Of a DNA stretch of 64,000 bases, positions 1 through 64,000 are shown in pieces. How positions within the stretch are numbered: position 1 is the stretch's first letter; the number at the start of each line of letters is the position of its first letter. The notes under the pieces were generated by a model. That model worked only from the letters and a program-made list of their open reading frames with translations, was not told where the DNA came from and did no database searches. The stretch is taken from the NCBI RefSeq assembly GCF_003589925.1, contig NZ_CP032382.1:6758001-6822000 (forward strand), in the 5' to 3' direction. A program made the translations under genes and the position numbers. Source of the stretch: Chryseolinea soli (GTDB lineage Bacteria > Bacteroidota > Bacteroidia > Cytophagales > Cyclobacteriaceae).

Positions 1-832
1 CGGGTTGACCGATGGCAATGGTCTTCATGGTATTCACCAGGGTAACGAACGCCTTGGCGTGGTCGTAGTTGGGCCACTCTTTTTTAAGCTTGTCGGCCAC
101 GGCGAGATAGACATCAAAGTATTGATCTTTATCGAGCACCGTTCCGCCTTGCAGCAAATTGATCACGCCCAATGAAGGTGGTTCGTTGCGCAGCAGTTCG
201 GCCACCTGGTCGCGGCTCTTTTTTATAAGCTGCATATAGGTGTCCTGGAGCGCTGCCATTTTCTTTTCGTCGTGCGCTTGCACGGCCACCTGGAAGTCGC
301 CATTCAGTTTGGCAATCTCAGGCGACGATTCGCCACTGCGCAGGATGCCTTGTGTCTTACGGATCACCTCGATCTCGGGCGAGCCTTTCACTTCGGCAAA
401 CCCGTTTGGATCGTTGCCATCCACATTCACTTCGACATTGCTCTTATACAGGATCAGGTCGATGGATTGCTGGCCATAGAAGTTGATCTTATAATAGCCC
501 GGTTGCGACAACGGTACTTTTTTAGAGAACGTATAGTTGCTTTTCAACTGGATGGTATCCTGCCAGCCACCGCCGTTCTTCATTTCCTGGATCACGATCT
601 GGCCGGTCTGCGGGAAGCCGACCTTACCGGTCACCGTCACTGTCCACGTGTCGCCGCCGACCGCATTTGCTTCAGCGTTCTGCTTCGAAGAAAACGAGCA
701 GGAAAGTGAAATCGCAAAGAGCAGAAAAAAGAATGCCGACCGCTTCAAACGCGGGAGGTTCGATGCACCCTCTTTTGCAGGGTGATTTTTATTTTCGGCG
801 ATGGGGTCCATCGCGTTGGGGGTCGTTGTCAT
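1..832 (-). CDS. TlpA-like thiol-disulfide reductase with DUF4369-type N-terminus (partial, C-terminus off the window)
   Basis: The open frame begins at the ATG at 832 and runs off the left edge after about 277 codons. A basic then hydrophobic leader (FFFLLFAISLSCSF) ends in a Cys about residue 39 and looks like a loose Bacteroidota lipobox. The following region (about residues 50-140) has the beta-rich pattern of DUF4369, which typically precedes a thioredoxin fold in Bacteroidota envelope reductases. The last visible residues, KTIAIGQP, match the usual entry into the AhpC/TSA-thioredoxin domain, but the CxxC site itself lies outside the window. The ATG overlaps the gatB stop (ATGA), so the two genes are probably co-transcribed. 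The family call is inferred from the N-terminal half only. Confidence 0.65.
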   Translation of the reverse strand, partial: MTTTPNAMDPIAENKNHPAKEGASNLPRLKRSAFFFLLFAISLSCSFSSKQNAEANAVGGDTWTVTVTGKVGFPQTGQIVIQEMKNGGGWQDTIQLKSNYTFSKKVPLSQPGYYKINFYGQQSIDLILYKSNVEVNVDGNDPNGFAEVKGSPEIEVIRKTQGILRSGESSPEIAKLNGDFQVAVQAHDEKKMAALQDTYMQLIKKSRDQVAELLRNEPPSLGVINLLQGGTVLDKDQYFDVYLAVADKLKKEWPNYDHAKAFVTLVNTMKTIAIGQP

Positions 833-2286
833 ACCTCTTCCAGTTTTTTAGTTATCAATGCATTGGCCACTTTCGGGTCGGCCTTTCCCTTGCTGCGCTT
901 CATGACTTCGCCCATGAACATGCTGACGATGCCTTTCTTGCCGTTCTTATATTCTTCCACCTTCAGGGGAAATTCTTTGATCACTTCGTCGACGATGGGG
1001 AGTATAGCATCCTGGTTGCTATCCTGGATGACATTCAATTGTTGTGCCACGTCCAGCGCCGACTTGTTCGGATTCTTCAACAGCTCGGGAAAAACCCGTT
1101 GTGATGCTGTAGAGAAGCTGATTTTATTGTCGTCTACCAGGTTCATCAGTTCCACCAGCACCTGCGGCGGAATGGGGAATTCGTCCGCAGAAAGGGTAAG
1201 CTCGTTCAGACAGGATTTCACGGGGCCCATCACCCAGTTGGATGCCGCCTTATAGTTCTTGGTGAGCTTGCACACTTCCTCAAAATAGAGCGCCACGTCT
1301 TTTGAGTCGGTCAACACCTGGGCGTCGTATTCGGAGAGGTGGAATTCTTTTGTGTATTTGTTGTACAGATCGCGGGGAAGTTCCGGCATAGAGGCCTCGA
1401 TCTTGGCCAGCCATTCTTCCGAGACTTTGAGCGGGCTGAGGTCGGGATCGGGAAAATAGCGATAGTCGTTCAACTCCTCTTTCGTACGCATGCTGTAGGT
1501 GAGGCCGGTGCCGGCATCGAACGTGCGGGTCTCCGAAAAGATGACATTGCCTTTTTCGGTTTCGATGATCTGGCGTTCGATCTCGTGATCGATGGCGTGC
1601 TGCACGTTGCGGATGGAGTTCATGTTCTTTACCTCCACCTTCTTTCCAAATTCCTTTGCCCCTACCAGCATGACGGAAATGTTGGCATCACAACGCAGCG
1701 AGCCTTCTTCCATGTTGCCGTCGCAGATGTCGAGGTAACGCACCAGCTTGCGGACTTCCGTAAGGTAAGCGTAAGCTTCATCGGAGGTCTTAATGTCGGG
1801 TTGAGTCACGATCTCAATGAGGGGAACGCCGGCGCGGTTAAAATCCACCAGCGTATCGGTCTCTTGCGCCAAGTGCATGGACTTGCCTGCATCTTCTTCG
1901 ATGTGAATGCGGTGGAGCTCGATATTGCGTTCACCTTCTTTTGTATTGATCGTCACATAACCGCCCACGCAAATCGGCGTGCGATCCTGTGTGATCTGAT
2001 AGCCTTTGGGAAGATCGGGATAGAAATAATTTTTCCGGTCGAAGATGTTGAATCGCGTGATCGTGGAGTGGCAGGCCAACCCCATTTTGATGGCATACTC
2101 CACCACGGTCTTGTTCAGCCTCGGCAAGGTGCCGGGGTGCGCCAAGGTGACGACGCCTACATTCGTGTTGGGCAAGCTTCCGTATTCTGTCGAGTCGCTG
2201 TTGTAGATTTTACTTTTGGTCAGCAACTGCGCATGCACCTCGAGGCCGATCACTGCGATATACTTATCTCTGATTGATTTATCCAT
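829..2286 (-). CDS. gatB: Aspartyl/glutamyl-tRNA(Asn/Gln) amidotransferase subunit B
   Basis: This 485-aa protein is the tRNA-binding kinase/transamidase subunit of GatCAB, which converts Glu-tRNA(Gln) or Asp-tRNA(Asn) to the amidated form using ammonia supplied by GatA. The family signature GLEVHAQL lies near residues 15-22, followed by the EEDAGKSMH and VDFNRAGVPLIEIVT blocks of the catalytic cradle. The C-terminal third has the helical YqeY-like tail (from about residue 340 to the end). The length is normal for bacterial GatB. Neither gatA nor gatC is in the window, which is common because the subunits are often unlinked in Bacteroidota. The stop codon overlaps the ATG of the downstream TlpA-like gene. 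Confidence 0.97.
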   Translation of the reverse strand: MDKSIRDKYIAVIGLEVHAQLLTKSKIYNSDSTEYGSLPNTNVGVVTLAHPGTLPRLNKTVVEYAIKMGLACHSTITRFNIFDRKNYFYPDLPKGYQITQDRTPICVGGYVTINTKEGERNIELHRIHIEEDAGKSMHLAQETDTLVDFNRAGVPLIEIVTQPDIKTSDEAYAYLTEVRKLVRYLDICDGNMEEGSLRCDANISVMLVGAKEFGKKVEVKNMNSIRNVQHAIDHEIERQIIETEKGNVIFSETRTFDAGTGLTYSMRTKEELNDYRYFPDPDLSPLKVSEEWLAKIEASMPELPRDLYNKYTKEFHLSEYDAQVLTDSKDVALYFEEVCKLTKNYKAASNWVMGPVKSCLNELTLSADEFPIPPQVLVELMNLVDDNKISFSTASQRVFPELLKNPNKSALDVAQQLNVIQDSNQDAILPIVDEVIKEFPLKVEEYKNGKKGIVSMFMGEVMKRSKGKADPKVANALITKKLEEV

Positions 2287-2328
2287 GTCTTCTCTTATAA
2301 ACGTATGCAGGTCCAGTGACCTGGCATT

Positions 2329-2760
2329 TCATTTTTTAAATACAGCCTTTTCTAATCGGTCGATCCTCTCGACATGATCTGCCAGTTTCAGAATTGATCG
2401 TGAATTTTCGGCTGCTATAAGGTTCAACTTTATCATTTCACCCTTCATATCCTTTACGTCTGATTTAAGATCATTCACGTCCGATTTAAGATCATTGACA
2501 TCTGATTTAAGATCATTCACGTCCGATTTAAGATCATGAACATCTAATTTAAGATCATGAACATCTAATTTAAGATCATGAACATCTGATTTAAGATCAT
2601 TGACGTCCGATTTAAGATCATTAAAGTCCGATTTAAGGTCATTGACATCCGATTTAAGGTCATTAACATCTGATCTCAAGCCCCCGATCTGATCCGACAG
2701 ACGATCCGACTTCCTGAGCGACTCGGCCAGCAGCTCTTCAATCCTCGATTGATTCTCCAT
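2329..2760 (-). CDS. Small heptad-repeat coiled-coil protein
   Basis: The 143-aa protein consists of a short head (MENQSRIEELLAESL), eleven consecutive heptads of the form LKSDVND/LKSDVHD/LKLDVHD (about residues 28-104) and a short helical tail. Leu and Val fill the a/d positions, so a long parallel coiled coil is predicted, with no signal peptide or membrane segment. I chose the start at 2760 rather than the in-frame ATG at 2769 because the head then aligns with the neighbouring paralogue at 2819-3037, which begins MENQMRIEELLTELL. The function is unknown. Similar DUF-type coiled-coil proteins are often annotated only as hypothetical. Confidence 0.7.
   Translation of the reverse strand: MENQSRIEELLAESLRKSDRLSDQIGGLRSDVNDLKSDVNDLKSDFNDLKSDVNDLKSDVHDLKLDVHDLKLDVHDLKSDVNDLKSDVNDLKSDVNDLKSDVKDMKGEMIKLNLIAAENSRSILKLADHVERIDRLEKAVFKK
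2449..2679 (-). repeat. Eleven tandem 21-bp repeats encoding coiled-coil heptads
   Basis: The block contains eleven in-frame copies of a 21-bp unit (plus-strand sense roughly 'gatttaagatcattgacgtc' with small variations). Each encodes one heptad of the overlapping protein. Near-identity between adjacent copies suggests recent slippage or unequal exchange. Changes of whole units would lengthen or shorten the coiled coil without a frameshift. Confidence 0.9.
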
Positions 2761-2818
2761 AACATACATAGTTTTAAAATTTACAACTTGTTATTTTATG
2801 AGGATCAAAATCTTGCTT

Positions 2819-3037
2819 CTACTCTCTTAATTCTTCGACCCGGCTGCTGAGTTCATCCATCCGGGTCGCCAATATATCCAGCTTTATGATGACACCATCC
2901 ACCTTTTTTGCCAGTCCATCGATCCGGGTACCGAAGTAACCGAGCCGCGTGGTGAGCAAATCCCTTTCATTGGTGGGTAGCTCAAACTTTTTCAACAACT
3001 CCGTTAACAATTCCTCTATCCTCATTTGATTTTCCAT
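2819..3037 (-). CDS. Small coiled-coil protein, paralogue of the downstream heptad-repeat gene
   Basis: The 72-aa protein has the same head as its neighbour (MENQ-RIEELL-ELLKK), then amphipathic helix with heptad spacing (RIDGLAKKVDGVIIKLDILATRMDELSSRVEEL) but without the perfect LKSDVND array. The start at 3037 is preferred over the ATG at 3049 because of this shared head. Both genes also have a GAGGATCAAA word (plus-strand sense) about 35-45 bp before their starts, so the duplication seems to have included the leader. The function is unknown. Confidence 0.6.
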   Translation of the reverse strand: MENQMRIEELLTELLKKFELPTNERDLLTTRLGYFGTRIDGLAKKVDGVIIKLDILATRMDELSSRVEELRE

Positions 3038-3104
3038 AACCATTATCATTTAGGTTTAATATGCTATGCATCACGAGGATCAAATCATTGTCAAAAAGAC
3101 GGGT

Positions 3105-5852
3105 TTATTTCATTATCAATTTACGTGCTTTTTCAGTAACGGCATCCAAACCGCTTAAGTTCTTTCCACCGGCTGTCGCGAAAAAGGGTTGACCTCCCCC
3201 ACCGCCGTCGATTTCCTTGGCCAATTCCTTCACCAGGTTGCCGGCATGGTAGGTGTTGGTCTGCGCCAGCTTTTCGCCGATCATCACTGCCACCTGCGGT
3301 TTGCCATCCACATCGGCCGCCAACACCAACAAGAGATCGTCGAATTGGTTGCGTAAGCCGTAAGCGATGTTTTTCAACACATCGGCCGTGGGCACAGAAA
3401 CTTTTTCGAGAATGAGGTGATAGCCATTTTGTTTCACCGCTTTCAAGGCCAATTTATCTTTCAACTGGTTGGCTTGTTCCTGCTGATACATCTCCAGCTT
3501 TTTCTCCAGCGCGTGCTTTTCGTCCAGGAGATTCTTTGTCGTGGCGATGAGGTCCTTCGGATTTTTCAAAAGACTTTTCACCTGGTCGAGCATGTCCACC
3601 GATTCCCGCACAAAACGCTCGGCTTCCTCGGCCGTGATCGCTTCGATCCGTCGGACACCGGCGGCCACCGAGCTTTCGGACACGATCTTGAACAACCCGA
3701 TCTGCCCCGTAGACGACACGTGCGTACCGCCACAAAGCTCTACCGAAAACTTCGGATCAAAGGTAATGACCCTGACAAAGTCACCATATTTTTCCCCAAA
3801 CAGGGCCATGGCGCCCAGGCCTTTGGCTTGCTCGATAGGCACGTTTCTTCTTTCATCCAGCACGATGTCCTCCCGCACCTTCCGGTTCACGATGTCCTCC
3901 ACCTTGCGGATCTCTTCGGGGGTCATGGCGGCAAAATGAGAGAAGTCAAAACGAAGGATCTTATCGTTTACCAACGAGCCCTTTTGCTCCACGTGCTTGC
4001 CCAACACCTGGCGCAGCGCCGCGTGCAGCAAGTGTGTAGCCGAGTGGTTGTCCATGCTCAACTGTCGCTTGTGACGGTCTACCACGGCGTGAAAAGTAGC
4101 TTCCATATTCACCGGCAGCTTGTCGGCAAAATGAACGATGAGTTCGTTTTCTTTTTTTGTATCGGTAATAAAAATTTTCTCGTTCGCGCTTTCGATATAT
4201 CCGGTGTCACCTTCCTGTCCGCCACTTTCTGCATAGAAAGGGGTGCGGTCGAAGACCAGTTGGAAAAGTTCTTTGTTCTTCTGTTTCATCTTGCGATACT
4301 TCACCACGGTCACTTCCGATTCCAGGTGGTCGTAGCCGATGAACTCGGGTTTCTGATCGTCGCCCACCAGTACCCAGTCGCCGGTTTCTTTTGCAGCGTC
4401 GGCCTTGGAGCGGTTCTTTTGTTTCGCCATCTCCACCTTGAACCCATCTTCGTCGACGGAAAAACCTCGCTCACGCGCGATCAATGATGTGAGGTCGAGC
4501 GGAAATCCAAACGTGTCATACAATTCAAAGGCCTGTTCACCGGTCAGGGTCTTGTTCGCGAGCTCACCCTCCAGGCTTTCAATGCGTTTCAATCCCTTAT
4601 CGAGTGTTCTCAGGAAAGCGTTCTCTTCTTCAAAGATCACTTTGCTGACATAGTCTCTTTGCGCTTCCAATTCCGTGAAGACATCTTTCAGTTGGTTCGA
4701 CAAAACAGGGAGTAGCGAATAGAGGAACGGTTCCTTAAAATTCAAAAACGAATATCCATAGCGCACCGCTCTTCTCAGGATGCGGCGGATCACGTAGCCT
4801 GCGCCCGTGTTAGAGGGAAGCTGTCCATCGGCGATAGCAAAAGACACGGCGCGAATGTGATCGGCTATGACCCGCATCGCGATGTCCGTTTTCTCGCTGC
4901 TGCGCAATCGCGGGTTGGTCAGATAGGTAGTGTCCTGATAAGCAATATTCGATTGCTCGGAAATGAAACGGATGAGCGGCGTAAAAACATCCGTGTCGTA
5001 ATTCGAACTCACCAGATTGATGGCACGACACAACCGTTCGAAGCCCATGCCGGTGTCCACGTTCTTGTTGGGAAGGGGTTTGAGCAGGGTTAGATTGGAG
5101 CGTAGCTTTTCGCGGGCTGCTTTCTTGTCGGCTCCTTTATATTCCAGGTCGAACTTCAGCATTTCGCCACTGCCTCCCTTTTGGGGATTCCAGTAGCGTT
5201 CGAATTCCATGAACACGAGGTTCCATATTTCAATCACCTGGGGATGATCATTGTTGACCAGTTCCCGGCCGGGCACGGCCTTTCTTTCGGCATCCGATCG
5301 CAGATCGACGTGGATCTCCGAGCAGGGTCCGCACGGCCCGAGGTCGGCCATCTCCCAGAAATTGTCCTTTTTGCTGCCTTGAATGATCCGGTCTTCGCTC
5401 ACGAAAGACTTCCAGAGGTCGAATGCCTCCTGATCGAAGGCCAGGTTATCGTCTTTATCGCCACCGAACACGCTCACGTAGAGCCTGTCTTTGGGCAGTT
5501 TATATTCCACCGTCAGCAGTTCCCAGGCCCATTCGATGGCTTCCTTCTTAAAATAGTCGCCAAAAGACCAGTTTCCCAGCATTTCGAACATGGTATGGTG
5601 GTAGGTGTCGATCCCCACTTCTTCCAGGTCGTTGTGTTTTCCACTCACTCTCAGGCACTTCTGAGTGTCGGCAATGCGCGGGCTCTTCGAAATGGCGTTT
5701 CCCAGAAAAAAGTCCTTGAATTGCACCATACCGGAGTTGGTGAAGAGCAAGGTGGGGTCGTTTTTCAGCACCAAAGGCGCTGAAGGCACGATCGTATGGC
5801 CTTTGGAGGCAAAAAAATCTAAAAACTTACGTCTGATCGAACCCGAGTCCAT
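3105..5852 (-). CDS. alaS: Alanyl-tRNA synthetase
   Basis: This 915-aa class II synthetase charges tRNA(Ala). The N-terminal catalytic domain starts SIRRKFLDFFASKGH and contains motif 2 (MFEMLGNWSFGDYFK). The editing domain has the zinc-binding HxxxH (HSATHLLH, near residue 600) and the CGGTH motif (near residue 707). The C-Ala/DHHA1 domain ends GGGGGQPFFATAGGK. The protein is slightly longer than the E. coli enzyme but all parts are present. The gene is divergent from the M23 peptidase pair across a 170-bp intergenic region that carries a possible -7 box on the minus strand. Confidence 0.98.
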   Translation of the reverse strand: MDSGSIRRKFLDFFASKGHTIVPSAPLVLKNDPTLLFTNSGMVQFKDFFLGNAISKSPRIADTQKCLRVSGKHNDLEEVGIDTYHHTMFEMLGNWSFGDYFKKEAIEWAWELLTVEYKLPKDRLYVSVFGGDKDDNLAFDQEAFDLWKSFVSEDRIIQGSKKDNFWEMADLGPCGPCSEIHVDLRSDAERKAVPGRELVNNDHPQVIEIWNLVFMEFERYWNPQKGGSGEMLKFDLEYKGADKKAAREKLRSNLTLLKPLPNKNVDTGMGFERLCRAINLVSSNYDTDVFTPLIRFISEQSNIAYQDTTYLTNPRLRSSEKTDIAMRVIADHIRAVSFAIADGQLPSNTGAGYVIRRILRRAVRYGYSFLNFKEPFLYSLLPVLSNQLKDVFTELEAQRDYVSKVIFEEENAFLRTLDKGLKRIESLEGELANKTLTGEQAFELYDTFGFPLDLTSLIARERGFSVDEDGFKVEMAKQKNRSKADAAKETGDWVLVGDDQKPEFIGYDHLESEVTVVKYRKMKQKNKELFQLVFDRTPFYAESGGQEGDTGYIESANEKIFITDTKKENELIVHFADKLPVNMEATFHAVVDRHKRQLSMDNHSATHLLHAALRQVLGKHVEQKGSLVNDKILRFDFSHFAAMTPEEIRKVEDIVNRKVREDIVLDERRNVPIEQAKGLGAMALFGEKYGDFVRVITFDPKFSVELCGGTHVSSTGQIGLFKIVSESSVAAGVRRIEAITAEEAERFVRESVDMLDQVKSLLKNPKDLIATTKNLLDEKHALEKKLEMYQQEQANQLKDKLALKAVKQNGYHLILEKVSVPTADVLKNIAYGLRNQFDDLLLVLAADVDGKPQVAVMIGEKLAQTNTYHAGNLVKELAKEIDGGGGGQPFFATAGGKNLSGLDAVTEKARKLIMK

Positions 5853-5928
5853 TACCTGTTGTGTGGTTTAAAAATTTTGAACGTTACGATTTTTACTATC
5901 TTAGCCCGCAAAAAAATACGGCAAGCCA

Positions 5929-5936
5929 CAAAATTA
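5929..5936 (-). promoter_or_regulatory. Possible Bacteroidota -7 box for alaS
   Basis: On the minus strand the sequence reads TAATTTTG, matching TAnnTTTG, about 77 bp before the alaS ATG. I see no clear -33 TTG element at the expected spacing, so this is a weak prediction. Confidence 0.3.
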
Positions 5937-6022
5937 AGCGCATATGACGGAGAATAAGCAGGTATCGAGGATTTTTTTATGGCTTGGATCACCTTTAAAC
6001 GCTTAATGTTTTCCCGGACCTG

Positions 6023-6997
6023 ATGTCGAACTTCAAGTATCACTACAATCCAAAAACCTGCCAATACGAACGTGCCCGCTGGGATGTGAAAGACATTTTG
6101 TGGTATGTCGCCGGATTGGTTACAATGGGGCTCCTCTTTTGCGGGGCCATGATCTTCGCCCACGACTCCTTCATCGAATCCGAAACCGAAAGGCTGCTGC
6201 GAGCGGAAAACCAGGTGCTGGAAAAGCATAAACCGGTGCTCGAAGAACAACTGGCCACTGTGGAAGCCACCCTGGTCAGCTTAAAAGAAGACGATAAGGC
6301 GCTATACACCAAGGTATTCAACAGCGACCTGCCACAATCGGAAACCTCCGCCTCCACCCTCTCGAAAGAAAAAATCCTACTCGCCGACGCTGCCGGTTTC
6401 AAGGACATGATGGAAATCCTGAAGTCCAAATCGGAAGCCCTGCGAAAAACTTCTGCCAACAGCAACGCCTTCTTTGGCAACACTACCCACATCACCAAAG
6501 ACCAGTTCGACATCATGGGTTCCATACCCTCCACACAACCCGTGGCGAATACGCAACTGGATTTGTTAGTGTCGGGCTTTGGCGAACGCATCAATCCTTT
6601 TCACAAAGGCAACTATAAACATCCCGGTGTTGACTTTGCAGCAGCGCGCGGCACAGCAGTGTCCGCCACGGCGAATGGCAGAGTCGTCACGATCAGCAAA
6701 ACTACCCTGCAAGCCGGCTATGGCAACTACATCGACGTAGACCACGGCCATGGTTTCGTAACGCGCTATGCGCACCTGGAAGAGATCAAGGTGCAACGCG
6801 GGCAAAACGTTTCAAAGGGCACAGTGATCGGCACCGTGGGGAGTAGCGGAGGTTCTACGGCGCCACACCTGCACTATGAAGTGATCCGTGATGGCGAACC
6901 GGTGGATCCTGCGCGTTACCTGATGGAAGGATTGTCGAGCGAGCAACACATGAAGTTGCTGAAACTAAGTTCCAAACAAAACCAGTCGCTGGACTAA
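6023..6997 (+). CDS. M23 family metallopeptidase, membrane-anchored (first of tandem pair)
   Basis: The 324-aa protein has a short cytoplasmic N-terminus with the motif KYHYNPKTCQYE, one transmembrane helix (about residues 27-48), a periplasmic coiled coil (about 55-110) and a C-terminal LytM/M23 domain. The zinc and catalytic residues are visible: HPGVD near residues 202-206 and HLHYE near 282-286. Enzymes of this family cut peptide cross-links in peptidoglycan during growth or division, often with coiled-coil regulators. The stop overlaps the start of the next paralogue by one base (TAATG), so the two are translationally coupled. Confidence 0.92.
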   Translation: MSNFKYHYNPKTCQYERARWDVKDILWYVAGLVTMGLLFCGAMIFAHDSFIESETERLLRAENQVLEKHKPVLEEQLATVEATLVSLKEDDKALYTKVFNSDLPQSETSASTLSKEKILLADAAGFKDMMEILKSKSEALRKTSANSNAFFGNTTHITKDQFDIMGSIPSTQPVANTQLDLLVSGFGERINPFHKGNYKHPGVDFAAARGTAVSATANGRVVTISKTTLQAGYGNYIDVDHGHGFVTRYAHLEEIKVQRGQNVSKGTVIGTVGSSGGSTAPHLHYEVIRDGEPVDPARYLMEGLSSEQHMKLLKLSSKQNQSLD

Positions 6998-7962
6998 TGG
7001 GAAAAGTTAAATACCGATACAATCCGAAAACCTGTAAATACGAACCGTGGTATTTGAGAGGAAAAGCGCTGCAAGATCAGGCTGCTATCTTCATCGGATT
7101 GTCGCTCCTTCTGGGCGGACTCTTTTATTTTGGTTATTCGCGCAACTTCGATTCGCTGGAAGAACAGTTGCTGAAAAAGAAAAACATCACGTTGAAAGTA
7201 GAGTGGCAGATCCTGGAAGATCGCATTCAGGCGGCCTTCGCCGAATTGAATACTCTTGTAGAGCGCGACGACAAAAACTATCGCGTCATCCTCGACTCCA
7301 GCCCGCTGGCACCCGAGATCCGCGAAGGCGGTGTTGGGGGTAGCGAAAAATTCAGCACCGAAGGGTTGAAGGATTTTCCCACCGTGATTTCCGACTACGC
7401 CATCCTGGAGAAATTGAAGAGCAAAGTCGACGTGGAAGTGCAGTCCTATAAAGAACTCAATTCCATTTTCACCGAACGCATACAAATGTGGGCGTCGCGT
7501 CCGGCGATACAACCCATTAACAACAAACAATTGGAGCGGCTGCACATGAGCTATGGCGCGCGTTTTCATCCCATCTACCACCGCTTCATGGAACACAAGG
7601 GCCTTGACTTTGCCGCCGCCAACGGCACGCCTGTATACGCTACGGGCGATGGCAAGGTGATCATGTCCCACTACTCTAGTTCCTATGGCAATGTGATCTA
7701 CCTCGACCACGGTCATGACTATGAAACCCGTTATGCCCACCTTTCCCGTTTCGCGGTGAAAGAAGGCGACATCGTGAAGCGCGGCCATGTGATCGGCTAC
7801 GTGGGCAACACCGGAACGTCGGTTTCGGATCACTTACATTATGAAGTGCTATTCAAAGGCCAGCACGTGAACCCCATCAATTTCTTCCAGCGCGACCTGA
7901 ATAACAAAGAGTACGAACGACTCATCGAAGCCGGCAGCACCGACGCCAAAGTGCTGGATTGA
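6997..7962 (+). CDS. M23 family metallopeptidase, membrane-anchored (second of tandem pair)
   Basis: This 321-aa paralogue of the preceding gene has the same order of parts: a KYRYNPKTCKYE cytoplasmic head, one transmembrane helix (about residues 28-47), a coiled coil, then an M23 domain with HKGLD near residue 200 and DHLHYE near 279. All metal ligands are intact, so both copies are probably active hydrolases. The conserved NPKTCxYE head ahead of the membrane helix, seen in both copies, suggests a cytoplasmic contact that is kept under selection. The gene probably arose by tandem duplication. Confidence 0.92.
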   Translation: MGKVKYRYNPKTCKYEPWYLRGKALQDQAAIFIGLSLLLGGLFYFGYSRNFDSLEEQLLKKKNITLKVEWQILEDRIQAAFAELNTLVERDDKNYRVILDSSPLAPEIREGGVGGSEKFSTEGLKDFPTVISDYAILEKLKSKVDVEVQSYKELNSIFTERIQMWASRPAIQPINNKQLERLHMSYGARFHPIYHRFMEHKGLDFAAANGTPVYATGDGKVIMSHYSSSYGNVIYLDHGHDYETRYAHLSRFAVKEGDIVKRGHVIGYVGNTGTSVSDHLHYEVLFKGQHVNPINFFQRDLNNKEYERLIEAGSTDAKVLD

Positions 7963-8001
7963 TTTCCTGGATAAAATAATGTCCAGTCCATGAGCACCTT
8001 G

Positions 8002-8031
8002 AACGAAGCAGGAAGCATCCCTTCGTTTTTT
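8002..8031 (+). terminator. Probable rho-independent terminator after the M23 pair
   Basis: A 7-bp inverted repeat AACGAAG/CTTCGTT (8002-8008 with 8021-8027) is followed by a run of T to 8031. It lies 40 bp after the second M23 stop. The loop is 12 nt, so stability is moderate. Confidence 0.5.
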
Positions 8032-8089
8032 GCTTGTAGCTTTATGAAATCTCCCTTTCTTTGTGTTCCGTTCTACAAATCTGTTTCGC

Positions 8090-9184
8090 ATGCGCCTTTT
8101 ATTCCTGTTCATTTTCGTTTCGATCTCTACTGCACTAACCGCCCAGGTGGTGGATAGCACGATGGTGGATAGCACCGCGGCCAAACCACCGGCACCCCAT
8201 GTGGTGAAAGACACCGTGACGCTGGTTGGCGTGGGCGACATCATGATGGGAACGAACTACCCGGAAAGCATGCTTCCCCCGGACGACGGCGCCTTCCTGA
8301 TGAAAGACGTTGAGCCTTACCTGAACGATGCCGATGTCACCTTCGGCAACCTGGAAGGCACGCTGCTGGACACCGGCGGAACTCCAAAGACCTGTCGCGA
8401 TCCAAAAGTGTGTTATGTCTTCCGGACACCCGTCCGTTTTGTAAAGAATTTGAAGAGCGCAGGGTTCGACATGATGAGCCTGGCCAACAACCACGCCGGC
8501 GATTTTGGCGAAACGGGCCGTCAAAGCACCATGAAGACCCTGAATGCCGAAGACATCAAACATGCCGGCCAAGTCGTGCAGAAATATGTGTTGTTCACCA
8601 AAGACAGCCTCACCTATGGCCTTGTCGCCTTCGCTCCCAATAGCGGCTGTGTGAACCTGAACGACCTGGAAGGCGCAAAACAATTGGTAGCCCACCTGGA
8701 TTCGATCTGCGACGTCGTGATTGTGTCGTTTCACGGGGGCGCTGAGGGTGCTCAATACCAAAACGTGCCCCGCACCCACGAGCTCTTCCACGGCGAGGAT
8801 CGCGGTGACGTCTATAAGTTCTCGCATACCCTGATCGACGCAGGCGCCGATGTGGTGTTTGGACACGGACCGCATGTTACGCGTGCCGTTGAGGTCTATA
8901 ATGAGCGGTTCATTGCCTATAGCATGGGCAACTTTTGCACCTACCGGGGCATTAGCGTATCAGGGGTGAATGGTCTTGCCCCCATTATCAAGCTTTATAC
9001 CGATGCGCATGGCAAGTTTTACAAGGGTAAAATCACACCCACCTATCAAACTTATGGCGGCGGCGTGAAAGTTGATCCTCAAAATCAGGTAATTAAGAGG
9101 ATACAGGAGCTCACAAAAAAAGATTTCCCGGAATCAAAAATTCAGATTGCCGAGAATGGTTTAATTACTTACCTTGCTCAATAA
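8090..9184 (+). CDS. CapA-family (PGA_cap) metallophosphoesterase-like secreted protein
   Basis: The 364-aa protein has a signal peptide (MRLLFLFIFVSISTALTAQ) followed by a calcineurin-like fold of the CapA/PgsA family. Metal-site blocks are visible in order: VGDIMMG (about residue 47), GNLEG (86), LANNHAGDFG (132) and VFGHGPHV (256). The family is linked to poly-gamma-glutamate synthesis or anchoring in Bacillus, but its role in Bacteroidota is not settled. I chose the ATG at 8090 because it gives a clean signal peptide; an upstream GTG at 8063 would add nine residues. The next gene begins one base after the stop. Confidence 0.85.
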   Translation: MRLLFLFIFVSISTALTAQVVDSTMVDSTAAKPPAPHVVKDTVTLVGVGDIMMGTNYPESMLPPDDGAFLMKDVEPYLNDADVTFGNLEGTLLDTGGTPKTCRDPKVCYVFRTPVRFVKNLKSAGFDMMSLANNHAGDFGETGRQSTMKTLNAEDIKHAGQVVQKYVLFTKDSLTYGLVAFAPNSGCVNLNDLEGAKQLVAHLDSICDVVIVSFHGGAEGAQYQNVPRTHELFHGEDRGDVYKFSHTLIDAGADVVFGHGPHVTRAVEVYNERFIAYSMGNFCTYRGISVSGVNGLAPIIKLYTDAHGKFYKGKITPTYQTYGGGVKVDPQNQVIKRIQELTKKDFPESKIQIAENGLITYLAQ

Positions 9185-9185
9185 C

Positions 9186-9524
9186 ATGGCGTATAAGGAA
9201 AAGGAAATCGAGAAACTTTACTACTCCATTGGAGAAGTTGCAGAAATGTTTAGCGTGGCTCCATCACTCATTCGTTTTTGGGAATCGGAGTTTGACCTCA
9301 TTAAGCCGAAGAAAAACCGCAAAGGAAATCGTCAGTTTACCAAGGAGGACATCGATCATGTCCGGACGATCTACCACCTCGTAAAAGAGAAAGGCTTTAC
9401 CCTGCAAGGTGCCAAAGAGATGCTGCGCAACGACACACAAGCCGTGCGCGACAAAATGGAGTTTATGGACTCCTTGAAAAAAGTCCGCAGCTTCCTGGTG
9501 GAGCTTCGCGAAAAGTTACATTGA
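9186..9524 (+). CDS. MerR family transcriptional regulator
   Basis: The 112-aa protein has a MerR winged helix-turn-helix: YYSIGEVAEMFSVAPSLIRFWE (helix-turn-helix, about residues 11-32), the wing (KKNRKGNRQFTKEDID) and the second helix pair (LVKEKGFTLQGAKEML). It is short, with only a stub of coiled coil after the DNA-binding domain and no effector domain. This form is typical of conserved single-domain MerR proteins in Bacteroidota. The start is ATG 9186, one base after the CapA-like stop. It lies upstream of dprA; whether it regulates either neighbour is not shown. Confidence 0.9.
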   Translation: MAYKEKEIEKLYYSIGEVAEMFSVAPSLIRFWESEFDLIKPKKNRKGNRQFTKEDIDHVRTIYHLVKEKGFTLQGAKEMLRNDTQAVRDKMEFMDSLKKVRSFLVELREKLH

Positions 9525-9616
9525 TCGTTTTCCTCCTTTTAACCAAGATGTTGTAGACACGCGAAGAAAACCCTTCGCCCATCTTTTGTTCGATCCTCCC
9601 TTATTTTTTTACCCGC

Positions 9617-10726
9617 ATGGATCAGAACAGGCTTTCATTGCTCGCTCTTCACTTTATTCCTGGCATCGGAAATCATCTTGTCCGCCAGCTAATCAGCTAT
9701 TGTGGCTCGGCTGAAAAAGTCTTTCGCACACCCCGCGGCAAGCTCTTGAAAATTCCCGGCGTGGGCATGGTCACGGCCGAAAGCATTCTGTACGGCCGTC
9801 CCTTTACCCTGGCGGAGGCCGAAGTGCTTCACGCGGAAAAAGAAAACGTGCAACTCATCTTCTTCACCGACAAGAACTATCCCTCACGCCTGAAGCAGAT
9901 CAATGATGCTCCCTCCCTGCTCTATGCCCGTGGCAACATCGACTTTGAAATACCCAAAACGGTGGGCATCATTGGCACGCGGCGGGCCACCCCGTATGGC
10001 AAACAATGTGTCGATGACCTGATGACCGCATTGGTGCCGCACGCACCCCTCATTGTAAGCGGGCTAGCCTATGGCATCGACATTCACGCCCACCGGCAGG
10101 CATTGAAAAATAATCTGCCAACTGTGGGTGTCATGGGTAGCGGCATCGATGTGATTTACCCTTCGCTCCATACGGAAACCGCCCGACGCATGGAAGCCCA
10201 AGGTGGCCTCATCACTGAAAATCCTTTTGGGGCCCGGCCTGACGCACATAATTTCCCAGCCCGCAACCGCATCATCGCCGGGCTGTCGGATGCGCTCATT
10301 GTTGTAGAAGCTGCCGAGAAAGGCGGCGCGCTGATCACGGCCGAGATCGCCAACAGTTACAACAAAGATGTGTTTGCTTTTCCCGGGAATGTCGGGCAAA
10401 GTTATTCGGAGGGATGCAACGTCCTCATCAAATCCCACAAGGCAAATCTGCTCACCCACGTGAAAGACCTGGAGTATCACATGAACTGGAGCGCCGGTGT
10501 GAAGCCCCTGAAAAAGAGAATACAATTCGATCTTGATGAATACGACGCCGACGAGCAGGAGGTATTAAAGCGGCTCCTTGAAAACAACCACCAGCTCACC
10601 ATCGACGAGATCAGTTGGCGGACGGCATTGCCGATCGGCAAACTAGCATCTATTTTATTGGGATTGGAATTAAAGAATATTGTCGCGGCGCTTCCCGGAA
10701 AGGTGTATAAGCTGCTGGTGGGATAA
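9617..10726 (+). CDS. dprA: DNA-processing protein DprA
   Basis: The 369-aa protein protects incoming single-stranded DNA and loads RecA during natural transformation. The N-terminus has a helix-hairpin-helix region (IPGIGNHLVRQLI and IPGVGMVTAESIL). The Rossmann-like core contains GIIGTRRATPYGKQ (about 114-127), VSGLAYGIDIHAH, GSGIDVIYP and the NFPARNRIIAGLSDALIVVEA block (about 214-234). A C-terminal winged-helix segment (residues about 300-369) is present. The length and motif order are normal. Confidence 0.96.
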   Translation: MDQNRLSLLALHFIPGIGNHLVRQLISYCGSAEKVFRTPRGKLLKIPGVGMVTAESILYGRPFTLAEAEVLHAEKENVQLIFFTDKNYPSRLKQINDAPSLLYARGNIDFEIPKTVGIIGTRRATPYGKQCVDDLMTALVPHAPLIVSGLAYGIDIHAHRQALKNNLPTVGVMGSGIDVIYPSLHTETARRMEAQGGLITENPFGARPDAHNFPARNRIIAGLSDALIVVEAAEKGGALITAEIANSYNKDVFAFPGNVGQSYSEGCNVLIKSHKANLLTHVKDLEYHMNWSAGVKPLKKRIQFDLDEYDADEQEVLKRLLENNHQLTIDEISWRTALPIGKLASILLGLELKNIVAALPGKVYKLLVG

Positions 10727-10729
10727 ATC

Positions 10730-11356
10730 TTATTGTCCCTGGTCTTTCTGGTTACATTTTTCCTTGATCACCTCATAGGCTTTCAGATCGCCCAACTCGC
10801 CGGCTTTGCTCAGGTCGAGGCAACCATTTTTCATATCGCCGAACTCGATGCGCAGGATACCCCGCATATAGTAAGCATCCACATTCTTGGGATTGATCTG
10901 GATGATCTTGGAACAGTCGTTGATCGCATCTTCATAGGCTTGCAAGAACTGTTTGGCTTTGCCCCGGTTGAAGTAGGCTTCGATATAGTTTTCGTTGATG
11001 GTGATGGCCGAGGTGAAATCGGCAATGGCGCCGTAATAATCCTGGAGCTTCATCTTCACGTTGCCACGGGCAAAGAAAGCGTCGGCAAATTTCGGATTCT
11101 TTTCGATGGCGGTGTTATAGTCCTTCATGGCGCCGTGGCGATCGTCGAAGTTGTCTTTGATGTTGCCGCGAATGAAGTATGCCGGAGCGTAGTTGGGGTC
11201 GATATCGAGGGCCTTGTTCAGGTTCAACAGCGATTCCATGAACTCATGTTTCTCATACAGCTCACGGCCTTTTTGGGTAAGGTCCTTGGCATTCTGCGCG
11301 TGGGACAAGATCGAAACGAGTAACAAGCCAAAAAGAATAAAACCGGGGCGCTTCAT
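10730..11356 (-). CDS. Secreted TPR-repeat protein
   Basis: The 208-aa protein has a signal peptide (MKRPGFILFGLLLVSILSHAQ) and about five tetratricopeptide repeats (for example NYAPAYFIRGNIKDN, KFADAFFARGNVKMK, NYIEAYFNRGKAKQF, NVDAYYMRGILRIEF). TPRs mediate protein-protein contact; the partner is unknown. The start at 11356 is chosen for the signal peptide, since the frame stays open for 87 codons further upstream without protein-like sequence. It converges on dprA, with stops only three bases apart. Confidence 0.85.
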   Translation of the reverse strand: MKRPGFILFGLLLVSILSHAQNAKDLTQKGRELYEKHEFMESLLNLNKALDIDPNYAPAYFIRGNIKDNFDDRHGAMKDYNTAIEKNPKFADAFFARGNVKMKLQDYYGAIADFTSAITINENYIEAYFNRGKAKQFLQAYEDAINDCSKIIQINPKNVDAYYMRGILRIEFGDMKNGCLDLSKAGELGDLKAYEVIKEKCNQKDQGQ

Positions 11357-11417
11357 ATTATCGAATTTAATCAAAGTTAACAGATTAAGATCAGGCCTTC
11401 GGCGAGAAGTAATATTT

Positions 11418-12269
11418 TCAATGCTTTGGGAATATTTCGTCCGCCATTTTCCATGCGGCGCTGAATTGGGTTGGATCAATGCCGGTGGCCACGCCTTTTT
11501 CTTGCAGGTAGGACAGGATGGTTTCGGTGGCCAGGTTGCCGACCAGGTCGTCGTTGGCCATCGGACATCCGCCAAAGCCTTTGATGGCCCCGTCGAAGCG
11601 GCGACAACCCGCCTCATAGGCGGCTTCGATCTTTTCGCGGGCCGCTTGCGGTGTGGAGTGAAGATGAACGCCTATTTCGGCTTGTGGATAGCGCGTCGAC
11701 AGGGTGGTGAACAAGGACCGTATCGCCGGCGGCGTGGAAACTCCAATGGTATCGGCCAGGGACGTGACGTCGGAGCCAAGGATCATCAGCCGGTCCACAA
11801 ATTGAGCAACACCTTCGGCGTCGTATGGATCGCCATAGGGATTTCCAAAACCCATGCTGATGTAAGTCACCAATTTTTTACCCGACCGCAGGCAGATGTT
11901 CTTGATCGCCTCCAAAGTTTGCAACGCTTCGGCGATGGACTTGTTGGTGTTGCGTTGTTGAAACGTTTCGGACATCGACAACGGGAAGCCCAGATAAGTA
12001 ACGCTTTCAAAGGTCGCCGCTTCTTCCGCACCCCGGGTATTGGCCACGATGACCAGCAGCTTGGATGGCCCCCCATCCCAATCCAACTGATTCAATACGT
12101 CGGCTGTATCGCGCATTTGAGGGATCGCTTTTGGCGATACAAAGCTTCCCGCATCGATTGTGTCGAAGCCTGCTTTCAGCAACTGGTTAATATATTTAAC
12201 TTTCAACGTTGTGGGTATAAACGTGGAGAGGCCTTGCATGGCATCGCGCGGACATTCGATCAGTTTCAT
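11418..12269 (-). CDS. Hydroxymethylglutaryl-CoA lyase
   Basis: The 283-aa TIM-barrel protein would cleave HMG-CoA into acetyl-CoA and acetoacetate, the last step of leucine degradation. The N-terminal ECPRDAMQG corresponds to the catalytic Arg-Asp loop, GVHLHST supplies the HxH metal ligands, and GFGGCPMANDDLVGN contains the conserved active-site Cys loop. It is shorter than mitochondrial enzymes but of usual bacterial size. No other leucine-catabolic genes are adjacent. The related citramalate or isopropylmalate synthases are less likely because of the GGCP loop and the short length. Confidence 0.9.
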   Translation of the reverse strand: MKLIECPRDAMQGLSTFIPTTLKVKYINQLLKAGFDTIDAGSFVSPKAIPQMRDTADVLNQLDWDGGPSKLLVIVANTRGAEEAATFESVTYLGFPLSMSETFQQRNTNKSIAEALQTLEAIKNICLRSGKKLVTYISMGFGNPYGDPYDAEGVAQFVDRLMILGSDVTSLADTIGVSTPPAIRSLFTTLSTRYPQAEIGVHLHSTPQAAREKIEAAYEAGCRRFDGAIKGFGGCPMANDDLVGNLATETILSYLQEKGVATGIDPTQFSAAWKMADEIFPKH

Positions 12270-12461
12270 AGGCGATTATGCATTTTTTGGGAAGCGGGGG
12301 AGAAAAAAGCCGGATTAAACATACAAACGAAAGCCGGTAACTCGCAACGGAAGGGAAATATTTACAACTAACGGTGACTAATGCGCTTCATCCCCCATTT
12401 TTATAGTTTTACAAGGAAAGCAAGATTAACCCTCTATTGAAACCACTCTACCACTAACACT

Positions 12462-14201
12462 ATGCCTCTACCGGAATTTAGCGGCGCCCTGGGAATAAAA
12501 CGAGCCGCCCATCTGTTACGACGGGCAACGTTCGGGGCGACCAAACAGCAGATCGACGCCTTCGCGGCGTTGACCCCTGCACAAGCCATCACTTCCCTTT
12601 TCCGGCAATCACTACCCGACCCTGCCCTACCCATCGATCCCAAAACGGGCCAGGTATGGGTGCTGTCGCCGGTAACGGATGCCAACAGCGACGACCTCGA
12701 CAGCTTCCTCCGGAAATGGATCATCGGTCAGATGATCAGCGCCGGGGTACCCTCCGGGATCTCGCTCGCCTACAGTGCCCGCGAAAAGATGGTGCACTTT
12801 CTGCACACGCACTTCACCACCATCATGTCGAAGGTGAGCAACAGCCGTTCGATCTATTACCAGAACCAGTTGTTCCGAACGTTTGCCCTGGACGCCCTCA
12901 ACGGCAACCCCGACATCAACTTCAAGAACCTCACCGTAAAGGTCAGCGTCGACAACGCCATGTTGCGCGTGTTGGATGGCAACCTGAACGTGAAGGGAAG
13001 CGAAAACGAAAACTATGCCCGCGAATTGCTGGAGCTCTACACCATCGGCCGTGGCCTCGAGGGCACCCTTCCGCCAACGACCGAGCAAGGCGACTACGGT
13101 GTCTATAAAGAAGACGATGTAAAAGCCGCAGCCAAAGTGCTGTCGGGCTGGGATGTGGATGAAGACTTTGCCAACCTCGACCCTGACACCAACCTGCCCC
13201 GGGGCAAAGTGAAAGGCTCTCCGACCAATGCTTCGTCGCACGACAATACCGTAAAACAATTCAGCGTACACTTTGGAAATGCAACGGTCCAACCCGACCC
13301 CACCCTGCTGAGCGGCGGCAACCCCACCGAAAAAAGTGCCCTGGACGAAATCCGCCAGTGGATCGACCTGATTTACTCCAGCCCCCAAACCGCGAAGAAC
13401 ATTTGCTGGAAGATCTATCGCTTCTTTGTGTATGCTCCGCATACACCGGAAGAAAGCATCGCCATCGACGGCGCCATCATTACTGAAATGGCCAATACGT
13501 TTAAGGCCGGCGGTTATAAACTGCAACCCGTTATCGAGAACTTGTTGCGCAGTCAACATTTCTATGAAGCCACCTCCGGCACGGTGACGGACGATAACTT
13601 TGGAGGCATCATCAAGTCGCCGCTTGACCTGATCATCCCAACCCTGCGGTTCTTCGACATCACTGTACCGGACATCGTCTCGTCCACTACTGAGTTTTAT
13701 GATGCCACCGGCGAGATCGAATCACAGGTGACCACGCAGGCGATGAAATTCTACGAGCCCTCCGACATTGCCGGTTACGAATCCTATTTCCAATTCCCCA
13801 TCTATCACCGCTGGTGGATCACGCCGAACACCTTGGCCAACCGTTATAATTTCATCCGCACGCTCATCACGAGCATGGAGCAAGGCATGTTCAAAGTGAA
13901 CGTCTACGATTTTGTAAAAAACAACATCCCGAATGCCATCGCCGCCGACGCCCGACTGCTCACGATGGAACTGGCCAAATACCTGCTCCCGGTGACGGAC
14001 AATTTAACCTTCGACGATGCAGCCGATGATACCTCGGGCCTGACCGCCAAGCGCCTCAACTATTTTAAGGAACGCTTCCTGCAAACTTTTGACGAAGCCT
14101 ATTGGACCACACGCTGGAACGCCAACGAACCCGATTTGCGCGACCAGTTGGAATACCTGTTCAACAGCATGCTGCAGTCGCCCGAATATCAACTTGCATA
14201 A
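12462..14201 (+). CDS. DUF1800 domain-containing protein
   Basis: The 579-aa protein matches the DUF1800 pattern throughout: AAHLLRRATFGAT near the N-terminus, REKMVHFLHTHFTT, SENENYARELLELYTIG (about residues 179-195), DDVKAAAKVLSGW, and NICWKIYRFFVY. No obvious signal peptide is present. The family is of unknown biochemical role. It is almost always paired with DUF1501, as here, where the next gene starts 11 bp after this stop. Co-occurrence suggests that the two act together, possibly in export or handling of a surface component. Confidence 0.92.
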   Translation: MPLPEFSGALGIKRAAHLLRRATFGATKQQIDAFAALTPAQAITSLFRQSLPDPALPIDPKTGQVWVLSPVTDANSDDLDSFLRKWIIGQMISAGVPSGISLAYSAREKMVHFLHTHFTTIMSKVSNSRSIYYQNQLFRTFALDALNGNPDINFKNLTVKVSVDNAMLRVLDGNLNVKGSENENYARELLELYTIGRGLEGTLPPTTEQGDYGVYKEDDVKAAAKVLSGWDVDEDFANLDPDTNLPRGKVKGSPTNASSHDNTVKQFSVHFGNATVQPDPTLLSGGNPTEKSALDEIRQWIDLIYSSPQTAKNICWKIYRFFVYAPHTPEESIAIDGAIITEMANTFKAGGYKLQPVIENLLRSQHFYEATSGTVTDDNFGGIIKSPLDLIIPTLRFFDITVPDIVSSTTEFYDATGEIESQVTTQAMKFYEPSDIAGYESYFQFPIYHRWWITPNTLANRYNFIRTLITSMEQGMFKVNVYDFVKNNIPNAIAADARLLTMELAKYLLPVTDNLTFDDAADDTSGLTAKRLNYFKERFLQTFDEAYWTTRWNANEPDLRDQLEYLFNSMLQSPEYQLA

Positions 14202-14212
14202 AGACAAAAGAC

Positions 14213-15919
14213 ATGAACAAATCGAGAAGAGACTTTTTAAAGAAGCTTCCGTTGGCGATGAGCATACCCTTCGCGATCGGAGGTATTCCCCTGCGTGTGT
14301 TAGGCGAAGGCAGCTCATTAGCGCGCATGGCGGCGGCCAGCGGCAACGACCGCGTGCTCATCATCCTGCAATTGGCCGGTGGCAATGACGGATTGAATTG
14401 CCTTATCCCCGTTGAGAAATACGACGAGTACCATACCCGCCGCGCCAACATCGCCATCCCTGCCAAGAACAGCTTGCGCAAATATATTCCCCTGGACAGC
14501 ACGTTGCCGTCCGACGCACAAGTAGGGCTTCACCCAGACATGCTGGCCATGAAGGGCCTGTATGACCAGGGACGTGTCACCTTCGTGCAAGGCGTATCGT
14601 ACAAGAACAACAACGGCTCTCACTTCCGCGGACGCGACATCTGGTTCATGGGCGGCTCGGCCGATGACTATTATCAATCCGGTTGGGTTGGACGTTATTT
14701 GGAGGGAGAATTCGCTCCGAAGAAATACCCGGAAGATTTCCCCAATCCGGAAATGAAAGACCCGCTGGCCATCGAAATGGGCAACGACGTGTCGCTCATC
14801 TTTCACCAGCAAGGAAATATCCCCACATCGATCTCGATCAGCAGTCCGGAACAATTCGCGCAACTGGTAGGCGAACTGGAAGGCTTCCTTGACGAAGAAG
14901 TGGATCCCCGTGGTTTGCCACCCGATTATTTGAAAGGATCTCCCTACTATAAAGAGTTGGACTGGATCCTGAGCCTGGAAGATAAATCCAAGGACTATGC
15001 GCAACGCCTGGCCGAAGTGTATGAAGCGGGCGGAAGCAGTTCGGTGACGTACCCGGAAAACTACCCCTTCAATGCGCCCAAGGGAAGCCTGAAAAATCCT
15101 TTGTCGGGACAATTGAAATTGATTGCCCAATTGCTGGCAGGCGGATGTCAGACAAAAGTATTCCTCGTGAAGGTGGGTGGTTTCGACACCCACGCCGACC
15201 AGGTTGAAAAATACGACACCACCATGGGAGGCCATGCCGCATTGATGTATCACATCTCCACGGCCATGAGCGCGTTCCAGGAAGACCTGCGTTCGCGCGC
15301 CTTGGAAGAGCGCGTGCTGAGCGTAACGACTTCGGAATTCGGACGACGGATACAATCCAACGGAAGCTATGGCACCGACCACGGTACCGGCGGGCCGTTG
15401 TTTATTTTTGGACGCGGCGTTCAGCCTGGCGTGGTCGGTAAGGTGCCGGACTTGTCGAAAGGCAACGTCGACATGCAATACGACTACCGCCTCGTCTATG
15501 GGAACATCATGAAAGACTGGATGTTGGTGGACGACACCCATCTGAACGAAATTTTCCCCGGCCTGATGACCTCCACCGGCACTACCGATGGGGTGACCTT
15601 CCAAACGCTACCGCTGGCACAACAGATCATCACCGGCACGGAAGGATTCATCAGCGACCGTTTCTCGCTGGGAGAATGCTTCCCGAACCCCGCCAAGGAC
15701 AAGACTTCCTTGTCGTTTACGTTGAACAGCACCAACCAGGTGAATGTGGACTTAATGGACAACCAGGGAAAAGTAGTGAAGGCCATGGTGAACGGCGTAT
15801 ATGAACCGGGTGAGCACAAAGTCGATGTAGAGCTAACCGGTTTGCCGACCGGGCACTATATTTATCAGTTCAAAACCGGATTTTATAAAGAATCCAAGAA
15901 ACTAGTTATCATAAAATAA
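14213..15919 (+). CDS. DUF1501 family protein with Tat signal and T9SS type A sorting domain
   Basis: The 568-aa protein starts with a twin-arginine leader (SRRDFLKKLPLAMS, residues 4-17). The DUF1501 body follows, with LIILQLAGGNDGLN, the HF-RGRDIWF block, VGGFDTHADQ and TTSEFGRRIQSNGSYGTDHG; the fold is related to alkaline phosphatase and sulfatases. The last about 85 residues (from about 482) form a T9SS type A C-terminal sorting domain: GECFPNPAKDKTSLSF, VNVDLMDNQGKVV, LPTGHYIYQFK and KKLVI at the end. So the protein is predicted to fold in the cytoplasm, cross the inner membrane by Tat and reach the surface through T9SS. An in-frame ATG at 14102 inside the upstream gene is rejected as the start. 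Confidence 0.93.
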   Translation: MNKSRRDFLKKLPLAMSIPFAIGGIPLRVLGEGSSLARMAAASGNDRVLIILQLAGGNDGLNCLIPVEKYDEYHTRRANIAIPAKNSLRKYIPLDSTLPSDAQVGLHPDMLAMKGLYDQGRVTFVQGVSYKNNNGSHFRGRDIWFMGGSADDYYQSGWVGRYLEGEFAPKKYPEDFPNPEMKDPLAIEMGNDVSLIFHQQGNIPTSISISSPEQFAQLVGELEGFLDEEVDPRGLPPDYLKGSPYYKELDWILSLEDKSKDYAQRLAEVYEAGGSSSVTYPENYPFNAPKGSLKNPLSGQLKLIAQLLAGGCQTKVFLVKVGGFDTHADQVEKYDTTMGGHAALMYHISTAMSAFQEDLRSRALEERVLSVTTSEFGRRIQSNGSYGTDHGTGGPLFIFGRGVQPGVVGKVPDLSKGNVDMQYDYRLVYGNIMKDWMLVDDTHLNEIFPGLMTSTGTTDGVTFQTLPLAQQIITGTEGFISDRFSLGECFPNPAKDKTSLSFTLNSTNQVNVDLMDNQGKVVKAMVNGVYEPGEHKVDVELTGLPTGHYIYQFKTGFYKESKKLVIIK

Positions 15920-15940
15920 AACCCTAAGACCTTACCCGTG

Positions 15941-16843
15941 ATGAAACGACGCTATCTCGTGCTGCTATTTTTTCTCGTAGCCGCTACGGTCCACGCCCAG
16001 GAAAAAAAACGATCCGGTTCCGACAAAAAAAGAAAATCGGCCGCCTACAACAAGAAGTCAAAAGAAGATGACAAATTTCTGGAGAAGCAATGGTGGCTCG
16101 GCTTCAAAGCCGGTCCCAACTTGTCGAAGGTGTCGGTAGATAAGAGTTATGCGGTGGTCTCTCCCACCAATTATGATGCATCCAACATCGGCAAAACCTA
16201 CAAGAATTTCAGTTTGATGGGTTCACAAGCCACCCTCGAGGTGTCGTTTTACTTTAAGGGATTTCTGATCAGCTTCCAACCGACGTATCAGCGAAGCCGG
16301 TTTGAGTACAGCAACCAATTCAACTGGATGGATACCATCCCGGAGCATAACGTGACGTTGAACTATCACCAGGAGCAAAAACTGAGTTACGCCGTGCTCC
16401 CGCTGTTGGTAAAATACGATTTCCTTCATGGCCGCCTGCGTCCTTATGTGCAGTTGGGCATTTACTCCGCGTTGTTGTTGGATGCCACCACCATCGTCAC
16501 CGTGAGCGGTGTGGACCAGGCCAGCGGGGGCGCTAACGAATTCAAAAATGAACCCATCATCGTAGGCTCGAAAGATCTGTTTGCCAAATCGCATTGGGGT
16601 CTTCTGGGGGGCGTCGGATTGAACTATAACCTGGGCAATAACGTCCGCCTCAACTTCGACGTATCCTATAAGTATGGCATGAGCAACATTTCGTCTACCA
16701 AAAACCGGTACAGCAGCGACCGGTTGTCGGGCGTGGGCGATGCAATGGACGACCTGACCCTGGACAACGTGGCCGTTACCCTAGGGTGTCTGTTCCCGCT
16801 GCGTTTCCTCTCCAGTGGTTTTAAAACATTAGATAAAAAATGA
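15941..16843 (+). CDS. Outer-membrane beta-barrel protein (PorT/OMP_b-brl-like)
   Basis: The 300-aa protein has a signal peptide (MKRRYLVLLFFLVAATVHAQ), a Lys-rich linker (residues 21-45) and a barrel starting WWLGFKAGPNLSKV. Alternating aromatic and hydrophobic strands follow (FLISFQPTYQRSRFEYS, YAVLPLLVKYDF, RPYVQLGIYSALLL, LLGGVGLNYNLG). The pattern resembles the Bacteroidota PorT-like/outer-membrane beta-barrel families, but I cannot assign a substrate. The start is ATG 15941, two bases into a GTG-ATG pair. It sits 21 bp after DUF1501 and overlaps the next gene (ATGA), so 12462-18075 is probably one operon. Confidence 0.8.
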   Translation: MKRRYLVLLFFLVAATVHAQEKKRSGSDKKRKSAAYNKKSKEDDKFLEKQWWLGFKAGPNLSKVSVDKSYAVVSPTNYDASNIGKTYKNFSLMGSQATLEVSFYFKGFLISFQPTYQRSRFEYSNQFNWMDTIPEHNVTLNYHQEQKLSYAVLPLLVKYDFLHGRLRPYVQLGIYSALLLDATTIVTVSGVDQASGGANEFKNEPIIVGSKDLFAKSHWGLLGGVGLNYNLGNNVRLNFDVSYKYGMSNISSTKNRYSSDRLSGVGDAMDDLTLDNVAVTLGCLFPLRFLSSGFKTLDKK

Positions 16844-18075
16844 TTTCTGTCATGCTAAAAAAATACTATTCGTTGCTGCTGTTGGTCTGGGGAGTATCGC
16901 TCTTGTCCGGATGTTCGGAAAAATCCAACCCCACATTCGATCAGCAAAATTTCGCTTCGATCTTTGACAACAGCAAGTTCGACGCCTCCTACTTCCCCAT
17001 CGACATGCGCGAGACCCCCGACGGTGGCTACATCGTGCTCGGTGGCCGACGCCTGAGTGAGAACTCCGACTTTGCCGGCATCTACCTCTTGAAAGCCGAT
17101 AAGTATGGAAAATTTGTAAAAGAGATCGAAGTTCCAGCCTCCACCGGTGTTTATCCCGTGGGCAAGCTCATGGAATATCAGACGAAGTACTACTTCTTCT
17201 GCATGGACGCGCAATCCCTTCAGGCTCAGATCGCCAACGTGGATGCCTTGTTAGAAGCCGTAAGCGTTACACCCGTACAAGGAGACCTCACGTATCCGGC
17301 GGCAGCATCGTTCGCCAACAATAACTTTATATTGCTCAGTTACAATAACAACGACAAGCTTTCAGTGATCTCCGTCTTGAATACAGACGGTGGCATTCTG
17401 AAATCCAAAGGCTACGACATCGGTGTAGGCTCCGACGACCAGATCATCACCGAAAAATATGTCATCGAACACTACCTCCGTACCGGAAGACAGTGGCCCT
17501 TTGAAGCCGGCGTGATGGCGAATGGGTTGTACTATTTTAATGGATTCTATAACTACACGTTTTCCCTCGTGTTCACAAACGCGTCGTCAGACGAACCGTC
17601 GAATGTGGCTCAGGGACAAAGTGATAAGGGTGGATTGAGCGGTGTCTCCTACCTGGGCGCCAACAAGTTCGCGTTGTCGCGCTTCAGCTATGGCAATAAT
17701 TATTTCCTGCCCGGCAAAGACATTCCCGGTGGCGACCCGGCGAGTTCCGACTTTGGTGGCTTCACCCTTCCCGAACTGGTGCCCGACGCTCCAGTGAAGA
17801 TCCTGCAAGCCAAGACCGACACCAAGAATGCGTTGGTATACGCCAGCAACACGAAGTCGAAACAGATCGGTTTATATTTCTATGAACAGGAAACCGGAAC
17901 CTTTATCAGCAGCCGTTACCTGGGATTCTCCAATCCCTATGAGATCGCCAGTCTCATCCAAACATCCGACGGCGGCCTGGCAGTGTGTGGTACCACCTAT
18001 CTGGCGGGACGGTTCCCCCGGATCTGCATCTTTAAAATTTCCAAAGACGAGTTGAGCGGACAGCTCGACAAATAG
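16840..18075 (+). CDS. Lipoprotein of unknown function, probable beta-propeller
   Basis: The 411-aa protein has a lipoprotein signal (YYSLLLLVWGVSLLSGC, Cys about residue 25). The mature part contains recurring strand patterns such as ETPDGGYIVLGGRR and QTSDGGLAVCGTTY, which resemble the DGG repeats of secreted propeller proteins. I do not recognise a named family. The ATG overlaps the previous stop (ATGA); an ATG at 16852 would give an equally good signal. It is the last gene of the DUF1800/DUF1501 operon and is followed by a terminator. Confidence 0.75.
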   Translation: MISVMLKKYYSLLLLVWGVSLLSGCSEKSNPTFDQQNFASIFDNSKFDASYFPIDMRETPDGGYIVLGGRRLSENSDFAGIYLLKADKYGKFVKEIEVPASTGVYPVGKLMEYQTKYYFFCMDAQSLQAQIANVDALLEAVSVTPVQGDLTYPAAASFANNNFILLSYNNNDKLSVISVLNTDGGILKSKGYDIGVGSDDQIITEKYVIEHYLRTGRQWPFEAGVMANGLYYFNGFYNYTFSLVFTNASSDEPSNVAQGQSDKGGLSGVSYLGANKFALSRFSYGNNYFLPGKDIPGGDPASSDFGGFTLPELVPDAPVKILQAKTDTKNALVYASNTKSKQIGLYFYEQETGTFISSRYLGFSNPYEIASLIQTSDGGLAVCGTTYLAGRFPRICIFKISKDELSGQLDK

Positions 18076-18096
18076 TATCGCGCGATGCGCAAGTGC

Positions 18097-18147
18097 ATTA
18101 CCCCGGGGTAAAGGACCAACCTATATCCCGGGGTAATTACTTTTTTA
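18097..18147 (+). terminator. Rho-independent terminator after the DUF1501 operon
   Basis: A perfect 11-bp inverted repeat ATTACCCCGGG/CCCGGGGTAAT (18097-18107 with 18127-18137) is followed by TACTTTTTTAT. It ends the operon 22 bp after the lipoprotein stop and lies just before murB. Confidence 0.8.
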
Positions 18148-18172
18148 TACCTTGCCAGGGAATCTTTTGCGT

Positions 18173-19192
18173 ATGAATGTCCAGGAAAACGTAGAGTTGC
18201 TCCCCTACAACACCTTTGGGATCAAAGCCAAGGCAAGATATTTTACTGCGATCCGGTCCATCGCCGAAGCACAGGCGTTGATCGCTTCCAATCTCTTCCG
18301 GAAAGAGAAGCACATCTTTTTAGGCGGTGGCAGTAACATTTTGCTGACCAAAGATTACGACGGACTGGTCGTGAAGGTGGAACTGCGGGGCAAAGAGATC
18401 GTTCGGGAAGACGACAACACGGTGACGTTGAAAGTCGGCGCGGGCGAAAACTGGCATGCTTTGGTTATGCATTGTGTGGCGCAGGATTGGGGTGGCGTGG
18501 AGAACCTTTCCCTCATTCCGGGCACCGTCGGAGCCGCTCCGATGCAAAATATTGGTGCTTATGGGGTAGAAATAAAAAAAAATATTTTGGCCGTTGAAGG
18601 GGTGGAAATCGGCGGCGGCGAGGTGACTTTGATGAGCAACGAAGCATGTCATTTTGGGTATCGCGAAAGCGTCTTCAAACATGAAGCAAAGGACAAGTTT
18701 TTAATCTCAAGTATTACTTTAACCCTCACCAAAAAAAATCACGCGTACAACATCAGCTACGGTGCGATCGAAGAAACGTTGAAGCAAATGGGACGCGAAA
18801 AGTTGTCGGTAAAAAACATTAGCGATGCAGTTATCCACATTCGTCAAAGCAAATTACCGGACCCCGCGCGCGTTGGAAATGCCGGAAGTTTTTTTAAAAA
18901 TCCTTCAATACACGCTGATTTACACGATTTTTTAAAGAAGCGTTATCCTTCCCTCCCATCTTTTCCATCGTCCGATAGCCTTGTAAAAATTCCTGCAGCA
19001 TGGTTGATCGAGCAATGTGGATGGAAAGGAAAAACATTCGGAGCCATCGGTGTTCATCCGCTTCAACCCCTGGTGTTGGTGAACTATGGAGGTGGTGAAG
19101 GCGAAAAAATATGGCAACTCGCCATGGACATTCAAGGCAGTGTAAAAGAAAAATTCGACATCATTCTTCAACCTGAAGTGAATGTTTTATGA
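18173..19192 (+). CDS. murB: UDP-N-acetylenolpyruvoylglucosamine reductase
   Basis: The 339-aa FAD enzyme reduces UDP-GlcNAc-enolpyruvate to UDP-MurNAc, the second committed step of peptidoglycan precursor synthesis. FAD-binding blocks are visible: LLPYNTFGIKAKA near the N-terminus, FLGGGSNILLT (about 49-59) and LIPGTVGAAPMQNIGAYGVEI (two parts, about 115-135). The catalytic block NAGSFFKNP lies near 236 and a late Glu in LQPEV near the C-terminus. The domain layout is the type I (E. coli-like) form. ATG 18173 is preferred over an upstream TTG. Confidence 0.96.
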   Translation: MNVQENVELLPYNTFGIKAKARYFTAIRSIAEAQALIASNLFRKEKHIFLGGGSNILLTKDYDGLVVKVELRGKEIVREDDNTVTLKVGAGENWHALVMHCVAQDWGGVENLSLIPGTVGAAPMQNIGAYGVEIKKNILAVEGVEIGGGEVTLMSNEACHFGYRESVFKHEAKDKFLISSITLTLTKKNHAYNISYGAIEETLKQMGREKLSVKNISDAVIHIRQSKLPDPARVGNAGSFFKNPSIHADLHDFLKKRYPSLPSFPSSDSLVKIPAAWLIEQCGWKGKTFGAIGVHPLQPLVLVNYGGGEGEKIWQLAMDIQGSVKEKFDIILQPEVNVL

Positions 19193-19339
19193 ACGATGAA
19201 GTGATGAAAATCCGATCGATCATGCATCACTTGCACATGAAAAAAAATCTCGCCTTGAAAAAATTTTTCGTAAAAAATTTTTGTGTGTAAATATTTTGTT
19301 ATAACTTTTCGTATCGTTTAACAAAAAAATCAAAACGCT

Positions 19340-19417
19340 ATGGCAAAAACAGCGAAGAAAACAGCTAAAAAAGCAGCCAAGAAAACTGCTAAGAAAGCTG
19401 CTAAGAAGAAGAAGTAA
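19340..19417 (+). CDS. 25-residue Lys/Ala-rich histone-H1-like peptide
   Basis: A short frame encodes 25 residues made only of Met, Ala, Lys and Thr, with the pattern MAKTAKKTAKKAAKK and a KKKK end. It is followed after 27 bp by a strong terminator. The first 15 codons and the bases just before the ATG (CAAAACGCT) closely match the start of the SWIB gene at 63853, so this is a real translated start rather than chance. It resembles the basic tail of histone-H1-like proteins alone, without a globular domain. It could bind nucleic acid non-specifically, or be a remnant of a longer gene; the intact terminator and leader favour a functional unit. Confidence 0.6.
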   Translation: MAKTAKKTAKKAAKKTAKKAAKKKK

Positions 19418-19444
19418 TTAGGCAAGGCCTAAGGAAACTTTGCG

Positions 19445-19482
19445 AAGGGAAGTAAATTAGATTTACTTCCCTTTCGTTTTTC
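19445..19482 (+). terminator. Rho-independent terminator after the 25-residue gene
   Basis: A perfect 13-bp inverted repeat (AAGGGAAGTAAAT at 19445-19457, ATTTACTTCCCTT at 19461-19473) with loop TAG is followed by TCGTTTTTC. It is among the strongest terminators in the window. Confidence 0.85.
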
Positions 19483-19737
19483 ATAAGCGTTGTGTCGCCA
19501 TCAACGGCATTTTAATTTCCATCACACCGTCGCTCATCGACCGTTACATCTTCCCCTCCTCGTCTCTTTCCAATTCCATGGTTGCTTGAAATATGTCGTG
19601 ATGCAGGCCCGGTGTTAAACTTTTGCTTGAACTCGCCGCGTATTCATTCGGTTGCGTAAAATTTATAAATCAACTGCTTGTCTTCCCCGGCGAACGCGTG
19701 TAACTTACTCACATCAAAACACTTTAACCCACTGGTC
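19483..19737. other. Intergenic stretch without recognised gene
   Basis: Between the terminator and the next basic-protein gene I see no coding frame, RNA gene or repeat. The AT-rich part near 19655-19680 may hold the promoter of the gene at 19738, but no clear TAnnTTTG box is present. Confidence 0.5.
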
Positions 19738-20073
19738 ATGGCAAAAACACCCGCTAAAACTCCGGCAAAGACGCCCGTAAAGAAAGCTTCCACTCCTGCC
19801 AAACCGAAGGCCGCGGCATCCAAAGCCAGCGTCTCCATCGACAAAGTTTGTGAGGAAGCACTGAGCAAGCTGAAAGCACTCGGCATCGACACGCAGCTTC
19901 AGGCCGATCTCGAATGGTGCCTGGGAAGTTACAAAGCCGATAAAAATCCTACGGGTCTCTACGAAATGGCCGACCGCGCCCTGGTCATCTTCAACACCGA
20001 GAAAGCCAAGAAGACCAAAGGCGTTACCGCCAAACTCACCGGCGATCTCGAAAAAGCATTGAAGAGCCGGTAA
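19738..20073 (+). CDS. Small protein with Lys/Ala/Pro-rich histone-like N-terminal tail
   Basis: The 111-aa protein starts with a basic tail (MAKTPAKTPAKTPVKKAS, extending to about residue 30) followed by a predicted all-helical domain (SIDKVCEEALSKLKAL, LQADLEWCLGSYKADKNP, LYEMADRALVIFN, KLTGDLEKALKSR). The tail resembles H1-like proteins; the globular part is not one I recognise. The start at 19738 is chosen because the earlier in-frame ATG at 19678 adds 20 residues with no tail-like character, and the MAKT start recurs in two other tail genes in this window. A DNA- or RNA-associated role is inferred only from the basic tail. Confidence 0.65.
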   Translation: MAKTPAKTPAKTPVKKASTPAKPKAAASKASVSIDKVCEEALSKLKALGIDTQLQADLEWCLGSYKADKNPTGLYEMADRALVIFNTEKAKKTKGVTAKLTGDLEKALKSR

Positions 20074-20082
20074 GCCGTCACC

Positions 20083-20233
20083 TTGTTGGCGTTCGTCACC
20101 AACAACCTCACGCGATCACCCCTCCTTTTGTTGGCATTCGCCAACAACCTGTATCACTCGCCCCAATCTCAAAAGCATACCCAGTCATTCAAAAGAATGC
20201 AGCATCACCTTTGTTGGTGTCCCACCAACAAAG
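20083..20233. repeat. Three extragenic hairpins sharing a TTGTTGG/CCAACAA stem
   Basis: Hairpin 1 pairs TTGTTGG (20083-20089) with CCAACAA (20099-20105). Hairpin 2 pairs TTGTTGGC (20128-20135) with GCCAACAA (20140-20147). Hairpin 3 pairs CTTTGTTGGT (20209-20218) with ACCAACAAAG (20224-20233). They lie between convergent genes and none has a T-tract, so they look like a small family of REP-type palindromes rather than three terminators. Confidence 0.75.
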
Positions 20234-20306
20234 TCTCCATCCTTACCCTCCCCTATTTGAGTTCTCTACACCAGAAAGATTACCACCCAACGGCAATCAT
20301 CTCACC

Positions 20307-20789
20307 CTAAATCATATGTGTAACATTCGAAAGTTGGCCCTGATACCGGTCCACCTCCACACCAAACCGTTTTAAAAAGTCTACACCCTCATCCGAGGGT
20401 ATCCCTTTATATTCGGCATACGACCGCAGGTAGATCACGCGCCGGATGCCCATCGAAAAAATAATGCGGGAGCAAGCCAGGCATGGCGACAATGTAATAT
20501 AGAGCGTAGCCCCCTCCACCGAAGTTTTATTTTTTACGGCATAAAGAATGGCATTTTGTTCCGCGTGTATGGCCAGCGAGCAACCGCCCTTCGAATCACG
20601 GGGGCAGCCGGTCTCAGGCCATTGTTCGTCGCAGTTGTGGGTGCCGGAGGGCGGGCCGTTATAGCCGATGGAGATGATGCGCGTATCTTTGGTGAGCACG
20701 GCCCCTACGTGCCGCTTGATGCAGTGGGAACGCTTGGCCAGGTTCACGGCCAACTCCATATATATATCGTCGAATGCGGGGCGTGTCAT
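20307..20789 (-). CDS. Deoxycytidylate (dCMP) deaminase
   Basis: The 160-aa protein belongs to the zinc-dependent cytidine/deoxycytidylate deaminase family, which converts dCMP to dUMP for thymidylate synthesis. The zinc-site motifs are intact: HAEQNAIL (about residues 75-82, with the catalytic Glu) and SPCLACSRII (about 101-110). The insert CDEQWPETGCPRDSKGGC carries extra Cys residues typical of the ComE/dCMP deaminase group and may bind a second zinc. The alternative is a ComEB-type competence-linked deaminase of the same family. It is divergent from the DUF2911 gene. Confidence 0.92.
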   Translation of the reverse strand: MTRPAFDDIYMELAVNLAKRSHCIKRHVGAVLTKDTRIISIGYNGPPSGTHNCDEQWPETGCPRDSKGGCSLAIHAEQNAILYAVKNKTSVEGATLYITLSPCLACSRIIFSMGIRRVIYLRSYAEYKGIPSDEGVDFLKRFGVEVDRYQGQLSNVTHMI

Positions 20790-20880
20790 AGGTGAAATAA
20801 GTTTTTACAAAATCAGAATTCAGCACGGTTTATGCAAAGGAACACAAGGTTGTAGTCTAAATTACTATCTTTAAAACGCT

Positions 20881-21423
20881 ATGTGGGGTAAACGACTTCT
20901 AATTTCCGCCATGTTCCTATCCCTTCTGGCCCTGGTTACCGCCCGGGCGCAGGAAGCCGCCAAGCCTCGGCCCAGTCCCATGGCCGTGACCACGGTGAAA
21001 TATAAGGACGCCTACATCAAGATCACTTATTCGCAGCCCCTGAAACGCGGACGCGAGATCTTTGGAAGCCTCGTGCCCTATGGTCAGGTCTGGCGCCTCG
21101 GCGCCAACGAGGCAACGGAGATCACCACCACAAAAAATATTTCACTCAACGGCTTCCTGCTTAAAGCCGGCACCTATTCCATGTTCGCTATCCCTCAAAA
21201 AGATAAGTGGACCATCATCATCAACAGCGAATTGGGTTTGTGGGGCGCTTATAATTATAATTACCGGCTCGATGTGCTCCGTTTCGATATCCCCGTTCAA
21301 ACCACGACCGACGCTGTTTACGAACCATTCACCCTGCAATTTGACCAGCGAAACGACGTCGCCGACCTTTTGATACTCTGGGATAGGATTAAACTTTCCA
21401 TTCCTGTTAAGTTTATAAATTGA
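20881..21423 (+). CDS. DUF2911 domain-containing secreted protein
   Basis: The 180-aa protein has a signal peptide (LLISAMFLSLLALVTARAQ) and the DUF2911 signature: ITYSQPLKRGREIFGSLVPYGQ, WRLGANEATEITT, LKAGTYSMFAIP, and WTIIINSELGLWGAYNYN. The family is frequent in Bacteroidota and has no assigned biochemical function. Its stop overlaps the next ATG (TGATG), and a third secreted protein follows, so 20881-22710 is probably one transcript. Confidence 0.9.
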   Translation: MWGKRLLISAMFLSLLALVTARAQEAAKPRPSPMAVTTVKYKDAYIKITYSQPLKRGREIFGSLVPYGQVWRLGANEATEITTTKNISLNGFLLKAGTYSMFAIPQKDKWTIIINSELGLWGAYNYNYRLDVLRFDIPVQTTTDAVYEPFTLQFDQRNDVADLLILWDRIKLSIPVKFIN

Positions 21424-21938
21424 TGAACATACGCGTAGTTACTGCCCTTCTATTATTCGTCGTCGCTGCCCCCTGTTTTGGTCAGGATACGTTGGAGCTC
21501 GACAAGCGAAACGGATTCAAAGACATCCATTTGAATGCCCCCATCGATTCGGTGACGGGCTATAAACTCATCAAAGAGTTTAAAGAGAAAGATGAATTCC
21601 CAGCCAAGCTCTATGAAGTGGTCAATCCCTTGTACGAGAAGATCGGCGAAGTGAATGTAGAGAAAGTCGAGTTAAAGACCTATAAAGATATGGTCTATGA
21701 GATCCGCATACTCGCCGACAAAGATCCCCGGCTCATGAAGGCTTTGGAGTCACTCTATGGCAAGGCAGACTATGATATAAAAAATGAAACGTACTTCTGG
21801 AAATCCGATAAGCTCATCCTCAAATTTCACGCCGCCGGCAAACACAAGCTGGAGATGCTCTACATCTCCTATGGCCTCCACAAGATGATGAAAGCTGACA
21901 AGGACAAAAAGGTAGACGACATTGCAAATGATTTTTAA
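21423..21938 (+). CDS. Secreted protein of unknown function
   Basis: The 171-aa protein has a signal peptide (MNIRVVTALLLFVVAAPCFGQ) and a small alpha/beta mature domain with no motif I recognise. It includes GFKDIHLNAPIDSVTGYKLI near the N-terminus and a charged C-terminus (KADKDKKVDDIANDF). It lies between DUF2911 and DUF1080 genes in a tight cluster. The start is ATG 21423, overlapping the previous stop. No function is proposed. Confidence 0.75.
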   Translation: MNIRVVTALLLFVVAAPCFGQDTLELDKRNGFKDIHLNAPIDSVTGYKLIKEFKEKDEFPAKLYEVVNPLYEKIGEVNVEKVELKTYKDMVYEIRILADKDPRLMKALESLYGKADYDIKNETYFWKSDKLILKFHAAGKHKLEMLYISYGLHKMMKADKDKKVDDIANDF

Positions 21939-21951
21939 CTCTATAAAAACT

Positions 21952-22710
21952 ATGACCAGGATCCATAAACCCGTATTGTTCATCGCCGCTCTGACCTTGG
22001 GGGTTGGGGCCGCTTTTGCCCAACCCAATCCGAAGGCCACACCCGAGTCATCCGAAGTATGGGAACCTCAACCCAAGATCGTTACACCCGGCGACAAGCC
22101 CAGCGACGCTCCCTCGGATGCCATCGTGCTGTTCGACGGAAAGAATCTCGACAACTGGGTGAGCATCGACGGTGGCGCGGCCAAGTGGCCTGTCAAGGAC
22201 GGTGCTTTCACGGTGCTGCCCGGCGGCAAAGACATCAAAACAAAAAAAGAATTCGGCGACTTTCAATTGCATGTGGAATGGCATTCCCCCGCCGAAGTGA
22301 AGCCCGAGCAAACCAGCCAAGGCCGCGGCAACAGCGGTATCTTCTTGCAAGAGCGCTATGAAGTGCAGGTGCTCGACAACTACAACAACAAGACCTATGC
22401 AAACGGCCAGGCCAGTGCTATTTATAAGCAGCATATTCCCATGGCCAACGCCTGCAAAAAACCGGGTGAGTGGCAATACTACGACATCTATTTCACGGCG
22501 CCTCGTTTCGACAAGGACGGCCGCGTATTGCTTCCGGCCTATGTTACCGTAGTGCACAACGGCGTGCTGTCCCTCAATCACGTGGCCATCTGGGGACCGA
22601 CGGAATACATCGGCTGGCCTGTATACAAGCCTTATGAAACCGGCTCGATCCGTCTGCAAGATCACGGCAACCCGGTGGCGTACCGGAACATCTGGATCCG
22701 CGAACTATAA
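21952..22710 (+). CDS. DUF1080 (3-keto-disaccharide hydrolase-like) secreted protein
   Basis: The 252-aa protein has a signal peptide (KPVLFIAALTLGVGAAFAQ) and the concanavalin-like DUF1080 fold. Signature blocks are LFDGKNLDNWVS (about residue 55), FGDFQLHVEWHSP, GRGNSGIFLQERYEVQVLDN (about 124-143) and GEWQYYDIYFTAPRFD. Members act on or bind glycans and some hydrolyse 3-keto-disaccharides; the substrate here is unknown. The start at 21952 gives the signal peptide; it lies 13 bp after the preceding stop. Confidence 0.9.
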   Translation: MTRIHKPVLFIAALTLGVGAAFAQPNPKATPESSEVWEPQPKIVTPGDKPSDAPSDAIVLFDGKNLDNWVSIDGGAAKWPVKDGAFTVLPGGKDIKTKKEFGDFQLHVEWHSPAEVKPEQTSQGRGNSGIFLQERYEVQVLDNYNNKTYANGQASAIYKQHIPMANACKKPGEWQYYDIYFTAPRFDKDGRVLLPAYVTVVHNGVLSLNHVAIWGPTEYIGWPVYKPYETGSIRLQDHGNPVAYRNIWIREL

Positions 22711-22722
22711 TCTCTTTGACCT

Positions 22723-22758
22723 GGGCTGGCCGGGCGCACGGCAACATTCGGCCAGCCC
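22723..22758 (+). terminator. Hairpin, probable terminator after the DUF1080 gene
   Basis: A perfect 10-bp GC-rich inverted repeat GGGCTGGCCG/CGGCCAGCCC (22723-22732 with 22749-22758) lies 12 bp after the stop. Only a weak T-rich stretch follows (GGTTGTTAT), so it may stabilise mRNA rather than terminate fully. Confidence 0.5.
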
Positions 22759-22812
22759 CGGTTGTTATCTCGTGTAAAGTTTTAACTTTACATAGACCGA
22801 CATTTTTCTGCC

Positions 22813-23223
22813 ATGAAAAAACTCCTCATTCTCTCGCTGGCATCCCTCGCCCTCTTTCAATGCAAATCCTCTAAAACTTCTACCGCCACTACGCTTGAAA
22901 ACACGCGCTGGAAACTGGCGGAGATGAACGGCATACCCGTCATTACGCCCGACAATGGCAAGGAAGTTTACTTCCTGTTGAGCGACAAAAAAGTGCAAGG
23001 CTTTGCCGGATGCAATACCATCACGGGGAGTTATACACTTACCGGGGAAAAGATCACCTTCACCACCGCCTCCACGCGCATGATGTGTGGGAAAGAGCAA
23101 ATGGATATCGAAGAATTTTATACCTACGCCCTCACGCACGCCGCCACCTACAAGATCGATGGTAATAAACTGGAGTTGTATGAGGGAGAGACTTCGTTAG
23201 CGGAGTTTCAGGCGGTGAAATAA
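22813..23223 (+). CDS. META/HslJ-domain lipoprotein
   Basis: The 136-aa protein has a lipoprotein signal ending LALFQC (Cys 17) and a single META domain: NTRWKLAEMNGIPV, FAGCNTITGSYTL and ITTASTRMMC-type block (FTTASTRMMCGKEQMDIEEFY). E. coli HslJ, a heat-inducible outer-membrane protein, is the reference member. The function is unclear. It is monocistronic, with a long palindromic repeat immediately downstream. Confidence 0.9.
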   Translation: MKKLLILSLASLALFQCKSSKTSTATTLENTRWKLAEMNGIPVITPDNGKEVYFLLSDKKVQGFAGCNTITGSYTLTGEKITFTTASTRMMCGKEQMDIEEFYTYALTHAATYKIDGNKLELYEGETSLAEFQAVK

Positions 23224-23231
23224 ATTCATAT

Positions 23232-23312
23232 TGAACCACAGAGACGCAAAGAGCGTAAAGTTATCGCAGAGAATTCTTTGCGATAACTTTACGCTCTTTG
23301 CACGTCCTCTCT
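23232..23312. repeat. Long palindromic extragenic element of the 'accacagagac' type
   Basis: Two perfect 23-bp arms (23246-23268 and 23279-23301) flank a 10-bp loop, GAGAATTCTT. The outer part CAGAG (23239-23243) also pairs with CTCTG near 23308. The left end reads TTGAACCACAGAGACGCAAAG, resembling a family of dispersed 'accacagagacacaaag' palindromes I have seen in many bacterial intergenic regions. It sits between convergent genes and could act as a bidirectional terminator. Confidence 0.85.
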
Positions 23313-23345
23313 GCTTCGCCGAAACTTTAAGCGAAGCGAGGCGGG

Positions 23346-24515
23346 TTAACCTTTATACGATATCCGATAGATCACATTCGCCTGATCATCCGAAACTAAC
23401 ATCGATCCATCCGGCAATAAAAGAACATCCACAGGCCGCCCCCAAACTTTCTGCGATGCGTCATCCATCCAGCCGCTGGCAAACACTTCGTGACCGGTAA
23501 CTTTATTACCATTCAACTTCACCAGACTCAGATTGTATCCACTTTTCTTGCTCCGGTTCCAGGAGCCATGTTCAGCAACGATCAACTGATTCTTATACGA
23601 CGCCGGAAACATGCTGCCGGTATAGAACTTCAATCCCAGCGGCGCCACGTGTGGTCCGAGCTTATCGGCGGGTGCCGTGAACTCCGAGCATGGTCGCTTA
23701 TCGCCAAACTCAGGATCCTTTATGCCGCCTTCATGACAATACGGATATCCGAAATGCATGCCAGGCTTTGCCGCCAGGTTGAGCTCGCACGAGGGCACAT
23801 CATCGCCCAGCATATCGCGGCCGTTGTCGGTGAACCACAGTTCCTTCGTGACGGGGTGCCAGGTGAACCCCACGCTATTGCGTACACCCTGTGCAAAGAT
23901 CTCGCGGCCCGACCCATCCTTATTCAGACGTGTGATGCTGGCATAGATCTCATCCTTCGATTCACAGATGTTGCAAGGTGCCCCTACGGGTACATACAGC
24001 TTGCCATCGGGACCAAAGGCAATGTATTTCCAACCATGATGGGTTTCTTTCGGATAGTCGTCCTTGATCACGACCGGTTTGGGTGGATTGTCCAGCTTAG
24101 ATTCGATGGCCGGGAGCTTGGTGATGCGGCTCACCTCAGCCACATACAAGTCGCCGTCGCGGAAGGCCACGCCGTTGGGCATGTTCAGGCCACTGGCCAG
24201 TACCCATTTCTTGTCGGCCTTGAAGTCGCCGTCGGTGTCTTTGAGGGCATACACCTTGTCTTTATTTCTATTGCCCACGTAGATCACGCCCGAGGGGCTT
24301 ATCGCCAGCGAACGGGCGTCTTCCACTTCGGCGTACACCTCGATCTTGAAGCCGGCAGGGAGCTTTATTTTGTCCAGGGGCAAGGTGGCCGCGTAATCGG
24401 TCAGGGCCGGCGCGCTGGCGTCGGCCTTGGATTCGGGTGGTCTCACTTCCGTGGAGTTGCCACAGGCCAGCATAACGACCAGCGCGGCGGCGGGAATAGT
24501 CTTTAGGGTTATCAT
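23346..24515 (-). CDS. PQQ-type sugar (sorbosone) dehydrogenase-like lipoprotein
   Basis: The 389-aa protein has a lipoprotein signal (AAALVVMLACGNS, Cys about 18) and a six-bladed propeller. Family landmarks are LPAGFKIEVYAEVEDARSLA, GVIYVGNRNKDKVYAL, LYVPVGAPCNIC, GREIFAQGVRNSVGFTWHP, LWFTDNGRDMLGDD, and LIVAEHGSWNRSKKSGYN. Homologues oxidise aldoses or L-sorbosone using PQQ, but many Bacteroidota members are only annotated by fold. Whether PQQ is bound here is not evident. It is divergent from the ABC-F gene. Confidence 0.87.
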   Translation of the reverse strand: MITLKTIPAAALVVMLACGNSTEVRPPESKADASAPALTDYAATLPLDKIKLPAGFKIEVYAEVEDARSLAISPSGVIYVGNRNKDKVYALKDTDGDFKADKKWVLASGLNMPNGVAFRDGDLYVAEVSRITKLPAIESKLDNPPKPVVIKDDYPKETHHGWKYIAFGPDGKLYVPVGAPCNICESKDEIYASITRLNKDGSGREIFAQGVRNSVGFTWHPVTKELWFTDNGRDMLGDDVPSCELNLAAKPGMHFGYPYCHEGGIKDPEFGDKRPCSEFTAPADKLGPHVAPLGLKFYTGSMFPASYKNQLIVAEHGSWNRSKKSGYNLSLVKLNGNKVTGHEVFASGWMDDASQKVWGRPVDVLLLPDGSMLVSDDQANVIYRISYKG

Positions 24516-24653
24516 AAGTGGTTTTTTCCAGTGAAAGTTGAAATTTAGAGGTTTCCGGTCTCATAAAACAGCCTCTTTTATGAATGGTTTAGGCTGGACG
24601 GATGTTGTAAGTTTTTAAAAATCGAAGGAGCCCAAATCCTGGCAATCCTTCCT

Positions 24654-24661
24654 TATTTTTG
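24654..24661 (+). promoter_or_regulatory. Possible -7 box close to the ABC-F start
   Basis: TATTTTTG matches TAnnTTTG and ends five bases before the ABC-F ATG, which would give a leaderless or nearly leaderless transcript. No convincing -33 element is seen. Confidence 0.3.
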
Positions 24662-24665
24662 CGCC

Positions 24666-26585
24666 ATGATCTCAGTTTCCAACATTTCCTATTTTATCGG
24701 CGGCCGTGCCCTGTATGAGAACGCCAGCATGTTCATCAAACCCAAGGACAAGATCGGGCTCATCGGACTCAATGGCCGGGGGAAATCCACGTTGCTGAAG
24801 ATCATCAATGGCGAACTCAAGCTGGACGCCGGCTCGGTGAGCAAAAGCGGCGACTGCACCATCGGGTTCCTCAACCAAGACCTGCTCTCCTACCAAACCG
24901 AAGACTCTATCCTCACGGTGGCCATGGGCGCCTTCAAAGAAGTGGTGGACATCGAACGGGAAATGGAGCACGTCATCAAAACCTTGGAAACCGAATATTC
25001 CGACGCCTTGGTGGAAAAACTCTCCAAGCTCCAGGAAAAATACGATCACCTCGACGGCTACACCATCCAATCCAAAGCAGAAGAAGTGCTGGAAGGGATC
25101 GGCTTTGCCACCGCCGACCTCCACCGCCCCCTGAAACAATTTTCCGGCGGCTGGCGCATGCGCGTCATGCTCTCCAAACTGCTCCTCGAAAAGCCATCGC
25201 TGCTCATGCTCGATGAGCCCACCAACCACTTGGACCTTCCCTCCATCGAATGGGTGGAAAACTATCTGCGGAGCTATGAAGGCGCCGTCATGATCGTCTC
25301 GCACGACAGAACCTTCATCGACAACGTGGTGAGCAAGATCGTGGATGTCACACAACAACAGCTCATCACCTACGAAGGCAACTACAGCTTCTACCTGGAA
25401 GAAAAAGAACTTCGTCAAGAGATCCAGCAAGGCGCTTATGAGAATCAGCAACAAAAAATAAAACAAACCGAGCGCTTCATCGAGCGCTTCCGCTCAAAAG
25501 CCACCAAGGCACGCCAGGTGCAGTCGCGCGTAAAAGCGCTGGAACGGATGGACCTGGTCGAGGAAGTGGTTGACGACACCGCCGCCGTAAACTTTAAGTT
25601 CAAATTCAACCAGCAGCCCGGCCGTTTCATCGTGACGCTAAAAGATGTGTCCAAAGCATACGGCCCGCTGGAAATATTGAAACATACCTCCATCTCCATT
25701 GAACGGGGTGACAAGATCGCGTTGATCGGCGCCAACGGAAAAGGAAAGTCCACCCTGCTGCGCATCCTCTCCAATACCGAGCCCGTGGACGGCGAACGCA
25801 TCATGGGCTTCAACGTTATCCAGGCATTTTTTGCCCAGCACCAACTGGAGTCACTTCACCTGGAGAACGAGATCCTGGAAGAGTTAAAACAGGCGGGATC
25901 CGGCAAGTCCGAACAAGAGCTGCGCGGCGTGTTGGGATGTTTTCTTTTTTCGGATGAAGATGTGTTTAAGAAGATCAAAGTCCTTTCGGGAGGTGAGAAA
26001 TCACGGGTTGCACTTGCCAAAACGCTTATTTCCGAAGCCAACTTCCTGTTATTGGACGAACCCACCAACCACTTGGATTTCATCTCCGAGAACATCCTGA
26101 TCCAGGCGCTGCAACAATACCTGGGCAGCTTTGTGGTCGTGTCGCACAACCGCCACTTTGTTTCGCAGATCGCCAACAAGATCTGGTATATCGAAGACAA
26201 ACAGATCAAAGAATACCCCGGCACTTACGACGAATATGAATACTGGCGCAAAAAGAACGAAGCCAGCGGCTTGAAAAAGGTCGAGCCCCCCAAAGCGCAA
26301 AAGAAAGCCGAGGAGCCCAAGCCCAAACAAACCCACACGCCTTCTGTCGACGCCAAGCTGAAAATGCTGGAGAAGGACTTGAGGAAAGCCGAAGACCTTG
26401 TCACCCAACTCGAAGGCCGCAAGGCCTCCATCGAGCAAGCCCTGGCCACTCCCGAGGTATTCAGCAATGTGGAAAAGCTAAAGAGCACACAGGCCGACTT
26501 CAAAAAAGTGCAGGAAGATCTGGCCCAAGCCAACAAAAAATGGGAAGCCCTGGCCGAAGAGATCGATCAGCTCAACGCACAGTAG
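24666..26585 (+). CDS. ABC-F family ATPase
   Basis: The 639-aa soluble protein carries two ABC domains and no membrane segments. Domain 1 has Walker A GLNGRGKST (about 36-44), signature FSGGWRMR (about 160) and Walker B LLMLDEPTNHLD. Domain 2 has GANGKGKST (about 356-364), LSGGEKSR and LLLDEPTNHLD. The interdomain linker (RFIERFRSKATKARQVQSRVKALER) is the usual ABC-F P-site tRNA-interacting arm, and the C-terminus (about 560-639) is a coiled coil as in Uup. ABC-F proteins act on ribosomes to rescue or protect translation; the subgroup cannot be fixed by eye. Both ATP sites appear intact. Confidence 0.94.
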   Translation: MISVSNISYFIGGRALYENASMFIKPKDKIGLIGLNGRGKSTLLKIINGELKLDAGSVSKSGDCTIGFLNQDLLSYQTEDSILTVAMGAFKEVVDIEREMEHVIKTLETEYSDALVEKLSKLQEKYDHLDGYTIQSKAEEVLEGIGFATADLHRPLKQFSGGWRMRVMLSKLLLEKPSLLMLDEPTNHLDLPSIEWVENYLRSYEGAVMIVSHDRTFIDNVVSKIVDVTQQQLITYEGNYSFYLEEKELRQEIQQGAYENQQQKIKQTERFIERFRSKATKARQVQSRVKALERMDLVEEVVDDTAAVNFKFKFNQQPGRFIVTLKDVSKAYGPLEILKHTSISIERGDKIALIGANGKGKSTLLRILSNTEPVDGERIMGFNVIQAFFAQHQLESLHLENEILEELKQAGSGKSEQELRGVLGCFLFSDEDVFKKIKVLSGGEKSRVALAKTLISEANFLLLDEPTNHLDFISENILIQALQQYLGSFVVVSHNRHFVSQIANKIWYIEDKQIKEYPGTYDEYEYWRKKNEASGLKKVEPPKAQKKAEEPKPKQTHTPSVDAKLKMLEKDLRKAEDLVTQLEGRKASIEQALATPEVFSNVEKLKSTQADFKKVQEDLAQANKKWEALAEEIDQLNAQ

Positions 26586-26712
26586 GGCAATCTGATTTGG
26601 ACACCCCTTCCCTCTTTTGCACCACGACCGACGCCAGCGTGGCGACAACCAGAAGAACAGCGCTAAGGAAAAACGAAATCGTGAGGTGAATCTCGAACCC
26701 TTCGGCTAAACA
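26572..26712 (-). pseudogene. Possible remnant of a membrane-protein C-terminus
   Basis: Directly after, and in frame with, the stop of the outer-membrane protein gene, the minus strand stays open for 46 codons. These encode a convincing transmembrane helix and basic tail (HLTISFFLSAVLLVVATLAS then VVVQKREG), like the twelfth helix of an MFS transporter. There is no start codon. It overlaps the 3' end of the ABC-F gene by 14 bp. It may be a decayed gene fragment or chance. Confidence 0.25.
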
Positions 26713-27312
26713 TTAATGCCAGCCAAAGCCCATCTGCAGGACAAGCCGTTGCATGTCCTCCCGGATCGTATACTTTGGAGGTTCATATGAACTGGCAAAG
26801 TCGTCGTATGGAAGGTAATTATAGCCGTAGGTATATGTATTTCGTTGAAATTTATAGCCCATAGCGATGTAGATCCGGAATCTGTCGGCCTTGATCCGGT
26901 AGCCCAGCATGGGATTGAACATCTTCCCACCACCATTGTCGAGATTCATCATACCTTCGCGATCACCGGTGTAAATGGCGCGGCCATAGCCCCCGTTCAT
27001 TTGAATAAAAAAGGCATCATTTTTTACACGGGCAAAATCAAATGACGCACTGGCAAACAGCGGAAAGACTTTCCAATCGCCATACGCATCCAAGCCGGTT
27101 CCTAACCCCACCGCCAGACGTCCCACGCGAACACCATGGATTGTGGCCAGAGAGAAGGACGTTTGTTTGTGATCTCCCTGAAGACCTCCCAAAAGGAAAT
27201 TATTCCAGTACCGGACCTTTCTGCCGGCATGACCAACACTGTCGGTCTGCGCAACGGCCTGGTACGTCAGGAGCGAAAACAGAAGAAAGAAAAGACGAGA
27301 TCTAGTCGACAT
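26713..27312 (-). CDS. Small secreted protein, probable outer-membrane beta-barrel
   Basis: The 199-aa protein has a signal peptide (MSTRSRLFFLLFSLLTYQAVAQ) and amphipathic strands typical of an eight-stranded barrel (TSFSLATIHGVRVGRLAVGLGTG, split over strands; FPLFASASFDFARV; FFIQMNGGYGRAIY; FRIYIAMGYKFQRNTY). It ends with LVLQMGFGWH, an aromatic barrel terminus. I do not recognise the subfamily. It overlaps the LVIVD gene by 11 bp and is therefore likely co-expressed from the ECF-type promoter at 28673-28701. Confidence 0.75.
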   Translation of the reverse strand: MSTRSRLFFLLFSLLTYQAVAQTDSVGHAGRKVRYWNNFLLGGLQGDHKQTSFSLATIHGVRVGRLAVGLGTGLDAYGDWKVFPLFASASFDFARVKNDAFFIQMNGGYGRAIYTGDREGMMNLDNGGGKMFNPMLGYRIKADRFRIYIAMGYKFQRNTYTYGYNYLPYDDFASSYEPPKYTIREDMQRLVLQMGFGWH

Positions 27313-28645
27313 GGGGAACTACTTCGATATGACTGAGCAACGTGATCTTGGAAGTATTGGAATAGTCATATTGATAGATGCCGTCCGTGCCGATCATCAT
27401 CAGCACATCTTCGAACGGAATAACATCGGTGGCGTTGATATTTTTGTAGTGGGCCAGCATGTGCTGATCGATGGCGTTCACGTCGGACGCATCGAAGGCC
27501 TTGAGGCCGTCATCACCATCGCATATGAACAACGTGGTGTTGTCGATGCCCAGGCCATGAGGATTCGTAAAGGGATAGATCTTCACCACCTGGGGTGAGG
27601 CCAGGTTCTTAATATCGATCACTTCCAGTTGATTGGAGAACCCTTGGCAGGTCGTTCCCGAGCGGAGGGTAACGTAGGCATACTGCCCGTCTACCACTAC
27701 GGGGTCGCAACTCCGGATGTGCTCGTAGGTGCTCACCTTCGCCGGGGCTTCGGGTGTGGAGATGTCATAGATGTACATGCCCGCCGTGGACCCCACGAAA
27801 ATATTCTTGTCGTATGGAAAAATGGTTTCGATTCCCCAGGCCACGTTCAACCGCGCCTTGGCCACGGGACTGTTTTCCGTGGTCACATCGATCACCTGCA
27901 TGTCGGCGCCGTCCAACATATAGAGATGGCCGGCGTTGATGGCAAACCGATTCAAGGACCCGCCCACTCCAGGGCCAGAGCCGGTCCCCGGAGTGATAGC
28001 GGACCTTGCACTAAAGTTCGATGCGGCATCACTCGCCAAGGCGATGCCACCACCATAATATACTCCCCCCCAGGGCTGCAAAACCGTCTCACAGTCTGGT
28101 TCGGATAAGGTCACCATTTTCTTTTTCTCCCAATTGGTCACTACGCCGTTCGCATTGACAATAAACCCCAGGGAATTCACATTGGTGAAGACATTCTGCA
28201 GCCGGGCGGTTTCGTGGATGTTGTTCAGGTCGCGGATGTCGAAAGCCACCAGGTCCACATAACTATCGGTATAGAGTGTATTGCCTTTCACGGCCAGTTC
28301 GAAGCTGCCGGGCACACTCAAAAATTTCTGCGATACGGGGTGGGCCGGGTCGGCGTTATTGATGACGTGAATGCCGTTGCCGGGTTCATTCACAAACAGG
28401 GTCTCTCCTTTGTAATAGATCTTACCCACGCTTTCCAGCGGCTTAGGGTCCTCCACGCGGACACTCGAGCGCAGTTCGTCCAGGGTGGTGTAGACCGGTT
28501 CGTAATAGGCATACTCGCTGGTCAGTTGACATTTGTCGGAGCAGCCTTCCAGCAGAACACTGATCCCTAAGAGTACCGTCAAAAAAAGCAAGGCATACAG
28601 AGATACATGTATCCGTCGCTGCAGTCTGTTCTCTAGTGTATCCAT
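27302..28645 (-). CDS. LVIVD-repeat beta-propeller lipoprotein
   Basis: The 447-aa protein has a lipoprotein signal (LLFLTVLLGISVLLEGC, Cys about 35) and a seven-bladed propeller built of LVIVD-type repeats: GNGIHVINNADP, VDLVAFDIRDLN, ADMQVIDVTTEN, AGMYIYDISTPE, NQLEVIDIKNLA and DGLKAFDASDVN. Such repeats are common in surface proteins of Bacteroidota and archaea, with unknown ligand. It has its own ECF-type promoter 28 bp before the ATG, identical in core to that of the sigma gene upstream, so it is a probable target of that sigma factor. Confidence 0.85.
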   Translation of the reverse strand: MDTLENRLQRRIHVSLYALLFLTVLLGISVLLEGCSDKCQLTSEYAYYEPVYTTLDELRSSVRVEDPKPLESVGKIYYKGETLFVNEPGNGIHVINNADPAHPVSQKFLSVPGSFELAVKGNTLYTDSYVDLVAFDIRDLNNIHETARLQNVFTNVNSLGFIVNANGVVTNWEKKKMVTLSEPDCETVLQPWGGVYYGGGIALASDAASNFSARSAITPGTGSGPGVGGSLNRFAINAGHLYMLDGADMQVIDVTTENSPVAKARLNVAWGIETIFPYDKNIFVGSTAGMYIYDISTPEAPAKVSTYEHIRSCDPVVVDGQYAYVTLRSGTTCQGFSNQLEVIDIKNLASPQVVKIYPFTNPHGLGIDNTTLFICDGDDGLKAFDASDVNAIDQHMLAHYKNINATDVIPFEDVLMMIGTDGIYQYDYSNTSKITLLSHIEVVPHVD

Positions 28646-28672
28646 ATAACGGTGGGTTTTTGGGTTTACGTG

Positions 28673-28701
28673 TTAGACACAACCATCCGTTAAAAGGTTG
28701 G
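28673..28701 (-). promoter_or_regulatory. ECF-sigma-type promoter before the LVIVD lipoprotein gene
   Basis: Read on the minus strand: -35 CCAAC (28701-28697), 16-bp spacer, -10 GTGTCTAA (28680-28673). This matches the element before the sigma gene (31078-31050) in both boxes and in spacing. The expected start of transcription is about 28666, giving a leader of about 20 nt. It lies in the gap after the anti-sigma-like gene. Confidence 0.75.
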
Positions 28702-28706
28702 ACAGG

Positions 28707-30491
28707 CTAGCGAAAAATGTAGCGGAACCGGAGGCCCACATCAAAGGTGAGCGGCGTGGACTGAATACCGATGTCGGACTTGTAGACGGAATTGATAGGA
28801 TAGCGCAATCCCGGGTTCAAAGCAAGCCTGTAACGTTGTCCGAATTTGTAACTCAATTCTGTTCCCATTAGTCCGCTAAAATTCACCGACCGATACGGTG
28901 AATCGTCCCCTCTTCCCTGGGTTGTCTTATCTAAACTGCCACCCTCGGGAGTTATTGTATTCTGGAGGAACAAATCCGTCGACAATCCCGCGTTCAGTTG
29001 GAGTCCGAATTTCTTGTTGATCACCAGATAGCCTGCCTGCACCGGCACGCTCACAAATTGAACATTGTTGTTTACCGTATACGGGAAGGTGCCGGCCACC
29101 TTACTTCTGGAACTTGCATCCGCAGACTGCGACTGCTGGGTGATATCTCCATACGACGCATTGATGGACTCCGCCTTGAGTGACTGGAAATTGTCCTGCA
29201 CCACCACGCTGTTAGCAGTATAGTTAGAGGACTGCGTGAGGTAGTTCACCCCCCCTTGAATCAGCCACCGTTTCGAAAGTTTTGCTCCCATACTCACGCC
29301 AACCGAGTACGCGACGCCCGACGCTTTGGCCTGCTTATCGGCGACGTTACTGCCATTGGAGGCTGGGCTATTGAACGCAGCTAAGCTTGCAGAAGTGCTA
29401 GGTGAAACACTGCTATTCATCGAGTTAAACCCACCTGCCGCAAACCCAACGGACGTCCACAACCTTTCCGACTGCTGCTGCTTTTCCTTCTTATCCTCGG
29501 CCGCGTAGGCTTCTTCTTTCAATTTCAATTCCCGCAGCATCTTCTCACCCGGATCGAGTTGATTACCAGGGAGCTTTAAACCCGGAGTCTTCATCTTATA
29601 GAAGGAAGGCAATTCCCGGTCGGTAAACACAAACGGCCTGTAGCTATTCCATTCCGTCTCCGATGAGGCTAAAGCCTGGTTCTGAGTGGCGAAAACGTCT
29701 TGTTTGGCTACTTTTTGGTTATTCGATTCTTCATTTATTACATCCTTATAATCAGATGATTGAATAGTTGTAGATAAAGCCAAAGATGAAGATTTTTCAA
29801 GTGAAACCGCATTTTCTTCTGCCATTCTGGAGGCATTCGACTTCGAATCAAGCACCCCATTTTTCGGATTTGTCACACCCCGATTCGCTTTTTGAGACGC
29901 TTCTGCCGTCGCCAAAGCGGGCTGGCCAGCTTGAACCGATTCGGATGTCAATTGATCTTTATCATTGATTGTCTGTGACTTAACCGAAGCCTGGAGCGTC
30001 CCAGTTTCCTTTTTTACGGGAGCACTCTTCTTGGCTTGAGCGATCAGGATATCCCCATCACGCGATGTCTCCGGTCTGAATGAAGCATCGTCGCCCTCCT
30101 CCGAGCCGTTCACCGTTTCATTACTATTTTTTAATATATCTTTTTGATTATCAGATATTTCAACCGATTCACTTGTAGTTTTATCAGAAGACAAAGTTTC
30201 TTCTCCACCAGACGTGCCTTCCGTGCTGTTGATGGCCAAGGTATTGCCCCCTACTCCAGCGTCATTCTTCGTTACGGCATAATAGCCGACACCTGCCACA
30301 CACATAGCGAAAGCAACCGAGGCGGCTGCCACCAGTTTATAGAAGACGATCCTGCGGCGCATCTTTTCGCCCTCAGCGCGTTCCAGGTCCAGCTCGATGT
30401 TTGTCCATACCGTTTCGGTCGGACTCGCCTCGGCGCCCGAAAATGCGTCCTTTACCGCATCCTCAAATTTTCGCCTCTCCATATCGTTCAT
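28707..30491 (-). CDS. Putative dual membrane-spanning anti-sigma factor (N-terminal anti-sigma region, C-terminal outer-membrane barrel)
   Basis: The 594-aa protein starts with a short charged cytoplasmic segment (residues 1-45; ERRKFEDAVKDAF and a Trp-containing helix VWTNIELDLERAEGEK), followed by one transmembrane helix (about 49-71). A long Ser/Thr/Lys/Glu-rich, low-complexity periplasmic linker (about 75-340) follows. The C-terminal about 250 residues read as a beta-barrel (LWTSVGFAAGGFN, GVSMGAKLSKRWLIQGGVNYL, FVSVPVQAGYLVINKKFGLQLNAGLSTDLFL, split strands, ending LTFDVGLRFRYIFR). This order matches the dual membrane-spanning anti-sigma factors described in Bacteroides. It overlaps the ECF sigma gene by 29 bp. 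The start could also be ATG 30482. Confidence 0.72.
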   Translation of the reverse strand: MNDMERRKFEDAVKDAFSGAEASPTETVWTNIELDLERAEGEKMRRRIVFYKLVAAASVAFAMCVAGVGYYAVTKNDAGVGGNTLAINSTEGTSGGEETLSSDKTTSESVEISDNQKDILKNSNETVNGSEEGDDASFRPETSRDGDILIAQAKKSAPVKKETGTLQASVKSQTINDKDQLTSESVQAGQPALATAEASQKANRGVTNPKNGVLDSKSNASRMAEENAVSLEKSSSLALSTTIQSSDYKDVINEESNNQKVAKQDVFATQNQALASSETEWNSYRPFVFTDRELPSFYKMKTPGLKLPGNQLDPGEKMLRELKLKEEAYAAEDKKEKQQQSERLWTSVGFAAGGFNSMNSSVSPSTSASLAAFNSPASNGSNVADKQAKASGVAYSVGVSMGAKLSKRWLIQGGVNYLTQSSNYTANSVVVQDNFQSLKAESINASYGDITQQSQSADASSRSKVAGTFPYTVNNNVQFVSVPVQAGYLVINKKFGLQLNAGLSTDLFLQNTITPEGGSLDKTTQGRGDDSPYRSVNFSGLMGTELSYKFGQRYRLALNPGLRYPINSVYKSDIGIQSTPLTFDVGLRFRYIFR

Positions 30492-31020
30492 AGTACGTTG
30501 ATTCCTTTAATAACTTGGCCTGCAACAGGCTCTTGGCTCGCGCAAACTGCGACTTCGATGTCCCCTCCGATATCCCCAATGACTCTGCTATTTCTTTATG
30601 GCTGTAGCCCTCGATGGCAAATAGGTTGAACACGATCTGGCATCCCTGTGGCAGGGCTTGGATCATCTCCAGCAACTGGGTGAAGTGGATCCCGGAAATG
30701 CTCATCTCTTCTTCGGGAAGATTGATCTCTGCCACGTCTACCATGGGATAGAGGTATAGTTTTTTGCGCTGAACATTAAGGGCTGTGTTCACCATAATGC
30801 GCGTGATCCAGGTCTCCAACTTTGCTTCCTGGCGGAAGTCCTTTATGCCCTGAAATACTTTTACAAACCCCTCTTGCAGAATGTCTTCCGCTTCGGCAGT
30901 TGTTTTCGAATAACGGAGGCATACGACCAGCATTTTTCGGCAATAGCGGTCATACAAAGCCTTTTGGAAAGCCCTGCTGCCTTTGCGACATCCCTCAATG
31001 AGTTCCTGTTCGCTGAGCAT
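30463..31020 (-). CDS. ECF-type RNA polymerase sigma factor
   Basis: The 185-aa protein has sigma region 2 (FQKALYDRYCRKMLVVCLRYSK, EDILQEGFVKVFQGI and ETWITRIMVNTALN, about residues 18-82) and region 4 (LPQGCQIVFNLFAIEGYSHKEIAESLGISEGTSKSQFARAKSLL, split helices, about 124-168) without region 3, as in ECF/sigma-E factors. The last codons overlap the anti-sigma-like gene, a typical sigma/anti-sigma arrangement. An element CCAAC-N16-GTGTCTAA lies upstream and suggests autoregulation. Confidence 0.94.
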   Translation of the reverse strand: MLSEQELIEGCRKGSRAFQKALYDRYCRKMLVVCLRYSKTTAEAEDILQEGFVKVFQGIKDFRQEAKLETWITRIMVNTALNVQRKKLYLYPMVDVAEINLPEEEMSISGIHFTQLLEMIQALPQGCQIVFNLFAIEGYSHKEIAESLGISEGTSKSQFARAKSLLQAKLLKESTYYERYGEAKI

Positions 31021-31049
31021 GTAACTCTATCGTTCCGCCATTTTACACA

Positions 31050-31078
31050 TTAGACACCAGCATTAACGGAAAAGTTGG
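31050..31078 (-). promoter_or_regulatory. ECF-sigma-type autoregulatory promoter before the sigma gene
   Basis: Read on the minus strand: -35 CCAAC (31078-31074), 16-bp spacer, -10 GTGTCTAA (31057-31050). The predicted transcription start near 31043 leaves a leader of about 23 nt before the sigma ATG at 31020. The same element recurs at 28701-28673. Confidence 0.78.
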
Positions 31079-31099
31079 AAATGGTTATCTTTAACGCCA

Positions 31100-32377
31100 A
31101 TGAAGTATAGCTACCTTTTCCTGTTGTGTGTCAGCCTGTCGGCCTGCACACCCATCGCTCAAAGTTCGTCGAATTCCGACGGTAATGCTAAAATACTGAG
31201 GCTGTTGGACTTTGCCTACGAACCCCAGATCAAAACCATCCAATTGGGCCCCGACGGCGCACCCAACGCACCTGCCGTAACGGCGCTCGGGCAATGGAAC
31301 CTGTTGCTTCAATTCGACGACCTGCGCCCGGAGCGCGACACCTACTACGTAAAGTTGGTCCACTGCAACCACGACTGGACCAAATCCGATCTGCAGGACC
31401 TGGATTTTATGACTACCTACAATGAATTTCCCATCAACAACTCCGAATTCTCGGTCGATACCCACATACCTTTCGTGCACTATTGGGTGGGCCTGCCGGG
31501 GGTGAAGATCCCCGGCAACTATGTGGCGGTCGTCTACCGCGGGAGTGATAAGGCGGACATCGTGCTGAGCAAACGCTTCCTGGTGTTTGATTCGCAGGTG
31601 AGCTTCACCAGCAACGGCAACCTGCTGGGCCCGGGCGCAGTGGCCAACCTGAACCAGCAGCTCAACTTCAGTGTCAACTATCAGAACCTGGACATCAACA
31701 ACCCGCTGATCGACGTGCACGTGAGCGTTCGGCAGAACCAGCGGTGGGACAACATGGCCAGCGACATCAAGCCGAGCTTCGTCCATGAAATTGAAAAGGA
31801 ATTGGAGTACCGCTTCTTCGACGAGTCCAAGATGTTCAGGGGTGGCAACGAGTTCCGGTTTTTCGACCTGCGCTCGCTCAACTACCCGGGCCGGAACATC
31901 GCCTTTGTTGACAAGAAACAAAAACCCTTCGACGCCTTCGTTGCCAAAGACAAAAGCCGCAACGGCGAAGCCTATTCGCAATACAACGATCTCGACGGTG
32001 CCTTCAACATCGACAACCTGGACTACAACAAGGAGCTGGCCTTTTCCAACTATGTGAATGTGAATTTCTCGTTGTCCAGCCCGCCCGTAGCCGGCGACGT
32101 ATATGTGACTGGCGCCTTTAACTACTGGAATCTAAACCAGATCAACAAGATGCAATACGACTCAGCCAAGAGCCAATATTCAGCCCGCATTTTGTTAAAG
32201 CAAGGCTGGTATGACTATCAATACCTCGTAAAATCAACCACCCTGCCCCCCTATTACTTTGAGGGCAGTCATTTTGAAACGGAGAACTATTACGAGATCC
32301 TGGTGTATTACAGACCCTTCCAGCCCCGTGCGGACCTGTTGATCGGTTATATACGGTTGGATAAGAACCCGCGCTAG
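31100..32377 (+). CDS. DUF5103 protein, T9SS plug-like
   Basis: The 425-aa lipoprotein-like protein (signal YLFLLCVSLSAC, Cys 16) matches DUF5103, the family of the Plug subunit that closes the SprA translocon in Flavobacterium type IX secretion. Landmarks are NLLLQFDDLRPERDTYYVKLVHCNHDW (in parts), LPGVKIPGNYVAVVYRG, ENEFRFFDLRSLNYPGRNI-type block (GGNEFRFFDLRSLNYPG), and GDVYVTGAFNYWNL near residue 330. The name DUF5103 is confident; the plug role is inherited from the family. It converges with the Cas6-like gene, the two stop codons sharing the palindrome CTAG. Confidence 0.88.
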   Translation: MKYSYLFLLCVSLSACTPIAQSSSNSDGNAKILRLLDFAYEPQIKTIQLGPDGAPNAPAVTALGQWNLLLQFDDLRPERDTYYVKLVHCNHDWTKSDLQDLDFMTTYNEFPINNSEFSVDTHIPFVHYWVGLPGVKIPGNYVAVVYRGSDKADIVLSKRFLVFDSQVSFTSNGNLLGPGAVANLNQQLNFSVNYQNLDINNPLIDVHVSVRQNQRWDNMASDIKPSFVHEIEKELEYRFFDESKMFRGGNEFRFFDLRSLNYPGRNIAFVDKKQKPFDAFVAKDKSRNGEAYSQYNDLDGAFNIDNLDYNKELAFSNYVNVNFSLSSPPVAGDVYVTGAFNYWNLNQINKMQYDSAKSQYSARILLKQGWYDYQYLVKSTTLPPYYFEGSHFETENYYEILVYYRPFQPRADLLIGYIRLDKNPR

Positions 32378-33180
32378 GCGTAGTTCATGTCGTGCTGGGG
32401 CGCACGGTGAATGGAGTCGTTGTTGGCCACGTCCAGCATGCCAAAGCCTTTGTGCGTGAAGTAGCCCAATCCATTTTCATAGATGAACTGTTGCACTTCC
32501 TTGGCGGCGTATAGCGTGAACGGGAACGTGTAGCCACGCACTTCGAACTTGACGTCGTTGTCGTATAACGGATAAATACGCGCAAATTTCTTGTGTGAGG
32601 CCTGGATACGTTGGATGTAATCGTGGTCGGCCACGATCTGGAATTTATAGAACGAGGCCAGTTGCTCGGCGGTGTACTTGCCAGTGGCTTCCATCCGCGA
32701 AAGCGTGGCATCGTAAAGCAGATCGGAAAACTCGTCGCTTTCGGGCGACACGAATTTCTTGCCGCTTTCGTCGTTGAAGGTGGCCGGGATCACAACGATG
32801 GGCGAAATGCAGAGGAAACGCGATTCGTCCGTGATCGTTACGGGTTCCTCCTCCTCTACCGATTCGGGCACCAGGTGCATGTTGCCGACAATCACTTCCT
32901 TTTGTTCGAAAAGACGCGCAAGGAAATAGTCCATAAACGCCTTGTCGGAACAGGCGAACACGAGCGTGACCTTGGCGGAGAAATAGTGAAGACCTTTGCG
33001 GCTTACTTTGGTCTGACCTTTCAGTCCGGAGAAATTATACTGGTTGAATTCCACATAACTTTTCTCGGGCCCGAAGATGAGCAGCCCTTTGATCACTTGC
33101 GCCAGCAAGTATTGATGGTGAAATGGAACGTAAGCACCCCTGTTTTTCAGCGAAAAAATAATTCTGGTTCTCAAACCCAA
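32374..33180 (-). CDS. cas6: Cas6-family CRISPR RNA endoribonuclease-like protein (orphan)
   Basis: The 268-aa protein has the tandem ferredoxin-like (RAMP) layout of Cas6. The N-terminal strand MGLRTRIIFSLKNRGAYVPF leads into FHHQYLLAQVIKGLL, where His21/His22 sit where the catalytic His of Cas6 usually lies. The C-terminal Gly-rich loop reads GLGYFTHKGFGMLDV (about 237-251), the family hallmark. Cas6 cuts pre-crRNA within repeats. No CRISPR array or other cas gene occurs in this window, so it either serves distant arrays or has another RNA role. It lies downstream of ychF on the same strand after 118 bp. Confidence 0.75.
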   Translation of the reverse strand: MGLRTRIIFSLKNRGAYVPFHHQYLLAQVIKGLLIFGPEKSYVEFNQYNFSGLKGQTKVSRKGLHYFSAKVTLVFACSDKAFMDYFLARLFEQKEVIVGNMHLVPESVEEEEPVTITDESRFLCISPIVVIPATFNDESGKKFVSPESDEFSDLLYDATLSRMEATGKYTAEQLASFYKFQIVADHDYIQRIQASHKKFARIYPLYDNDVKFEVRGYTFPFTLYAAKEVQQFIYENGLGYFTHKGFGMLDVANNDSIHRAPQHDMNYA

Positions 33181-33298
33181 AAAAGTTAAATGGGGTTAAA
33201 AAATTACCGTAGCAAAAAGCCTGCTTAATACTGAATATGAGCAGTTTATAAAACTAAGAAAAAAACAGAAAGGTTCTAATGAATTTTACGGGAAAACT

Positions 33299-34396
33299 TT
33301 ACACGTTGAAGCGGAAGTGCATTATGTCGCCATCTTCCACTACATACTCCTTGCCTTCAACGGACATTTTACCGGCCTCTTTGCAGGCCTGTTCGGTCTT
33401 ATATTTCTGATAATCAGCCAATTTAATGACCTCCGCCCGGATAAAACCCTTTTCAAAGTCGGTGTGGATCACTCCCGCAGCTTGGGGAGCCTTCCAGCCC
33501 TTTTGAATGGTCCAGGCCCGCACTTCTTTTTCGCCGGCGGTGAAATAAGTGATAAGATCCAATAAATGGTACGAGGCCCGGATGAGCTTATTGAGGCCAG
33601 ATTCCGTCAAACCGTACTCCTGGAGGAACACCTCACGGTCTTCCTGGCTCTCCAACTCGGCGATCTGCGCTTCAATAGCGGCACTGATCACCACCACCTC
33701 GGCATTTTCGTGTTGAACGTGGGCTTTGAGTGCGTCAACATGTTTGTTGCCCGTGTGGATAGAATCTTCTTCAACGTTGGCCACATAAATGACTGGCTTA
33801 GCGGTGAGTAGCTGCAAGTCGGCAACGGCCGCTTTATCTTCTTCGCTCACCTGCACAGCACGGGCGTTCTTGCCAGCCAAAAGGGTCTCTTTGTATTGTT
33901 GGAGGACAGCCAGTTCCTTCTTCATTTTCACGTCGCCACTTTTGGCAGCGCGTTCAACGCGGGAGATTTTTTTGTCGATCGATTCAAGGTCTTTCAGCTG
34001 CAGTTCGGTGTCGATGATCTCCTTGTCGGAAACGGGATCGACGCGACCATCAACGTGGACGATATTGTCGTTTTCGAAACAACGGATCACGTGCACGATG
34101 GCATTCACCTCGCGGATGTTGGCCAGGAACTGGTTGCCCAGCCCCTCTCCTTTGCTGGCGCCTTTCACGAGCCCGGCAATGTCCACAAACTCGATGGTAG
34201 TGGGCAGCACGCGTTGCGGGTTCACCAGGCCTTCCAGGATCTTTAGCCGGGGGTCGGGCACGCTGATAATGCCCACGTTGGGCTCGATGGTGCAGAAGGG
34301 GAAATTGGCGGCTTCCGCCTTATTGTTGGAAATGGAATTGAACAGGGTCGATTTTCCAACGTTTGGCAATCCTACTATTCCGCACTGAAGTCCCAT
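33299..34396 (-). CDS. ychF: Redox-regulated ATPase/GTPase YchF (OLA1 family)
   Basis: The 365-aa TRAFAC P-loop protein associates with ribosomes and hydrolyses ATP in preference to GTP. G1 is GLPNVGKST (residues 9-17), G2 and G3 blocks are [11 protein letters not shown] and [19 protein letters not shown], and the altered NxxE motif (YVANVEEDS) replaces the NKxD of GTPases. The C-terminal TGS-like domain starts near [14 protein letters not shown] and ends [15 protein letters not shown] 34396 is chosen; an upstream ATG at 34501 would add 35 unrelated residues. Confidence 0.97.
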
Positions 34397-34542
34397 AAAA
34401 AGTCTATTTCGATAAATTTCAGGCCGCAAATATAACTGCCTGGCGCATACCGGGACACCCCGGGCCGGATTAAATCCTGGACGGCCCGCCGGCAAGGGCA
34501 AATATGGAGGGAGAATCGGCCGGAAAGGCCTAAAAACAAAGA

Positions 34543-34564
34543 AGCCCCCGATTGCTCAGGGGCT
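34543..34564 (-). terminator. Rho-independent terminator after DUF3276 gene
   Basis: On the minus strand AGCCCC (34564-34559) pairs with GGGGCT (34548-34543), with an extended mismatched stem and a 10-nt loop. The T-rich run TTTGTTTTTA follows on that strand. It ends the DUF3276 transcript about 45 bp after its stop. Confidence 0.7.
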
Positions 34565-34608
34565 CCTATGGATTTAGATTAGGTAGGTATGTGTCATTCA
34601 GTAGTGTT

Positions 34609-34974
34609 TTAGTCCCACTTGAGTTCTGTATCCAGACCGGGTGTTTTTGCCGTGGTGGTCTCGGCTTCGGCCTCTTCGCGTTCGTGTACGTGGTCGAACT
34701 GGCTGAAATCCACATTGGGCATCAGTTCGTGCTTCACGTGGTTTACGGTGTTGTTCAATGCCTCTACGAATTTATTGAAGTCTTCTTTATACAAGAAAAT
34801 CTTGTGCTTCTCATACGTAAATCCATCTTCCTTGAAACGCTTCTTACTTTCCGTGATGGTCAGGTAGTAGTCGTTGGAACGGGTGGCCTTAACATCGAAA
34901 AAGTAAGTTCTCTTACCGGCTTTTACTTTCGTTGAGTAAATTTCATCCCTGCCGTTTGTCTTATTTTCTTCCAC
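34609..34974 (-). CDS. DUF3276 (PUR-alpha-like) nucleic-acid-binding protein
   Basis: The 121-aa protein matches the Bacteroidota DUF3276 family, whose fold is the PUR domain that binds single-stranded DNA or RNA. The motif order is IYSTKVKAGKRTYFFDVKATRSNDYYLTITESKK (in parts), then HKIFLYKEDFNKFVEALN. The acidic/Thr-rich tail (about 95-121) is disordered. The gene has its own terminator. It is divergent from the DUF58 gene over an intergenic region with a strong AT-rich palindrome. Confidence 0.93.
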   Translation of the reverse strand: MEENKTNGRDEIYSTKVKAGKRTYFFDVKATRSNDYYLTITESKKRFKEDGFTYEKHKIFLYKEDFNKFVEALNNTVNHVKHELMPNVDFSQFDHVHEREEAEAETTTAKTPGLDTELKWD

Positions 34975-35043
34975 AATCCTTCAGTTTTTAGGGTTAGATT
35001 TATGTTTGGTTTAGTCTAAGGTAGTATTTTGAAAAATCATTGC

Positions 35044-35076
35044 AAACAACCGATTTAATATTTTAAATCGGTTTTG
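35044..35076. promoter_or_regulatory. AT-rich palindrome between divergent DUF3276 and DUF58 genes
   Basis: A perfect 11-bp inverted repeat AACCGATTTAA/TTAAATCGGTT (35048-35058 with 35063-35073) with a TATT centre extends outward with CAAA/TTTG. It lies 75 bp from each start and resembles a dimeric operator. No regulator is linked. Confidence 0.5.
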
Positions 35077-35148
35077 TGCGTTTAACCATGCATTTGACCG
35101 TTAACGTACAATAGGGCAGGAATGTAAAAACAGCTTTTTAAAACGATT

Positions 35149-36057
35149 GTGAAGATAGATCAGCAGGACGTAAAGCAGCACGCAAGCCTGGAATTGCTTG
35201 CCCGTCAACTAGTTGAGGGGTTCATTACCGGGCTCCACAAGTCCCCTTACCACGGGTTTTCCGTGGAGTTTGCCGAACACCGGCTCTACAACGAGGGGGA
35301 GAGTACCCGCCATCTGGACTGGAAAGTTTATGCCCGGACGGATAAACTTTTTACGAAAAGATATGAGGAGGAGACCAATTTACGGTGTCTGATCGCCATC
35401 GACACCTCTTCTTCCATGCTTTATCCGGTGGCCACCAAGGCTAAGATCCGGTTTGCCAAGTACGCCGCGGCGGCCCTGAGCTACCTGCTTCACCGGCAAA
35501 GGGATGCCGTGGGATTGTGCCTGTTTTCCGACACCATCAAGACCCTCACGCCCGTGAAGTCGTCGGCCACCCACCTCACCAAGATGCTGGGCCTGCTCAA
35601 CGACATCGATGAAACCCCCGTAAAGGAACTGCAAAGAAGCAACGTGGCCGGTGTACTACACGAACTGGCGGAAAAGATCCACAAGCGCTCCCTGGTGATG
35701 ATCTTCAGCGACATGTTCGACAGTGCCGAAGACACCGACGACCTCTTCAAGGCCCTCCAGCACCTGAAGCACAACAAGCACGAAGTGATCGTTTTTCACG
35801 TGATGGACAACCAGACGGAGCTGCACTTCAATTTCGAAGATCGTCCCATGGAATTTATCGACCTGGAAAGCGGCGATAAGCTGAAGCTAAACCCAGGCGA
35901 GGTAAAACTGAACTATAAAACGGAGGCAACACGTTTTTACAACGCTCTGAAAATGCGGTGCAATCAATACAAGATCGACTTCATCGAAGCCGACGTGCAG
36001 AGCGATTACAATACCATTTTGCAGACCTACCTGATCAAGCGGGAAAAAATGCGTTAA
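35149..36057 (+). CDS. DUF58 domain-containing protein
   Basis: The 302-aa protein starts at GTG and contains the DUF58 signature LARQLVEGFITGLHKSPYHG, then VEFAEHRLYNEGES and HLDWKVYARTDKLFTKRYEEE. The second half is a VWA-like domain with DTSSSM (MIDAS, about residues 84-89). DUF58 proteins usually accompany MoxR ATPases and BatA-type VWA proteins; none is adjacent here. The alignment of the family start supports the GTG codon. A strong terminator follows the stop. Confidence 0.92.
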   Translation: MKIDQQDVKQHASLELLARQLVEGFITGLHKSPYHGFSVEFAEHRLYNEGESTRHLDWKVYARTDKLFTKRYEEETNLRCLIAIDTSSSMLYPVATKAKIRFAKYAAAALSYLLHRQRDAVGLCLFSDTIKTLTPVKSSATHLTKMLGLLNDIDETPVKELQRSNVAGVLHELAEKIHKRSLVMIFSDMFDSAEDTDDLFKALQHLKHNKHEVIVFHVMDNQTELHFNFEDRPMEFIDLESGDKLKLNPGEVKLNYKTEATRFYNALKMRCNQYKIDFIEADVQSDYNTILQTYLIKREKMR

Positions 36058-36073
36058 ACATTCGACAAAATAA

Positions 36074-36115
36074 AAGGCGCAAGATCGAAGCTGTCACGCT
36101 CAGTTCTTGCGCCTT
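36074..36115 (+). terminator. Bidirectional-looking terminator between DUF58 and ferredoxin genes
   Basis: A perfect 11-bp inverted repeat AAGGCGCAAGA/TCTTGCGCCTT (36074-36084 with 36105-36115) is followed by CTTCTTCTAT on the plus strand. It is preceded by AAAATAAA, which gives a T-rich run for the minus strand. Confidence 0.75.
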
Positions 36116-36172
36116 CTTCTATAGCCTTGCCGACTCGACAAGCGCCTTCGAAGATCTTTAAGATCTCACAAA

Positions 36173-36532
36173 TTATTCTTGTTCCACTTCCTGGTGCAGC
36201 CAGGCCTTTTTGGCGAGAAGCTCTTCTTTCACTTCCACCATATCGGGATCGGGCACGCAGCAGTCTACCGGGCAAACAGCCGCACATTGAGGTTCTTCGT
36301 GAAAGCCCGAACATTCGGTACACTTTCCGGATACGATATAATAAAATTCATCGGAAACCGGGGCTTGTGCAGTTTTTGCATCGATCGCCGTACCGTCTTC
36401 CAATTCTACTGTTTCTAACTTTGTGCCCCCGGCCCAGTTCCATTCCCGGCCGCCTTCATAGATAGCTGTGTTGGGGCATTCCGGCTCACATGCACCGCAG
36501 TTGATGCATTCGTCCGTAATCATTATTGCCAT
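36173..36532 (-). CDS. 2[4Fe-4S] ferredoxin (YfhL/Allochromatium type)
   Basis: The 119-aa electron carrier has two cluster motifs. The first is [12 protein letters not shown] (C-x2-C-x2-C-x3-CP, about residues 9-20). The second is the extended [18 protein letters not shown] (C-x2-C-x8-C-x3-CP, about 71-88), which is typical of low-potential Allochromatium/YfhL-type ferredoxins. An insert of about 40 residues ([11 protein letters not shown] to SDEFYYIV) separates them and is usual in Bacteroidota. It is divergent from the acyl-CoA reductase gene. Confidence 0.95.
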
Positions 36533-36562
36533 GCTTTTTCTATTTTTGACCCGTTTATCTTA

Positions 36563-36570
36563 CAAAAGTA
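36563..36570 (-). promoter_or_regulatory. Possible -7 box for the ferredoxin gene
   Basis: On the minus strand the sequence reads TACTTTTG (TAnnTTTG), 31 bp before the ferredoxin ATG. The -33 element is not evident. Confidence 0.35.
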
Positions 36571-36619
36571 CACCAAACATTTCTTAAAACGGACACGTCG
36601 CCGCAAAAGTTTACTACAT

Positions 36620-37627
36620 ATGAAAGTTGAGGAAAGATTAAACGCATTTGGTGAATTGGGCCGAATGCTGCGGGAAATGGGTGACGATGCGCTTCAATCG
36701 TTAGCGTGGAAAACCCGTAATGAGAATTCGTGGTTTACCGAGGATTCGGTACGAATGGCCGTTAGTGGAATAGCCAAATTTCTCTCTGTGGAAAGCCTCC
36801 GCCGGTGGACTTCCGCGTACGATCTGGAGTCCATTGCTCCCAAGAAGATCGCCGTGGTGATGGCGGGCAACATCCCGTTGGTGGGCTTTCACGATTTCTT
36901 ATGTGTGCTCATCGCCGGCCACTCCATCCTCATCAAGCGCAGTTCGAAAGACAGTGCCCTGATCCAATTTGTCGTGGACAAACTTGTCGGGATCGAGCCG
37001 CGGTTTGCTGCACAGATCACGTTCTCCGAACAGTTGAAAGGCTTCGATGCCATCATCGCCACGGGCAGCGACAATGCTTCGCGCTATTTTGAATATTACT
37101 TTAGCAAATACCCACACATCATCCGTAAGAACCGGACCTCGGTGGCGGTGCTGGACGGCACCGAGTCGGACGACGATGTCAATCGGCTGGGCATCGACGT
37201 GTTCAGTTATTTTGGTTTGGGATGCCGCAACGTCTCGAAACTTTTCGTGCCCACCGGCTACCCGCTCGCCAACGTGCTCCGGCCCTGGGAATCTTTCCGC
37301 GAGATCGTCAACCATCACAAGTACGCCAACAACTACGACTACCAGAAGTCCGTACTGCTGGTTTCGCAGACGGCGTTCCTAGACAACGGTTCGGTTATCC
37401 TGCAGGAAAATCAAAAGCTGGTCTCCCCCATCTCGGTTGTTTATTATGAATACTACGAAAGCGTTGCTGCGCTTCGGCTGTTGCTGGAGCAATCGAAAGA
37501 CAAGATCCAGTGCGTGGTGGGCGATTCGAAAGAGGCTAAAATGAAATTTGGTCAGTCACAGTTTCCGGAAGTCGGAGACTATGCTGACCAAATTGATACG
37601 TTACAGTTTTTGATCGCGCTTCCTTAA
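36620..37627 (+). CDS. Acyl-CoA reductase, LuxC-like
   Basis: The 335-aa protein belongs to the LuxC/acyl-CoA reductase group of the aldehyde dehydrogenase superfamily, which reduces fatty acyl-CoA (or acyl groups) to aldehydes with NAD(P)H. Landmarks are VVMAGNIPLVGFHDF (nucleotide-binding region, about 78-92), GSDNASRYFEYYF, RTSVAVLDGTE and the catalytic-Cys block FSYFGLGCRNVSKLF with Cys near residue 202. It is shorter than Vibrio LuxC (about 480) but of the usual Bacteroidota size. There is no luciferase context. Its stop shares the TTAA palindrome with the stop of the giant gene on the other strand. Confidence 0.88.
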   Translation: MKVEERLNAFGELGRMLREMGDDALQSLAWKTRNENSWFTEDSVRMAVSGIAKFLSVESLRRWTSAYDLESIAPKKIAVVMAGNIPLVGFHDFLCVLIAGHSILIKRSSKDSALIQFVVDKLVGIEPRFAAQITFSEQLKGFDAIIATGSDNASRYFEYYFSKYPHIIRKNRTSVAVLDGTESDDDVNRLGIDVFSYFGLGCRNVSKLFVPTGYPLANVLRPWESFREIVNHHKYANNYDYQKSVLLVSQTAFLDNGSVILQENQKLVSPISVVYYEYYESVAALRLLLEQSKDKIQCVVGDSKEAKMKFGQSQFPEVGDYADQIDTLQFLIALP

Positions 37628-40600
37628 GGCTTCGTGCCTCTCAACACTTCCACCCATCCGGTGTAGGTTGCGCCGCCATCCAATTGCAGGCGGTAGAAGT
37701 AGATACCGTCGGAGGCTTCTTTTGCATCCCAGAAATTTCCTTCGTGATAATCGGTTGACTTGAACACCTCGTTACCCCAGCGGTTGCTGATGATGAGCGT
37801 GTGTTTGCCACCCGCCGGCAAGTTCAACACTTCAAACTGATCGTTGACGGCGTCGTCGTTCGGCGTGAAGATGTTGGGGACGTAGACGCTGGGATCGAGG
37901 TCGATCTGGATCTGTACAATCTTGGGATTACACTGTGAATCATCCTCTACCGTGATCGTGTAGATGCCCGGCGACAGGTAGTCGAAGGACTCCGAGAACT
38001 TCTTCTGCGGGTTCAACGTCACGGGCTGCGAGTCGATGACCGTGGCCCCGTTCTCGTCGGTTATCGTGACGTTATAGTACAGCTGATTGTCGGCAGAATG
38101 GAAAGGCGTTCCTCCAAAAATGTTATCGATCACGATGCTGCCGGTCCGCTTCGGATTCGGGAACGAAGGCTTCGATGTTACCGTGAGATCCAGTCGTTGA
38201 TTGATGACCTGCAGCTTGTCGGCCGAAGTGATCGTGCAACTGGTTTGCTCCTGAACGATGACGAAGCGGTATGTATTTCCATATCCTGTCAGGAACGAGT
38301 GCTCCGTCGGAGTATAGTGGAACGTCGCGGTCGTGGCGTTCGCGGTTACGGCGAGTTCATCGATCTGGAAGAACGGATCCGCATTGTCGTAAACCTGGAT
38401 CACCATGGGTTTACCCGGCTCGCCGCTGATGTTGGCGATGGTGATGTCCGGCGTGGAGCAGCTCGGTATGATCTCAAAATCGCCAATCTGATACGGGCCA
38501 TCCACCACGACGGGATTGTCGGTGCGAGTAGGACAAGGACTTGTGTTGGACTTCACATAGAAGTAGTAGCCGCCTCGCGCCAGTTGATCAAATTTCACGT
38601 TGGGCAACACCAGGGTGTTGTAGTCCACGAACTGATCGTCGGCCGGTACGTTGAGCGGGTCTGCACTGATAGCCACTTTGTAGATGCCATCCGGTGCTGA
38701 GATCTTAAATAAGATCGATCCGCTCTTGCCACCGTTTGAACAATCGGCGTTGGTCACGGCAAGGGCCGGTATGGTCAGACTCAATCCGGGAGCTTTGATC
38801 TGGATCGCGCTCGGATAGGTGGTCACACAGTCGCCGTTGTCTTTGATGTCGACATAGTAGTCGCCTTTGCCAAGATCCGAATAGGATTTTGCAGCCGATA
38901 CCACGTCTTCGTAGTCAAACAAAACTTCGGTATCTCCTAAAGCGCTGGTCAATCTTCTCAACCGGATCTTCAAAGCACCGGATGTTGTATTTCCACCGCT
39001 GATGTTCAATACGTCTATCACACCGTCGCTACCGTTACACGTCGTTACATCGGTCGTGTTGACGGTCATGTTCACCTTGGGGAAGAGATTTTTGATCCTC
39101 ACCATGGCCGTATCTGGACAAGTGAAGTTTTGGTTGTCGTCTACTTTCAGAATGATGAAATCGGTGTCGTCTGCCGGAAGTCCCTCGGGCAGCGGGGCGC
39201 CTGGCGTGAAGGTTTGTGCACTGGACTCTTGTCCCTGGTACACATACTTATACCAATACTGACCGGTCAGTGATCCGTCGACGGTAAGTCTTACATTTCC
39301 GTCTGTTCCGCCAAAACAGCTGACGTTGCTGAGCACTTCTTTGTCGAGGATATGCACTTGTGTTTTCAGATCCAGGAAGAAATCAACCGGACCGCACGAC
39401 TTGCCATTGCCCTCGTCGATAACCGTGTAGGTATACAAACCTGACTTGAGGTCGCTGAAGAGGACTGTTCCATTGGTGAACTTGGTTTGCGTGGTCGGTG
39501 GCGTCACACCTTTGTAAGTCCATATCACCCGGAAAGTGGTTGCCGTAGCGTTTGCGCGCTGAATGTTGAATGACACCTCGCCGGCATCGCGATCGCTACA
39601 CGTCGGTTGTGTGGTGATGGTCGGGATGATCGCGCTGAAGTTAGCACAATCGGAGCCTGTTCCACCGCAGGTAACGTCGTTGGCAGCTTTCACCTGGATG
39701 GAGATCGCTCCTGAAACCGGTCCACATCCCGTTGAGGTATATTGTACCGTGACGGTAACCGTTGTCCCGGCCGAGCCGGAGGGGTCGAAAGTGCTTCCCG
39801 TGACACCCGTTCCGGTGAAGGTGAAGGTTCCTCCTGCCGGTGTTCCATTCACCAGTGACAGCAGATCCACTGTTCCGCCACCTGGACATACCACAAGGTT
39901 GTTTGTTGTGAGCGTCGCATTCGGCGATACATTGATGGTGAATTGTTTTTGCACCGCTACGCAAGAACCAGCGAGCGAATAGTTGACTGTGATCACTTGG
40001 TTACCGGTGAGACCGGTAGGATCAAAGTTATCACCTGTAATGCCGGTGGAACCTGCGAAGACGAAGTCACCACCTGCGGGCAATGCGCTCACCAACGTGT
40101 TCAGATCGATCACACCGGCGCCTTGACAAATCGCCAGCGCTGCGGCGGGCACGGTAATGTTCGAGGTATTGGTCACGTTCAACGTCAATGTGCCTTGCGG
40201 GGCCGAGCAGGCTCCAATCGCATAGTTTACAGTGATCGCGACGGGGCCACTCAATCCGGTGGGATCAAACATATTTCCCGTGATGCCGGGCTGGCCTGAG
40301 AAAGTGAAGGTGCCTCCTGTCGGTGTAGGGGTAACAAATGTTGTCAAATCTACCGAACCGTTTGCTTCACAGATCGAGGTATTGTTATAGACCAATGTGG
40401 CGCCGTTCACAACGTTTACTGCTACTGTTGCAGGTGTTCCCTCACCGCAAGCATATACGGATGTCACATAATACGAAGTTGTTCCTACCACGGTCACATT
40501 GAGTTCGCCCGGGTTTGTACCCAGTGTCGGGGTGAAGTTGGCTCCCGCTCCTACCGGGTTGGTAAGGGCTGCGTCGCTGTACCACTTAAAGCCCGTTACC

Positions 40601-43600
40601 GAGGGATCTGTGGACGACGCCGTCAACGTGGGCGCTGTGGGGCTGTTCAGACAAATCGATACAGGGCTTGTCACCGTCGGTGGCACTGCCAGCGTGTAGT
40701 CGAATGACACACGTGCTATCACAGCGTGTTCGAAATATTCAATCACGAAATCGTGCGAACCCGCTGTAAGGCAGACCGTTCCTGTATAGGTGAGATACGA
40801 ATGGGTGTTGAATGCTCCCGCTACCGGTACATTATCGATCAACAATCTAACGCCGTCGTCGCCTCCGACCGTGAATGTGTAGGTGCCCGCGACGAAGCTC
40901 TTCCGCATTTTGAATCGGATACTGAAATCGTCGTCGTAATCAGCCGGATCGCCGCAGAGGTTAGGTCCCTTCAGAAGGTGATCGGACGACAGGTCCATAT
41001 CGAACGCATCCGTTGTCGCGTCGTATGCAGACGTTTTTGGCGGATGAATATAACTGAGGGTTACTATATCCGCAGCATCAATGAAGCCCCTGTATTTAGC
41101 CGAAGCAAAGTCAACATTGGATAAAGGGGGCACTGGATTGGCTGAATCGTCGTATACATACCCAATCCAGGTGTCGTTGCCAAAGGTAACTTGGTCACCA
41201 GGGATGGGATTGATCGTAATGGTGACATTGTCAGATACAGCTGGGCAAGGTCCTGCTGGATTGTTGGTGGTCAGTGTAAGCGTTACGGTGCCGTTAATGC
41301 GGTCGGTGGGGCCAGGTGTGTATGTGGCATTCAGGAGCGTGGCATTGTTGAATGTTCCGTCGCCTGAACTTGACCAGGTAGCCGACGTTGCCGCACCATT
41401 TATGACACCATTCAAAGCGACTGACGCTGCGCCGCATATGGTTTGCGGAGCACCTGCATCTACCGTAGCCACGGGGTTAATCGTAATGGTGACATTGTCG
41501 GTGACGCCGGAACACGATCCAGTGGCCGTCGCCGTCAGCACCACGGAACCAGCAGCGATATCGCCGGTGCCAGGCGTGTAGGTTGAGCTCGGGTCAGTGT
41601 TGTCACTAAAAGTACCGTCGCCGGCAGTGGTCCATAGCAAACCAGTAGCCGATCCGGTGAAACTTCCGGACAGCGTTATCGCAGTTGCGGCACAAGTCGT
41701 TTGAGGAGCGCCGGCATCCACCGTGGCCGCGGGATTGATGGTAATGATCACATTGTCAGCAGCCGCTGCACAAGGTCCAGCGGTTGTGATGGTGAGCGAT
41801 ACGGTGCCCGCCGCAATGTCGTTAGTACCCGGGGTATAGATCGCGTTGGTGAGGTTTGCATTGTTAAACGTTCCGTCGCCAGCGGTTGTCCACGTGATGC
41901 CCGTGCTACCCGAGAATGTACCTGCCAGGGTGGCGCTATTGCCGGCGCAAATGGTTTGAACCGGACCGGCATCTACTGTGGCGCCAGAACTGATGGTTAC
42001 TGTTATGGCTTGAGCCGTGCTTGAACAAGTGGTGCCCGAATTCGTGACCGTAAGCGTTGCATTGTAAACGCCCGCGGCGGCAGCGGCCGGCACTGCGATG
42101 GAGATGGGGCTAGACGGCAAAGTGCCATTCACATCCGCGAAGCCCGCAGCCTCGGCGGCAGCATTGAAATCAATGGTGTATTCATCGGCACCACCTGAGA
42201 CGGCGCTATAAGGCAAGTCTGCCGTTGTGCTTCCCAGGCATACCAAAGGATTAGTGCCAAGCGTGATCGTGGGATTTGCCAAGATCGTGACCGTGATCGC
42301 ACTGCTGGTGCTGATACATCCCGATGTGCTGTTTCTTACCGTGAGGGTGGCATTGTATACACCCGCAGTTGCACCACCCGGAACGGCGATGGCAATTGGA
42401 GTAGCCGTCAAAGTAACATTCGCCACGTCTGCAAAACCAGCGGCTTCAGCAGCGGCGTTGAAGTCGATACTGTATTGATCCGGCGCACCCGTGGTGGCGG
42501 AGTAGCTCAGCGGCGCGCTGGTGCTGCCCGCGCATACCGAGGGGTTGGTACCCAACGTGATCGTAGGGTTCGGTGTAATGGTTACGGTGATCGGTTGAGT
42601 ACCGCTCGCGCAACCGGCGACCGTGTTCGACACGGTTAACGTGGCATTGTACGTGCCTACACCTGCAGCCCCCGGAACGGTGATGACGATCGGAGTAGTG
42701 GGTAACGTGTTTACAATATCAACAAAGCCCGCAGCTTCGGCCGCAGCATCGAAGTCGATGCTATATTGATCGGGCGTGCCTGTGGTCGCGGTATATCCCA
42801 AGTCGGCGGTCGTACTTCCCAAGCATACCGAAGGGTTGGCGCTCAGCGTAATCGTAGGACTCGAAATAATGGTTACTGTAATCGGTTGAGCTGTGCTCGC
42901 ACAACCCGCGACGGTGTTCGACACAGTTAACGTGGCATTGTGCGTGCCCACACCAGCAGTTCCAGGAATAGTGATCCCAATCGGGGTAGCGGGCAGCGCT
43001 GTACCTACCACATCCGAGAATCCGGCAGCTTCAGCCGCGGCATCGAAGTCGATGCTATATTGATCCGGCGTGCCTGTGGTGGCCGTATATGCTAAGTTGG
43101 CTGTTGTGCTTCCCAAGCATACCGAAGGGTTGGTGCCCAGCGTGATGGTGGGATTGGTCAAGATCGTGACCGTTATTGCGCTGCTGGGACTCGCACATCC
43201 CGACGTGCTGTTTCTTACCGTGATGGTGGCATTATATACACCTGCAGCGGCGGCGCCCGGAACAACGATGGTAATCGGCGTAGCCCCCAATGTGGCATTC
43301 ACAACATCCAGGAAGCCCGCAGTATTGGCTGCGGCGTCGAAGTCGATACTATATTGATCCGGTGTGCCCGTAGTGGCCGAGTAGGGTAACGGCGCGCTGG
43401 TGCCGCCCACGCAAACGGAAGGGCTGGCACCCAATGTAATCGTGGGATTCGGAGTGATGGTTACGGTGATCGGCTGGCTGGTGCTCGCACAACCCGAGAC
43501 CGTGTTTGACACGGTTAACGTGGCATTGTAGGTGCCTGCACCTGCAGCTCCTGGAATGATGATCCCAATCGGGGTTCCGGGTAGCGGCTGATTCACTACA

Positions 43601-46600
43601 TCAAGGAAACCTGCAGCGTTGGCCGCAGCATCGAAGTCAATAGAATATCGGTTCGGGCTACCGGTTGTGGCGGTATATCCCAAGCCAGCAATAGTAGTTC
43701 CCAAGCATACCGACGGATTGGGGCCCAACGTAATCGTAGGACCGGAAATAATGGTTACGGTAATCGGTTGAGTTGTACTGATGCAACCCGTCACTGTGTT
43801 CAACACGGTTAATGTGGCATTGTAGGTGCCCACACCTGCAGCTCCGGGAACGGTGATCCCAATCGGAGTAGCGGGTAGCGATGTATTCGGCACATCGACA
43901 AAGCCGGCGGCTTCGGCGGCGGCATTGAAATCAATGCTGTACTCATTGGCTCCGCCCGTGACTGCAGAATAAGGTAGATCGGCCGTTGTGCTGCCCGTAC
44001 AAACCGTAGGGTTGGTGCCCAACGTGATGGTAGGCTTGGCCAAGATCGTGACCGTGATCGCGCTGCCGGGACTCGCACATCCCGATGTGCTGTTTCTTAC
44101 GGTGATGGTGGCATTGTATACACCTGCTGCCGCAGCGGCTGGAACCGCGATGGTGATCGGCGTAGCGCCCAATGCGAGGTTCGCGACATCCAGGAAGCCC
44201 GCAGCGTTGGCCGCGGCGTCGAAGTCGATACTGTATTGATCCGGCGTGCCCGTCGTGGCCGAGTAGGGCAACGGTGCGCTGGTACTGCCCGCGCAAACCG
44301 AAGGGTTGGCACCCAAAGTGATCGTCGGGTTCGGGGTAATGGTTACGGTGATCGGTTGGCTGGTGCTCGCGCAACCCGAAACTGTGTTCGTCACTGTCAA
44401 CGTGGCGTTGTACGTGCCGATACCTGCAGCTCCCGGAACGGTGATCCCAATCGGGGTAGCCGGTAGGGGTTGATTTGCTATATCAAGAAATCCTGCAGCG
44501 TTGGCCGCGGCGTCGAAGTCGATGGAGTATTGGTTCGGACTACCGGTTGTTGCGGTGTATCCCAAGCCAGCAATAGTAGTTCCCAAACATACCGAAGGAT
44601 TGGCGCCTAGCGTGATGGTGGGTTTGGCTATGAGCGTAACAGTGATCGCACTGCTGGTGCTGACACAACCCGTCACATTATTGCGAACCGTAAGGGTGGC
44701 ATTGTATACACCCGCTGCGGCAGCGGCAGGAACAGCGATGCTGATCGGGGTGGCCGGCAATGCAATGTTCACAACATCCAGGAAGCCCGCAGCGTTTGCC
44801 GCGGCATTGAAATCAATACTGTACTCATTGGCACCGCCTGCTACTGCGCTATAAGGCAAATCTGCAGAGGTACTGCCCACACATACCGAAGGGTTTGCGC
44901 CCAGCGTGATAGCCGGCGTGGCCAAGATCGTGACCGTTATGGCAGTGCCGGGACTCGCACATCCCGATGTGCTGTTTCTAACGGTGAGGGTGGCATTGTA
45001 TACACCGGCAGCGGCAGCGCCCGGAACCACGATGGTGATCGGCGTGGCGCCCAAGGTGGCATTCACAACATCCAGGAAGCCCGCAGCATTGGCCGCGGCG
45101 TTGAAGTCGATACTATATTGATTCGGTGTACCCGTGGTGGCTGAGTAGGGCAACGGCGCACTGGTACTGCCCGCGCAAACCGAAGGGTTGGCACCCAACG
45201 TGATCGTAGGGTTCGGGGCGATGGTTACAGTGATCGGTTGGCTTGTGCTTACACAGCCTGTGATTGTGTTCGTCACCGTCAACGTGGCATTGTACGTGCC
45301 CACACCTGCTGCTCCCGGGACGGTGATCCCGATCGGGGTAGCCGGTAGCGGTTGATTCGCCACATCAAGAAAGCCTGCAGTGTTGGCCGCGGCGTCGAAG
45401 TCGATAGAGTATTGGTTCGGACTACCGGTTGTGGCGGTATATCCCAAGCCAGCAATAGTAGTTCCCAAACATACCGAAGGATTGGCGCCTAGCGTGATGG
45501 TGGGTTTGGCTATAAGCGTAACGGTGATCGCACTGCTGGTGCTCGTACAACCCGTCACACTGTTGCGGACCGTAAGGGTGGCATTGTATACACCTGCTGC
45601 GGCAGCGGCCGGAACAGCGATGCTGATCGGGGTGGCGGGTAATGCGATGTTCACTACATCCAGGAAGCCTGCAGCGTTGGCCGCGGCATTAAAATCAATG
45701 CTGTACTCATTGGCACCGCCAGCTACTGCGCTATAGGGCAGATCTGCCGAGGTGCTGCCCACACATACCGAAGGGTTAGCCCCTAGCGTGATGGTAGGCT
45801 TGGTCAAGATCGTGACCGTAATCGCGCTACTGGGACTCACACATCCCGATGTGCTGTTTCTTACCGTGATGGTGGCATTATATACACCTGCAGCAGCAGC
45901 GGCCGGAACGGCAATACTGATCGGTGTGGCCGGCAATGCAACGTTCACAAGATCCAGGAAGCCTGCAGCATTGGCCGCGGCGTCGAAGTCGATGCTATAT
46001 TGATTCGGCGTACCCGTGGTGGCCGAGTAGGGCAACGGCGCGCTGGTGCTGCCCGCACAAACCGAAGGGTTCGCACCCAACGTAATCGTAGGGTTCGGCG
46101 CAATGGTTATGGTGATTGGCAGAGCCGTGCTTACGCAGCCTGTCACCGTGTTCAGCACAGTTAACGTGGCGTTGTATGTGCCCACACCTGCAGCACCTGG
46201 CACGGTGATCCCAATTGGGGTAGCGGGTAGTGCTACATTCACCACATCAAGAAAGCCTGCAGCTTCGGCAGCAGCATTGAAGTCTATACTATATTGTGTT
46301 GGAGTGCCCGTTGTGGCGGTATATCCCAAGCCAGCAATAGTAGTTCCCAAACATACCGAAGGATTGGCGCCTAGCGTGATGGTGGGTTTGGCTATGAGCG
46401 TAACGGTGATCGCACTGCTGGTGCTGGTACAACCTGTCACACTGTTGCGGACCGTAAGGGTGGCATTGTATACACCGGCAGCGGCAGCACCTGGAACGGC
46501 GATGGTGATCGGCGTGGCCGGCAAGGCAATGTTCACCACATCCAGGAAGCCCGCAGCATTGGCCACAGCATTGAAATCAATGCTGTACTGGTTGGCACCA

Positions 46601-49600
46601 CCAGCCACTGCGCTATAAGGCAAATCTGCTGAGGTACTACCCACGCATACCGAAGGATTGGCGCCTAGCGTGATGGTGGGATTGGTCAGGATCGTGACCG
46701 TGATCGCATTGCTGGGACTCACACATCCCGATGTGCTGTTTCTTACCGTGAGGGTGGCGTTGTATACACCGGCAGCGGCAGCACCTGGAACCACGATGGT
46801 GATCGGCGTGGCCGGCAATGCAACGTTCACAACATCCAGGAAGCCTGCAGCGTTGGCCGCGGCATCGAAGTCGATACTATATTGATTCGGTGTACCCGTG
46901 GTGGCTGAGTAGGGCAACGGCGCGCTGGTACTGCCCACGCATACCGAAGGGTTGGCACCCAACGTAATTGTGGGGTTCGGGGCGATGGTCACGGTGATCG
47001 GTTGGCCTGTGCTCACGCAACCCGTGACCGTATTCGTCACGGTTAATGTCGCATTGTACGTGCCCACACCTGCAGCACCTGGAATGGTGATCCCAATTGG
47101 AGTAGCGGGTAGCGCCTGATTCACTACATCAAGAAAGCCCGCAGCGTTGGCAGCGGCATCGAAGTCGATACTATATTGTGATGGAGTGCCCGTCGTGGCG
47201 GTATATCCTAAGTTCGCTGTTGTACTGCCCAAACATACCGAAGGATTGGCACCCAGCGTGATGGTGGGCTTGGTCAGGATCGTGACCGTGATGGCACTGC
47301 CGGGACTCGTACATCCTGCTGTGCTATTTCTTACCGTGAGCGTGGCATTATATACGCCTGCTGCAGCGGCGGCCGGAACGACGATGGTGATTGGCGTGGA
47401 CGGCAATGTGGCGTTCACAACATCCAAGAAGCCCGCAGCGTTGGCCGCGGCATTGAAGTCGATACTATATTGATCCGGCGCGGCCGTGGTGGCCGAGTAG
47501 GGCAATGGCGCGCTGGTGCTGCCCGCGCAAACCGAAGGGTTGGCACCCAATGTAATCGTAGGGTTCGGGGCGATGGTTACGGTGATGGGTTGAGTTGTGC
47601 TTACGCAGCCTGTGACCGTGTTCGTCACCGTTAGCGTGGCATTGTACGTACCCACACCTGCAGCTCCTGGAACCGTGATCCCTATCGGGGTAGCCGGTAG
47701 CACAGCATTCACCACATCTAGAAAGCCCGCAGCGTTGGCAGCGGCATTGAAGTCGATGGAGTATTGGTTCGGACTGCCTGTCGTGGCGGTATATCCTAAA
47801 TTTGCTGTCGTGCTTCCCAAACATACGGAAGGATTGGTGCCTAGCGTGATGGTGGGTTTGGCTATGATCGTAACGGTGATCGCACTGCTGGTGCTGGCAC
47901 AACCCGTCACACTATTGCGAACGGTAAGCGTGGCATTATACACACCTGCTGCAGCGGCACCCGGAACCGCGATGGTGATCGGCGAGGCCGGCAATGCAAT
48001 GTTCACTACATCCAGGAAGCCCGCGGCGTTGGCCGCGGCGTCGAAGTCGATACTATATTGATTCGGCGTACCCGTGGTGGCCGAGTAGGGCAACGGCGCG
48101 CTGGTACTGCCTGCGCACACCGAAGGATTGGCTCCCAGCGTGATGGTCGGCGTGGTCAAGATCGTGACGGTGATCGCACTGCTGGGACTCGTACATCCCG
48201 CCGTGCTGTTCCTTACCGTGAGGGTGGCATTATATACACCTGCCGCGGCCGCGGCCGGAACGGCGATGGTGATCGGCGTGGACGGCAATGTGGCGTTCAC
48301 AACATCCAAGAAGCCCGCAGCGTTGGCCGCGGCATTGAAGTCGATACTATATTGATCCGGCGCGGCCGTGGTGGCCGAGTAGGGCAATGGCGCGCTGGTG
48401 CTGCCCGCGCAAACCGAAGGGTTGGCACCCAACGTAATCGTAGGGTTCGGGGCGATGGTTACGGTGATGGGTTGGGTTGTGCTTACGCAGCCTGTGACCG
48501 TGTTTGTCACCGTCAGCGTGGCATTGTACGTACCCACACCTGCAGCTCCTGGAACCGTGATCCCAATCGGGGTAGCCGGTAGCACAGCATTCACCACATC
48601 TAGAAAGCCGGCAGTGTTGGCCGCGGCATCGAAGTCTATACTATATCGATTCGGACTGCCCGTGGTGGCCGTGTAGGCTAAGCTCGCGGTCGTGCTTCCC
48701 AAACATACCGACGGATTGGTACCCAGCGTGATCGTAGGTTTGGCAACCAGTGTGACCGTGATGGGGGCGCTAGTGCTGGAACAGCCCGTCACGCTGTTGC
48801 GAACCGTAACGATGGCATTATATACTCCCGCGGCAGCCGCTGCCGGGACGGCAATGCTGATCGGTGAGGCTGGCAAAGCAACGTTCACAACATCCAGGAA
48901 ACCCGCAGCGTTGGCCGCGGCGTCGAAGTCGATACTATATTGATTCGGACTGCCCGTGGTGGCCGAGTAGGGCAACGGCGCGCTGGTACTACCTGCGCAA
49001 ACCGACGGGTTGGCGCCCAGGGTTACCGTGGGCAACGGGTTGATGTTCAGGGTCACCGTGTTGGTCATCAACACCGGCGTACAGAAGCCATTGGTGGCCA
49101 GGACGGAGATGTTGTTGCCGGTGACAAACTGCGTTGCCGGAAAGGTCATAACAAACGGTCCTGCGCCCGTGCCCGGGAATGTGATGGGTGTTGGCAGGGA
49201 GGCTACGTTCTTTAGTATCTCATAGGTTACCCCGACTTCCGAATTGTTCAGGGTAATGGTGATGTTGTCGCCTGTACATATATTCAGCGGCGAAGGGGTG
49301 GTGATCGTGAATACGGTCGGCGAGGGATCGGTGATCGTAAAGACTTGCGTCGTCGAACAAGCCGAAAACTTATCCTGGACCAACAATGTGTAGGTACCGC
49401 CGCGTAAGCCTCCGAGGCCAAGCAATGTCGCCAGGTTCAGCGGTGCCGCGCCAGCGGTGGTTCCCGTCGCGGTGGGTGTTCCATTCGAACTGCTCCACGA
49501 ATAGGTATAAGAACCGAAGCCAAAGTTCTTCGAACCACCGGTAATGGTTGCCTGGACCTGACCGTTTTGGGTCACGCATGACGTGTTGTTCGCTTCAATG

Positions 49601-50034
49601 TCTTTGGTGATACCGAGGGGTGCCGTAGAGAAATCCCTTACCACGAGGTCGGGATAGGTTCCGGGGTCGGCCAGTGAACCGATCGTATTGGTTCCGTCGC
49701 CAAGGATCCATCGGTAGGTCCCCGGTGGCAGGTTCTTCGGTGGATTGAACACAAACGTCCCGCCAGCGGGAATGTTTTGTGCGGGGAAAAGGTTTACCGG
49801 GCCAAGAATAGCCAACGAAGCATTCACGCCGCCTTCGGTAGAGTTTATCTTAAAGGTGATGAATCCGTTTCCTGTAGGGGGTGTTGAACACGAGTTGGAA
49901 GTGGTAATGTCGACCGACAGCGTTCCGAACGTATAGGAAACAGCTTGGGCCCAGCTCGCAGTGGCCAGACCGAAGACGAGCGCAACGGAAGCGATGAGGG
50001 AGCGTCCTAATTTAGGTAGTAGAGTTCTATCCAT
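37624..50034 (-). CDS. Giant T9SS-secreted surface protein with 24 tandem repeats and gliding-motility C-terminal domain
   Basis: The 4136-aa protein has a signal peptide (LIASVALVFGLATASWAQ), a head with SprB-like and Ig-like segments (to about 334), and 24 tandem repeats of about 98 residues (335-2683; PTITLGANPSVC ... YNATLTVRNS ... ITVTI). Three PKD-like units (about 2684-2945) and a PA14-like domain (about 2946-3116; IRFKMRKSFVAGTYTFTVGGDDG) follow. After an Ig-like unit come three repeats with GGTFTFSG-type cores and SprB-like segments. The T9SS type B/gliding-motility C-terminus (from about 4048) reads VPNIFTPNDDAVNDQF, NRWGNEVFKS and DGIYFYRL. It is probably an adhesin displayed at the cell surface. 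It is coupled (TAATG) to a small secreted protein upstream. Confidence 0.93.
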   Translation of the reverse strand: MDRTLLPKLGRSLIASVALVFGLATASWAQAVSYTFGTLSVDITTSNSCSTPPTGNGFITFKINSTEGGVNASLAILGPVNLFPAQNIPAGGTFVFNPPKNLPPGTYRWILGDGTNTIGSLADPGTYPDLVVRDFSTAPLGITKDIEANNTSCVTQNGQVQATITGGSKNFGFGSYTYSWSSSNGTPTATGTTAGAAPLNLATLLGLGGLRGGTYTLLVQDKFSACSTTQVFTITDPSPTVFTITTPSPLNICTGDNITITLNNSEVGVTYEILKNVASLPTPITFPGTGAGPFVMTFPATQFVTGNNISVLATNGFCTPVLMTNTVTLNINPLPTVTLGANPSVCAGSTSAPLPYSATTGSPNQYSIDFDAAANAAGFLDVVNVALPASPISIAVPAAAAAGVYNAIVTVRNSVTGCSSTSAPITVTLVAKPTITLGTNPSVCLGSTTASLAYTATTGSPNRYSIDFDAAANTAGFLDVVNAVLPATPIGITVPGAAGVGTYNATLTVTNTVTGCVSTTQPITVTIAPNPTITLGANPSVCAGSTSAPLPYSATTAAPDQYSIDFNAAANAAGFLDVVNATLPSTPITIAVPAAAAAGVYNATLTVRNSTAGCTSPSSAITVTILTTPTITLGANPSVCAGSTSAPLPYSATTGTPNQYSIDFDAAANAAGFLDVVNIALPASPITIAVPGAAAAGVYNATLTVRNSVTGCASTSSAITVTIIAKPTITLGTNPSVCLGSTTANLGYTATTGSPNQYSIDFNAAANAAGFLDVVNAVLPATPIGITVPGAAGVGTYNATLTVTNTVTGCVSTTQPITVTIAPNPTITLGANPSVCAGSTSAPLPYSATTAAPDQYSIDFNAAANAAGFLDVVNATLPSTPITIVVPAAAAAGVYNATLTVRNSTAGCTSPGSAITVTILTKPTITLGANPSVCLGSTTANLGYTATTGTPSQYSIDFDAAANAAGFLDVVNQALPATPIGITIPGAAGVGTYNATLTVTNTVTGCVSTGQPITVTIAPNPTITLGANPSVCVGSTSAPLPYSATTGTPNQYSIDFDAAANAAGFLDVVNVALPATPITIVVPGAAAAGVYNATLTVRNSTSGCVSPSNAITVTILTNPTITLGANPSVCVGSTSADLPYSAVAGGANQYSIDFNAVANAAGFLDVVNIALPATPITIAVPGAAAAGVYNATLTVRNSVTGCTSTSSAITVTLIAKPTITLGANPSVCLGTTIAGLGYTATTGTPTQYSIDFNAAAEAAGFLDVVNVALPATPIGITVPGAAGVGTYNATLTVLNTVTGCVSTALPITITIAPNPTITLGANPSVCAGSTSAPLPYSATTGTPNQYSIDFDAAANAAGFLDLVNVALPATPISIAVPAAAAAGVYNATITVRNSTSGCVSPSSAITVTILTKPTITLGANPSVCVGSTSADLPYSAVAGGANEYSIDFNAAANAAGFLDVVNIALPATPISIAVPAAAAAGVYNATLTVRNSVTGCTSTSSAITVTLIAKPTITLGANPSVCLGTTIAGLGYTATTGSPNQYSIDFDAAANTAGFLDVANQPLPATPIGITVPGAAGVGTYNATLTVTNTITGCVSTSQPITVTIAPNPTITLGANPSVCAGSTSAPLPYSATTGTPNQYSIDFNAAANAAGFLDVVNATLGATPITIVVPGAAAAGVYNATLTVRNSTSGCASPGTAITVTILATPAITLGANPSVCVGSTSADLPYSAVAGGANEYSIDFNAAANAAGFLDVVNIALPATPISIAVPAAAAAGVYNATLTVRNNVTGCVSTSSAITVTLIAKPTITLGANPSVCLGTTIAGLGYTATTGSPNQYSIDFDAAANAAGFLDIANQPLPATPIGITVPGAAGIGTYNATLTVTNTVSGCASTSQPITVTITPNPTITLGANPSVCAGSTSAPLPYSATTGTPDQYSIDFDAAANAAGFLDVANLALGATPITIAVPAAAAAGVYNATITVRNSTSGCASPGSAITVTILAKPTITLGTNPTVCTGSTTADLPYSAVTGGANEYSIDFNAAAEAAGFVDVPNTSLPATPIGITVPGAAGVGTYNATLTVLNTVTGCISTTQPITVTIISGPTITLGPNPSVCLGTTIAGLGYTATTGSPNRYSIDFDAAANAAGFLDVVNQPLPGTPIGIIIPGAAGAGTYNATLTVSNTVSGCASTSQPITVTITPNPTITLGASPSVCVGGTSAPLPYSATTGTPDQYSIDFDAAANTAGFLDVVNATLGATPITIVVPGAAAAGVYNATITVRNSTSGCASPSSAITVTILTNPTITLGTNPSVCLGSTTANLAYTATTGTPDQYSIDFDAAAEAAGFSDVVGTALPATPIGITIPGTAGVGTHNATLTVSNTVAGCASTAQPITVTIISSPTITLSANPSVCLGSTTADLGYTATTGTPDQYSIDFDAAAEAAGFVDIVNTLPTTPIVITVPGAAGVGTYNATLTVSNTVAGCASGTQPITVTITPNPTITLGTNPSVCAGSTSAPLSYSATTGAPDQYSIDFNAAAEAAGFADVANVTLTATPIAIAVPGGATAGVYNATLTVRNSTSGCISTSSAITVTILANPTITLGTNPLVCLGSTTADLPYSAVSGGADEYTIDFNAAAEAAGFADVNGTLPSSPISIAVPAAAAAGVYNATLTVTNSGTTCSSTAQAITVTISSGATVDAGPVQTICAGNSATLAGTFSGSTGITWTTAGDGTFNNANLTNAIYTPGTNDIAAGTVSLTITTAGPCAAAADNVIITINPAATVDAGAPQTTCAATAITLSGSFTGSATGLLWTTAGDGTFSDNTDPSSTYTPGTGDIAAGSVVLTATATGSCSGVTDNVTITINPVATVDAGAPQTICGAASVALNGVINGAATSATWSSSGDGTFNNATLLNATYTPGPTDRINGTVTLTLTTNNPAGPCPAVSDNVTITINPIPGDQVTFGNDTWIGYVYDDSANPVPPLSNVDFASAKYRGFIDAADIVTLSYIHPPKTSAYDATTDAFDMDLSSDHLLKGPNLCGDPADYDDDFSIRFKMRKSFVAGTYTFTVGGDDGVRLLIDNVPVAGAFNTHSYLTYTGTVCLTAGSHDFVIEYFEHAVIARVSFDYTLAVPPTVTSPVSICLNSPTAPTLTASSTDPSVTGFKWYSDAALTNPVGAGANFTPTLGTNPGELNVTVVGTTSYYVTSVYACGEGTPATVAVNVVNGATLVYNNTSICEANGSVDLTTFVTPTPTGGTFTFSGQPGITGNMFDPTGLSGPVAITVNYAIGACSAPQGTLTLNVTNTSNITVPAAALAICQGAGVIDLNTLVSALPAGGDFVFAGSTGITGDNFDPTGLTGNQVITVNYSLAGSCVAVQKQFTINVSPNATLTTNNLVVCPGGGTVDLLSLVNGTPAGGTFTFTGTGVTGSTFDPSGSAGTTVTVTVQYTSTGCGPVSGAISIQVKAANDVTCGGTGSDCANFSAIIPTITTQPTCSDRDAGEVSFNIQRANATATTFRVIWTYKGVTPPTTQTKFTNGTVLFSDLKSGLYTYTVIDEGNGKSCGPVDFFLDLKTQVHILDKEVLSNVSCFGGTDGNVRLTVDGSLTGQYWYKYVYQGQESSAQTFTPGAPLPEGLPADDTDFIILKVDDNQNFTCPDTAMVRIKNLFPKVNMTVNTTDVTTCNGSDGVIDVLNISGGNTTSGALKIRLRRLTSALGDTEVLFDYEDVVSAAKSYSDLGKGDYYVDIKDNGDCVTTYPSAIQIKAPGLSLTIPALAVTNADCSNGGKSGSILFKISAPDGIYKVAISADPLNVPADDQFVDYNTLVLPNVKFDQLARGGYYFYVKSNTSPCPTRTDNPVVVDGPYQIGDFEIIPSCSTPDITIANISGEPGKPMVIQVYDNADPFFQIDELAVTANATTATFHYTPTEHSFLTGYGNTYRFVIVQEQTSCTITSADKLQVINQRLDLTVTSKPSFPNPKRTGSIVIDNIFGGTPFHSADNQLYYNVTITDENGATVIDSQPVTLNPQKKFSESFDYLSPGIYTITVEDDSQCNPKIVQIQIDLDPSVYVPNIFTPNDDAVNDQFEVLNLPAGGKHTLIISNRWGNEVFKSTDYHEGNFWDAKEASDGIYFYRLQLDGGATYTGWVEVLRGTKP
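41985..49032 (-). repeat. Tandem array of 24 coding repeats, 294-bp unit
   Basis: Twenty-four in-frame units of about 294 bp each encode the 98-residue domains. Units fall into types (SAPLPYSA, ADLPYSAVAGG, GLGYTA/ANLGYTA). From units 9 to 20 the order repeats in threes, giving an 882-bp higher-order period. Blocks at about 47421 and 48303, exactly 882 bp apart, are almost identical over more than 150 bp. This implies recent duplication or gene conversion and is a place where assemblies may collapse. Confidence 0.92.
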
Positions 50035-50360
50035 TATCTGTTGGCGCTTTCGTTGAAGTCAATTGTTTTGGTACAGCCCTTGGAATCGACCACCCGGATC
50101 AGCTTTGGCAGGTTGCCCTTGTCAGCGGAGTGATTGCTCTTCTTGAAATCCCAGGTCAGCGGATTGTTTTTCTTATCCAGAAAGAAATAGTAGTAGGGTT
50201 CTTCGCCGCCGGAGACCCGCACATCGATGTTCACTTTGTCGCCGAGGGTTTGGGTGGTGTAGGACACTTCCAGCCGCGCGCAATCTGCAGAGGGATTGAC
50301 AGGGGGATTTGCGTTCACACCGGTAAAAAGGGTGAGGAAGAATAGAATTGTTACATTCAT
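50034..50360 (-). CDS. Small secreted SprB-repeat-like protein
   Basis: The 108-aa protein has a signal peptide (MNVTILFFLTLFTGVNA) and one beta-sandwich-like domain. Its GGEEPYYYFFLDKKN and LIRVVDSKGCTKTIDF blocks match the SprB repeat pattern (GG-PPY...V-D-GC). It has no T9SS tail. The stop overlaps the start of the giant gene by one base, so the two are made together. It could be a partner, cap or assembly factor of the giant protein; this is inference. Confidence 0.7.
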   Translation of the reverse strand: MNVTILFFLTLFTGVNANPPVNPSADCARLEVSYTTQTLGDKVNIDVRVSGGEEPYYYFFLDKKNNPLTWDFKKSNHSADKGNLPKLIRVVDSKGCTKTIDFNESANR

Positions 50361-50500
50361 ACAGGCTTACTTACGGCATGGTACATAATGAATAACCTTT
50401 AAAAAAATATTGTAACCCGTGTAAAAAAATATATCCGCGTGCTACAAATCAGTCAAAAAAATTTATGTTCTCTAATGCATGTAACATTTAATCGAACAAA

Positions 50501-51049
50501 CTAGAATTTGCGCTGGAGTATTTCACTCATCACAAAGGCCTTTCTGAAACCTTCAGGGTCCTGAAATTCTTTCAGATACTCCGCCATCAGATCGCGCTCT
50601 GTCGCTTGTTCGAATACTTTAAACTTACCGAATTTCACAACGGTATCTTCTACCCGCATGGTCTCCTCCAGTGAAGGCCGGTTGAATGCCTGCCGCTTTG
50701 CCTCTTCGTACGTCTCATACACCTTGTCGTGCTGGCGGTAATCGTAGTTCACGTCCTCGAGGTATTTGGCCTCGTCGTCTACCGGTTGTTGGGGAGTATA
50801 TTTAGCCACCGGACGCGGTTGGCTGGGGACTGGTTTCTGTTGTTTCTGGGTTGCAATTTCCTGCAACAACTCCTCGAAGGTCAGCGACTTCTGTGGTGTG
50901 CTGGCCGGGGCCGGTTGTGGGGCGCGCGGGGTTGGTTTTGGAGGAGGCATAGGCTGGCTTTTGGATTCTTCAGGGCGTTTCTTCAGTAACCTGCTGAGCA
51001 GGTACACGATCCCTATGATCACATAAAGCCATAACTTAAAATTATCCAT
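50501..51049 (-). CDS. Small membrane-anchored protein with Pro-rich linker
   Basis: The 182-aa protein has an N-terminal transmembrane segment (LWLYVIIGIVYLLSRLL), a Pro/Lys-rich linker (residues 26-55), and a mixed helical C-terminal region (LTFEELLQEIATQKQ and LMAEYLKEFQDPEGFRKAFVMSEIL). Similar short proteins are common next to cell-division or chromosome genes in Bacteroidota, but no function is known. The start is placed at 51049, where the membrane segment begins; an ATG at 51085 would add 12 residues. It is divergent from smc. Confidence 0.7.
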   Translation of the reverse strand: MDNFKLWLYVIIGIVYLLSRLLKKRPEESKSQPMPPPKPTPRAPQPAPASTPQKSLTFEELLQEIATQKQQKPVPSQPRPVAKYTPQQPVDDEAKYLEDVNYDYRQHDKVYETYEEAKRQAFNRPSLEETMRVEDTVVKFGKFKVFEQATERDLMAEYLKEFQDPEGFRKAFVMSEILQRKF

Positions 51050-51261
51050 TGAAAACAAATTTATGAAAAAAAATGAAAAACCCATTTAGAGGTACTTTTT
51101 TGATGCTTTATGCGTTGTGATGTCGCTTCGTCGACGGGTAAGAAAATCGTCGGAATAGTCTAGGGATAACGTTGGGTCGACGGGGCCTCCAAAACGCTAA
51201 AAATGAGGTTCTTTTGCTGAAAAGTGGCCTTTTTAGGCTTTTTTGGCACCTAAATTTTTAT
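51050..51261. other. Intergenic stretch between divergent genes
   Basis: Part of the 372-bp gap upstream of smc. Aside from the smc promoter further right, I see no open frame, RNA gene or repeat of note. A short hairpin-like GGCCTTTTTAGGC is present near 51226-51240. Confidence 0.4.
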
Positions 51262-51293
51262 TTTGAATTGCCAGCGGGATCGGTTTATCTTTG
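51262..51293 (+). promoter_or_regulatory. Bacteroidota-type promoter for smc
   Basis: TTTG (51262-51265), a 20-bp spacer, and TATCTTTG (51286-51293) match the -33 TTTG / -7 TAnnTTTG consensus. Transcription would start near 51300, giving an untranslated leader of about 120 nt before the smc ATG at 51422. Confidence 0.65.
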
Positions 51294-51421
51294 CCCTCCC
51301 CTTTTGAACGGAAAGGCAGCCACACAGCGGTTCTGCGTCGCTCAACCTCGCACAGCATCCATTCTTCGTGTACTGTTTTCCAGGCAAAACTGCGGGATAT
51401 ACCAAAACAACCACTAACAGC

Positions 51422-54400
51422 ATGCAATTAGCGAAACTGGAGATCAAAGGCTTCAAGAGTTTTGCCGACAAAATCGTTATCAATTTTGATGAAGGGATTA
51501 CGGGGATTGTTGGGCCAAACGGATGTGGCAAGTCAAACGTAGTGGATTCCATCCGTTGGGTGTTGGGCGAGCAAAAGACCAGCGCCCTGCGTTCGGAGAA
51601 GATGGAGAATATCATCTTTAACGGCACCAGCGCGCGCGGAGCCCAGCAAATGGCGGAGGTTTCGCTGACCATTAACAACACGAAGAACATCCTGCCTACC
51701 GAATATGCACAGATCACCATCACCCGCCGCCTCTACCGCTCGGGTGAAAGCGAGTATCTGCTAAACGGCGTGGTCTGCCGCCTCAAGGACATCACCAACC
51801 TCTTCCTCGACACCGGGGTGGCTTCCAACAGCTACGCCATCATCGAGTTGGGCATGGTGGACGACCTGCTGAACGACAAGGACAACAGCCGCCGCATGCT
51901 TTTCGAAGAGGCCGCCGGTATCTCCAAGTTCAAAAAGCGGAAAAAGGAAACCCTCAAAAAGCTGGAAGACACCGACGCCGACCTGGAACGGGTGGAAGAC
52001 CTCTTGTTTGAGATCGAAAAGAACATGAAGAGCCTTGAAAAACAGGCCAAACAGACCGAGAACTATTACAAGATCAAGGAAGAATACAAGGAAAAAAGCA
52101 TCCACCTGGCCAAGGTGGTGGTGAACAAGCAGAAGGACAAGTTCAACCACATCACCAAGCAGATCGAACAGGAGAACGACCGCAAGATCGGTCTGGCTGC
52201 CGAGATCTCGGAGAAAGAAGCCGTGATCGAAAAGGCAAAGGCGGAGCTGATCCTGAAAGAAAAAACGCTTTCGTCGCGTCAAAAGGCCATCAACGAGTTT
52301 GTGGCCAAGATCCGTCAGTACGAAAGCGAGAAACAGATCAAGAATGAACGGCTGAAATACTTGAACGACCGTGCAGCCGGTTTGCGCGAGCAGATCGACC
52401 AGGACCGCAAAAGCAACGAGCGCGCCCGCTTCAGCATTCAAAGCCTGGAAACGGAGAAGAAATCTGCCGAAGACATCTTCGAAGAGATCAGCCACAAACT
52501 GGAAACCCTGAAGGCCGACTACGAAAGCCAGAAGAATATTACCTCGGAATTGCAACAGCAATCCGACTCGATCCGCCGCGTGCAGCGTGAGCGCCAGGAA
52601 GAAAACTTCCAGATCAACAAAGACGTCGAGATCCGCGAAATCCAGGTCTCTTCCCTCAAGCAGGAACTTGAAAAAACCGCGAGCGACACCAGCCAGCAAA
52701 GCGCCAGCCTGGTGGAGTTCGAGAACAAGCTGAAGATCCTGCAGGAAGAACTGAACGTGAAGAACAACGAGCAGGAGAACCTGAAAAAAGAGGAAGAGGA
52801 AGTTCAGGAGCGCATGGTGCTGATCGAAAAAACGATCGACATGATCCGTGAGGAAATGAACGTGACCGGCCGCAAACTCGATGCGCGTCAGAACGAATAC
52901 AACCTCACCAAATCGCTGGTGGAAAACCTCGAGGGCTTCCCCGAGGCGATCAAGTTCCTGAAAAAGAAAGTAGGCAAGAACGCTCCCCTCCTCTCCGACA
53001 TCCTCACTACTTCGGAAGAGTACCGTGTGGCGATCGAGAATTACCTGGAGCCCTACCTGAACTACTACATCGTTGAACACGAGTCGGAAGCCTATGAGGC
53101 CATCAACATCCTGAGCGACGCAGCCAAGGGCAAGGCGCACTTTTTTATCCTGGATTCATTCGACAAGTTCGAGTCCACCACGGGACGCATTTATGACAAC
53201 GCATTCCCGGCTACGGAGATCATCGAATACGATCAGAAGTACAGAAAGCTGATGGCGTACATCCTCGATAAGGTGTACATCTACGAAGGCGATACCAAAA
53301 ATATCCCGTCAACGGACGAGAACACGTTCATCACCAAGAACGGCAAGCTCACCAAGCGCAAGTTCAGTATCTCCGGTGGTTCTGTGGGATTGTTCGAAGG
53401 CAAGAAGATCGGTCGTGCCAAGAACATGGAGAAACTCGAGAAGGAGATCAAGGAGTTGACCACGAAGCTCGACGATATCCGTGTCAGCCTGTTGGAAAAA
53501 CAAGCCGACCTGGAGAAGCTGCGCAACAACAAGATCCGCCAGCAAATCGACGAGGTACAACGCGGCATCCGTCAGGTGAACGACGAGTTCGTTTCCCTGC
53601 GCACCAAACGCGAACAGTTCGCACAGATGCTGAACAACGCCGACTTGCGCCGCGAAGACATCCTGGAAAAGATCGACACCCTGTTGCGCGAATTGGACGA
53701 CCTGAAGCCCCGTGCGCAACGCGCCCTCCACGACCTGGAGGAACAAGAAAACAAACTGGTATCCATCACCAACAACCTGGCCTCGAACAGCGAGGTGCTG
53801 AGTCAGAAATCGGCTGCCTACAATGAGCAGAACATCTTCTATCATCAGCAAGAGAACCGCGTGAAAAGCATCGAGCAGGAAACGCGCTTCAAACAGGAGT
53901 CGATGGACCAAAGCAGCCAGCGCATCGACGTGAACGTGGAGGAGCTGAAGAAGAATGAAGATGAAGTGAAACGCATCATCGAGACCACCCAATCCAACGA
54001 CGACGAACTCCTCGGCATGTACGAAGAGAAAGAAGGCATGGAGAAGGGCTTGAGTGAGGCGGAGAAAGAATATTACGAATCACGCGGCTACATCGACCAG
54101 GTTGACAAGCAACTGCGCGAAGTACAGCACCAGCGTCAGAGCATCGACACGACGTTGATGGATCTGCAAACGCAATTGAACGAAAGCAAGATGCAGCTGA
54201 ACTCGGTGAAGGAACGCCTTTCCGTGGAGTTCAACATCGACCTGGATTCTGTTGTGGGGCACACCGCCGCCGAAGAGTCGGAAGACTATTCGAAGGCCGA
54301 CGAGGACAAGATCCGTCACGACGTTCAAAAGATCCGCGACCGGCTCGACAACATGGGTCCCATCAACCCGATGGCTATGGAAGCCTACACGGAGATCAAA

Positions 54401-54958
54401 CAACGCAATGATTTTATCATCGCACAAAAAACAGATCTCCTGAAAGCGAAAGAATCCTTGTTCAACACCATCGCTGAAATTGAAGGGGTGGCCAGCCAGA
54501 CCTTTATGGAGGCCTTCAACAAGATCAAAGAACACTTTATTCGCGTGTTCCAGTCGTTGTTTGTGCAAGGTGACGAGTGCGACTTGCGTCTCGTTGATCC
54601 CAACAACCCGCTGGAGTCCGACATCGACATCATTGCAAAACCCAAAGGCAAACGGCCGTTGACCATCAACCAGCTTTCGGGAGGAGAAAAAACCCTCACC
54701 GCTACGGCGCTGCTGTTTTCGATGTACCTGTTGAAGCCGGCACCGTTCTGTATCTTCGACGAGGTGGATGCTCCCTTGGACGACGCCAACATCGACAAGT
54801 TCAACAACATCATCCGCGATTTCAGCAAGGATTCGCAGTTCGTGATCGTGACGCACAACAAGCGCACGATGAGCTCTACGGACGTGATCTATGGTATCAC
54901 TATGGTGGAGAAAGGTATCTCCCGCGTGGTTCCCGTAGACCTTCGCGAATTGGCCTGA
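51422..54958 (+). CDS. smc: Chromosome segregation protein SMC
   Basis: The 1178-aa ATPase forms the dimeric core of the SMC-ScpAB condensin. Walker A GPNGCGKSN lies near residues 31-39. Two long coiled coils (about 165-500 and 680-1000) flank the hinge (about 515-665). The C-terminal signature LSGGEKTLTATALLF is near 1085 and Walker B FCIFDEVDAPLDDAN near 1110. The start MQLAKLEIKGFKSFADKI is the standard family beginning; the open frame extends 18 codons upstream without similarity. scpA and scpB are not in the window. A strong terminator follows. Confidence 0.98.
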   Translation: MQLAKLEIKGFKSFADKIVINFDEGITGIVGPNGCGKSNVVDSIRWVLGEQKTSALRSEKMENIIFNGTSARGAQQMAEVSLTINNTKNILPTEYAQITITRRLYRSGESEYLLNGVVCRLKDITNLFLDTGVASNSYAIIELGMVDDLLNDKDNSRRMLFEEAAGISKFKKRKKETLKKLEDTDADLERVEDLLFEIEKNMKSLEKQAKQTENYYKIKEEYKEKSIHLAKVVVNKQKDKFNHITKQIEQENDRKIGLAAEISEKEAVIEKAKAELILKEKTLSSRQKAINEFVAKIRQYESEKQIKNERLKYLNDRAAGLREQIDQDRKSNERARFSIQSLETEKKSAEDIFEEISHKLETLKADYESQKNITSELQQQSDSIRRVQRERQEENFQINKDVEIREIQVSSLKQELEKTASDTSQQSASLVEFENKLKILQEELNVKNNEQENLKKEEEEVQERMVLIEKTIDMIREEMNVTGRKLDARQNEYNLTKSLVENLEGFPEAIKFLKKKVGKNAPLLSDILTTSEEYRVAIENYLEPYLNYYIVEHESEAYEAINILSDAAKGKAHFFILDSFDKFESTTGRIYDNAFPATEIIEYDQKYRKLMAYILDKVYIYEGDTKNIPSTDENTFITKNGKLTKRKFSISGGSVGLFEGKKIGRAKNMEKLEKEIKELTTKLDDIRVSLLEKQADLEKLRNNKIRQQIDEVQRGIRQVNDEFVSLRTKREQFAQMLNNADLRREDILEKIDTLLRELDDLKPRAQRALHDLEEQENKLVSITNNLASNSEVLSQKSAAYNEQNIFYHQQENRVKSIEQETRFKQESMDQSSQRIDVNVEELKKNEDEVKRIIETTQSNDDELLGMYEEKEGMEKGLSEAEKEYYESRGYIDQVDKQLREVQHQRQSIDTTLMDLQTQLNESKMQLNSVKERLSVEFNIDLDSVVGHTAAEESEDYSKADEDKIRHDVQKIRDRLDNMGPINPMAMEAYTEIKQRNDFIIAQKTDLLKAKESLFNTIAEIEGVASQTFMEAFNKIKEHFIRVFQSLFVQGDECDLRLVDPNNPLESDIDIIAKPKGKRPLTINQLSGGEKTLTATALLFSMYLLKPAPFCIFDEVDAPLDDANIDKFNNIIRDFSKDSQFVIVTHNKRTMSSTDVIYGITMVEKGISRVVPVDLRELA

Positions 54959-54980
54959 TCGTTCTTTTATCGATTTATAG

Positions 54981-55010
54981 AAAAGACCTGCCCCGTTGCA
55001 GGTCTTTTTT
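54981..55010 (+). terminator. Rho-independent terminator after smc
   Basis: AAAAGACCTGC (54981-54991) pairs with GCAGGTCTTTT (54998-55008), an 11-bp stem with a 6-nt loop and a T7 run continuing beyond it. Confidence 0.88.
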
Positions 55011-55119
55011 TATGCGGTTATCTTTTGGGATCAGGAATATTCCCCCCATCTTCGTCTGCGCCAGTCGTTGATTTTTTCCTCCCGCGTACGATTGGCAAGG
55101 CCTTTGCGTTATTCAACCT

Positions 55120-56736
55120 ATGATCTCAAGACCATCCCAAACCGGCCACGCCCGGAACATTCTCCTGCTGCTATTTTGTCTCGCCATGTCCACCCAAGCC
55201 CAGGACCTGAAGCCCCTGGTGAAGTGGGGAAAGGAATTTGAGGCACCGCGCCATTCGTCGCTCAACGCCATTGTCGGTCACGACCAAACTGGCATCTACG
55301 CGATCAAGGAACGGTATGGCTTTGGAACCGGTGCCACCTTTTCGCTGGAGCATTACGACAACAATTTTCAACCGACCAAAACATTCGACCTGAAGCTGAG
55401 CCACGAAGGGAAGAACGCCGATCTTGAATTGATCTTGCAACTGCACAGCCGGCTTTACCTTTTCTCCTCCTTCCGGGACACCCATACGTCGCGCAAAAAA
55501 TTATTTGTACAGGAGATCAACCGCACCACGCTGGAACCTCTTCCGGACAAACGCCAGATTGCCGAGATCGATTTTGGGTCGGAGTCGCGGCGGAACAGCG
55601 GCACGTACACCATCAAAGTGTCGCGCGACAGTTCGAAGGTGTTGGTGTTTTATGCCCTCCCCTACGCAAAGAACGAGCCCGAGGCATTTGGTTTCCAGGT
55701 GTTGGACGACGCCATGAATCCGTTGTGGAACAAAGAAGTAAAATTACCCTACGAAGATGGACTCTTTACGATCGAATCCATTCGCGTGGACAATGACGGC
55801 GACGCCTATTTGCTGGCGGTCATCTACAAAGACAAGCGCAAAAGTAAACGGCACGGATTGCCCAACTACACCTACAGTGTTTTTGCGTTTGGCGACAAGG
55901 GCAAGACGGCAAAGGAATATCCTATCCGCCTGGAAGATCGTTTTCTCACCGATATGCAAATCGAGATCCTCAACAACAAGAATCTCATTTGCGCGGGCTT
56001 CTATTCCGAAAAGGGGACCAACAGCATCCGCGGAACATTTTTCCTCACCATCGATGCCGTGACCAAAGACATCAAAACGCAGAGCTACAAGGAATTCGGC
56101 ATCGACTTCATCACCCAAAACATGAAGGAGGGCGAGGCTGACCGGGCACGCCGCAAGGAGAAAAGCGGGGAAGAGAATGAGTTGTATGAATATGACCTCG
56201 ACAAGTTGCTCGTGGGCAAAGACGGTGGTGCAATGCTGATCGGCGAACAATATTATGTGAGCCAATCCACCAGCAATATGATGATGAACGGCATGATGCA
56301 AAACTACACCACGTATCATTACAACTACAACGACATCATCACCGTAAAGATCGACCCCTCGGGTCAGATCGAGTGGGCGGAGAAAGTAGCCAAGCGCCAG
56401 CACACGATCGACGACGGCGGCTTTTACTCGTCCTACACCATGGCCATCGTGAAAGGCCAGATCTGTTTCATCTTCAACGACAACCGGAAAAACGCAACCT
56501 ACAACGGGACGGGCAAGATCTATAACTACAGTCCCAATAGCCGCAACGAGAACTCGGTGATCATGTTGGTGAGCATCGATCAGACGGGCAAGCAAGTGCG
56601 GCAGCCCTTGTTTGGTGCGCTGGACGCGGAAGTGATCACGCGCCCCAAAGTGTGTCAGCAGATCTCATCGAGCGAAGTGATCCTGTTTGGACAGCGAAAG
56701 AAGACACAGCAGTTTGCACGGGTTTTCTTTGAGTGA
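55120..56736 (+). CDS. Secreted protein of unknown function
   Basis: The 538-aa protein has a signal peptide (ILLLLFCLAMSTQAQ, cleavage near residue 28) and a mature part rich in beta strands, with recurring hydrophobic strands such as LYLFSSFRDT, VLVFYALPYAKNEPEAFGF, DAYLLAVIYKDKR, LICAGFYSEKG and GAMLIGEQYYV. A propeller is likely. A Met/Asn/Tyr-rich stretch (STSNMMMNGMMQNYTTYHYN, about 385-404) stands out. I do not recognise the family. The gene is probably monocistronic and converges on the MFS gene. Confidence 0.75.
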   Translation: MISRPSQTGHARNILLLLFCLAMSTQAQDLKPLVKWGKEFEAPRHSSLNAIVGHDQTGIYAIKERYGFGTGATFSLEHYDNNFQPTKTFDLKLSHEGKNADLELILQLHSRLYLFSSFRDTHTSRKKLFVQEINRTTLEPLPDKRQIAEIDFGSESRRNSGTYTIKVSRDSSKVLVFYALPYAKNEPEAFGFQVLDDAMNPLWNKEVKLPYEDGLFTIESIRVDNDGDAYLLAVIYKDKRKSKRHGLPNYTYSVFAFGDKGKTAKEYPIRLEDRFLTDMQIEILNNKNLICAGFYSEKGTNSIRGTFFLTIDAVTKDIKTQSYKEFGIDFITQNMKEGEADRARRKEKSGEENELYEYDLDKLLVGKDGGAMLIGEQYYVSQSTSNMMMNGMMQNYTTYHYNYNDIITVKIDPSGQIEWAEKVAKRQHTIDDGGFYSSYTMAIVKGQICFIFNDNRKNATYNGTGKIYNYSPNSRNENSVIMLVSIDQTGKQVRQPLFGALDAEVITRPKVCQQISSSEVILFGQRKKTQQFARVFFE

Positions 56737-56741
56737 TGCCG

Positions 56742-57986
56742 TCACGTTTCGAGGACGACGGGCTTTGTCGGGTCGATCTTGAACCACAATGCCGCGCTGA
56801 CGAATAAGCACGCAGCGATGAGAAACAACGGGTAGCTGAAGTTTCCGGTTTGTTGAACCAGGATGCCAAAGATGAGGGTGATGAAGAAGCCACCCAGTTG
56901 CCCCGCGAAGTTCATAGCGCCCACGACAACACCTGAGTTTTGCCGACCGATGTCCACACACACCGCAAACGCGACGGGCAGCGCCAGATCTTTTGTGAGC
57001 ACGGAAAGTGCCAGCAAATAGCCCGAAGATGTTTTACTGTGCAACACACCGGCGCCCAGGAACAAGAGGGCCGACAATCCTAAACCAACGACTGCCACGA
57101 TCCGTCGACCCGGTTTCAAACCAAATTTCTGGGTAAGCCAATCACTGAGAAAGCCTCCGGTGAGACATCCGATCGCGCCAAAAAAATAAGAAAGGGAAAG
57201 GAAATTTTTTGACTCATCCTCCGTCATGCCCAACCCCTCCTGGAAATAGGTGGACGACCAGTTGGTAAAGAAATAGGACCCATAGAAAAACAGATGGCAC
57301 ATGAGCATGAGGATCCACAGATTGGTGTTCCGGGTGATGGACTTCCAGGGGATTCCATGCCGGGCGCTGCCAAGCTTGCGGCCCAATTCAATTTCCGCGA
57401 GTTCGTGTTCGGTGACGGCAGGTTTTTGGCGGGGCTCATCGCGAAACCAGATGAACCACACCGCAGCCCAAACAAACCCCAGAACCCCCAGAGCCCCGAA
57501 AGCCAGTCGCCATCCAAAGGCATGAACCAGCGGCACAACAATGAGCGGGGTTAACGCCCCGCCTATGCGACCAGCCGCCCAAATGGCCGACTGCGCCCGG
57601 GCAGTTTCTGTGCGGGGAAACCAATGGGCGATGGCGATCGATGCATTGGGATATGCGCCGGCCTCGCCCGCCCCGAAGAGGAAACGGATAATAAGTAGAA
57701 TTATAAAGCTGAACGCCGAGCCCGTAAGCGCCGTGAACACCGACCACCACACGACCACGCGCGTGAGCACCCTGCGCGCTCCAATGCGGTCGCCCAAAGC
57801 ACCTGTGGGAATTTCAAACAAGGCATAGGACAAAGAGAACGCCGCCAGTATGTAGCCAAATTGTTGATTATCCAACCCAAGGTCGGCTTTCACGTATTTC
57901 GCTACCACGTTCATGCACACCCGGTCCAGGTAGGTGATGACCGACAGGAGAACGAGGAGCAAGAGGACCTGGTAGCGTACTTTCAA
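56742..57986 (-). CDS. MFS transporter, ACS (anion:cation symporter) type
   Basis: The 414-aa protein has 12 predicted membrane helices. The N-terminal LLLVLLSVITYLDRVCMNVV and the loop GALGDRIGARRVLTR match the MFS motif A and the ACS group (ExuT/GudP/NarK-like sugar-acid and organic anion carriers). RFLFGAGEAGAYPN is the family signature in helix 4. The central loop holds a basic/acidic stretch (RDEPRQKPAVTEHELAEIE). The substrate, probably a hexuronate or sugar acid, cannot be told from sequence alone. No catabolic gene is adjacent. Confidence 0.9.
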   Translation of the reverse strand: MKVRYQVLLLLVLLSVITYLDRVCMNVVAKYVKADLGLDNQQFGYILAAFSLSYALFEIPTGALGDRIGARRVLTRVVVWWSVFTALTGSAFSFIILLIIRFLFGAGEAGAYPNASIAIAHWFPRTETARAQSAIWAAGRIGGALTPLIVVPLVHAFGWRLAFGALGVLGFVWAAVWFIWFRDEPRQKPAVTEHELAEIELGRKLGSARHGIPWKSITRNTNLWILMLMCHLFFYGSYFFTNWSSTYFQEGLGMTEDESKNFLSLSYFFGAIGCLTGGFLSDWLTQKFGLKPGRRIVAVVGLGLSALLFLGAGVLHSKTSSGYLLALSVLTKDLALPVAFAVCVDIGRQNSGVVVGAMNFAGQLGGFFITLIFGILVQQTGNFSYPLFLIAACLFVSAALWFKIDPTKPVVLET

Positions 57987-58075
57987 ATGACCCGATGGAT
58001 TAGTCCTTCAAGATAGAAAGGATTGATCAAATGCCATAGAGCATCCTAACCCAACGTTCAGGCCACGGTTGTTGG

Positions 58076-59023
58076 TCAGAAGGTAGAGACGTGTAGTTTT
58101 TTGTCGCCTTCCTTGAGGAGCGTTCCTTTCTTCTTCACTTCGCTTTCCTGTTTTCGCTCGTCGGTGATGAGCGTGTCCAGGTAGCGTTGCACATTTCCAT
58201 AGGGCACCGTCACCGGTTTGCCCGTGGTGATGGCCTGGGTGGCATAGGCGTTGACGAGATCGGGATAGTGGGCCATAAACATTTCGTGCGTGGCAAACAT
58301 ATCACACCCTAGGATGACATCGCCCGACACCACGACCATGCCGATCACATCGGGTTCGCTGGCAAAAAGCGGCTTGAAGTAGTCGGTATATTTTTTCAGG
58401 CTTGCGCTGAACGGTCCGGAATTTTTCAAGGCGGTGAGTGTGCCGGTGCTCGTGGTGGCGTTGTTTTTCGATGTGGTTTCCGCCACCTTATCCCAAACCT
58501 TCTGCTGATCTTTTTCCACGATAGCCGCCTTGCGGACGTCGTTCGTTGAGAACGACGAATACGACTTAAACTCCATACCCTCATCCCCTCCTTTCTGCGG
58601 TTGCCAACGACCGGGCTCTACACAGAAGACCGAAATATCCTTTTTGCTTTTGGGGTACAAAAGAAAATCCTGCGCGATGACACGATCTTGTTTGCCGCCC
58701 TGCACCACCTCGCCCGAAAGCACCATGATGGTGTCGGATGATACGTTTTCGATGTAGAGTGTGTTCACTTCTCCCCTGTCGCGTTCGGTGATCTTTGCTT
58801 TATTTTTTTGCAGGCCATCCTTGAGCGTCACATAGTTTCCCACATGCTTATGCTGTTCTTTGAAGGCTGCGTTCGCTCGCACGGGATACACCTGGAGGTT
58901 TTCATAGGCATACTTTTTCAGTGCCGCAGCTGGTTCCAGTTTCAGGTTGGCTTTGTTGTATTGCGCATGGGTTGTGGCGATCGCGATCGCCAGGAGCAGG
59001 TTTGTGAACATGAACCGTTTCAT
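58076..59023 (-). CDS. ARPP-1/DUF6569-like secreted protein
   Basis: The 315-aa protein has a signal peptide (FTNLLLAIAIATTHAQ). Its core resembles the ARPP-1 (DUF6569) family: LQVYPVRANAAF, YVTLKDGLQ, VNTLYIENVSSDTIMVLSGEVVQGGKQDR (in parts), RVIAQDFLLYPKSKKDISVFCVEPGRW. The family was named for association with ADP-ribosylglycohydrolase and phosphatase domains, and its own activity is unknown. A Ser/Thr/Asn linker lies near residues 180-200. It follows the VWA gene by 28 bp on the same strand. Confidence 0.7.
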   Translation of the reverse strand: MKRFMFTNLLLAIAIATTHAQYNKANLKLEPAAALKKYAYENLQVYPVRANAAFKEQHKHVGNYVTLKDGLQKNKAKITERDRGEVNTLYIENVSSDTIMVLSGEVVQGGKQDRVIAQDFLLYPKSKKDISVFCVEPGRWQPQKGGDEGMEFKSYSSFSTNDVRKAAIVEKDQQKVWDKVAETTSKNNATTSTGTLTALKNSGPFSASLKKYTDYFKPLFASEPDVIGMVVVSGDVILGCDMFATHEMFMAHYPDLVNAYATQAITTGKPVTVPYGNVQRYLDTLITDERKQESEVKKKGTLLKEGDKKLHVSTF

Positions 59024-59051
59024 ATGCTATCGGAGTGGGTTGAAGGTGCTT

Positions 59052-60224
59052 TTATTTCCAGCTCAAATTTTTTGCCTGGCCGTAGGCCTTCAGCGACTTG
59101 ATCATGGTAGCATCCAGGGAAGCTGTCTTGTCTGCGGCGGTGCTGTGGGTGTCGATATATTTGCTGCGTTCTTTTTGGAGCGTCTGGATTTCTGCCTGTA
59201 TGCGGGCACGGTCAGCTGCTTTTTGGGCGATATAGCTTTTGCGTTGCTCCACCGTCATGGAGCGCATTTCTTCGGGTAAGTCGTCGGTTTTGGTTTCGGT
59301 AACGATCTTGGCGTTATCCTTTGAGGCATCGATCAGGTCCCAGCTTGAATTGGAATAGACCTTCGAACTTTTGGAAAGGGTGCGCTCTACTTCATTTGCC
59401 TTGCCGTATTGCGCAGCATTGCTGTCCTGAACCCGTTGTTGATCTTTTTTGTATGCGCCGGACGCGCCATAGTAAACATAAGTGGCATTCAAGGCCTCAT
59501 TTTTGGCGCTGATCTGATCATCGAAAGGCGTTGCGATATAGACGGTCTTGCGATTTTGTTCGATGCTCATATAGGCACCTCCTCCTACGTCTGCTCCCCG
59601 CTTCCAACTCGTTGCAATGCCTTCGTCAAAGCTTCCGCAGAAGATCGTGTTCACCACGACATCCTTTTCTTTCGCGTATTGACATGCCCACTCATACGAA
59701 ACACTTCCCTGCGAGAAGGGCTCGTTGCCGGCGATGAAAATCATTTTGAGGTCGTTTTTCTCTCCCGACCATTCCAGTTGTTCGAGTGCCGTACGGATCA
59801 CGTGTCCACAATATTCCTGGCCGCCATTGGTGGTGAGGGCAAACAATTTTTCGGAGAGTACGTCCAGGTCTCCCGTCAGCGGACTCACCTGGCGGATGTA
59901 GCCGTTGCCGGACGACAGCCGGTCGTTGCCATATTCGTAGAGGGCAATGGCGATGTCGGGCGACGCACCGTCGCTGCATTTGGCGGCGGCCAGCTCGTTC
60001 ACGATCTTCCACAACTGCGATTTGGCTTGTTCGATGAGCCCGTCCATGCTGTTGCTGGTGTCCAGCAGCAAGGCCAGCTTGATCTTTTGGCTTTTCACGG
60101 TGGCCGGCTCGGCAGTTGGTCTGGTCTCCGAGTGAGCCGGCTGGCATTCAGTATACAGGCATAGGGCGGCGGTGAAAACGATACCTTTCAAAAGCAGGCC
60201 CGCGGCGGTGTTCAGGTGTCTCAT
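59052..60224 (-). CDS. VWA-domain protein, exported
   Basis: The 390-aa protein has an N-terminal hydrophobic segment (LLLKGIVFTAALCLYTEC, possible lipoprotein Cys near residue 26). It is followed by a von Willebrand A domain with an intact MIDAS (LLDTSNSM, about 52-59, DxSxS) and a C-terminal helical segment (EEMRSMTVEQRKSYIAQKAADRARIQAEIQTLQKER, split). VWA domains bind ligands through a divalent metal. The pairing with an ARPP-1-like gene 28 bp downstream suggests a joint role; the pathway is unknown. Confidence 0.85.
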   Translation of the reverse strand: MRHLNTAAGLLLKGIVFTAALCLYTECQPAHSETRPTAEPATVKSQKIKLALLLDTSNSMDGLIEQAKSQLWKIVNELAAAKCSDGASPDIAIALYEYGNDRLSSGNGYIRQVSPLTGDLDVLSEKLFALTTNGGQEYCGHVIRTALEQLEWSGEKNDLKMIFIAGNEPFSQGSVSYEWACQYAKEKDVVVNTIFCGSFDEGIATSWKRGADVGGGAYMSIEQNRKTVYIATPFDDQISAKNEALNATYVYYGASGAYKKDQQRVQDSNAAQYGKANEVERTLSKSSKVYSNSSWDLIDASKDNAKIVTETKTDDLPEEMRSMTVEQRKSYIAQKAADRARIQAEIQTLQKERSKYIDTHSTAADKTASLDATMIKSLKAYGQAKNLSWK

Positions 60225-60405
60225 GGCTAATTGTTTTTTTTTTAAATCTCACGCGAAAAAAGAGGAATGGGTATCGAAACTGAGGGAGGGCGCCATTCCA
60301 CTGAGTGAACCGCCAGGCCGGCTTCGGGAAAGCCTGGTTTAGGTTGGTCTCCCGAAAATTTGCATTTTGAATATTGTATTAACTTTCCCGCTCAAAGCTC
60401 ATTTC

Positions 60406-62358
60406 ATGCGCCAACGAATCGTCATCGTGTTCTGTTTTCTGGGGATCTTGCTCTCGACGACCGGTTATGGTCAGGCCAGCAAAAAAGACTCCTACACGAA
60501 ATTCAAGAGCAATTCCTCGCGCCAGTCGGTGTCGGTGTTGTTGAATGAAGCGAGTGGAATGAAGGATAAAGACCCACAAAATGCGCTCAGCAAAGTGCGG
60601 GAAGCCCTTGGACTAAGCCTGGCCAACGGCGAGTCCTTCAATGAAGGACGATGCTACCTATTGCTGGGCGAGATCAATGAAGGCCTGCAGGAATGGAAGC
60701 TGGCCCTGGACAATTATGGACATGCCCGTGAAAAACTTGTTACCCCAAAGGGTGGATACACCGACGAGTATGTGCGTGCCGTGCAAGGCATGGGCAACAC
60801 CGCCCTGAAACTCGGGCAATACGCTGAAGCTTTGAAGCACTTTGAAGAAGCCTTGCAGCTATCCAGGAATGCCAACCAAAAAGCTGCCTTGCAATTGAGC
60901 TTGTCGGAAGTGTATTACCAGATGGAGCGCTACCCGGAAGCGTTGGTCCCTTTGAAGGAGATCGACCTCACCCCGAAGAAAGTAGTGAGCAGTGACAACA
61001 GTTTTTCCAACCAAGCCAAGAACCAGGAAGCGAAGATCTATGCCCGCCTTAACAACCTGGACAAAAGCAAAGCCCTGTTTGACAGCTCGGTGAACACGTT
61101 GCGCCAAACCAAGAACGTGAGCCCCGAAGAAGACCAGTCTTTGCAAAAGGCCAAAGAGGAAATCGCGGGCGTATTTCGCTCCCAAAACCGTTACGATGAC
61201 GAGATCGACCTGCGCAATAAGTCCATTGAATATAACCTGGAGTCGAATAACTTTTCTGAAGTGACCAAGGACAAAGTAGAGATCGGCAACGCGCTCGACG
61301 CCAAAGGCGAACCCCGCGCTGCGCTGAGGGCCATCGAAGAAGCCGCGCGCATTGCCGACACCCTCCACAATCCCAAGGAGCAGATGTATGCCTATCAAAC
61401 ACTGGCCAACCTCTATGAAAAGAACGGCATGACGTCCAAGGCGCTGGATGCCTATCACAAATTCAGCTTCCACGTCACGCAGGCCGACTCGCTCAACGAA
61501 GTGCAGCGTCTCCAGCAGGCCCGGATCCTCAACATTCAAAAAGACATCACCGAACTCTCCAAGAATGTATCGCTCGGCAAACAGGAAGAAAGCCTGGAGC
61601 AGGCCACCGTGACGCGTCAACGGATCATCATCTATGGACTGCTGGCCTTGTTGCTGGTGATTGGCACCACCTCGTATTTCACCTATAAGAATGCGCAAGC
61701 CAGCAAAATGGCCAACCAACTGCTGGCCTTGAAGTCGCTGCGCAGCCAGATGAACCCGCATTTTATTTTCAATGCGCTCAATTCCGTCAACCATTTTATT
61801 GCCCAGCAGGACGAGCGCGCTGCCAACAAATTCCTTTCCGAATTCTCCCAACTGATGCGGCTCGTGCTAGAAAATTCACAAGAGGATTTTATTCCCTTGC
61901 AACAGGAGCAGGACATTCTCTCGCTGTACCTGAAACTGGAGCACTATCGCTTCCGCGATAAATTCGACTACACGATCGACGTAGACGCATCGCTGAACAC
62001 CGAAGCGATGGAGGTCCCTCCTATGCTGATTCAGCCTTACATCGAGAACGCTGTCTGGCATGGGTTGAGGTATCGGGAGGAGAAGGGTCATCTTTCGCTC
62101 CGGTTCATCAAAGACAACGGGCAGTTGGTGGTGGAGATCAAAGACAACGGCATCGGCCGCAAACGGTCGGCCGCGTTGAAGACGGCGCAACAGAAAAAAC
62201 ACCGGTCCACCGGCTTGAAAAATATTCGCGAGCGGCTGGACATCCTCAATAAAGTTTACAAGACCCATTACCGCGTTGCCATAGACGACCTGCCGGAAGG
62301 ATCGGGAACCGAAGTGCGCGTGTATTTACCTATGAAAAATCATACCGCGAGCCTATGA
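60406..62358 (+). CDS. LytS-family sensor histidine kinase with periplasmic TPRs
   Basis: The 650-aa protein has a signal peptide (IVIVFCFLGILLSTTGYG), a periplasmic sensor of about seven TPRs (about 30-390; for example EYVRAVQGMGNTALKLGQYAEALKHFEEAL, in two halves), a transmembrane helix (about 407-428) and a cytoplasmic kinase of the HisKA_7/His_kinase type. The phospho-accepting His is in RSQMNPHFIFNALNS (about 447-461). The ATP-binding N box is IQPYIENAVWHG and the G box is IKDNGIGRK. ATG 60406 gives the signal peptide, where an upstream TTG does not. It overlaps its response regulator by four bases (ATGA). Confidence 0.93.
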   Translation: MRQRIVIVFCFLGILLSTTGYGQASKKDSYTKFKSNSSRQSVSVLLNEASGMKDKDPQNALSKVREALGLSLANGESFNEGRCYLLLGEINEGLQEWKLALDNYGHAREKLVTPKGGYTDEYVRAVQGMGNTALKLGQYAEALKHFEEALQLSRNANQKAALQLSLSEVYYQMERYPEALVPLKEIDLTPKKVVSSDNSFSNQAKNQEAKIYARLNNLDKSKALFDSSVNTLRQTKNVSPEEDQSLQKAKEEIAGVFRSQNRYDDEIDLRNKSIEYNLESNNFSEVTKDKVEIGNALDAKGEPRAALRAIEEAARIADTLHNPKEQMYAYQTLANLYEKNGMTSKALDAYHKFSFHVTQADSLNEVQRLQQARILNIQKDITELSKNVSLGKQEESLEQATVTRQRIIIYGLLALLLVIGTTSYFTYKNAQASKMANQLLALKSLRSQMNPHFIFNALNSVNHFIAQQDERAANKFLSEFSQLMRLVLENSQEDFIPLQQEQDILSLYLKLEHYRFRDKFDYTIDVDASLNTEAMEVPPMLIQPYIENAVWHGLRYREEKGHLSLRFIKDNGQLVVEIKDNGIGRKRSAALKTAQQKKHRSTGLKNIRERLDILNKVYKTHYRVAIDDLPEGSGTEVRVYLPMKNHTASL

Positions 62359-63092
62359 AAGCCGTGATCGTCGACGATGAAAAAGACAGCCGCCAGATCC
62401 TGGCGAACTACCTGGCCAAATACTGTCCCGAAGTCCAGGTCTGTGGCTTTGGCGAGTCCGTATCCACCGGGCTGGAGGCCATCGAAGCCCACCGCCCCGA
62501 CATTGTTTTTCTCGACATCGAAATGCCCTATGGCAACGGCTTCGACCTGCTGGACAAGGTTGGTCAGGTAGATTTCGAGACGGTCTTTGTCACGGCCTTC
62601 GACACCTACGCCATCCAAGCCCTCAACCTGAGTGCCGCCTATTACCTGCTGAAACCCATCGACATCGACGAGCTCATCAAGGCCGTGACCAAAATAAAAG
62701 AAGAGCGCGCCGCCGAAAACTACAAACACCACGCGCAAGTGCTCCTGGAGAATTTGCGCGCACCCTCACCTCAAAAGATCATGCTGCCCACCCTGGAGGG
62801 CTTCGAGATCGTGTCGATCAACACCATCTTATATTGCGAGGCCGTAGATAACTTCACCCGCTTTCATTTCGAGACGGGCACTCCCCTGCTCATTTGCCGC
62901 ACACTGAAATATTTTGAGGAAGTGTTGGGGGAGCATGGCTTTCTGCGGATCCATCGATCGCATCTTATTCATCCCCATCATGTTATTCGATACTCGAAGG
63001 GAAAGGGAGGGTTTGTGACGATGAAGGATAAGCGGGAATTGGAGGTGGCGCCGAGTAGGAAGAAGGAGTTGTTGGGGTTGTTTGAGCGATGA
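62355..63092 (+). CDS. LytTR-family response regulator
   Basis: The 245-aa protein has a receiver domain (VIVDDEKDS, phospho-acceptor VFLDIEMP with Asp54, TAFDTYAIQAL and the Lys in LLKPID). A LytTR DNA-binding domain follows in the C-terminal half (PTLEGFEIVSINTILYCEAVDNFTRFHF, in parts; LRIHRSHLIHP). It is phosphorylated by the upstream TPR-LytS kinase. Such pairs control envelope or polysaccharide genes; targets cannot be named here. The ATG overlaps the kinase stop. Confidence 0.96.
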   Translation: MKAVIVDDEKDSRQILANYLAKYCPEVQVCGFGESVSTGLEAIEAHRPDIVFLDIEMPYGNGFDLLDKVGQVDFETVFVTAFDTYAIQALNLSAAYYLLKPIDIDELIKAVTKIKEERAAENYKHHAQVLLENLRAPSPQKIMLPTLEGFEIVSINTILYCEAVDNFTRFHFETGTPLLICRTLKYFEEVLGEHGFLRIHRSHLIHPHHVIRYSKGKGGFVTMKDKRELEVAPSRKKELLGLFER

Positions 63093-63099
63093 GGTTCAG

Positions 63100-63362
63100 G
63101 AGCCAGAATCCAGGAGCCAGTAGTTAGTGGTCAGTAATCAGTAGTCTCTATTCAGTAAATCATGGCTGGCAAATAGGCAGGATGCACAAGCATTTGGAGG
63201 TTGATCTGTAACCATAGGCCATCAATCGCTTCGTGAACTTTAAATCTGAAATAGATGCATTCTCTTCATCTAATCGGCAGAAATCACAAGCCAAACAGCG
63301 CCCTAACAACTATCGAATACTGACTTCTGGCTACTAACTACTGGCCACTGAATTCTGGCTCC
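63100..63362. mobile_element. MITE-like element with 45-bp imperfect terminal inverted repeats
   Basis: The left arm (63100-63145) begins GGAGCCAGAATCCAGGAGCC and the right arm (63318-63362) is its reverse complement with 38 of 45 positions matching. The 172-bp core has no coding frame I can support. The outer arms are made of repeated CAGTA/CCAGAA words, a kind of low-complexity dispersed repeat seen in other Bacteroidota intergenic regions. No flanking target duplication was identified. Confidence 0.55.
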
Positions 63363-63373
63363 CCCCTAAAAAC

Positions 63374-63408
63374 AAAAAGCACCACAGCTAAACCGTGGTG
63401 CTTTTTTT
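63374..63408. terminator. Bidirectional rho-independent terminator
   Basis: AAAAAGCACCAC (63374-63385) pairs with GTGGTGCTTTTT (63395-63406); the loop is AGCTAAACC. Runs of A before and T after mean it can end transcription in both directions, serving the LytTR gene and, on the minus strand, the SWIB gene. Confidence 0.88.
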
Positions 63409-63457
63409 AGGCTTTGTATGCTCAGTATTACCCAAGCACGCGTCTGTCCTGTTTGAA

Positions 63458-63853
63458 TTACTTCACGTGTTTGTTCACGACTTTAGCCAATTCGAACATG
63501 GAGATCTGATCTTTGCCACCGAAAATGGCTTTCAGCTTCACGTCGCCGTTGATCATTCTTCTGTTCTTCTTGTCCTGAAGATTGTTCTTCTTGATGTAGT
63601 CCCAGATCTTTTTGATGATCTCTGTTCTGGGGATGGCTTTGGTGCCGATCACTTCAGAAAGGGCTGCGCTGGGAGTCAGAGGAACCATGAAGGCTGCGTT
63701 GGGTTTTCTTTTTGCTGCTTTCTTAGGAGCTTTCTTGGCTGCTTTTTTAGGAGCGGCCTTCTTTGCGGCCTTCTTGGGAGCTGCTTTCTTTGCCGCTTTT
63801 TTAGCGGACTTCTTCGCAGCTTTCTTAGCTGCTTTTTTCGCTGTTTTTGCCAT
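63458..63853 (-). CDS. SWIB-domain protein with Lys/Ala-rich histone-like N-terminal tail
   Basis: The 131-aa protein has a basic tail of about 50 residues built from AAKKA/APKKA units, followed by a single SWIB/MDM2-like domain (about 55-128: MVPLTPSAALSEVIG, RTEIIKKIWDYIKKNNLQDKKN in part, IFGGKDQISMFELAKVVNKH). In eukaryotes SWIB is part of chromatin remodellers; bacterial versions in Chlamydiae and Bacteroidota are assumed to act on the nucleoid. The tail and leader are shared with the 25-residue gene at 19340. The AT-rich region to the window end is its probable promoter. Confidence 0.92.
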   Translation of the reverse strand: MAKTAKKAAKKAAKKSAKKAAKKAAPKKAAKKAAPKKAAKKAPKKAAKRKPNAAFMVPLTPSAALSEVIGTKAIPRTEIIKKIWDYIKKNNLQDKKNRRMINGDVKLKAIFGGKDQISMFELAKVVNKHVK

Positions 63854-64000
63854 AGCGTTTTTGAATTTTAGAGTTAATTAATAATTACTTAAAATGTTAT
63901 GGTTCACACTTTGCTGTGAATATACTATATTTTGAATCACACTTACAATTTTCATCTTTTTCTCACTGTGTTTTACACCCTCCGCGACGTTCATTTTCCC
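63854..64000. other. AT-rich upstream region of the SWIB gene
   Basis: No gene is visible. The last bases before the ATG (minus-strand CAAAAACGCT) match the leader of the 25-residue tail gene. No clear TAnnTTTG box was found. Confidence 0.4.

Follow-up and report, generated by a model that had tools for sequence, protein, structure and literature searches.

A predicted barrel-ended anti-sigma factor of Dma/Reo type beside an ECF sigma factor in a Cytophagales genome, with a predicted promoter and a predicted lipoprotein-rich regulon

Results

An ECF sigma factor gene overlaps the gene of a barrel-ended membrane protein

We analysed a 64-kb stretch of DNA (hereafter the window) from a genome that is assembled as a single contig of 8.24 Mb and is 99% complete. 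Two minus-strand genes that overlap by 29 nt encode an ECF sigma factor and a 594-aa protein whose closest named relatives are from Chryseolinea, a genus of the order Cytophagales (Table 1). Pfam identifies an outer-membrane barrel (PF13568) in the 594-aa protein, and the FecR family is absent among the Pfam and NCBIfam matches listed for it up to E 1. A sequence search of solved structures with the full protein gave nothing significant (best E 0.33). For the sigma factor, only the general sigma70-ECF model passes the cut-off among the 25 of 114 NCBIfam matches listed, a model set that does not include ECF21. No protease gene was found between or beside the two genes. The initial annotation of the window had described an ECF sigma factor paired with an anti-sigma-like protein predicted to span both membranes, and the analysis confirms this observation. 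The layout as such has been reported before, in both Bacteroides and Phocaeicola (PMC13088901, PMC9308784, PMC13114119).

Table 1. Features of the window and of two further loci of the source genome
Feature	Position	Strand	Evidence
ECF sigma factor gene, 185 aa	30463..31020	-	Sigma70_r2 and Sigma70_r4_2 above Pfam cut-offs; anti-sigma gene adjoining in relatives too
Dma/Reo-type anti-sigma factor gene, 594 aa	28707..30491	-	layout, Pfam, predicted structure
N-terminus, residues 1-46, predicted cytoplasmic and predicted sigma-binding	30354..30491	-	conservation, P-x4-W-x2-[ILM]
Single inner-membrane helix, about residues 48-71	30279..30350	-	hydropathy; helix 26-77 in predicted structure
Disordered periplasmic linker, residues 73-313 (241 residues)	29553..30275	-	predicted structure, alignment
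Helix ahead of barrel, residues 314-337	29481..29552	-	predicted structure; mean majority 0.61 over 314-340
Eight-stranded outer-membrane beta-barrel, residues 340-594	28710..29474	-	PF13568; eight long strands in predicted structure; OmpA/NspA alignments
Predicted promoter for sigma/anti-sigma genes	31050..31080	-	0 mismatches; 29 nt ahead of start codon
Second predicted promoter, ahead of propeller-lipoprotein gene	28673..28703	-	1 mismatch; 27 nt ahead of start codon
Beta-propeller lipoprotein (predicted target), 447 aa, with lipobox LLEG-C35	27302..28645	-	predicted structure pLDDT 84.2; propeller alignments
Probable operon partner of lipoprotein gene, small secreted protein, 199 aa	26713..27312	-	11-nt overlap; ORF
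Split system: sigma, inner-membrane anti-sigma candidate, secreted barrel-type gene	L025:2111-4479 (C1:4266000-4270700)	-	own genome
Further fused anti-sigma candidate (650 aa) beside sigma	L031:1207-4598		own genome; Pfam barrel

Architecture of the 594-aa protein

Hydropathy, Pfam and the predicted structure agree with the initial annotation on a short N-terminus, one membrane helix, a low-complexity linker and a C-terminal barrel, the last of which appears in the structure prediction as eight long strands forming a barrel in the model. Conservation along the protein was assessed in an alignment of 60 sequences, comprising the window protein and 59 of 120 listed homologues (309 were found), chosen by hand for spread. 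Apart from the barrel, the best conserved part is the stretch ahead of the helix, residues 1-46 (mean majority 0.79), in which W29 is invariant and P-x4-W-x2-[ILM] is present in 55 of the 60 N-termini. The last barrel strand is the best conserved element (0.97). Conservation of the linker is low (mean majority 0.18 over residues 73-287), its length ranges from 132 to 317 residues across the 60 sequences, and its predicted structure has a pLDDT below 50 over residues 77-290. Its computed contour length is ~84 nm. To judge from the alignment, the linker sequence drifts between conserved ends.

Conservation of the locus

According to the genome records, the order OLA1-like GTPase, conserved gene, divergent type IX secretion system (T9SS) plug gene, sigma gene and anti-sigma gene is kept in 21 of 22 loci; the 22nd (L005) starts within the anti-sigma gene and belongs to the same MAG as L023. 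The plug gene adjoins in those 21 loci, and OLA1 and an ABC protein are kept likewise. A homologue of the propeller lipoprotein follows the anti-sigma gene in 17/22 loci (four by short matches), and a homologue of its 199-aa partner is present in 12/22. At the level of the order, 34 of 194 genomes have a match to the family profile (the source genome included), and a sigma gene adjoins the anti-sigma gene in all 29 loci returned from other genomes. Twenty larger order-level stretches contained the sigma gene in 20 cases, a propeller-gene homologue in seven and the plug gene in one, the latter in a genome of the same family. The lasting unit is thus the sigma/anti-sigma pair, with the propeller lipoprotein as a frequent companion and the T9SS plug as a family-level neighbour. 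The plug gene of the window is on the opposite strand and begins 79 bp away from the sigma gene; the region that they share (31021-31099) probably contains the start signals of both.

A predicted promoter for this sigma factor

Comparison of upstream sequences yielded a predicted promoter motif, TTCCAACYTTT-N12-GTGTCTAA. It has two sites in the window, where 0.02 are expected from 64-kb shuffles, the motif having been built from these very sites; both point away from the plug gene. Ahead of the sigma gene, the best match departs from the motif at 0-3 positions in 20 of 21 loci, at four in the remaining one, and always lies 26-31 nt from the start codon. After the anti-sigma gene, the motif occurs with 0-4 mismatches in 17/21 loci, and 16 of these belong to the 17 loci in which a propeller gene was detected. 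As a control, 387 pieces from the same loci gave no match at up to five mismatches.

With limits of three mismatches for the source genome and two for its relatives, the source genome contains 12 sites, eight of them with at most two mismatches, and a reversed-motif control gave none. A spacer one base shorter gave one site (a shifted true one) against four in its control, and a spacer one base longer gave six (one a shifted true one) against five. Window shuffles scaled up predict ~2.6 chance sites per genome at three mismatches and the spacer-variant controls gave four and five, so perhaps 3-5 of the 12 sites are due to chance; the eight with at most two mismatches are safer and some of the four weaker ones may be false. 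Six genomes of the genus have 37 sites at up to two mismatches versus one for the reversed control, and as these genomes are related neither their conserved sites nor pooled p-values count as independent evidence. Among 23 genomes outside the genus there were 12 sites versus six in the control; 20 of all 29 genomes searched carry an anti-sigma relative. By eye, GCAACC...GGGTC, which has the same AAC/GTC core, precedes the sigma gene in 6 of the 20 order-level stretches, and several others showed no clear site there. Other ECF sigma factors of the source genome may read similar sites.

The predicted regulon is rich in lipoproteins

We examined 53 motif sites and excluded from the gene counts the seven that had no downstream ORF within 150 nt. 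An ORF starts within this distance of 11 of the 12 sites in the source genome, at 13-31 nt in nine cases. Under a strict lipobox rule, lipoproteins are encoded by 6/11 of these downstream genes and by 20/38 in the six genus genomes, compared with 9/287 in a rough background set (longest ORFs, several starts tried). Without the two motif-defining sites, the proportion in the source genome is 5/9, and outside the genus three of eight further downstream genes encode lipoproteins by the same rule. Relaxing the lipobox rule after the sequences had been viewed gave 26/38, a figure without a matching background count.

Four targets are predicted in all six genus genomes, namely the sigma factor, the beta-propeller lipoprotein, a 240-aa lipoprotein without a Pfam match and an FKBP-type isomerase lipoprotein (FKBP_C), whose site has two mismatches in each genome. 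Further targets in the source genome are a polysaccharide deacetylase lipoprotein, a SIMPL-domain secreted protein, a small secreted protein and small lipoproteins without a Pfam match. Neither a PUL-type gene nor a NigD match was found among the eight targets scanned with Pfam. The regulon may consist of a fixed core and a changing rim. Several small lipoproteins behind the motif, with no assigned function, each occur in only one genus genome.

The model of the 447-aa lipoprotein supports a propeller fold and nothing narrower. Foldseek returned many BamB chains for it, but a second alignment was topped by WD40-type propellers with no BamB in its 50 rows, and we rejected this identification, along with LVIVD and choice-anchor B assignments that fell below the cut-off. 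The FKBP lipoprotein was likewise considered as BamJ, an identity that the best 60 of its 155 sequence matches, which include no BAM entry, do not support. The sequence alignment of the propeller lipoprotein comprised the window copy and 13 of 17 homologues, excluding short matches. The 199-aa partner has a weak match to a barrel-type family (PF13505, E 0.12), which is below the cut-off.

Related sigma factors adjoin fused, split and short partners

A census of the 60 highest-scoring of the 80 sigma region-4 matches in the source genome revealed three loci at which the sigma gene has a long partner downstream that may end in a barrel: the window locus, L031 and L043. The L031 partner (650 aa) has a Pfam barrel and a membrane helix that falls below the hydropathy threshold, and the L043 partner (566 aa) has a detected helix and lacks the Pfam barrel; profile comparison of the two with the window anti-sigma family gave no significant match. 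In a tree of 55 of these sigma factors, those of the window locus, L031, L043, L025 and L037 form one supported group (100/99), within which the three with fused partners do not form one clade. A single origin for these three is unsupported by the tree, on which the fused label changes twice, with one change in only 4% of bootstrap trees.

The L037 partner is a 178-aa protein without a barrel. At L025 the gene after the sigma gene encodes a membrane protein whose tail is of low complexity, and 6 nt further on lies a gene for a separate secreted barrel-type protein. This last protein has relatives in 28/29 genomes, and a related sigma gene is present at 18/20 such barrel loci, in one case through a short match. 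In the frames after the L025-type sigma gene, 15/17 loci showed by eye a P..W pattern resembling that of the 594-aa protein, a count made without pattern-based choice. The N-terminus alignment is partly circular, because its split-form rows were picked by a pattern requiring P and W or R; the P..W pattern also aligns with other partners, with a shorter P-W spacing in L031. Thus one sigma group adjoins fused, split and short anti-sigma candidates, and their presence in one genome is a natural experiment on the need for a physical tether.

The L025 anti-sigma frame is broken at an A run, between the putative sigma-binding part and the membrane helix, and is open in five genus copies (L194-L198); the break may be a sequencing error, a slippage site or a real loss. 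No clear motif copy was seen by eye in about 100 nt upstream of the L031 sigma gene. Downstream of the candidate L031 anti-sigma gene lies one that encodes SprB repeats and a cytochrome-type domain.

Discussion

A proposed envelope-stress system and its alternatives

We propose, with a probability of roughly 0.75, that the pair is a cell-envelope stress system of Dma/Reo type with a lipoprotein-rich regulon. Residues 1-46 would keep the ECF sigma factor bound at the inner membrane, and the slack disordered linker would tie them to a predicted OmpA-like barrel in the outer membrane. A barrel that is unassembled or disturbed, or that has been pulled or severed from its tether, would free the sigma factor to transcribe its own operon from the promoter at 31050-31080, predicted from conserved sites, together with a small predicted regulon of beta-propeller, 240-aa, FKBP-type isomerase and several small lipoproteins. 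As the anti-sigma gene is within the activated operon, this would provide negative feedback. The initial annotation had suggested a Cytophagales version in which the sigma factor reads the outer-membrane state directly, without a protease-cascade partner in the operon. Its sigma/anti-sigma pair, Dma/Reo layout, Cytophagales genome and lack of an adjoining protease gene all stand; direct reading is possible, and proteolytic release, by proteases encoded elsewhere, fits equally.

Regulated proteolysis releases the sigma factor in RseA- or FecR-type systems. Here a periplasmic protease would cut the linker and an intramembrane protease would free the N-terminus, with the barrel acting in localisation or as a cleavage trigger. 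We consider this to have slightly less than an even chance; it is compatible with the rest of the proposal above and departs from it in how the sigma factor is released. A disordered linker of 241 residues would be an easy protease substrate, and its unconserved sequence is as expected if length and flexibility alone matter. The periplasm is some 25-35 nm wide, across which a ~84 nm linker would be slack; this argues against a simple pull and was counted in favour of proteolysis. However, no protease gene was found beside the pair in the window or in the 22 loci, and sequence alone cannot separate proteolysis from other modes of release. We also considered that the pair is a dedicated T9SS regulator, given the divergent plug gene 79 bp away that adjoins in 21/22 loci. 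This is very improbable: only 1 of 20 order-level stretches, from the same family, has the plug close to the pair, on which ground we rejected the link; other neighbours (OLA1, ABC protein) are kept along with it, and both sigma sites point away from it. It is equally hard to credit that the 594-aa protein belongs to the ordinary outer-membrane barrels, its N-terminal helix serving only for export anchoring and the sigma factor being regulated by another protein. PF13568 proteins are indeed common, with 17 matches in the source genome, but no other part outside the barrel is as well conserved as residues 1-46, the P..W pattern is shared with anti-sigma candidates beside related sigma genes, and the sigma gene overlaps in the window and adjoins in 29/29 order-level loci.

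A further reading, which we regard as unlikely, is that the barrel itself senses barrel assembly: as a BAM substrate, it would keep the sigma factor bound for as long as BAM is able to insert it. Upon BAM failure its unassembled end would be recognised or cut, and the sigma factor would raise the levels of surface lipoproteins with a supporting role in assembly, so that a single protein would complete the loop. The conservation of the last barrel strand (0.97) is in keeping with this, and the FKBP-type isomerase and beta-propeller lipoproteins predicted as genus-wide targets are of the protein kinds represented by BamJ and BamI in the BAM complex of Bacteroidota (PMC12578637). Furthermore, bacteroidetocin A inhibits BamA, and Phocaeicola ecfO-reo is among the genes most induced under Bd-A (PMC13114119, PMC9308784). 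On the other hand, the propeller aligns best with WD40 proteins and the FKBP lipoprotein has no BAM entry among its best 60 of 155 matches.

Comparison with known systems

We judge the system to be genuine, well conserved and of a known kind, its protein type having been described from gut bacteria; this work adds a predicted promoter, a predicted regulon rich in lipoproteins and the series of fused, split and short partners. The barrel-tethered layout is now placed in a Cytophagales genus, with a readable promoter and a conserved list of predicted targets. In Bacteroides thetaiotaomicron, Dma1 and Dma2 pair with the ECF21 sigma factors Das1 and Das2, and their loss is reported to cause hypervesiculation (PMC13088901). 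As far as that source describes them, they share with the 594-aa protein an N-terminal sigma-binding region (predicted here), one membrane helix, a long disordered tether, a C-terminal barrel and an adjoining ECF sigma gene (PMC13088901). The present system differs in its Chryseolinea-type genome, the T9SS plug gene as a family-level neighbour and the absence of a PUL-type gene from the eight scanned targets. Membership of the Dma family is supported by layout and not by measured homology. EcfO-Reo of Phocaeicola has the same layout, governs NigD surface lipoproteins, with three NigD paralogues in its regulon, and responds to envelope toxins (PMC9308784, PMC13114119). From what those reports describe for Phocaeicola vulgatus and Bacteroides, the likeness extends to a barrel-ended anti-sigma factor across both membranes, a proposed envelope-stress signal and lipoproteins in the regulon; in contrast, the eight targets scanned here include no NigD match, and the FKBP isomerase and beta-propeller lipoproteins are predicted targets. 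If the lipoprotein regulon is true, it and the Phocaeicola NigD regulon would point to a Bacteroidota-wide theme in which envelope lipoproteins are controlled under outer-membrane stress.

Literature searches listed no title on such a system in Chryseolinea; the search that named the genus gave one paper, about plant-growth bacteria. In the E. coli sigma-E/RseA system, too, an envelope sensor acts over an autoregulated ECF sigma factor, and an FKBP-type isomerase, FkpA, is a target. Unlike the Chryseolinea protein, RseA has neither a barrel nor a long tether, and the separate proteins DegS and RseP sense and cut.
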